Below are positions 1 through 28,375 of a stretch of 28,375 bases of DNA, one piece after another (position 1 is the stretch's first letter; every line of letters begins with the position of its first letter). The DNA is from a virus. Made by a program: the position numbers and the translations under genes. Under the pieces are notes generated by a model. The model saw only the letters and a list, made by a program, of their open reading frames with translations. It was not told where the DNA came from and made no database searches. The stretch covers positions 1 through 28,375 of the IMG/VR virus record IMGVR_UViG_3300046756_000156; one strand, 5' to 3'.

Positions 1-1
1 T

Positions 2-1432
2 ATACCTGCTAATTGGAACAATGGTGTAGAAAGTCTAAACTATCTTAATAAACAAGAAGGTGCGTTTACGTACAAGTGGACACTATATTCAGCAGGTCAT
101 GCTGACTTAGATACAAATAAGATCGTTCCAAAAGAAGATATGGTGCGTAATAGAGACAGAGCAAACACATGGATACTTGGTGACTCAGGTGGTTTCCAAA
201 TTGGTAAAGGTGTTTGGGAAGGAGACTGGAAAGATCCTAACTGTCCAAAGGCACAAAAGAAACGTGATGGCGTTTTACGTTGGATGGATGCATATATGGA
301 CTATGGTATGGTCCTTGATATTCCAGCCTGGGTAGCACGTTCACCTGAAGGTGCAAAAGCCACTGGCATTAGTACATATGATGAGGCTGTAAAAGCAACA
401 CGTATAAACAATGACTATTGGATGAAACACAGAACAGGTGCTTGTAAATTCTTAAATGTATTACAAGGCGAGAACCATGCTGATGCAGAAGATTGGTATC
501 AGCAAATGAAAGACTATTGTGATCCTAACATATATCCAGACAAGCATTTTAATGGCTGGGCAATGGGTGGTCAGAATATGTGTGATGTACATTTGGTTCT
601 TAAACGTCTAGTTGCATTGAAATTTGACGGACTACTGGAACAAGGAGTACATGATGTAATGCACTTCTTAGGTACAAGTAAACTAGAATGGGCTACATTA
701 CTAACAGACATACAAAGAGCTGTTCGTAAGTATCATAACCCAAACTTTATGGTTACATTTGATTGTGCTAGTCCTTTCCTTGCTACAGCAAATGGGCAAG
801 TATACATTCAAAACGAAACACCTGATAGAGGTAAGTGGACTTATCGAATGGTGCCTAGTATAGATGATAAAAAATATGCAACTGATACTAGAACATTCCG
901 CGATGCTGTATTACAAGATGGTATCTTTAAAAACTTTGAGGATAGTCCAGTAACTGACGGACTACTTGTAAATGATGTATGTTACTATAAGCCCGGCGAT
1001 CTAAACAAAATAGGTAAAGAAGGTAAAACATCTTGGGATTCATTTAGTTACGCAATACAAATGGGTCACAATGTATGGAGTCATATTAATGCTGTACAAG
1101 AAGCAAACAGACAGTATGATGCAGGTATAACTCCTAAGATGTTAGTAGACGAACGTTTTGATAGAGTCTACTTTAAAGACATAGTCGAAGCAATCTTTAT
1201 GACAGACAATAGAGATGAAGCAAATGCAATTATCGAAGAGTTTAGTAAATTCTGGATGAGCATACCTGGTACTAGGGGTGCTATTGGTAAAAAGACTGTA
1301 AATTCTAGTACATATTTTAACGCATTGTTTGATGTAGAAGAAACGCCACAACAAGAAGAATTAGAAGCAGGTGAATATACTGAAGAACAAGAAAGTAAGT
1401 TAGGGGAACTTGAGGATGAGCAATTACAGTGA
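2..1432 (+). CDS. dpdA: DpdA-like / tRNA-guanine transglycosylase family protein, 5' end outside window
   Basis: The frame is open from base 2, so the first ATG at 140 is internal and the gene begins before the window. The protein belongs to the TGT fold. GDSGGFQ (Asp codon at 182-184) matches the TGT general acid/base motif, FDCASPF (Asp codon at 761-763) matches the nucleophile motif, and GWAMGGQ and HFLGTSKLEW match the conserved loop motifs. Bacterial TGT exchanges guanine for preQ1 in tRNA; phage DpdA proteins are distant relatives that place 7-deazaguanines in DNA. The usual C-terminal CxCxxC zinc motif is not visible, and the C-terminus is instead a Glu-rich tail. A QueD-like protein, FolE and QueE downstream favour a DNA-modifying role, but a tRNA substrate cannot be excluded. 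The stop overlaps the next gene. Confidence 0.8.
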   Translation: MPANWNNGVESLNYLNKQEGAFTYKWTLYSAGHADLDTNKIVPKEDMVRNRDRANTWILGDSGGFQIGKGVWEGDWKDPNCPKAQKKRDGVLRWMDAYMDYGMVLDIPAWVARSPEGAKATGISTYDEAVKATRINNDYWMKHRTGACKFLNVLQGENHADAEDWYQQMKDYCDPNIYPDKHFNGWAMGGQNMCDVHLVLKRLVALKFDGLLEQGVHDVMHFLGTSKLEWATLLTDIQRAVRKYHNPNFMVTFDCASPFLATANGQVYIQNETPDRGKWTYRMVPSIDDKKYATDTRTFRDAVLQDGIFKNFEDSPVTDGLLVNDVCYYKPGDLNKIGKEGKTSWDSFSYAIQMGHNVWSHINAVQEANRQYDAGITPKMLVDERFDRVYFKDIVEAIFMTDNRDEANAIIEEFSKFWMSIPGTRGAIGKKTVNSSTYFNALFDVEETPQQEELEAGEYTEEQESKLGELEDEQLQ

Positions 1433-1616
1433 TGAACACGAAAAAATAGCGAATCAATTAGATATTTTATATAAACGTCATAGAGAACTTGACGATAGCA
1501 TAATTAATCGTTATAATAAGTTTGCAACTGACTCCGAAATTAACATGATGAAGACCAAAAAGTTATGGTTCAAAGACGAAATATATAGATTAGAGAAAAG
1601 GCTGAAAGAGATATGA
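1416..1616 (+). CDS. DUF465 (YdcH-like) small helical protein
   Basis: This is a protein of about 66 residues, predicted entirely helical and highly charged. The pattern HRELDDSI followed by a Lys-rich KLWFKDEIYRLEKRL helix matches DUF465 (YdcH/SlyX-like) hairpins, which are small coiled-coil proteins of unknown role. I chose ATG 1416 because AGGGGA at 1402-1407 sits 8 bases upstream; a TTG at 1410 is also in frame. The gene starts inside the end of the dpdA-like gene and overlaps the next start by four bases (ATGA), so translation is probably coupled. Family assignment is by pattern only and the function is unknown. Confidence 0.7.
   Translation: MSNYSDEHEKIANQLDILYKRHRELDDSIINRYNKFATDSEINMMKTKKLWFKDEIYRLEKRLKEI
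1489..1517 (+). promoter_or_regulatory. Possible intragenic sigma-70 promoter
   Basis: TTGACG (1489-1494), a 17-base spacer and a perfect TATAAT (1512-1517) lie inside the DUF465 gene, about 95 bases upstream of the next start at 1613. It could drive that gene. It is coding sequence in an AT-rich genome, so chance is a real alternative. Confidence 0.35.
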
Positions 1617-2146
1617 AAAGAGATTATGATGATGGCGTTTTAGAAACACCTGTTTTATTTGTAGGTGTAGAAGTCGAAAAAACTCCTGCTTACGGTTTAA
1701 AGACATTATTTGTAGATGGACTTCAAGATGTAGATACTATTTTGACATACTACAATAAATTGGATTGTAAGCATATCTTTTTTGGTGCTAACCATTCATT
1801 TAACCCTGGTACAGACTTTCCAGCAGATGCAGGTAACTGGGAGCGTTTTGAAAAAATGATAATGCCTTTCTTAGATGAAGGATATCTTTGTTCATTAGAT
1901 CTTCCAATTGATCATGCAGAAGGTATGTTAGAGTCTGCTATGGTAGAATACAATAACTTTATTCCACAACTACGCATTCCATTGCCTTATGTGAAACAGT
2001 GGAACTACAACACTATGTTGAAGATTGACGATAAAGATTTTAAGGCAACTAACCCAGGTGTTTGGTGCCATAGTTTGCATGACCTTTTGGATAGAGAAAA
2101 ATTTACCGATTGGAGCAAATATGGACTTGACAAAGTAATTAAATGA
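1613..2146 (+). CDS. Phage protein of unknown function
   Basis: I do not recognise a family with confidence in this 177-residue soluble protein. It has no signal peptide or membrane segment. The N-terminal third looks like an alpha/beta unit (VLFVGVEV, then KTLFVDGLQDVDTILTYYNK, then HIFFGANHSF). The C-terminal third has a dense conserved-looking segment with Trp, Asn and Cys-His (PLPYVKQWNYN, NPGVWCHSLHDLLD). It starts on an ATGA overlap with the DUF465 gene and ends just before the QueD-like gene, so it sits between two genes tied to 7-deazaguanine chemistry and may be an accessory factor there. That link is only positional. Confidence 0.75.
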   Translation: MKRDYDDGVLETPVLFVGVEVEKTPAYGLKTLFVDGLQDVDTILTYYNKLDCKHIFFGANHSFNPGTDFPADAGNWERFEKMIMPFLDEGYLCSLDLPIDHAEGMLESAMVEYNNFIPQLRIPLPYVKQWNYNTMLKIDDKDFKATNPGVWCHSLHDLLDREKFTDWSKYGLDKVIK

Positions 2147-2155
2147 AAGTATACT
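2127..2155 (+). promoter_or_regulatory. Sigma-70-type promoter for the QueD-like gene
   Basis: TTGACA (2127-2132), a 17-base spacer and TATACT (2150-2155) form a near-consensus site over the end of the preceding gene. Transcription would begin at about 2162, which makes the in-frame ATG at 2163 leaderless and supports the downstream start at 2214. Confidence 0.65.
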
Positions 2156-2213
2156 ATAAACAATGCAAGAACGTTATTACGACTACATGCTTCGTAGAAT
2201 GAGAGAGGATAGA

Positions 2214-2618
2214 ATGGAAAATACAATAAATAACTCACAAAAGAGTATATGGGTAACCTTTAGAAAAGAAGGTATTCATAAATATCCGGCGGCACTAGAT
2301 GACCCAAAACTTGCAACAGGTGATGACATGGACGTTTCGTTCCTTGGTTATCCTCATCGTCATATTTTCCACTTCAGGGTGCGTATCGAAGTGTTCCATG
2401 ACGATAGAGACATCGAATTCATCCAGTTCAAAAGATGGCTCGAAAAGCTCTATAATGATTCCGACGGTGCGGTGCTCGTACTAGATTACAAATCGTGTGA
2501 AATGATCGCAGACGATCTATATTCACAAATTTCAGCAAAGTATCCCGGCCGCTTTGTTGAGATTGATGTCTCCGAAGATGGAGAGAATGGCTGTCAAATC
2601 TTTTACCCAAAACCCTAA
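2214..2618 (+). CDS. QueD/PTPS-like T-fold protein (divergent 6-carboxytetrahydropterin synthase-like)
   Basis: A protein of 134 residues, close to QueD size (about 120). QueD makes 6-carboxy-tetrahydropterin from dihydroneopterin triphosphate, the step between FolE and QueE. Visible T-fold landmarks are His22 in a short FRKEGIHKYP segment, the zinc-type pair in PHRHIFHF (His48, His50), DIEFIQFKRWL matching the QueD DFxxLK helix, SCEMIADDL matching PTxExLA, and a last strand IDVSEDGENGCQIFY that parallels the QueD V-E-GC-Y ending. The catalytic Cys between the zinc histidines is absent and the Asp-His pair reads Asp-Tyr, so activity is uncertain. I chose ATG 2214 because GAGAGG precedes it and the promoter implies an RNA start near 2162; ATG 2163 would add 17 residues. 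GC content is clearly above its neighbours (about 45-48% in lines I counted). Confidence 0.55.
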   Translation: MENTINNSQKSIWVTFRKEGIHKYPAALDDPKLATGDDMDVSFLGYPHRHIFHFRVRIEVFHDDRDIEFIQFKRWLEKLYNDSDGAVLVLDYKSCEMIADDLYSQISAKYPGRFVEIDVSEDGENGCQIFYPKP

Positions 2619-2644
2619 ATGCTATTATCAAAAGGAAAACTACA

Positions 2645-2854
2645 ATGGCAAAGAACTTTCCGAAAGTTATGGACATCTATGACGATCTTGACAAGTTTCG
2701 CGACTACTGTCGCTTTGAAGGTAAAGTCTTTAATGAAAAAGACTTATACAAAGAAGGTGCACCTGTATGGGAAGCATATAAAAAATACCAAGGCTGGCTT
2801 CGTGCAAAAGCTCGTAATGCAGGACGCAACAATATAAACAAACGGAGGAACTAA
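2645..2854 (+). CDS. Small basic phage protein, unknown function
   Basis: A 69-residue helical protein with an acidic-aromatic first half (PKVMDIYDDLDKFRDYCRF) and an Arg/Lys-rich tail ending KRRN. No known domain is recognised. AAAGGA lies about 9 bases before the ATG. Its TAA overlaps the ATG of the glycosyltransferase by one base, so the two are probably translationally coupled. A longer out-of-frame ORF over the same bases lacks these signals. Confidence 0.65.
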   Translation: MAKNFPKVMDIYDDLDKFRDYCRFEGKVFNEKDLYKEGAPVWEAYKKYQGWLRAKARNAGRNNINKRRN

Positions 2855-3918
2855 TGACTATCTATATCGTAGACATTGAAGCAGTTGATACACGCTATAC
2901 TAAACAATGGAAAGAACATCTTCCAAAGCAACTGCAACGAGCTACGAATGAAAAAGTAGAAGTTGTTAGTGGTGGAGATACTCCTCAGGCTACAACACCT
3001 GGGGCGTTTCTTAACTTCGGTGGTACAAATGTTTATAAAAGCAAACAGTTAGAAAAAATAGGAGAAATGTTCTGTAATGGAACCATTAATGATGATGACT
3101 ATTTCCTATACACGGATGCTTGGAATCCTACTGTTATACAACTTCGTTACATGGCCGAACTATTAGGCGTTGATATTTGTATTGGCGGACTTTGGCATGC
3201 AGGCAGTTATGATCCACAAGATTTCTTAGGTAGACTTATAGGAGATAAACCTTGGGTCAGACATGCAGAATATTCAATGTTTGAATGTTACGATGACAAT
3301 TTTTTTGCAAGTGAATTTCATTGGGATATGTTTGCAGAAACGTTTGCACTTGAAATGGGCGTAGTTGATCAAACTAAAATGAAACGTGTAGGATGGCCTA
3401 TGGAATATCTAAAGAACAGTTTAGATAGTTACAAAGGTATGGAAAAGCGAGACTTGATCTTGTTCCCACATCGTGTTGCTCCTGAGAAACAAGTTGATAT
3501 TTTTAGAGATTTAAAACAACGTTTACCTCAATATGAATTTGTAGTATGTCAAGAACAACAACTTACAAAAAATGAATATCATAATTTACTAGGCGAAGCT
3601 AAGATTGTGTTTAGTGCTAACCTACAAGAAACATTAGGTATTAGTTGGTATGAAGGAGCATTAGTTAATGCTATACCTATGGTGCCAGATAGACTAAGTT
3701 ACAGTGAAATGGCATTACCTGAATTTAAATATGACAGCAAATGGACTGAAGACTATGATGCATACTTACATCATAAAGATAAAGTTGTTGCTCAGATAGT
3801 TGAATACATGGAAAACTACGAGTCTTTCCTTCCAAGTATTGCAAAACAAGTATCTAAACTTAATAAAGACTTCTTCAGCGGCAAAGACTTGTATACGGTG
3901 ATTAGCGATGAACGATGA
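2854..3918 (+). CDS. GT-B fold glycosyltransferase-like protein
   Basis: A 354-residue protein. The C-terminal half carries the nucleotide-sugar-binding signature of GT1/GT4-type enzymes: FPHRVAPEKQ at 205-213, an alpha/beta unit with VVCQEQ near 230, and an E-T-L-G...YEGAL...IPMVP block at 259-278, equivalent to the E(x7)E region. The N-terminal half has GGxN-like and DDYFLYTDAW segments as expected for the acceptor domain. Such enzymes move a sugar from an activated donor to sugars, lipids, proteins or DNA bases. A strong GGAGG (2844-2848) precedes the ATG. The location in a base-modification cassette makes a DNA-linked acceptor tempting, but the sequence does not show the acceptor. Confidence 0.75.
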   Translation: MTIYIVDIEAVDTRYTKQWKEHLPKQLQRATNEKVEVVSGGDTPQATTPGAFLNFGGTNVYKSKQLEKIGEMFCNGTINDDDYFLYTDAWNPTVIQLRYMAELLGVDICIGGLWHAGSYDPQDFLGRLIGDKPWVRHAEYSMFECYDDNFFASEFHWDMFAETFALEMGVVDQTKMKRVGWPMEYLKNSLDSYKGMEKRDLILFPHRVAPEKQVDIFRDLKQRLPQYEFVVCQEQQLTKNEYHNLLGEAKIVFSANLQETLGISWYEGALVNAIPMVPDRLSYSEMALPEFKYDSKWTEDYDAYLHHKDKVVAQIVEYMENYESFLPSIAKQVSKLNKDFFSGKDLYTVISDER

Positions 3919-4288
3919 TACAGAAACATATACAATTGACCTTGGATCAAGTACAGATACCTTACAATCAATTTATACTAGCGACTCATTGTATACTGAT
4001 AACAGTATTACTATAAACACTTCTAGTTGGGACGACAGTTTTACTACTGATCCTTCATCAATTTATACTACTGGCATAACCAATAGCGATGTTTGTATCG
4101 AAGGTGAATTAAAAGTAGGTGGTGTAGACGTTATGCAGTCTATTAAAGATCTGCAACGTGTACTAGGTGTTGTAAGTAGAGATATTGAAAAAGAAGAAAA
4201 GTATGCAGGACTAAAACGTGCCGCAGAAGCATACGAACACGAACTAGCAAAAATTGAAACATTAGAAACTATAAAGGGTTCAACCTAA
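3908..4288 (+). CDS. Phage protein with Ser/Thr/Asp-rich N-terminus and helical C-terminus, unknown function
   Basis: A 126-residue protein in two parts. Residues 1-60 are low-complexity and rich in Ser, Thr, Asp and Tyr, with repeated SIYT units. Residues 61-126 carry CIEGELKVGGVDVMQSI, then a helical segment with KYAGLKRAAEAYEHELAKIE. The second part resembles a small domain often seen in phage proteins that ends in a Leu/Ala/Tyr-rich helix after a G-x-D-V turn. Function is unknown. It overlaps the glycosyltransferase end by 11 bases, and its stop overlaps the next ATG by one base. Confidence 0.7.
   Translation: MNDDTETYTIDLGSSTDTLQSIYTSDSLYTDNSITINTSSWDDSFTTDPSSIYTTGITNSDVCIEGELKVGGVDVMQSIKDLQRVLGVVSRDIEKEEKYAGLKRAAEAYEHELAKIETLETIKGST
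3967..4070 (+). repeat. In-frame 14-bp direct repeat, 90 bp apart
   Basis: ATCAATTTATACTA occurs at 3967-3980 and at 4057-4070, exactly 30 codons apart and in the same reading frame, each encoding SIYT. This suggests past segmental duplication inside the low-complexity N-terminus. Confidence 0.75.
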
Positions 4289-4752
4289 TGCTAAACTTTT
4301 TTAAAGGACGTAAACGTGTAATTAAAGACAGAGACAGTAATGAACCATACTTAGTTCGCTACTATCTTTTCTTAAAAGACAGAAAGAACTTTCCGTTTAA
4401 TATCACATTACACAAAGTTTTAAAAAGCGATGAAGATGTTCTCCATGATCATCCATGGAGTTATGCAACATTAATTCTTAAAGGTGGCTATTGGGAAAAT
4501 CTTCCTATATATGCTCGTGAAGGACATGTATGCGGTTCCCATAAAGTATGGAGAGGACCAGGACACTTTCGATATCGTAAGTCAGATGACTTACACTTTT
4601 TAGAATTAGAAAAAGACGCCAATGGAAATGAGATTCCTTGTTGGAGTTTATTTTATATGGGTAAGAAAGCCAAGAGTTGGGGATTTTTACCTTGGGTTAA
4701 AAATACCGGTTATCGGTGGATAGATAGTGAGACATATCTCACTAAGGATTAA
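4288..4752 (+). CDS. Cupin-like protein
   Basis: A 154-residue protein. The block NITLHKVLKSDEDVLHDHPWSYATLILKGGYWE holds a cupin-type H-x-H pair (HDH, near residue 54) followed by a Gly-rich strand and a Glu. A second His-containing strand follows (GPGHFRYRKSDDLHFLEL). This order fits a single-domain cupin that may bind a metal. Cupins include isomerases, dioxygenases and sugar-binding proteins, so the fold does not fix the reaction. The basic N-terminus and Trp-rich C-terminus (KSWGFLPWVKNTGYRW) are features of the phage version. It overlaps the preceding stop by one base. Confidence 0.65.
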   Translation: MLNFFKGRKRVIKDRDSNEPYLVRYYLFLKDRKNFPFNITLHKVLKSDEDVLHDHPWSYATLILKGGYWENLPIYAREGHVCGSHKVWRGPGHFRYRKSDDLHFLELEKDANGNEIPCWSLFYMGKKAKSWGFLPWVKNTGYRWIDSETYLTKD

Positions 4753-4756
4753 TATA

Positions 4757-5026
4757 ATGAGTCAATATGATGATGTTGTTGAAAGGCAAAGAGTGAAATT
4801 GGAAGCAGAAGTTTGGGCCAAACAGGTTAAATCTATACATGCACATACTACAAAAAGTATGTGGTATGAAACCAATCCTGAAGATTTTGAACACGGGCCT
4901 GTAACTGATGTTGAATACAATAGTGGTGTTATAGAAAGAACACTTGGAAATGGTGCTAAAAGAACAATTGGCAAGAGATTAAATTCAGATGAGCTAGTTG
5001 ATGAATATAAAAGGAATTCTGTTTGA
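4757..5026 (+). CDS. Small phage protein, unknown function
   Basis: Translation from ATG 4757 gives about 89 residues. AAGGA at 4744-4748 lies 8 bases upstream, which favours this start over the in-frame ATG at 4727 that overlaps the cupin gene. The protein is charged, with an N-terminal helix (YDDVVERQRVKLEAEVWAKQ) and a Gly-rich middle (ERTLGNGAKRTIGKRL). No family is recognised. Its TGA is nested in the TTG start of the following oxygenase. Confidence 0.6.
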   Translation: MSQYDDVVERQRVKLEAEVWAKQVKSIHAHTTKSMWYETNPEDFEHGPVTDVEYNSGVIERTLGNGAKRTIGKRLNSDELVDEYKRNSV

Positions 5027-5610
5027 AACATACTAATTACTTTAATGGAGACATACAAACGTATGACGACATATTTACAGAACAGCAACTAAATGCAATC
5101 GCGGCTGAAGTTACAACACTGAACTATGGCTATGGAAGTATTGATCAAATGTCATTACAAAACTTTCAAGCACCTACTGGAATGGTTAACGTAGGTAAAG
5201 GTAACGACAATTGGTACAAAGTAGTTGAAGACTATTGCCGTAAAAATATTCCAGAACTAAAAGATATTCCGGAAGGTAGGCATCACGTTAATTTATTTGG
5301 ACCACGTGAAAATGCAATGTATCACGAAGATTCTGAAGATGGCTGGACCGCTATTTTTTATGCAAACCAGTATTGGGATATAAACGAAGGTGGCGAAACT
5401 AAATTTATAATGCCCGCTGATATGTTAGATGCTAGTAAAGAAATTAAAACGGACACATTAGATTATCCTGTTGTACTTTCAATAGCACCTATACCAGGAA
5501 GATTAGTAATATTTAAAGGTAACTTACTACATTCAGCAACTGGGTTTAGAAACACATGGCGTTTTACACCTACTATACAATTTTATAAGACCGGAGATAA
5601 AGAAGAATGA
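5023..5610 (+). CDS. 2OG-Fe(II) oxygenase (prolyl 4-hydroxylase-like)
   Basis: A 195-residue protein with the double-stranded beta-helix iron site of 2-oxoglutarate dioxygenases: H101-E-D103 in MYHEDSEDGW, distal H170 in GNLLHSATGF and a 2OG-binding Arg at about 180 in TWRFTPTIQF. The G-G-E-T-K-F strand and PIPGRLVIF before the distal His are typical of the P4H-like branch. Such enzymes hydroxylate proteins, small molecules or nucleic acid bases; the substrate here is unknown. The start is TTG at 5023, supported by AAGGA at 5011-5015 with a 7-base gap and by overlap with the previous stop; the next Met is about residue 43, too late to keep the fold. Confidence 0.8.
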   Translation: MKHTNYFNGDIQTYDDIFTEQQLNAIAAEVTTLNYGYGSIDQMSLQNFQAPTGMVNVGKGNDNWYKVVEDYCRKNIPELKDIPEGRHHVNLFGPRENAMYHEDSEDGWTAIFYANQYWDINEGGETKFIMPADMLDASKEIKTDTLDYPVVLSIAPIPGRLVIFKGNLLHSATGFRNTWRFTPTIQFYKTGDKEE

Positions 5611-6164
5611 AGAAACATTATTACACATGGGGACACGTTGAAAAAATGTGTATAGATATCGCAATGCAGATGCAGAAAGATAACTGGAAGCCAGACTACA
5701 TTGTAGGTATTACACGTGGTGGTAATGTACCTGCTACAATACTGTCGCATATGTTAGGCGTTCGCTGTGAAGCACTTAAAGTAGCATTACGTGACGGCGA
5801 TAGTTATCAGGAAAGCAACTGTTGGATGTCTAGTGATGCGTTTGGTTACATTGACGAAGAAGAACGTGCTGTAACTAAAAGCCGTTGGGACGTTAACAAA
5901 CGTAAAAACATTTTAATTGTAGATGATATTAACGATACAGGTGCAACACTTGAGTGGATCAAACAAGATTGGCAGGCAAGTTGTTTACCTAACGAAAGTA
6001 GTTGGGGTACTGTATGGAATAAAAATGTAAGATTTGCTACACTAACTGAGAACCTTGCAAGTAATTTTGATGGTGTTGATTATTCAGCACACGAAGTTAA
6101 CAAAGCAGATGAAGATATTTGGTTAGTTTATCCTTGGGAAATAGTAGGCACATATGATGCATGA
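5607..6164 (+). CDS. Type I phosphoribosyltransferase-like protein
   Basis: A 185-residue protein. ILIVDDINDTGAT at 102-114 is the PRPP-binding signature of type I phosphoribosyltransferases, and YIVGITRGGNVPA at 31-43 is the pyrophosphate-binding loop region. The closest general match is the xanthine/hypoxanthine-guanine type, which joins a purine base to PRPP. Insertion of 20-30 residues between these motifs (the YQESNCWMSSDAFGYIDEEE region) is unusual for the small bacterial enzymes. A purine salvage enzyme beside folE and dpdA-like genes could handle guanine released by base exchange, but that is inference. It overlaps the oxygenase stop (ATGA) and the next start. Confidence 0.8.
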   Translation: MKKHYYTWGHVEKMCIDIAMQMQKDNWKPDYIVGITRGGNVPATILSHMLGVRCEALKVALRDGDSYQESNCWMSSDAFGYIDEEERAVTKSRWDVNKRKNILIVDDINDTGATLEWIKQDWQASCLPNESSWGTVWNKNVRFATLTENLASNFDGVDYSAHEVNKADEDIWLVYPWEIVGTYDA

Positions 6165-6528
6165 TACATTAGAAAAAGCTCAACAAGAAAGTAGAGCACC
6201 ATGGAGTAATGTTTTTTTAGACACTAGAGACTTTGTAGTGTTTGAAGATAAGTATCCAGTAACCGAAGGACACTTATTAGTAGTACCAAAAGAAGCAACA
6301 CAAGACGAAATTAATAAATGTTTTAAGTTTGCTTTATCAATGGGCAATGACAATGTTGAGTCAGATAAGACTACCATAACAGGTTATAACATTGGCCTAA
6401 ATATAGGTACTAGTGCGGGACAGACAGTTATGTATCCGCATGTACATTTAATCTTCCGTCGTGATGGAGACATGGAAGATCCGAAAGGCGGCGTACGGGG
6501 CGTCATTCCATCTAAACAAAAATATTAA
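6154..6528 (+). CDS. HIT family nucleotide hydrolase/transferase-like protein
   Basis: A 124-residue HIT protein: FEDKYPVTEGHLLVVPK at 30-46, NIGLNIGTSAGQTV at 79-92, then the triad region Y-P-H-V-H-L (94-99), and a GD...DPKGGVRGVIPSKQKY tail typical of the branch. HIT proteins cleave nucleotide-phosphoramidates or dinucleotides or transfer nucleotides; the middle His of HxHxH is the nucleophile and is present (His96). The first His is replaced by Tyr94. ATG 6154 overlaps the phosphoribosyltransferase end, and a second ATG follows at once. The substrate is unknown. Confidence 0.85.
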   Translation: MMHDTLEKAQQESRAPWSNVFLDTRDFVVFEDKYPVTEGHLLVVPKEATQDEINKCFKFALSMGNDNVESDKTTITGYNIGLNIGTSAGQTVMYPHVHLIFRRDGDMEDPKGGVRGVIPSKQKY

Positions 6529-6541
6529 AAGGAAAGGAACT

Positions 6542-6748
6542 ATGGACTTGAAGGAACAAATGATTAAGGCGGCAAGACTACACGCTGAAGCGGAGATAGA
6601 ATTGCACAAAACTAACATTGAAGTATACATGCAAAAAGTAGTTGGCATTGGTGAACATTCGGATATTATCGAAACTATCCAAAAAGAACTAGATGCCATG
6701 GCTTCTGCACATGATCGCTTAGAAATGTTAGAAAAGTATTTTGGATAA
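6542..6748 (+). CDS. Small helical phage protein, unknown function
   Basis: From ATG 6542 the product is 68 residues, almost all helical with a heptad-like pattern (LKEQMIKAARLHAEAEIELH, then IIETIQKELDAMASAHDRLEMLEKYF). AAAGGAAAGGA immediately upstream sets this start; the longer frame from 6461 would overlap the HIT gene and lacks a good ribosome site. No family name can be given. It is the last gene before the folE promoter. Confidence 0.75.
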   Translation: MDLKEQMIKAARLHAEAEIELHKTNIEVYMQKVVGIGEHSDIIETIQKELDAMASAHDRLEMLEKYFG

Positions 6749-6753
6749 AATAC

Positions 6754-6782
6754 TTGACAAAAACCTAAATACAATGTATAAT
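6754..6782 (+). promoter_or_regulatory. Consensus sigma-70 promoter for folE-queE
   Basis: TTGACA (6754-6759), a 17-base spacer and TATAAT (6777-6782) form a perfect sigma-70 consensus, about 66 bases upstream of the folE start. A CTAAATAC (6765-6772) inside the spacer resembles the phage late motif found elsewhere in the window. Confidence 0.85.
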
Positions 6783-6807
6783 GTAAGTTATATTGTACAT
6801 TGTATTT
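6767..6807. promoter_or_regulatory. 12-bp perfect inverted repeat over the folE promoter (possible operator)
   Basis: AAATACAATGTA (6767-6778) is the exact reverse complement of TACATTGTATTT (6796-6807), with a 17-base centre. The left arm covers the start of the -10 box and the right arm lies just past the expected RNA start. Arm starts are 29 bp apart, about three helical turns, which suits a repressor dimer pair. RNA from this promoter would lack the left arm, so an RNA hairpin could form only in read-through transcripts. Confidence 0.55.
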
Positions 6808-6847
6808 TTAACGGCAATCCACTGCCTAAACATCGGAGAATAAAAAA

Positions 6848-7537
6848 ATGGATAAATCCAAAGAGATAAAGGCCCGTTTGCAACAAGCAAACAAACGCTT
6901 CTGGGCAGGCGACAATATTTCAGACTATATTAAAGACGGCGAAAAGCAAATACTAATTGATGAGCTTGCTGTTAAGTTTGAAGACGTATTACAAGGTCTT
7001 GTAATAGATACAGAAAACGATCCTAATAGTAACGGCACAGGTAAACGTCTTGCAAAGATGTATATCAACGAGCTAATGGCAGGACGTTATGAAGCAATGC
7101 CTGCGGCAACAGCATTTCCAAATGACAGCGATGATCGTTATGAAGGTATGTTAGTTGTGCGTAGTGAACTTACAAGTATGTGTTCACATCATCATCAGAT
7201 TGTTAGAGGTGTAGCATACATTGGTATTATTGCATCAGACAAACTGATTGGTTTAAGTAAGTATACACGTATTGCACAATGGTGTGCTATGCGAGGTACA
7301 CTCCAAGAAGAACTTGCAAATGACATTGTACGTGAAATACAGAAGGCAACAGGTGCAGAACACTTAGGTGTGTATGTACAAGCAACACACGGTTGTGTTG
7401 AAAACAGAGGTGTTAAGGCACATAGTAGTCTTACACAAACAACTGTATTGAAAGGCGCATTTAAAGATGACGCAGGAACAAAGAAAGAGTTTATGGATAA
7501 TATTAAACTACAACAATCATATGCTTGTGATAGATAG
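6848..7537 (+). CDS. folE: GTP cyclohydrolase I
   Basis: A 229-residue cytoplasmic enzyme that converts GTP to 7,8-dihydroneopterin triphosphate, the entry to both folate and 7-deazaguanine synthesis. The zinc ligands are in place: C112 and H115 in SMCSHHHQ, and C183 in THGCVENRGV. GLSKYTRIAQWCAMR and LQEELANDI match the conserved core helix region, and NGTGKRLAKMYINEL matches the N-terminal pair of helices. Length is near the family norm of about 200-220. GGAGA precedes the ATG. It is followed after 9 bases by queE under one promoter, which supports use in preQ0 synthesis rather than folate. Confidence 0.95.
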   Translation: MDKSKEIKARLQQANKRFWAGDNISDYIKDGEKQILIDELAVKFEDVLQGLVIDTENDPNSNGTGKRLAKMYINELMAGRYEAMPAATAFPNDSDDRYEGMLVVRSELTSMCSHHHQIVRGVAYIGIIASDKLIGLSKYTRIAQWCAMRGTLQEELANDIVREIQKATGAEHLGVYVQATHGCVENRGVKAHSSLTQTTVLKGAFKDDAGTKKEFMDNIKLQQSYACDR

Positions 7538-7546
7538 GAATAGATT

Positions 7547-8431
7547 ATGAAACTTAGATATTCAGAAGCATTTTATAGTGTGCAAGGCGAAGGCAAGTTT
7601 GTAGGAGTACCTAGTGTATTCTTACGTACCTTCGGTTGTAACTTTCGTTGTATGAACTTTGGACTAGAACGTGGAACACCTGCTAGAGCAGACGGTGTAA
7701 AACATAATCCTGAAGTAAAAGAATTACTTGACAGCAATATAATTAACACTGTTGAAAAGTTTACAGACTTACCTGTAATACATACAGGCTGTGATACATA
7801 TGCAAGTATCTATCCAGAATTTAAAAAGTTTATGATGGATAGAACTGTAGATGAAGTAGTTGAACACTTATTGAGTTTGACTCCTAACGGACAGTGGACA
7901 TTAGATAATGGACAAGATATTCATTTAATATTCACAGGCGGAGAACCTTTGTTAGGGTGGCAGAGATTCTATGCAGAGCTATTAGAACACCCGCAGATGA
8001 GAGACTTAAAAAATGTTACATTTGAAACAAATACTTCGCAGAAGTTACGACCTGATTTCAGAGACTATCTTAACAATCAAGACAGATTTGAAGTCACTTG
8101 GAGTTGTTCCCCAAAACTTAGTGTCAGCGGAGAACGCTGGGAGGATGCTATTAACCCTGATATTGCTAGTGAGTATTTCAGTGTTCTTAATAGTAAACTT
8201 TATCTTAAGTTTGTTGTGGCTGACAGCATTGACGTTGAAGAAGTTAAAAGAGCTGTTACTGAGTATAGGAGCGCCGGGGTCGACTGTCCGGTATATCTTA
8301 TGCCGCTCGGAGGACGCTCTGAAGAATATAAACTTAACGTTAAGGAAGTGGCTGAATTATGCATGGCGCAAGGATGGAGGTTTACACCAAGACTCCATAT
8401 CGACCTTTTCGGCAATGCATGGGGGACTTAG
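7547..8431 (+). CDS. queE: QueE-like radical SAM 7-carboxy-7-deazaguanine synthase
   Basis: A 294-residue enzyme expected to turn 6-carboxytetrahydropterin into 7-carboxy-7-deazaguanine. FYSVQGEG (9-16) and the G-V-P-S-V-F-L-R strand are QueE hallmarks, FTGGEPLLGW near residue 130 is the SAM-binding GGE motif, and SPKLS near 198 is the QueE substrate-loop motif. The iron-sulphur motif is odd: Cys31 and Cys35 are normal (GCNFRC), but the third position is Phe. A GCDTYAS segment with Cys82 occurs after about 46 inserted residues, and probably supplies the third ligand. GC content rises to about 45-47% from about 8230 to the end. The end overlaps a small ORF. Confidence 0.9.
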   Translation: MKLRYSEAFYSVQGEGKFVGVPSVFLRTFGCNFRCMNFGLERGTPARADGVKHNPEVKELLDSNIINTVEKFTDLPVIHTGCDTYASIYPEFKKFMMDRTVDEVVEHLLSLTPNGQWTLDNGQDIHLIFTGGEPLLGWQRFYAELLEHPQMRDLKNVTFETNTSQKLRPDFRDYLNNQDRFEVTWSCSPKLSVSGERWEDAINPDIASEYFSVLNSKLYLKFVVADSIDVEEVKRAVTEYRSAGVDCPVYLMPLGGRSEEYKLNVKEVAELCMAQGWRFTPRLHIDLFGNAWGT

Positions 8432-8531
8432 TCGAGGTGAACTTGATAGGTACCATAATGAACAACACCGACGTGCAATGAATGCACCAATCGAAACACC
8501 AGAGCATAGAGCTCGGAAGGCAGGACTGTAA
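8415..8531 (+). CDS. Possible 38-residue ORF after queE
   Basis: ATG 8415 opens a 38-codon frame overlapping the end of queE and stopping one base before the next ATG. The peptide (GELDRYHNEQHRRAMNAPIE in its middle) is basic and hydrophilic and looks protein-like, but no good ribosome site precedes the ATG. It fills an otherwise empty 100-base gap in a tightly packed genome. Real small gene or queE-overlapping leftover cannot be decided from this sequence. Confidence 0.4.
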   Translation: MHGGLSRGELDRYHNEQHRRAMNAPIETPEHRARKAGL

Positions 8532-8921
8532 ATGAAAGATATAATTAATAAATTAAATCCTTTTGCTACAAAAGAAAAAACTGTAGAAAATGTAAAAACT
8601 ACAGAACAAGAGCGTAGAGCTATTCTTGATAAAGAAAAAGCAGCCGCTACAGCAAAAGGCGAACCTTGGGTTGCTGTACTAGATACACAAGTCAATCCTG
8701 AAAACATTAGAAATGGGTTTTTTGAACTTGATTGGAATAACGAGTTTATTGAACAACTTTTGGATGCAGGATATAAAGGCGAAACTAACGAAGAAATTAT
8801 TGATAAATGGTTTAGAAGTATTGTAATTCAAATGCTTGAAGAAGAAGGCCAAAGTATTGATAGAGATATGGGCTATATTAACGTAGTTCCGTTAGATAAA
8901 GACAAAAGCGAAGTATCTTAA
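8532..8921 (+). CDS. Phage protein of unknown function
   Basis: A 129-residue acidic soluble protein. It has a Lys-rich helical N-terminus to about residue 40, then a conserved-looking core: GEPWVAVLDTQVNPENIRNG, FFELDWNNEFIEQLLDAGY and EEIIDKWFRSIVIQMLEEEG. The pattern is familiar from T4-like marine phages but no function is known to me. GAAGG about 11 bases upstream may serve as ribosome site. It is the last gene before the nuclease promoter. Confidence 0.75.
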   Translation: MKDIINKLNPFATKEKTVENVKTTEQERRAILDKEKAAATAKGEPWVAVLDTQVNPENIRNGFFELDWNNEFIEQLLDAGYKGETNEEIIDKWFRSIVIQMLEEEGQSIDRDMGYINVVPLDKDKSEVS

Positions 8922-8924
8922 TGC

Positions 8925-8953
8925 TTGACTTTGTATGTAAAAGAGCGTACAAT
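8925..8953 (+). promoter_or_regulatory. Sigma-70-type promoter for the RNase H-like gene
   Basis: TTGACT (8925-8930), a 17-base spacer and TACAAT (8948-8953). It shares TTGACTTTGT at its start and GAGCGTA just before the -10 with the promoter at 11438, so the two may be paralogous sites. Confidence 0.8.
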
Positions 8954-8985
8954 ATAGTTATTAACACAACACTAAAGGCAATATA

Positions 8986-9972
8986 ATGGCAACTTATGTA
9001 TTAGTAGATACAGCAAACACTTTTTTTAGAGCTCGACACGTAGTTCGTGGCGACTTAGATACTAAAGTAGGCATGGCTTTACACATCACACTTAGTGGTG
9101 TTAAAAAGGCATGGCAAGACTTTGAAGCAGATCATGTTGTATTTTGTTTAGAAGGACGTAGCTGGCGTAAAGACTTTTACGAACCTTATAAGCGTAATAG
9201 ACAAGTTGCACGTGATAAGATGACTGTTACTGAGTCTGAAGAAGATAAAGTGTTTTGGGAGATCTTTGACGAGTTTAAAGACTTTGTAGATACTAAGACT
9301 AATTGTACAGTTATGCGACATCCGCAATTAGAAGCAGATGATCTTATTGCAGGTTGGGTACAATCACATCCTAATGATAATCATGTTATTATTAGTACTG
9401 ACGGTGACTTTGCACAACTTATTGCACCTAACTGTAAACAGTATAACGGCATACAAGACGTTACAATTACACACGAAGGTTACTTTGACAAGAAAGGTAA
9501 TCATGTAATAGATAAAAAGACTAAAGAGGCTAAGCCTGCGCCTGACCCTGCATTCATGTTGTTTGAAAAGTGTATGCGTGGCGACACTAGTGATAATGTG
9601 TTTAGTGCATATCCAGGTGTACGTAAGAAAGGCACTAAGAACAAAGTAGGTCTTATAGAAGCGTTTGAAGACAAAGACAGCAAAGGCTTTAATTGGAATA
9701 ACATGATGTTACAACGTTGGACTGATCATGAAGGTGCTGAACATCGTGTACTAGATGATTATACTCGTAATGTTATACTATGTGACTTGACAGCACAACC
9801 TGACGAGATTAGAGAGATAATTAATAACACTATTGCAGAAAACGCAAAGCCTAAAGAAGTACAACAAGTAGGTATGCGTCTTATGAAATTTTGTGCTAAG
9901 TGGGATATGCAACGTATTGCAGATCAAGCACAATACTTTGCAGAACCGCTAAATGCAAGGTATCCGGAGTAA
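8986..9972 (+). CDS. rnh: T4 RNase H-like 5'-3' exonuclease (FEN family)
   Basis: A 328-residue metal-dependent nuclease expected to remove RNA primers during lagging-strand synthesis, as T4 RNase H (about 305 residues) does. VLVDTANTFF near the N-terminus holds the first metal-binding Asp, EADDLIAGW (around 117-125) and STDGDFAQL (around 138-146) are the central acidic motifs, and MRGDTSDNVFSAYPGVRKKG (around 194-213) is the GDxSDN plus helix-hairpin-helix-like DNA-binding segment. FEPYKRNR-type residues (FYEPYKRNRQ near 65) fit the arch. AAAGG lies upstream of the ATG behind its own promoter. Confidence 0.92.
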   Translation: MATYVLVDTANTFFRARHVVRGDLDTKVGMALHITLSGVKKAWQDFEADHVVFCLEGRSWRKDFYEPYKRNRQVARDKMTVTESEEDKVFWEIFDEFKDFVDTKTNCTVMRHPQLEADDLIAGWVQSHPNDNHVIISTDGDFAQLIAPNCKQYNGIQDVTITHEGYFDKKGNHVIDKKTKEAKPAPDPAFMLFEKCMRGDTSDNVFSAYPGVRKKGTKNKVGLIEAFEDKDSKGFNWNNMMLQRWTDHEGAEHRVLDDYTRNVILCDLTAQPDEIREIINNTIAENAKPKEVQQVGMRLMKFCAKWDMQRIADQAQYFAEPLNARYPE

Positions 9973-9979
9973 GGAATAA

Positions 9980-10453
9980 ATGATGAAAGCAAAAACTATT
10001 TTAAAAGATAAATTTTGGATTGTTGAAAGTGATGGAGAACGAGTAGGAACTCTTTCATTATCAGAAGACAAGTATCTTTTCAGTTCGGGTGCCGCAACTC
10101 AATATTTTGATAGCGAACGTGCCTTAAAGAAAACATTTGGTAACGATGTTTTTGTAGATACTATTACACAAGTTGTACCAGAAGAAGTTCCAACTAAAGA
10201 AGTGTATAACTTCCCAACAAGTTGTGTTCCTTACAATAGTTTGTATGATGTAAAAAATAAATTACCGTTGTTTACTAAAAGTAATAAAAGTAAAAGTCTG
10301 TATTGTGCAGGTTATTATATTATACATTTTGATAAAGGTTGGGTCAAAAGTTTTTGTCCTAAACTAATTACAATTGAGCGTTACGACTTTAAAGGCCCAT
10401 TCAAAACAGATATTGAAATGCGTCAAGCATTGAGTATTGAAAATGCAAAATGA
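9980..10453 (+). CDS. Phage protein of unknown function
   Basis: A 157-residue protein, beta-rich at first (KTILKDKFWIVESDGERVGTL, then YLFSSGAATQYFDSE). It has a linker rich in Pro and Glu near 70 and a C-terminal part with aromatic and Cys residues (SLYCAGYYIIHFDKGWVKSF, then PKLITIERYDFKGPF). The pattern is known to me from cyanophage-like genomes without a function. AAGGA (9971-9975) overlaps the previous stop; it is spaced better for the second ATG at 9983, so the true N-terminus may lack one Met. It overlaps the next gene. Confidence 0.78.
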   Translation: MMKAKTILKDKFWIVESDGERVGTLSLSEDKYLFSSGAATQYFDSERALKKTFGNDVFVDTITQVVPEEVPTKEVYNFPTSCVPYNSLYDVKNKLPLFTKSNKSKSLYCAGYYIIHFDKGWVKSFCPKLITIERYDFKGPFKTDIEMRQALSIENAK

Positions 10454-10688
10454 ACCACTAAACACATTCCCTATTCAGCAATTCTTACAAAAGGTAAAGG
10501 TTGCTGACAGCGGTAATGCTAAAGAAGTTAAACTTAGTATAACAGAAGCAAAGGCATTAGCATATACATTAGGTATCACTATGTCACGCTTAGAAGGCGA
10601 TTTAGAGCGTCTTATAGCGTCATACAGCAAGGGTAATGACGAAGTTATACAAGTGAGCTTAGATGGCGGAAGTGGCGACTGGAAGTAA
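10443..10688 (+). CDS. Small phage protein, unknown function
   Basis: About 81 residues from ATG 10443, overlapping the previous gene's end by 11 bases; a TTG at 10437 is also possible. The C-terminal two thirds form two helices (ITEAKALAYTLGITMSRLEG, then DLERLIASYSK) and the tail is Gly/Asp-rich (SLDGGSGDWK). No known domain. Its stop codon lies within an 18-base palindrome. Confidence 0.7.
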   Translation: MQNEPLNTFPIQQFLQKVKVADSGNAKEVKLSITEAKALAYTLGITMSRLEGDLERLIASYSKGNDEVIQVSLDGGSGDWK

Positions 10689-10702
10689 ACTACGTAGTTT
10701 AC
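10685..10702. repeat. Perfect 18-bp palindrome at a gene end
   Basis: GTAAACTACGTAGTTTAC equals its own reverse complement and covers the TAA stop of the preceding gene. It could be a protein-binding site or a 7-bp stem with an ACGT loop in RNA. There is no T-run after it, so it is not a classic terminator. Confidence 0.8.
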
Positions 10703-10714
10703 CAATAAAAAGAG

Positions 10715-10721
10715 ATAAATA
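10715..10721 (+). promoter_or_regulatory. Possible phage late promoter (ATAAATA)
   Basis: ATAAATA, close to the T4 late box TATAAATA, lies 29 bases before the ATG of the next gene, the same distance as at 19850. Confidence 0.45.
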
Positions 10722-10751
10722 TATGCGTACATAATTAAGGATTACGCATAT
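10721..10751 (+). promoter_or_regulatory. Hairpin enclosing ribosome-binding site and start codon
   Basis: ATATGCGTA (10721-10729) pairs perfectly with TACGCATAT (10743-10751). The 13-base loop contains AAGGA (10737-10741), and the first two bases of the ATG (10750-10752) are in the right arm. The layout could control translation of the next gene. Confidence 0.6.
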
Positions 10752-11040
10752 GAGCAGACCTAAACCAAAAATACTTTTAGAGCATATAGATAAGAAAACT
10801 TATCGTGCTGAACAGATTTTAGATGCAGAAGCAATATGGGCTGTATTTTATAAAAACAAACCTTTTAATCTTAAAAGTCTAAATGCTATCACAAATTATC
10901 CTGGACCAAAATACAAAAAAGTTTCCTTTTCAAATCCAGGACATGCAATAAACTTATCAAAAAAACTTAACGATCTATTCAACTGTGAGGACTTTACAGT
11001 TGTAATGTTAACCTCTGGTGAGATTGTTACGACAGAATGA
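10750..11040 (+). CDS. Small basic phage protein, unknown function
   Basis: A 96-residue, Lys-rich protein with a pI expected to be high. It has a helical start (PKILLEHIDKKTYRAEQILD), a central NYPGPKYKKVSFSNPGHAINL segment and a hydrophobic beta-like end (DFTVVMLTSGEIV). No family is recognised. The ATG sits at the edge of a hairpin whose loop holds the ribosome site. The stop overlaps the next start (ATGA). Confidence 0.75.
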   Translation: MSRPKPKILLEHIDKKTYRAEQILDAEAIWAVFYKNKPFNLKSLNAITNYPGPKYKKVSFSNPGHAINLSKKLNDLFNCEDFTVVMLTSGEIVTTE

Positions 11041-11420
11041 ACTGGAAAGAGACATACACTAAGGTCTTTCTAAAACAACTTGACAAAACTGTGAACGATG
11101 CAGCTGTAGCCGAGTACATGCCGTTGTGGTGGCAAAATACAAGAGAAAAAACAACCGGAGGTTTGCGTCTTACCGAAACAGGCTTTGATGTTATTAACAC
11201 TATACAATTAGCCACATACGAAATACCTTATCCTGCCGATATGCCTATAACTACACAAATTATTATATTCTTAGACAAATTTATTGACTGTCCTTACTAC
11301 ATATCAAGACATAGTATCTTTGTTACAAGCGAACGAAAGGCTGTCGAATTGGGTCTCTTTTCAGGAGATCTACGCAAGTACGGACTAGCCAAAGCATTAT
11401 CTAGACAAGAAAAAGATTAA
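11037..11420 (+). CDS. Phage protein of unknown function
   Basis: A 127-residue soluble protein. PLWWQNTREKTTGGLRLTETGFDVI is a compact motif that recalls a winged-helix-like unit, and the rest includes ITTQIIIFLDKFIDCPYYIS and SERKAVELGLFSGDLRKYG. The run with LRLT and a following helix might bind nucleic acid, but I cannot name the family. Start and stop are fixed by an ATGA overlap and a clear gap before the MoxR promoter. Confidence 0.75.
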   Translation: MNWKETYTKVFLKQLDKTVNDAAVAEYMPLWWQNTREKTTGGLRLTETGFDVINTIQLATYEIPYPADMPITTQIIIFLDKFIDCPYYISRHSIFVTSERKAVELGLFSGDLRKYGLAKALSRQEKD

Positions 11421-11437
11421 TTATCTGCCAAAAAAGG

Positions 11438-11466
11438 TTGACTTTGTCCCCTATTGAGCGTATTAT
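11438..11466 (+). promoter_or_regulatory. Sigma-70-type promoter for the MoxR-like gene
   Basis: TTGACT (11438-11443), a 17-base spacer and TATTAT (11461-11466), in the 104-base gap before the MoxR-like gene. The element TTGACTTTGT...GAGCGTA is shared with the promoter at 8925. Confidence 0.8.
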
Positions 11467-11524
11467 ATATACATAGTTAGAAATTAGCACTGATAACTGA
11501 AATACACCAAGAGAGGTAATACAT

Positions 11525-12613
11525 ATGGAAAACGTAGCTATTCGACAAATCACTCCTAACAGAGCAAAGAGCAGTATTTTTCACGCAATGAAAAAGAAGC
11601 GTCCGATCTTTTTATGGGGTCCCCCAGGTATTGGCAAATCAGAGATTGTACACCAAATTGGTAACGACCTTGATGCCCATGTAACTGACATTCGTTTGTC
11701 ATTATGGGAGCCAACTGATATTAAAGGTATTCCTTACTTCAATAGTAATGAGAATACAATGGTTTGGGCTCCGCCTGCAGAACTTCCTACAGAAGAATTT
11801 GCAAAGAAGCACAAATATATTATTCTTTTCTTAGATGAAATGAATTCTGCGGCACCTGCTGTACAGGCGGCTGCATATCAACTTATTCTTAATCGTAAGA
11901 TTGGCACTTACAAACTGCCAGACAATGTACTAATTGTTGCGGCAGGTAACCGTGATGCAGATAAAGGTGTAACATACAGAATGCCAGCACCGTTGGCAAA
12001 CCGTTTTGTTCACTTAGAACTTACTGTATCATTCGACGATTGGTTCCAGTGGGCTGTAGAACACAATATCCATGCTGATGTTGCAGGTTACTTACAGTTT
12101 GCAAAGAAAGACTTATATGACTTTGATCCAAAAAGTCCAAGCCGTTCTTTTGCAACTCCACGTTCGTGGACTTTTGTATCCGAGTTGTTAGATGATGACT
12201 TAGATGCAGAAACTACAACCGACCTTGTATCAGGTGCCATTGGTGAAGGTCTTGCTGTTAAGTTTATGGCACACCGTAAAGTAGCGTCAACTATGCCTAA
12301 CCCATCAGATATTTTAGATGGTAAGGTAAATGAGTTGAAACAGAAAGAAATCAGTGCTATGTATTCCCTCACTGTTTCACTTTGCTACGAACTAAAAGAA
12401 AGCTCAGATAAAAACGATAAGAAGTTTAACGATAAAGTTAATAACTTTTTACGTTTTGCAATGGATAACTTCGAAACTGAACTGGTAGTTATGGGTATGA
12501 AATTGGCGTTGACACAATATGAATTGCCTATTGATCCAGACGAAATTGAATGTTTTGATGAGTTCCATGAGCGTTTTGGAAAGTATATTAAGGCCGCTCA
12601 AACAAGGTCTTAA
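11525..12613 (+). CDS. MoxR-type AAA+ ATPase
   Basis: A 362-residue AAA+ protein. Walker A is GPPGIGKS (32-39), Walker B FLDEMN (102-107), sensor 1 AAGN (139-142), and a likely arginine finger is in LANRF (R160). The insert after Walker A (LSLWEPTDIKGIP) is typical of MoxR proteins, which use ATP to load or release partners and usually pair with a VWA protein, as here with the next gene. The C-terminal 150 residues are helical and phage-specific. AGAGAGG lies upstream of the ATG. A chaperone role in metal-centre or virion-component maturation, or in disturbing host complexes, is possible; the client is not shown. Confidence 0.9.
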   Translation: MENVAIRQITPNRAKSSIFHAMKKKRPIFLWGPPGIGKSEIVHQIGNDLDAHVTDIRLSLWEPTDIKGIPYFNSNENTMVWAPPAELPTEEFAKKHKYIILFLDEMNSAAPAVQAAAYQLILNRKIGTYKLPDNVLIVAAGNRDADKGVTYRMPAPLANRFVHLELTVSFDDWFQWAVEHNIHADVAGYLQFAKKDLYDFDPKSPSRSFATPRSWTFVSELLDDDLDAETTTDLVSGAIGEGLAVKFMAHRKVASTMPNPSDILDGKVNELKQKEISAMYSLTVSLCYELKESSDKNDKKFNDKVNNFLRFAMDNFETELVVMGMKLALTQYELPIDPDEIECFDEFHERFGKYIKAAQTRS

Positions 12614-12627
12614 GGTGTGTTGGGTTT

Positions 12628-12652
12628 GGACGTTCCCGTACAAAAAACGTCC
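12628..12652. other. 7-bp inverted repeat between MoxR-like and VWA genes
   Basis: GGACGTT (12628-12634) pairs with AACGTCC (12646-12652) around an 11-base loop. It lies 15 bases after the MoxR-like stop and 8 bases before the next -35 box. A weak terminator with pyrimidine-rich tail (ATTTCTTCTTG) or an operator are both possible. Confidence 0.5.
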
Positions 12653-12660
12653 ATTTCTTC

Positions 12661-12689
12661 TTGACTTTTATGTCGATTTACTATATACT
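12661..12689 (+). promoter_or_regulatory. Sigma-70-type promoter for the VWA gene
   Basis: TTGACT (12661-12666), a 17-base spacer and TATACT (12684-12689). The following TATAAACAATGCAA (12695-12708) is repeated exactly at 2155-2168 beside another TATACT. Confidence 0.78.
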
Positions 12690-12722
12690 AACAGTATAAA
12701 CAATGCAAAGAGGATATAGCAC

Positions 12723-14009
12723 ATGAGCGTTGCAGGAACTAAACACTGGACACCCGACCCGGATATTACACCTGAAGCATTAGAAGAAATGCGTAAAGAT
12801 GTAATGGATAGGATTATTGTTGCACGTATTGGTCTTTTGTTACGTCATCCATTCTTTGGTAATATGGCTACACGTTTACGTATTCAATCCGCAGACGATT
12901 GGTTGCCCACTGCCGCTGTAGACGGTAGAAACTTATTTTTTAACACACAATTCTTTAATGCAATGTCAAATCAAGAAATTGAATTTGTTATTGCACACGA
13001 AATCTTACACTGTGTATTTGATCACTTAACACGTAGAGAAGATAGAGATCCTCAAATACACAATATTGCCGCTGACTATATTGTAAACAATTTACTTGTT
13101 CGTGATCGTATTGGTGTAAAACCTAGCTTCATTGATTGCTTCCAAGACTTTAAATATGACGGTTGGTCTTCTGAAGAAGTATATGATGACATTTATGAAC
13201 AAGCAAAAGAAAACGGTAAAGAGTTACTTGAACAACTAGGCGAATTGCTTGACGAACACTTAGACTGGGAAGGTGAAGACGGAGAAGGTGAAGAAGAAAG
13301 CGGTGGTAACGGTAATAAATCTACAAAACAACCTAAGTACTCAAAAGAACAATTACGTGAAATCCGTGATGAAATTAAAGAAAACATGATGACAGCGGCT
13401 CAGTCGTCAGGTGCTGGAAACACACCTAAAGAAGTTGAAAGAATGATTACTCAACTTACAGAGCCTAAAATGAATTGGCGTGAAATTTTACGTCAGCAAA
13501 TTCAGAGTACTATTAAAAATGATTTTACATTTATGCGTCCTTCACGTAAAGGTTGGCATATGAGTGCTGTACTACCTGGACAAAACTTTGACGAAACAAT
13601 TGACATTTGTGTTGCTGTTGATATGTCTGGTTCAATTGGTAATAGACAAGCAGAAGACTTCTTAGGTGAAGTACAAGGTATTATGGATGAGTATCAAGAC
13701 TATAATATTAAATTATGGTGTTTTGATACAGCCGTTTATAACGAAGCAGAGTTTAGTGCAGACGGCGGCGAAAGATTAGAAGACTACGAAATTATTGGTG
13801 GCGGTGGAACTGAATTTGACTGCAACTGGGAATACATGAAAGAACATGATATACAGCCTAAAAAGTTTATTATGTTTACAGATGGTTACCCATGGGGTAG
13901 TTGGGGTGACGAAGATTACTGTGAAACAGTATTTGTTATTCATTCAAATCATGAGAGAAGTTTACAAGCACCGTTTGGTATAACTACTCACTATGAGGAT
14001 GCCGCTTAA
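12723..14009 (+). CDS. DUF2201-type metallopeptidase-like/VWA protein (MoxR partner)
   Basis: A 428-residue two-domain protein. The N-terminal domain has AHEILHCVFDH with H92-E-x-x-H96 and a downstream NIAADYIVN (Asp about 118), the layout of a zinc metallopeptidase of the DUF2201_N type. An acidic, Gly-rich linker occupies about 180-205. The C-terminal VWA-like domain starts near 290 with ICVAVDMSGSIG, giving the MIDAS residues D300, S302 and S304, and continues with GGGGTEF near 360 and MFTDGYPWG near 384-392. It directly follows the MoxR-like ATPase, the standard pairing. AGAGGA precedes the ATG. Function in the phage is unknown. Confidence 0.9.
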   Translation: MSVAGTKHWTPDPDITPEALEEMRKDVMDRIIVARIGLLLRHPFFGNMATRLRIQSADDWLPTAAVDGRNLFFNTQFFNAMSNQEIEFVIAHEILHCVFDHLTRREDRDPQIHNIAADYIVNNLLVRDRIGVKPSFIDCFQDFKYDGWSSEEVYDDIYEQAKENGKELLEQLGELLDEHLDWEGEDGEGEEESGGNGNKSTKQPKYSKEQLREIRDEIKENMMTAAQSSGAGNTPKEVERMITQLTEPKMNWREILRQQIQSTIKNDFTFMRPSRKGWHMSAVLPGQNFDETIDICVAVDMSGSIGNRQAEDFLGEVQGIMDEYQDYNIKLWCFDTAVYNEAEFSADGGERLEDYEIIGGGGTEFDCNWEYMKEHDIQPKKFIMFTDGYPWGSWGDEDYCETVFVIHSNHERSLQAPFGITTHYEDAA

Positions 14010-14290
14010 TGGTAAAACTTAAAGAACCAAATCCATTGAATGTGTTTGGCATTAGGAGAACTAAGATTCAGCCTAAGCACTTTGAGTCTATAGCCATTAA
14101 TTACACCTATAATATGGAAGAAGCATTAAATAAATGGATACGAAAAAACCTTAAAGGAAGGTTTTACGTAGGTAAAGTTTTAAAGGTAGATGAGCAAAAT
14201 CAAGTCAACTCTATGCTTAATGTAGCGTTTGAAGACGGTAAAGAGCTTGCATACTTTATGCTGGCTTGTCCACTTTTAAAATACAAATAA
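14009..14290 (+). CDS. Small basic phage protein, unknown function
   Basis: A 93-residue protein starting on a TAATG overlap with the VWA gene, so translation is probably coupled. It starts KLKEPNPLNVFGIRRTKIQP and has a helix (MEEALNKWIRKNLKGRFYVG) and a beta end (MLNVAFEDGKELAYFMLACP). No family is recognised. It belongs to the MoxR-VWA operon by position only. Confidence 0.75.
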   Translation: MVKLKEPNPLNVFGIRRTKIQPKHFESIAINYTYNMEEALNKWIRKNLKGRFYVGKVLKVDEQNQVNSMLNVAFEDGKELAYFMLACPLLKYK

Positions 14291-14300
14291 ACAACGACAG

Positions 14301-14308
14301 TTAAATAC
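14301..14308 (+). promoter_or_regulatory. Possible phage late promoter (TTAAATAC)
   Basis: TTAAATAC lies 30 bases upstream of the next ATG. It is followed by CTATTATTA and a GGAG ribosome site, the same arrangement as at 15528. Confidence 0.4.
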
Positions 14309-14330
14309 TACTATTATTAAGGAGATAATT

Positions 14331-14606
14331 ATGTCAGAAGAAACTAAAGTAAATGAAGCAGCAGCTCCAGAAGCAACAGGTGAAGCACCTCAAGCAGCTC
14401 CGGATCTTACTGTTCAAGACCTAAATGCATTAAAAACTATTATTGATGTTGCTAGTCAACGTGGTGCATTTAAACCAAACGAAATGACCACTGTAGGACA
14501 AACCTACACTAAATTAGAAAACTTCTTGCTTGCTGTACAAGCTCAACAAGCACAGCCAGAAGGCGAAAAAGCGGAAACAGCGGCTGACGCTCCCGCAGGA
14601 GAATAA
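14331..14606 (+). CDS. Small Ala/Glu-rich phage protein, unknown function
   Basis: A 91-residue protein with low-complexity acidic ends (EEAAAPEATGEAPQAAP-like start and QPEGEKAETAADAPAGE end). The central helical core, roughly 27-68, runs LTVQDLNALKTIIDVASQRG, then AFKPNEMTTVGQTYTKLENF, then LLAVQ. The core resembles a small protein common near structural genes of T4-like marine phages, with no assigned role. AAGGAG precedes the ATG, behind a late-type motif, which suggests late expression. Confidence 0.78.
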   Translation: MSEETKVNEAAAPEATGEAPQAAPDLTVQDLNALKTIIDVASQRGAFKPNEMTTVGQTYTKLENFLLAVQAQQAQPEGEKAETAADAPAGE

Positions 14607-14607
14607 T

Positions 14608-15204
14608 ATGGCCCAGTCACTAAAGCATATCGGAAGACACGTAGGATCTAAGAAAAAGGTTGCTGTAGCATTTAGAGTGCTACCAGGTGAACCTGATAAT
14701 TGCTTAGTAGTTCCTACTGAGTCATTGAATGCGGCAGAACACGATTCATTAATGACATTGATTGAATCAAATGCGGCACAAAATGCTGACGAACTAGCGG
14801 ATGCAATGAATAGAGTTACATTGCCCGACGGCATGAACATGCTAAAAGGTTTTCACAAGTATGGTAAACTATACAAAATGAAAACTGAAGAAATTGAAAT
14901 GACTCCAGATAATAAAAGTTCAGTCATGCTAAATGAACTTAATAAACTGATTGCAGATCAAAAAGGAATTACGGTTGAAGATCTTGCTGTTACAGGTGGA
15001 AGTGGACAAGCGATTTCTGCTACAACAGATACAGTTGCTCCAACAACAGTAACAGAAGAGACAGTGTTAGACGATGCTACACTAGCTGCTCAGTACCGTT
15101 CACAAGCAGACACTTTGTATAAAGAGGCAAAGAGACTGAGAGAACAGGCAGAGGAGTTGGTCCCTACGAAAAGGAAGACCAAAGCCAGTGCCAAAGCAAC
15201 CTAA
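14608..15204 (+). CDS. Phage protein of unknown function, likely late
   Basis: ATG 14608 gives 198 residues; AGGAGAA just upstream sets this start rather than the upstream ATG at 14530 in the same frame. Residues 1-90 (RHVGSKKKVAVAFRVLPGEP, NCLVVPTESLNAAEHDSLM) look like a small alpha/beta domain. About 130-160 is a Thr/Val-rich linker and the end is a Lys/Arg-rich helix (LYKEAKRLREQAEELVPTKR). This design (domain, flexible linker, basic tail) could suit a virion or packaging-associated protein, but no family is recognised. Confidence 0.75.
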   Translation: MAQSLKHIGRHVGSKKKVAVAFRVLPGEPDNCLVVPTESLNAAEHDSLMTLIESNAAQNADELADAMNRVTLPDGMNMLKGFHKYGKLYKMKTEEIEMTPDNKSSVMLNELNKLIADQKGITVEDLAVTGGSGQAISATTDTVAPTTVTEETVLDDATLAAQYRSQADTLYKEAKRLREQAEELVPTKRKTKASAKAT

Positions 15205-15508
15205 AAAGAAGAAGTTACCTCCCGAAGTAATAGGTCATTGGCCAGAAGTTTTTGACGAAATTGATATGAATGTAGTACCTTTAGAGTATCTACATTCTAT
15301 CAGAGTTACGTTTAAAGATGGCAAGGTATGGGATATTGATCTTAATAGTCCTAAAAATAAAGAGATTACTAGCGTTCAAGACAGTTTAGATGAGCTGTTT
15401 GACGAGTATGAAGATGCTATCCAAACTGTAGACTTTAGACTGGATACTGAACGTGTTAAGAAAGATATCACCAAAAGAACTCGTCGATTTCTTAAACTTG
15501 GAAAGTAA
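15188..15508 (+). CDS. Small phage protein, unknown function
   Basis: A 106-residue protein. The start is GTG at 15188, overlapping the previous gene by 17 bases with AAGGAAG about 11 bases before it; no ATG is available until residue 28. The first 10 residues are very basic (PKQPKKKKLP), followed by an acidic alpha/beta core (VRTFKDGKVWDIDLNS-like strand, then a helix ending YEDAIQTVDFRL) and a basic Arg-rich end. No family assigned. Confidence 0.7.
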   Translation: MPKQPKKKKLPPEVIGHWPEVFDEIDMNVVPLEYLHSIRVTFKDGKVWDIDLNSPKNKEITSVQDSLDELFDEYEDAIQTVDFRLDTERVKKDITKRTRRFLKLGK

Positions 15509-15527
15509 TTGTTTCTGTGTAAAAGGC

Positions 15528-15535
15528 ATAAATAC
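15528..15535 (+). promoter_or_regulatory. Phage late promoter motif (ATAAATAC)
   Basis: ATAAATAC is 33 bases from the next ATG and is followed by CTATTATTA and AGGAG. The exact octamer also occurs, on the other strand, at 19850-19857 and 24761-24768, each upstream of a structural gene. Confidence 0.6.
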
Positions 15536-15567
15536 TAGTAGAAACTATTATTACTAGGAGTTAACGA

Positions 15568-17160
15568 ATGGCTTTACAGATCAGACGAGGTATTGAGTCA
15601 GAACGCACAGGTGTTGTATTTGCCGAGGGCGAACTGGTCTACATTACGGATACCGACAAATTATATATTGGTGACAATACTACAGCAGGCGGTATTGAAA
15701 TTGGACCAAAGACTTTATCCGAACTAGGAGCTGCTTCTTTAGGCGGTGACTTAACACTAGGCGGAAACAATATTATAGGAACTGGTAATATTAATATTAC
15801 TGGTGATATCACAGCAACAGGAAGCATTACAGCAGGCGGCAATATTGACATTGGCGATGCTGCAGGCGACACACTTACAATCACAGCACAAGTTGATAGC
15901 GGCATTACTCCTAACGCTGATTCAACTTATGACTTAGGTTCAACTTCATTAAAATGGAATACTATACACGCCGCTAAACTAGACGGTGATGTATCCGGTA
16001 GTGTATTTGCAGATGACTCAACACTATTAGTAGATGCTGTTAATAATATTATACCTAGTGCAGTTGTTTCAGGTACAGAAGCAACTAACTGGGATACAGC
16101 ATATGGTTGGGGCAATCATTCAACACAAAACTATATTGTCGACGGGACCGCTGATGCTATTACAGCAACTATGGTAGCTGAAGATGTTATTACATCACGA
16201 GAACTTGCTGATGGAAATAGTTACAACGGTACATTTGACGGTGATATTACAGGCTCTGTATTTGCAGATAATTCAACATTATTAGTAGACGGTGTAAACG
16301 GTACAATACCAGCAACGGTAATAAGTGGTACACTTTCTAACGATACATCAGGTACAGCGGCTATAGCAACATCAGTTGATGTAAATGACGAAAGTGCAGA
16401 TACAACTTGTTTTCCAATGTTTGGAACTGGCGCGACTGGTACTTTAACTATAAAAACAGATCAAAGTGCATACACATATAATGCCTCTACTGGTACACTA
16501 TACGCAACCGCATTTGTTGGAAATATCACAGGTGATGTAACAGGTGACGTTGCAGGTAATTTAACTGGTAACGTGTTCACTAATTTAATTGATAGTGCTG
16601 ACTCGTCAGCTATTGTTGTAACTCCTTCTTTGCAAACATTATCAGATGTACAAGTAGATCAAGATTTAAGAGTTGGTAGTGGAAACACTGAAGGTCCTAA
16701 TGGAACAGATGTAAGACTTGTTCCAGGTGCAGGCGGCGGACTTGGTAGAGTCTTAACAGACACTATAGAAGTAAAAACTATTGAAATTCAAGACGGCGAC
16801 GGTGGTGAAATATTTGTAAAAGGTAACTTAGACATATCAGGTTCGTTAACTACAAATGGTGGACATTTAGGGTTTGGCGGTAATGACTTACTAACCTTTG
16901 GCGGAACATCTGCAAGTTTAAGAGTTGCTGAGTTTACTGGTGATTTTGATACACCTGGAGACTTTGAAAATAGTGCAAACTTTAATAACTATATGACTGT
17001 TAATAGTACAGTTGCAGACTTTGGTACTGCTGTTCAGTTTGCTAGTATGACAACTACACAACGTAATGCACTAACAGCTGCGGCTGGTATGGTGGTGTTT
17101 AACACTACAGATACAAAATTACAAGTATACACAGGCTCTGCTTGGGCAGACTTACATTAA
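15568..17160 (+). CDS. Tail-fibre-like structural protein with Mtd-like N-terminus
   Basis: A 530-residue protein. The N-terminus (QIRRGIESERTGVVFAEGEL, then VYITDTDKLYIGDNTTAGG) matches the small domain found at the start of major-tropism-determinant-like and cyanophage fibre proteins. The body is Gly/Thr/Asn-rich beta repeats (GNINITGDITATGSITAGGN, DGDVSGSVFADDSTLLVD and a second DGDITGSVFADNSTLLVD). YDLGSTSLKWNTIHAAKLDG is a module shared with the - strand fibre proteins. The C-terminus (TTTQRNALTAAAGMVVFNTT then LQVYTGSAWADL) is a known phage fibre ending. It is probably a virion surface protein; receptor binding is inference. AGGAG precedes the ATG behind a late motif. Confidence 0.85.
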   Translation: MALQIRRGIESERTGVVFAEGELVYITDTDKLYIGDNTTAGGIEIGPKTLSELGAASLGGDLTLGGNNIIGTGNINITGDITATGSITAGGNIDIGDAAGDTLTITAQVDSGITPNADSTYDLGSTSLKWNTIHAAKLDGDVSGSVFADDSTLLVDAVNNIIPSAVVSGTEATNWDTAYGWGNHSTQNYIVDGTADAITATMVAEDVITSRELADGNSYNGTFDGDITGSVFADNSTLLVDGVNGTIPATVISGTLSNDTSGTAAIATSVDVNDESADTTCFPMFGTGATGTLTIKTDQSAYTYNASTGTLYATAFVGNITGDVTGDVAGNLTGNVFTNLIDSADSSAIVVTPSLQTLSDVQVDQDLRVGSGNTEGPNGTDVRLVPGAGGGLGRVLTDTIEVKTIEIQDGDGGEIFVKGNLDISGSLTTNGGHLGFGGNDLLTFGGTSASLRVAEFTGDFDTPGDFENSANFNNYMTVNSTVADFGTAVQFASMTTTQRNALTAAAGMVVFNTTDTKLQVYTGSAWADLH

Positions 17161-17178
17161 TAATTAAAATGCATTCAT

Positions 17179-17210
17179 AAAAAAAGCACCATTAAGGTGC
17201 TTTTTTTTTG
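17179..17210. terminator. Bidirectional rho-independent terminator
   Basis: GCACC-ATTAA-GGTGC is flanked by an A-run on the left and nine T on the right, so it works on both strands. It sits between convergent genes ending at 17160 (+) and 17230 (-). Confidence 0.92.
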
Positions 17211-17229
17211 GCTTTAATTTGTTAGTGTA

Positions 17230-19821
17230 TTACAATTTTAGTATACATTCAACTAGTTTAGTACCTTCTTCTTCGCTTGATTCTAACGCTACGCCTACTA
17301 TTTGTTGTCCGTTAAACTGTGTACTAGCAATTCCGTTATCATGCACGTAAACCGCTTGTCCTTTGCTTACAGAGCCCGTTACAAGCACTGGAACTCGTCC
17401 TTTAAGTGCTAGTGGTTGTCCGTCTGCTTCTGCATTCATTAAGAACGCTGGTTTTGCAGATATAACACCTACTGGTATTGCTCCAAATACAGCTCTTTCT
17501 GCTTCAAAACTTGATTGTGCGCCAATTGCCATTACTGTACCTGTTGGGTGTTTTTCGTTAGTTGTATATTTCTCTGCTAAGTCAGCATAGTTTGCAGTTA
17601 CAGCATTACCTGATAGGTCGCCTACAAAAGTACCTACGGATAATTCAATTCCGTTTGCTGTAAATTCAGCATGAGTTGCACCTGATCTTGTTACAGTAAT
17701 GTCACCGCCTGAACCAGTTATTGCTACACTACTAGTACCATTAGATATTGAAGTTGTACTTACACCTCCTACACCTGATGAAATAGCACTATCAACTTCT
17801 GCTTGTGTATATGTTTCTGCTTTAGAATAAACATCTAAGTTAGTTCTTGCTTCTGCAGCTGTAGTACCAGCAGTACCACCTTCAGTTATTGCAAGTGTAC
17901 CTGATGCTCCTGCTAAGTTAAGTGTAGCAGAAGTAAGTGTTCCTACAGTTAAGTTATCAAAGTAACCGTCATTTGCTGTTCCTGATTCATTAACTTGCCC
18001 CATAAATTTACTTGCTGTTACAACATTAGCTGCAAAGTCACCTGAAGCATCTCTAGCAACTACATAGTTTGCTGTATTTGCAGAAGCTGCATTTAAGCCT
18101 AATTTAATAGAAGCATTTTCTGCTGAGGAAGGATAACTTGAAGGATTAACACTATTATTAACTGTTACATTTAAATATGTTTCACCAGTATCACGTATAA
18201 CACGCTCAACAAAATTACCTGTTGTGTCAGTGCCTAATGTTACTGAATCTCCTGATGTTGTTAGTGCAACATTTAATGATCCTTCGTCACCATTGAATGT
18301 TACTGTACCTGTTGCATCACCTGTAAAGTTAAGTGTTAAATCATTCTGCCATTTAGTAGCATTGTCTGATGTTCCGTCTAATGCTCCGTAGAATGTTGAA
18401 GCATTAATTGCACCAGCTGAGTCTCTAACTACTACTGTATCTGGTGTTGGTATAACTGCCGCTGATCTGTTTTCGCTACCTTCTTGTAACGTAGCTGATC
18501 TAGTAGCAACACCGTTAAATTGATTTGCTGTTAAGTTACCACTGGCGTCTCTAACCGCTACAGAGCTTGCTGTAGCACTTGCAGAGCCTGTTGCGTAACT
18601 AGACCCATCAACAGCAATATTTGTTGCGTTAACCGCTAAATCTGCGTTTGTAGCGGTACCTTGGAAGTAATTAGCATATAAGTCGCCTGACCCATCTCTT
18701 GTTGCTATTGTGTTCGCTGTAGCCGCTGTTGATGCACTTCTATAGTTTACACCTACTTTTAATAAGTCTGCTTTTTCACTAGTACCTGTAAAGTTTACAG
18801 CATGTACAGTACTCCATCTATTTCCCGAAGTACCTAAACTATAAACTCCGTCACCGTCAGGTCTAATACTTGCTGGTGTGCTGTTTGGATCAATAATAAG
18901 TGGAGTATGCTTAGTTCCTGTTCCGTCATGTGCAGCTATTTTAATTAAGCCGCCATGTAGGTTGTGTGTAACTTGTGCATTACCGCCTGATGTGTTTAAT
19001 ACAAATTCTGTTGAACTACCAATACGTAGTCCGTCTGCATCTGCAATATCAACTCTATCAGTAAATACGGCTGTTGCACGTTGTATAAATTCTACAGCAT
19101 CAGTGCCACCTAATCTATCTGAGTTAGATGCTGTACCATGAAATCTTTCTACACCATTTTGAACACCTGTTGAATCGTCTGAATCAACTAGTGTAATTCC
19201 TTGGTGTATATAATTAAATCCTTGAATAGAACTTCCAGTATCTAGTGTAAATGCATCTTTTGATGCAACAAACATTACTTTGTTATCAACAACACCTTTT
19301 AATACATAGTGTTCATGTGGTTCTTTTAATTCTGCTGTTGTGTCGCTTGGGGATAATAAGTTATCATAAACTAGTGTTTCTACCCATTCTGTTTGGTTAG
19401 CACTTGCTTGCTTAGGACCAACTAGTACAAACGCAGAACCGTTATAAACATGTAACTGTTGCTGTACATCATCAAACCATAAGTCGCCTTTATTTACATT
19501 AGACGCTGATGGAGTTCCTGGCAATACTCCAATTCTTAAATTTGCTAAAGGGTTGAAAAACTTATTTGCGTTACCGTCATATACTTTTAATCTGCCTTGG
19601 CCGTCATCGTCTGTGTCAAACCAAAGTTGACCTGCAATTGGTCTTGGAGGTTGGTTTGCCGAAGCAAAGTTTTCTAACAATGATACAAAATTTTCGTTTT
19701 GTATTTCACCGTACCCTGAATAGTTTTTACCAACTAGTTTTAAGTCAGTTGTATTATCAATGGTACCGTCTTCTATTATTGTTAGAATGGTATTATTTGT
19801 TTTTTCAATAGTATATGCCAT
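17230..19821 (-). CDS. Fibre-like structural protein, paralog C
   Basis: An 863-residue protein. The N-terminal 136 residues (GKNYSGYGEI..NENF..LLENFA, then GQLWFDT..LKVYDG and GDLWFDD..LHVYNGSAFVLVGP) are shared with the next two - strand proteins. The middle contains at least four RDxSG units (at 374, 423, 465 and 589) in RDxSGxLxANxFxG-type repeats, and a YSLGTSGNRWSTVHAVNFTG module (327-346). The C-terminus from about 733 (GDLSGNAVTANYADLAEKY and following to the end) is a conserved beta-rich ending seen in cyanophage fibre-like proteins. A virion surface role is likely. It is preceded by ATAAATAC and has only a weak GGGAA ribosome site. Confidence 0.85.
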   Translation of the reverse strand: MAYTIEKTNNTILTIIEDGTIDNTTDLKLVGKNYSGYGEIQNENFVSLLENFASANQPPRPIAGQLWFDTDDDGQGRLKVYDGNANKFFNPLANLRIGVLPGTPSASNVNKGDLWFDDVQQQLHVYNGSAFVLVGPKQASANQTEWVETLVYDNLLSPSDTTAELKEPHEHYVLKGVVDNKVMFVASKDAFTLDTGSSIQGFNYIHQGITLVDSDDSTGVQNGVERFHGTASNSDRLGGTDAVEFIQRATAVFTDRVDIADADGLRIGSSTEFVLNTSGGNAQVTHNLHGGLIKIAAHDGTGTKHTPLIIDPNSTPASIRPDGDGVYSLGTSGNRWSTVHAVNFTGTSEKADLLKVGVNYRSASTAATANTIATRDGSGDLYANYFQGTATNADLAVNATNIAVDGSSYATGSASATASSVAVRDASGNLTANQFNGVATRSATLQEGSENRSAAVIPTPDTVVVRDSAGAINASTFYGALDGTSDNATKWQNDLTLNFTGDATGTVTFNGDEGSLNVALTTSGDSVTLGTDTTGNFVERVIRDTGETYLNVTVNNSVNPSSYPSSAENASIKLGLNAASANTANYVVARDASGDFAANVVTASKFMGQVNESGTANDGYFDNLTVGTLTSATLNLAGASGTLAITEGGTAGTTAAEARTNLDVYSKAETYTQAEVDSAISSGVGGVSTTSISNGTSSVAITGSGGDITVTRSGATHAEFTANGIELSVGTFVGDLSGNAVTANYADLAEKYTTNEKHPTGTVMAIGAQSSFEAERAVFGAIPVGVISAKPAFLMNAEADGQPLALKGRVPVLVTGSVSKGQAVYVHDNGIASTQFNGQQIVGVALESSEEEGTKLVECILKL

Positions 19822-19849
19822 TATTTTTCATTCCCTATGTGCGGTATAT

Positions 19850-19857
19850 GTATTTAT
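19850..19857 (-). promoter_or_regulatory. Phage late promoter motif (ATAAATAC on - strand)
   Basis: GTATTTAT on the + strand reads ATAAATAC on the - strand, 29 bases before the ATG of the 863-residue gene, in the 41-base gap. Confidence 0.6.
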
Positions 19858-19862
19858 CAGTA

Positions 19863-22112
19863 TTAAGTCCAATTAGTCTCTGACTGTTTGGTCCATACTT
19901 TACCACCACCAGGATCAGTAACTTTCCAAACTTGTTTCTTACGTGTAACTGACAATGATACTGTACCTGTCGCACTGTTAAAGTTAATATCTTCTAATAA
20001 GGCTTGCGGATTTTGCCCTCCATCTGCCCCACCAATACCAGTAAAGTCTACTGATATAGTTTCTTTTGTTGCAGAACCTGCAACATCAATGCCTGTAACT
20101 GCACCGCCATACTGTGTAGTAATAACGTTTGCTACAGCATTAAGTGTTTTTGCTGTTGGATCTTGATAGAATGTAAGCATTGCTTGTACTTCTTCATCAA
20201 CACTTGAATAATTTGTTGTTGGTAAACCAGTAACATCAATTTGTAACATGACTGGTGAAAATGCTACTTCAGTATCTACATATCCTTTAGTTACTACATG
20301 ATCGTCTGTATCTTCAGTATCACTAGGATTATCTACAACGTGTCTAGCACTTAGTGGAGTAGTAACATTTTTAATTTTTGTGTCATTAAAGTCAACGGAT
20401 GATTGACTTGCTATTTTTAATCCTGCATTATATGTGGTTATTGTAGGTGTTGCAGGATTTGTTCCTTCGTCATACGTAATTGTTAAACCTGGTCCAGGTA
20501 ATGCACTACTTTGTCTTACTCTTACAGTATCTAAAATACCAACACTTGCTAATCCAGCTGCTGACGTAATATCTGCACCTAGTGCTGATGCTGATATAAC
20601 ATCATGCCCGTTAATTTTATATGTTTCGCCTGCAGGTATAGTAACACTATCGTTCAATTCAAAATATGGACCATTAGTTAAGTCATTTGTCCATTTAATA
20701 GTTTTATCATTAGCGTTAGTACTACTAGGTGCGCCTTTAATTGTAATACCTGCCCCAGTTGCAGTTGCGTCTGAACGCTGTATTATATTAGTTGCTGTAA
20801 TGTTTACACTACCACTTGTTTGTAAATCACCCTTGCCAATTACTGTTATTTCATCACCACTAACAAGAAAACTGTTGTTTGTTGGTTCAATAACTAATTT
20901 GTATACGTTGTTAACAGTATCAACTTGATATTCTTTAAATGTACCTGTTGCTAATACAGTATCACCTGTATGGCTTTGTGTTATTTGGTCGCCTACAGCA
21001 AGTGTGTCAGCAAATGAGCTATCAATTTGTCCTGATAAAGTTATAATTGTATCTGCATGTCCAAGTTCGATATTATAATCATCAACTGTTAATGTTGCTG
21101 TTTCTAAAGTAGTATTACTACCTTCAATAGTAATATCTCCTCTAACTCTCATATCACCAAATACGTCTAATGTTGCCGTTGGTTCGTCAACAGTTACATT
21201 AATACCCATATAGCGATTAACAGCATCAACACGTATTGGATCAAACTGTCCAGATATGTTTGAAGCAACTAATCTAAATCCTTGGTTAACAAGGTTACTT
21301 GATAAGTTAAGGAACTCGCCTGATATCGCTAATCCTGCTTGACCAGTATCACCAATAGTTAGTCCGCCTTTAGTTTGAATATTTAAAATACCAGTAGTTG
21401 TACCTTCTGCATCTGATGGTAAAAACTGTGATGCTGTTTTTCTTCTTAGCAATCCTGTATTAGGATCAGTTTCTGAAGTAATCAAACTAGTTGCTGAGTC
21501 AGAAACACCATAAATTCTAAAGTTATCTTTATCAACAATATTAATACCTTTTAACACATCGCCAGTTAATCCCGGTAATAAGTCAACATCATCTGCTCTC
21601 GGTGTAAATGTATCGTTACTAATATAAGCAAAAACAGCATTACCAACTGACCATTTGATAACTGTATATCCTAAACTCCTTGTATCAACAATTCTTAAAG
21701 TTTCAAATCCACTTTTACCTTGTGCTGATGTATATGGAGGACCTACAAGTACTATATCACTTCCGTCAAAGAAGTATAACTGGTTATCGTCGTTGTTTAT
21801 CCAAAGGTCTCCTGCAACCATTTGTGGTTGTGAAGCACTAATAATTGGTCCGTTTGCTTTAAACGTTGTACCGTCATATACTTTTAATCTATTTTCGCTA
21901 GTATCAAACCATAGTTGTCCTGTAATAGGTGTTCCTGGAGTTGCTGTACCACTAAAGTTTTCTAAAAGTTTAATAAAGTTTTCATTTATAACTTCACCAA
22001 ACCCTACATAGTTTCTTCCTATTAGTGTAATGTCCGATGACGTAGTGTCAATCTGTCCGTCAACTAGTTCTACTAGTAATGAACCATCTGTTCTGTTTAG
22101 TTTATAACTCAT
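19863..22112 (-). CDS. Fibre-like structural protein, paralog B
   Basis: A 749-residue protein. Its first 130 residues repeat the N-terminal module of its two neighbours (GRNYVGFGEVINENFIKLLE, then GQLWFDTSENRLKVYDG, then GDLWINNDDNQLYFFDGS). The remainder is beta-rich, with GDxRVRGDITIEGSNTTLE and a run of Asp/Thr/Val-rich strands, and ends in a basic segment SVTRKKQVWKVTDPGGGKVW. It has neither the collar domain of the upstream paralog nor the C-terminal module of the downstream one. Its ATG overlaps the upstream stop (TAATG), so it is translationally coupled. Virion location is inferred. Confidence 0.82.
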   Translation of the reverse strand: MSYKLNRTDGSLLVELVDGQIDTTSSDITLIGRNYVGFGEVINENFIKLLENFSGTATPGTPITGQLWFDTSENRLKVYDGTTFKANGPIISASQPQMVAGDLWINNDDNQLYFFDGSDIVLVGPPYTSAQGKSGFETLRIVDTRSLGYTVIKWSVGNAVFAYISNDTFTPRADDVDLLPGLTGDVLKGINIVDKDNFRIYGVSDSATSLITSETDPNTGLLRRKTASQFLPSDAEGTTTGILNIQTKGGLTIGDTGQAGLAISGEFLNLSSNLVNQGFRLVASNISGQFDPIRVDAVNRYMGINVTVDEPTATLDVFGDMRVRGDITIEGSNTTLETATLTVDDYNIELGHADTIITLSGQIDSSFADTLAVGDQITQSHTGDTVLATGTFKEYQVDTVNNVYKLVIEPTNNSFLVSGDEITVIGKGDLQTSGSVNITATNIIQRSDATATGAGITIKGAPSSTNANDKTIKWTNDLTNGPYFELNDSVTIPAGETYKINGHDVISASALGADITSAAGLASVGILDTVRVRQSSALPGPGLTITYDEGTNPATPTITTYNAGLKIASQSSVDFNDTKIKNVTTPLSARHVVDNPSDTEDTDDHVVTKGYVDTEVAFSPVMLQIDVTGLPTTNYSSVDEEVQAMLTFYQDPTAKTLNAVANVITTQYGGAVTGIDVAGSATKETISVDFTGIGGADGGQNPQALLEDINFNSATGTVSLSVTRKKQVWKVTDPGGGKVWTKQSETNWT

Positions 22113-24127
22113 TAGCCCCCAACTCCTGTGTATATGATATAATTAACTGTTAAGTATGGATTCATTAAGTTTACAGCATCGCCGTTTCCGCCAATTTCCA
22201 TGCCGCCCGTTCTTGGATATTTTAATCCGTTTGCTGTACCTACTAAGTCTGTATCAATAATTGCATCACTATCGCCTGAAATAGTTGAGTCTGGATTAAT
22301 GACATAGTACTGTTGCGGTGTTGCCCCATCATCTTTAAGTTCGTGTTTGTGATCTGGTAAGTTATCAACTGTAATAGTTGCTGTTTCAGCACCACTTTTA
22401 GCACCTAATGTATCTGCTGACGGAACAATGTTTGCTGCTGTGCCGCCCATATTATCTGCACCCAGTGGCGTTCTACCTCTTAAGTCAGGTATTGTAAAGT
22501 AACCTGTTGGAGCAGAGTTATCATATGTATTACCAATGACTTGTTCAAGTTTTTGATACGCTGATGCTAACTCGTTTTGTCCATGACATAGTAGCCATCC
22601 ATCCGGTGCTGTACTTCCTGCATAAGGAACAATAGTACCTACCGGTGTTAATCCTGTTATTTGATCAAATATAGTTGAACGTCTTACTTTGTAAATACCA
22701 ATTTCGCCGCTAACTCTGTTAACTAAGAATTCATCATCTGTTTGTGAATTTTCTTTTATAGTTTTTTGAGAGATAAATTCGTTTGTAACTTGTGTTTGGA
22801 AAGTAACTGTACCTTGTTGTCCGTCAAAGTCAATATCAAGTAAACTTTCAACGTCACCTGTCATTCTGAATACACTTGGTGATGAAAGTTTATCTGCACT
22901 ACCTGCTCTACCACTTACACTACCCTGTACGTTACCGTTTAACGATCCTATAAACTCAGTAGCATACATTGCTTTCCATTTATCTGTTGTACTACCAATT
23001 GATCTTAAATTACTATCTTGTGGTAATATATCATTAAACGTTGAACTTCCAAGTACACTAATACCTGATCCAACTGTTAGATTTTTTGCTACAGCGGCAC
23101 CACCAGCAACTATTAATGAACCTGTGCTAACTGATGTACTATCTGTTAGACCGTTTACAAGTAAATTAGAATCTGTTTGGATATCTCCGCCTACATCTAA
23201 TGATTTTTCAGGGTTTAAATTGTTAATACCAATGTTAGTATTACTATTAATTCTTAATGGTGTTGCTGTTACGCCAGCATTATTAGTTTTAAAGTCAATG
23301 CTCGATCCACTAATGTCGTGGCTAATAACACCTGCTTGTCCAGTAATTCTTAATCTTAGCGAGTTACTAAGACCAACACTTATTCCTCCGTCATTTTTAA
23401 TGTTAAGTTCTTGCTCTGCAATATTAATTGCACTTTTTCTCATAAAGTCTGTTGCAGGAACTGACGCACCACTAATAACTAAATTTTCTGCTTTTTCTGC
23501 TGTACCAATATACCTAGGAATACCGTCGCCTGTAATATCTGCTGTAGATAAATTGTATCCTGGTTTAATAATATCAAAGCCTTCAATATCTGTTTTAGGA
23601 ATAAACGTATCTTTTGCTAGAATAGCAATAACTTTACCGCCTATTTCAACTTGTAAAATATCAAATATAGCATCTGTAGTTGAAGTAACTTTTACAGGCT
23701 TTGTACCTGTTGCTAGTCCTTCAGCAAACTCGGGACCTACTAGTAACCAGTTTGAACCTGCAAACAAATATAACTGTTGGTTGTCTGTATCAACCCAAAG
23801 ATCGCCAACAACTGAGTTAGCTGCTTCTGGTGCTAAGTTTGCTTTCTTAAGTCCACCTGCTGCAACCCATGTAGTGCCATCATAAAGTTTAAGTTGATCA
23901 ACACCTGGTGTAGTGTCGTACCATAGTTGTCCTTCAGTTGGATTAGTAGGTGATACAGTATGTGCAAAGTTTTCTAATAAGTGTAAAAAGTTTTCCGATA
24001 TTGCTTGCCCATACGCTGTTGTATTTCTTCCTGGTAAACTTAAACTAGTTTCTGCATTAAGTGTACTGTCCTCAATAACAATTACACCTTTGTTAACCTG
24101 ATCTGAATATCTAATATTATATGCCAT
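22112..24127 (-). CDS. Fibre-like structural protein with tail-collar domain, paralog A
   Basis: A 671-residue protein. The N-terminal module (GRNTTAYGQAISENFLHLLE, GQLWYDT..LKLYDGTTW, GDLWVDTDNQQLYLFAGSNW) is shared with paralogs B and C. From about 494 to the end is a tail-collar domain of the T4 gp12/microcystin-dependent type: GTIVPYAGSTAPDGWLLCHG, then YFTIPDLRGRTPLGAD, NLPDHKHELKDD with the H-x-H metal-type pair (DHKHE), and NPYLTVNYIIY. A LRSIGSTTDKWKAMYATEFIG module sits at 374-394. It is probably a distal or collar fibre component. GAGG precedes the ATG, two bases after the upstream stop. Confidence 0.88.
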   Translation of the reverse strand: MAYNIRYSDQVNKGVIVIEDSTLNAETSLSLPGRNTTAYGQAISENFLHLLENFAHTVSPTNPTEGQLWYDTTPGVDQLKLYDGTTWVAAGGLKKANLAPEAANSVVGDLWVDTDNQQLYLFAGSNWLLVGPEFAEGLATGTKPVKVTSTTDAIFDILQVEIGGKVIAILAKDTFIPKTDIEGFDIIKPGYNLSTADITGDGIPRYIGTAEKAENLVISGASVPATDFMRKSAINIAEQELNIKNDGGISVGLSNSLRLRITGQAGVISHDISGSSIDFKTNNAGVTATPLRINSNTNIGINNLNPEKSLDVGGDIQTDSNLLVNGLTDSTSVSTGSLIVAGGAAVAKNLTVGSGISVLGSSTFNDILPQDSNLRSIGSTTDKWKAMYATEFIGSLNGNVQGSVSGRAGSADKLSSPSVFRMTGDVESLLDIDFDGQQGTVTFQTQVTNEFISQKTIKENSQTDDEFLVNRVSGEIGIYKVRRSTIFDQITGLTPVGTIVPYAGSTAPDGWLLCHGQNELASAYQKLEQVIGNTYDNSAPTGYFTIPDLRGRTPLGADNMGGTAANIVPSADTLGAKSGAETATITVDNLPDHKHELKDDGATPQQYYVINPDSTISGDSDAIIDTDLVGTANGLKYPRTGGMEIGGNGDAVNLMNPYLTVNYIIYTGVGG

Positions 24128-24129
24128 GT

Positions 24130-24744
24130 CTACGCCTCATTAAATCCGGTTAAACTTTGAACTCTTACAGTATAGTCAATTTGTATAAGTCTGTTTAAAC
24201 TCTTTTGTACAGGGTGGAAAATAACATGTGTTAATAGTTTACCTGTGCCTGTGCCTGCTGCTGAACTTACTAGTCCTAATTCATCAAACACATATAAACT
24301 TTCTGTATCAGATGCTGTATCAAATGCATCTTGCCCGCTTGGCTCACCGTAATCTAATAAACAACTTACTAATATGTCAGTATAGTTTGTACCACTTACG
24401 TGTCTTGTTTCAATTTTGTTTCTTACAGGATCAGTATTGTTTGGATCAACAGCAACTATTTTTTCAAATGTTTGATTGTATAAACTTGCGTTTGAACCAG
24501 TTGAGTTAGGAGTTAGATAGGTAATAATTCCTGTTGGATCAACTGATGTTCCATCGTTACCAAATGCCATTTTATATATTGGCCCTTGTCCTGCTGATGC
24601 TAAACTTTCAGCAAGTGCAATACTCATGTTCTCATAGTGGATAGCGTTCCTTTTATCAATAAGAACTTCTCCAGATGCTGGGTCTGTAATTTTAATGTGT
24701 CCTTGTAAAAGTACACCATTCATGTCTTTAAATTTGTCTGTCAT
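24130..24744 (-). CDS. Conserved phage virion-type protein, unknown function
   Basis: I used ATG at 24744 (204 residues), preceded by AGGTGG; a GTG at 24753 would add three residues. The sequence (GHIKITDPASGEVLIDKRNA, then IYKMAFGNDGTSVDPTGIIT, and LTHVIFHPVQKSLNRLIQID) is of a beta-rich type that I associate with tail or baseplate regions of T4-like marine phages, without a named T4 counterpart. It has no Cys-rich, signal or membrane segments. It lies between the giant structural gene and the collar-domain fibre and is preceded by a late motif, which supports a virion role. Confidence 0.78.
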   Translation of the reverse strand: MTDKFKDMNGVLLQGHIKITDPASGEVLIDKRNAIHYENMSIALAESLASAGQGPIYKMAFGNDGTSVDPTGIITYLTPNSTGSNASLYNQTFEKIVAVDPNNTDPVRNKIETRHVSGTNYTDILVSCLLDYGEPSGQDAFDTASDTESLYVFDELGLVSSAAGTGTGKLLTHVIFHPVQKSLNRLIQIDYTVRVQSLTGFNEA

Positions 24745-24760
24745 AATATCCACCTATACT

Positions 24761-24768
24761 GTATTTAT
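24761..24768 (-). promoter_or_regulatory. Phage late promoter motif (ATAAATAC on - strand)
   Basis: ATAAATAC on the - strand overlaps the last codons of the large upstream gene. It is only 17 bases before the ATG at 24744, so the leader would be about 11 bases and hold little more than the AGGTGG ribosome site. Confidence 0.5.
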
Positions 24769-27700
24769 TTTGGTAAGTCAATTGTTTGATCTCTCAAGAA
24801 CGCCGCAATTGGATTTTGTGCATCTCTTAGTGATTCTCCTGACTCTTGCCATGTTTTTCCTATCTTTCTTATTATAAACACTTTAGTTCCTGCTCCTGGA
24901 ATGGTGTTCAATGTTATTGCATTGTTACTTATCGTAAATTCTGCATCTACGGTAATATCTGCTTCTGGGCTATCTTGGTCAATAGTAGTATCAAATACAC
25001 TTATTGCTTGTTTTCTTAGTCGTCTACCTGCAACAAATACTTCAAACTCGTTAATATTAGATGTAGCCCAATCTAATGCGTATGTTGCTGTTGAACCATC
25101 TGCTTCAAATTGTAATGTTCTTATCTCATCAGTATAAGGAACTGTTTGATAAGTACTTTGGTCCATTAATTCGGTGCCTGCATTATACGTTGTTTTAACA
25201 CCTGTTCCTAGTGTACCACGTCTTAGTTGTGATAAAACATTATCCTCTACTTTAAAGTATTCAATCCTTTCACCGTCAATGAATATTACTCCTGGAACAT
25301 TAATGCTAGGATCTGGTTGACTAATTCCTGTAGAATCAACTAGTTTAATGTCTTGATCAAAATAATTTAACTCTTGATCTAGCACAAATATCTTACTACT
25401 ATTTAAGCGTTTGTAATGAGTACGATTTAACATATCTTTAAATATTCTAAATCCAAATCTATCATTAACTCTATTACCTGCAAAATGTACAATATCTAAT
25501 CTGTCATCTTTTAATAAAGGTTTAGTAACTTTTAAATATCTTAAATCTTCAGTTATAGTATAATCTACGTTAGCACTTAGTAGTTGTCCATTTAATGATA
25601 CCCAAAGATATGCTGGATCAACCGCTGGTAAACGAAGTTCTACTAAACCTTGTGTTAACTTGTTATATTCGTAATAATCATCACTGCCTAGTACTAGTGT
25701 ACTTCTTGAAACAACGTCTTGCGTTACACGTTCTATATTTTGTATATCGTGTTTATTAAATTTGTAAACATCTACTTTAGCGTCAAGTGCAGGGGTATCT
25801 GTTAATATAAGTCTATCTCCAGATTCTACACCTTTAAATCCTGTAACAGAAGTTGCTGTTGCGCCGCTTAATAAGCCTTGAATTTGTATTGTTGGATCAG
25901 TATTTAACGAAGCAATTATATTAGTTGAGTCGCCTATTACAACAAGTACATTACCTGCAAACGTTTTTACTGTTGCTTCGAATTGTGTACTGTCTGCTGA
26001 GCCTATACGAACTTCTTCACCTTGCGAGAACTGACCTGTAATACTATCCGAATCTAATGTTAATTCAACGTTTCTGTCAAATTCATATTCACCGTCATTA
26101 AGAACAAATACGTCTAGTGTATCTCCATTTACACCTACGTTATCAAATAGTATAACAGCACTATTATTAAAGTCCCAGTTAAAGTCTTGTAAGTAACTTA
26201 ACTGTACGTCATTTAAGTAAACTGCAATATTTTCTGGACTTACTGATGCCCTTGCTACTTGATGTAGATCAAATGTATATTCTCTGCTCGGCGATATTAT
26301 AAACTGTTGATTATACCCTGGATACAATATTTTATTATCTACTTTAACAACTACATTATGACTTAATGGTAAAGAACTAGATGGTGGTGTACTTAAAGTA
26401 AATCCAACACTACTTCCGTCGCCTTCAAATCTATCTACAGTTACTTCACTGTAACTTAAACTAGTTGAAGCATATACAGCATAGTATATAAATGCACCAG
26501 GTGCAGGAGGTGTAATAAATTTAAGTCCTACTAATCCTGCTCTACCGTCATATGTTGAATCTGTTTCAAATATATCTGCAACTGCTTTCTTACCGTCAAC
26601 ACTAATGTATGTTGAAATATTGTCATTCCATAATACGTTAGTTACAAATATTTGTGTGCTACCGTCTGCAATAAAGTTATCAATGTCAAGAATGTTTTCA
26701 CCGTTACCGCTCATTGATATAATTGATACACGCTGACCAACTGTTAATGCCTCATTAAATGTTAATGTTTTTTCAGCAAAGTCAATTTCATATGGATAAG
26801 ATGAGTCGTCTATTGGTCCTTGAATCACATTGTCTACTTTAACAATTAATGATTCTATGTTGTGCGGTAATAAACTTAAATCAAACGTTTTATTTTGTGT
26901 TGCTGATGCTGTATAATTTCTTACAGCAATAGTACTTCCGCCGTCTGCTACTTTATCATAAACTTTAATATCTAAAGTATCTAATACTTGTCCAGGAACT
27001 AATTCTTCAGGTCCTTTAGATGTAGTTGGTGTAACAAATCCGTCGCCGTCAATTGTTATATCTTCTGATTTTAATCCCGTTGCTGTACCATATGCTAAAT
27101 TTCCGCCTTCAATTACAGTATCAAGTGTAAATGTATCAGGAAGGAAACTACCATCACTAGATGCTTTTCTAACAATAATAGTATCACCGTCTACTAATGG
27201 CTTGCTAATATCAAGGCCATCGTTATCAGTATAAATTATTGTTTGCTCGCCGTCGCCTGTTAAACTTTGTGTTATTGCGTTTGGATTTGCTACAGGATTA
27301 CCTGTGCCAAAGTTTGGATCATCAATTCTTACACCATTTAGATATACGTTATACACTACCTCGTTTTCTAAAGGTTTAGAAAGAGTTATTTGTGTTGTAC
27401 TTCCGTCTAGTGTAATGATTTCATCTTCAAATCCGTCATCATAACTATCCCATGTAGTTGCGTACCAAGGATCATTATCCCAACCTAGTTTAGCACCAAA
27501 TTCAAAACTCTTAACTTGTACTCCGCCGTAGTCAACGCCATCCATTAACTGTGCAAAATCTTTTCCGTATAATCCTGATTGTGCTTCGTATAAGAATTGT
27601 ATACGTTCTGCAGCATTTAATAAGTCTAATGATCTGTTGTATGTTATTACTACCGTTGAATCCTTAGTTGGAGCAAAACTAAACTCAATTTGCCCTGTTT

Positions 27701-28375
27701 TTCTAGTGTATCCTTTTGTTGAATCCTCAACATTTTTATATTCGTATTGACTACTTAACGCTTGTATACCGTCTATAGTTACGTTAATTGTATTAGTACT
27801 CAACTGTAAAGGCCACTTAGTATCGAATTTAAGTTGGCTACCTGATGCTACAAATGTTTCTTGTTCTTGTATGTCTGCTAGTACAATATCTGTTGTAACT
27901 CTATCAAACTTTTGGGCAATTTTTGTTGCTCGAACTTTACCATTGCCTATTATTACTGATACTATAGGCTGGGTGCCATCTTGTGTTTGTGTTCCTTCGA
28001 ACTGTATTAACGGTGCTGAGTAATAACCTGTACCTGGATTTGTGATTTCAATCTTTTTAATAACACCGTTACCAATAAACGCTTTTGCTGTTGCGCCTGT
28101 TCCGCCACCGCCAACAAATGTTACTAGAGGAGTTTCAGTATATCCTGATCCTCCGTCTTTAATAAGTACTGAATCAATAAAGTATGAAGAATTATCTACC
28201 CAATGTCTTGCAGGATAGTCTGATACGTCTGTAAGTACACTTGATAATTTGTCATTCTCCACAATAAAGTCTGATGGTACAATTTTACCAACATTGCTAT
28301 TATACACAGCAGGTAAATCATAATCAGTTATAACCGAACTAGTATTATCTTTACCTTCGTATGCACTTAAATATT
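24765..28375 (-). CDS. Giant beta-rich virion structural protein, 5' end outside window
   Basis: The frame stays open to the right edge, so the gene starts outside; the GTG at 28307 is an internal Val codon. More than 1200 residues are visible. Near the visible N-terminus are two GSGYxxxP-type units (KDGGSGYTETPLVTFVGGGG, then NPGTGYYSAPLIQFEG). The rest is a string of beta units, each with DGST/DGSS and a following VxVDGxx or VYLNGxx turn (for example LDGSTTQITLSKPLENEVVY, FIADGSTQIFVTNVLW, FEGDGSSVGFTLSTPPSS, FEADGSTATYALDWATS). A less repetitive part contains FGFRIFKDMLNRTHYKRL. These features fit a long tail or baseplate-associated structural protein of T4-like marine phages; no specific T4 homolog is recognisable. 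Confidence 0.8.
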   Translation of the reverse strand, partial: YLSAYEGKDNTSSVITDYDLPAVYNSNVGKIVPSDFIVENDKLSSVLTDVSDYPARHWVDNSSYFIDSVLIKDGGSGYTETPLVTFVGGGGTGATAKAFIGNGVIKKIEITNPGTGYYSAPLIQFEGTQTQDGTQPIVSVIIGNGKVRATKIAQKFDRVTTDIVLADIQEQETFVASGSQLKFDTKWPLQLSTNTINVTIDGIQALSSQYEYKNVEDSTKGYTRKTGQIEFSFAPTKDSTVVITYNRSLDLLNAAERIQFLYEAQSGLYGKDFAQLMDGVDYGGVQVKSFEFGAKLGWDNDPWYATTWDSYDDGFEDEIITLDGSTTQITLSKPLENEVVYNVYLNGVRIDDPNFGTGNPVANPNAITQSLTGDGEQTIIYTDNDGLDISKPLVDGDTIIVRKASSDGSFLPDTFTLDTVIEGGNLAYGTATGLKSEDITIDGDGFVTPTTSKGPEELVPGQVLDTLDIKVYDKVADGGSTIAVRNYTASATQNKTFDLSLLPHNIESLIVKVDNVIQGPIDDSSYPYEIDFAEKTLTFNEALTVGQRVSIISMSGNGENILDIDNFIADGSTQIFVTNVLWNDNISTYISVDGKKAVADIFETDSTYDGRAGLVGLKFITPPAPGAFIYYAVYASTSLSYSEVTVDRFEGDGSSVGFTLSTPPSSSLPLSHNVVVKVDNKILYPGYNQQFIISPSREYTFDLHQVARASVSPENIAVYLNDVQLSYLQDFNWDFNNSAVILFDNVGVNGDTLDVFVLNDGEYEFDRNVELTLDSDSITGQFSQGEEVRIGSADSTQFEATVKTFAGNVLVVIGDSTNIIASLNTDPTIQIQGLLSGATATSVTGFKGVESGDRLILTDTPALDAKVDVYKFNKHDIQNIERVTQDVVSRSTLVLGSDDYYEYNKLTQGLVELRLPAVDPAYLWVSLNGQLLSANVDYTITEDLRYLKVTKPLLKDDRLDIVHFAGNRVNDRFGFRIFKDMLNRTHYKRLNSSKIFVLDQELNYFDQDIKLVDSTGISQPDPSINVPGVIFIDGERIEYFKVEDNVLSQLRRGTLGTGVKTTYNAGTELMDQSTYQTVPYTDEIRTLQFEADGSTATYALDWATSNINEFEVFVAGRRLRKQAISVFDTTIDQDSPEADITVDAEFTISNNAITLNTIPGAGTKVFIIRKIGKTWQESGESLRDAQNPIAAFLRDQTIDLPK

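Follow-up and report, generated by a model that had tools for sequence, protein, structure and literature searches.

The window, by which we mean the whole viral contig of 28,375 bases analysed here, encodes a small protein that resembles QueD and yet lacks the cysteine and the Asp-His pair of the QueD active site, and the question raised by the locus is what such a protein does in a phage. A preliminary description had suggested that it may be inactive, may use other residues or may catalyse a related pterin reaction.

Gene, family and predicted fold

2163..2618, + strand: gene for the QueD-like protein (predicted T-fold) of the PHROG 17812 family, 151 aa, the object of the finding
2163..2213, + strand: N-terminal helical extension, common to marine relatives and absent from the reading frame that starts at 2214

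The reading frame had been placed at 2214-2618. The gene itself is real, as its conservation goes far beyond chance: relatives are found in at least 598 IMG/VR stretches, and the protein matches PHROG 17812, whose function is unassigned, with E = 1.6e-36. The start must probably be moved. The 17 residues of the extension are found in dozens of marine relatives, belong to a helix (residues 2-23) in the AlphaFold2 model, and vary most at third codon positions (0.43, against 0.31 at first and 0.20 at second positions, in 60 loci). Because the extension is conserved in the marine relatives and its variation is biased towards third positions, the gene most likely starts at 2163, with the 17 extra residues translated, rather than at the internal start at 2214.

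Relatives are also encoded in 26 phage records and in a few bacterial genome contigs, and a search of plasmids returned none; identity to the window protein drops to about 35% within the family. Even with the threshold relaxed to E 10, Pfam returned nothing for the protein, and PF01242 (PTPS) was not matched over the cut-off; NCBIfam gave no match either, and a PDB search with the single sequence gave only noise. PHROG 17812 is a real and widespread QueD paralogue with no annotated function in the libraries searched. Some members carry additional parts, namely a C-terminal P-loop kinase-like domain in locus L160 (7186-8154), a C-terminal domain without assignment in L118, and N-terminal extensions without assignment in L087 and L091.

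The AlphaFold2 model obtained with a 70-sequence alignment has a pLDDT of 94 and the T-fold order beta-beta-alpha-alpha-beta-beta. When it was compared with the PDB by Foldseek, the top 29 matches were all QueD/PTPS-family entries, with E. coli QueD (4ntk) as the best (E = 1.8e-5, TM 0.61/0.74, query TM 0.61). We therefore have high confidence in the predicted T-fold, and the kinship to QueD proposed earlier is borne out. E. coli QueD also ranked first in a profile search of the PDB, weakly (E 0.0095) and with a full-length alignment. Profile-profile comparison with phage QueD aligned the C-terminal part alone (45 columns, probability 80%), so that homology is argued from the fold and from the PDB profile search. 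QueF and QueF-like enzymes, which act on preQ0 as nitrile reductase or amidinotransferase, are likewise T-fold proteins acting on a 7-deazaguanine and do appear in the fold search, but far more weakly than QueD (QueF at rank 30, E 0.016, TM 0.36); QueF moreover works downstream of QueC, which is absent from these phages, and this identity was rejected. FolB (dihydroneopterin aldolase) was likewise rejected, its best match (8evk, E 0.026) being outranked by the QueD/PTPS entries. Among viral proteins the best fold match, 459 aa long and named 'Alcohol dehydrogenase, N-terminal', contains the domain of the family.

Residues conserved in the family

Residue conservation was scored over 70 diverse family members, and the following elements of the window protein stand out.

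2277..2279, + strand: H39, first predicted metal-ligand His, invariant (70/70), aligned with the first zinc His of QueD
2355..2363, + strand: H65-R66-H67, with the second and third predicted metal-ligand His, invariant (70/70), corresponding to the HGH of QueD
2397..2420, + strand: H79-x2-R82-x2-E85-F86 motif, of which the E85-F86 end aligns with D-F of QueD
2484..2489, + strand: D108-Y109 ('Asp-Tyr'), variable, not homologous to Asp70-His71 of QueD
2493..2501, + strand: S111-C112-E113, invariant (70/70), at the position of T-S/A-E in QueD, with the sole invariant Cys
2574..2591, + strand: E138-D-x-E-N-G strand-turn, in which E138 corresponds to the Glu that anchors the base in QueD

The three zinc-type histidines described previously as H22, H48 and H50 are H39, H65 and H67 of the full reading frame, and from their invariance we infer that they bind a metal. 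The full invariant set comprises H39, L61, H65, R66, H67, V77, R82, E85, S111, C112, E113, E138, E141 and G143; within the second-helix motif H79 is kept in 69/70, R82 and E85 in 70/70 and F86 in 67/70 members. The Glu that closes the QueD-type strand is present, as had been noted, in the form of E138, and in the alignment to E. coli QueD E113 faces the Glu of Pro-Thr-Ser-Glu.

The loss of the QueD catalytic residues was also recognised correctly. No column between H39 and H65 holds more than 20% Cys across the 70 members, and when the family is aligned with E. coli QueD, no Cys faces the catalytic Cys and the segment of the Asp-His loop has no counterpart. The proposal that the Asp-His pair had been mutated to Asp-Tyr does not hold, since D108 (D/N/G) and Y109 (Y/H/N/F) are variable and adjoin the S-C-E motif. 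It had also been asked whether other Cys or His residues are invariant among homologues, and this check brought out an invariant Cys that had been missed, C112. Compared with QueD (E. coli 4ntk/4ntm, PF01242 superfamily), the protein thus shares the predicted strand and helix order, the size, the three zinc-type His, the Glu in the second-helix motif, the C-terminal anchoring Glu and an operon with FolE and QueE. It differs by having no equivalent of Cys27, no Asp70-His71 loop and no Pfam match, by invariants of its own (R66, H79, R82, E85, S111 and C112), and by coexisting with a true QueD.

Such an invariant pattern at about 35% identity speaks for a working enzyme with a chemistry of its own rather than a dead QueD. 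The many invariant polar residues disfavour inactivity, and the suggestion that other residues are used fits the new set (C112, R66, R82, E85 and others). T-fold proteins typically oligomerise, and this, together with the lost canonical residues, would suit a catalytically dead scaffold, one that either binds QueD, FolE or DpdA or hands the base over to DpdA. We regard such a scaffold as unlikely, as the roughly 14 invariant positions, among them three His, a Cys, Arg and several Glu, resemble an active site.

Relation to QueD and QueC

QueD and QueC were searched for across the complete sequences of 11 annotated phage records that contain the family. A separate PTPS/QueD above the Pfam cut-off is encoded elsewhere in the genome in ten of them, and the eleventh, Vibrio phage D479, has a weak PTPS/QueD match only (1.3e-3). 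The same coexistence is seen in bacteria. Directly after the family gene of Streptomyces sp. NEAU-Y11 (L198, 5977-6348) comes a gene for a QueD that has both Cys and Asp-His, and after this FolE and a deaminase of guanine/cytidine type; in Magnetospirillum the order is glycosyltransferase, family gene, DpdA, a small ORF and canonical QueD. The PHROG 17812 protein does not stand in for QueD. In many or most marine contigs from the lineage of the window no QueD was found, so that a QueD-like role is conceivable there; these contigs may be incomplete or rely on a host QueD. Such a role would be that of a QueD isoenzyme making CPH4 where the phage has no QueD, with C112 as the relocated Cys acting alongside other acids, and it would account for the retained zinc His triad, the terminal Glu and the invariant Cys. 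It is quite improbable, however, since the same invariant residues occur beside a separate QueD in 10 or 11 of the 11 phages, in Streptomyces and in Magnetospirillum. In addition, phage QueDs with the canonical Cys also carry a Cys at the C112 position, the Asp-His loop is missing, and the relation to QueC described below would be left unexplained.

In most phage QueDs examined only one of the three zinc His remains, AHR and HGH being replaced by AFR and HGY, whereas Cys and Asp-His are retained; such proteins occur in L097, L099, L102, L104, L106, L089, L090 and the control phages L200-L213. The complementary deficits of the two proteins in ACP17, X1, Phosso, phiST and BUCT-ZZ01 could be taken to mean that they form a composite enzyme. 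The idea was dropped as highly improbable, because HGY-type QueD is common in family-negative phages and because the QueD found with the family in PA5oct, Streptomyces and Magnetospirillum is a canonical one. The Streptomyces cluster (L198, 5977-9623; also L199) contains an FAD oxidoreductase besides the genes named above, resembles a 7-deazapurine biosynthetic cluster and is present in two copies in the assembly.

In the pathway described by Hutinet et al. 2019 (PMC6884629), FolE, QueD and QueE lead to 7-carboxy-7-deazaguanine (CDG), QueC converts it to preQ0, and DpdA follows; the same paper notes a phage without QueC that possibly carries the QueC substrate. A convincing QueC was found in 0/11 of the family-positive annotated phages, as against 14/14 QueD-bearing phages without the family (13 strong matches and a weak one in Mendera). 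Fisher's exact test gives 2e-7 for the strict table, and 3.5e-5 when D479 is conservatively counted as QueC-positive and Mendera as negative. Two weak QueC matches were excluded from the strict table, an NAD-synthetase-like protein in X1 and a divergent PP-loop protein in D479. The 11 family proteins are at most 64% mutually identical and the 14 control QueDs at most 78%, so the table is not one clone counted repeatedly; it is strong but not final, as the 14 controls were picked by QueD similarity and are mainly of one QueD subtype. A possible exception is the marine family-positive contig G005 (L094), with a QueC-like PP-loop protein carrying a CGKCFNCQQR motif.

It is therefore quite likely that the PHROG 17812 protein provides a step after QueE that replaces QueC. 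The two would hold an equivalent position in the pathway and are mutually exclusive in the phages tested, although QueC (PF06508) has an unrelated PP-loop fold. Because the family excludes QueC and accompanies a separate QueD, action on a deazaguanine after QueE is likelier than the related pterin reaction suggested at first.

Gene neighbourhood and proposed action on CDG

Neighbours were counted as same-strand homologues of the window proteins at 183 family-bearing loci.

140..1432, + strand: DpdA/TGT-like DNA transglycosylase, its start probably upstream of the listed ATG; 135/183 loci
1613..2146, + strand: conserved protein of 177 aa; 108/183 loci, on the same strand and always upstream of the family gene
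2854..3918, + strand: GT-B glycosyltransferase-like protein, the commonest neighbour; 145/183 loci
5607..6164, + strand: purine-type phosphoribosyltransferase (PF00156, 4e-13); 85 loci
6848..7537, + strand: FolE, GTP cyclohydrolase I (PF01227, 4e-37); 116/183 loci
7547..8431, + strand: QueE-like radical SAM 7-carboxy-7-deazaguanine synthase (PHROG 2076, 1e-48); 95/183 loci

The role beside FolE and QueE that had been predicted is supported by a conserved block containing DpdA, FolE and QueE, and the order of DpdA, the 1613-2146 gene, the GT-B gene, FolE and QueE is mostly steady across loci. The DpdA-like proteins have the TGT motif DSGG(F/L)Q, which reads DSGGFQ in the window. In most marine loci the gene at 1613-2146 separates DpdA from the QueD-like gene; its protein gave a confident alpha/beta model (pLDDT 90), for which a comparison with PDB folds returned nothing below E 0.001. 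The phosphoribosyltransferase may serve to salvage the guanine that DpdA sets free on exchange. The Magnetospirillum operon holds the family gene, DpdA, the glycosyltransferase and QueD, and FolE and QueE are absent from the region examined; the family therefore travels with the modification genes.

Our preferred reading, to which we give a probability of about 0.5, is that the PHROG 17812 protein is a neofunctionalised QueD paralogue in the phage 7-deazaguanine DNA-modification pathway that acts on CDG as a decarboxylase. That it finishes a 7-deazaguanine base destined for phage DNA is probable, and we infer CDG as the substrate; decarboxylation is the least certain part, with even odds. CDG would be made by FolE, QueE and a QueD of either phage or host origin, and the T-fold protein would convert it where other phages use QueC. 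E138 would hold the guanine-like face, as the terminal Glu does in QueD, and the three His would bind a metal beside the C7 carboxylate. C112, H79, R82 and E85 would supply acid/base groups, with C112 or H79 protonating C7; loss of CO2 from C7 would give 7-deazaguanine, which DpdA would exchange into DNA. The neighbours in Streptomyces (QueD, FolE and the guanine-type deaminase) are those expected if a 7-deazaguanine base is made.

Phage DNA containing 2'-deoxy-7-deazaguanine was reportedly described in 2023 by Cui et al., who are also reported to have predicted DpdL, a decarboxylase of CDG. The family resembles DpdL in its proposed place in the pathway, upstream of DpdA and acting on CDG in phages without QueC, and the occurrence in FolE/QueD/QueE phages that lack QueC agrees with the counts above; the PHROG 17812 family may be DpdL. 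Removal of a C7 carboxyl from a CDG-derived compound has also been proposed for TubF of the tubercidin pathway (PMC6112128), which differs in belonging to the unrelated UbiD family, in its proposed use of prenylated FMN and in acting after attachment of ribose phosphate. If decarboxylation by the QueD paralogue is true, an unannotated and widespread phage family gains a place at the CDG branch point, where it stands in for QueC. Its presence would then mark phages with 7-deazaguanine-type DNA not derived from preQ0. The QueD scaffold would have been rebuilt for new chemistry without the QueD catalytic residues, and this chemistry would be linked to the bacterial operon of Magnetospirillum and the gene cluster of Streptomyces.

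A loose end counts against decarboxylation, as the commonest neighbour is a glycosyltransferase and yet a decarboxylated C7 has no obvious handle for glycosylation. The exclusion of QueC would also be explained if the protein acted on CDG in a non-decarboxylating manner, leaving a handle at C7, for example an activated, reduced or esterified carboxyl, for glycosylation by the GT-B protein before or after insertion by DpdA. This remains a tentative alternative. It is favoured by the frequency of the glycosyltransferase and its compact operon with the family gene and DpdA in Magnetospirillum, by zinc alcohol dehydrogenase genes nearby in four loci, and by the name of the best viral fold match. 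The glycosyltransferase is absent, however, from 6 of the 11 annotated family-positive phages, phiST being one, and is therefore not required for the function of the family protein; it is present in 5/11, among them ACP17 and PA5oct, against 1/14 controls, where the match is weak. That the partner glycosyltransferase decorates the T-fold product of CDG, giving glycosylated 7-deazaguanine in phage (and Magnetospirillum) DNA, appears doubtful; its rank among neighbours and the alcohol dehydrogenase links nevertheless make a sugar-bearing deazaguanine possible and worth testing. If true, it would be a hypermodified guanine, and to our knowledge glycosylated 7-deazaguanine in DNA has not been reported.

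Some further observations concern the neighbouring genes. The GT-B gene is labelled 'glycosyltransferase' in phage Phosso, and a homologue weakly matches Glycos_transf_1; the protein at 2854-3918 is a candidate for DNA glycosylation. The alcohol dehydrogenase-like genes lie in L194 (4563-5459), L075 (5821-6738), L079 and L155. The radical-SAM Cys motif of QueE (7547-8431) is split, several dozen residues being inserted between CxxxC and the third Cys (CNFRCMNF...HTGCDTY), as in 70/98 QueE-like sequences of family loci. The chromosomal operon of Magnetospirillum (glycosyltransferase, family gene, DpdA) was located at 4816-8755 of L187, a locus that was followed on to the canonical QueD, with equivalents in L188, L191 and L193. 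Strain 64-120 has two copies of this operon, a candidate bacterial DNA-modification cluster.
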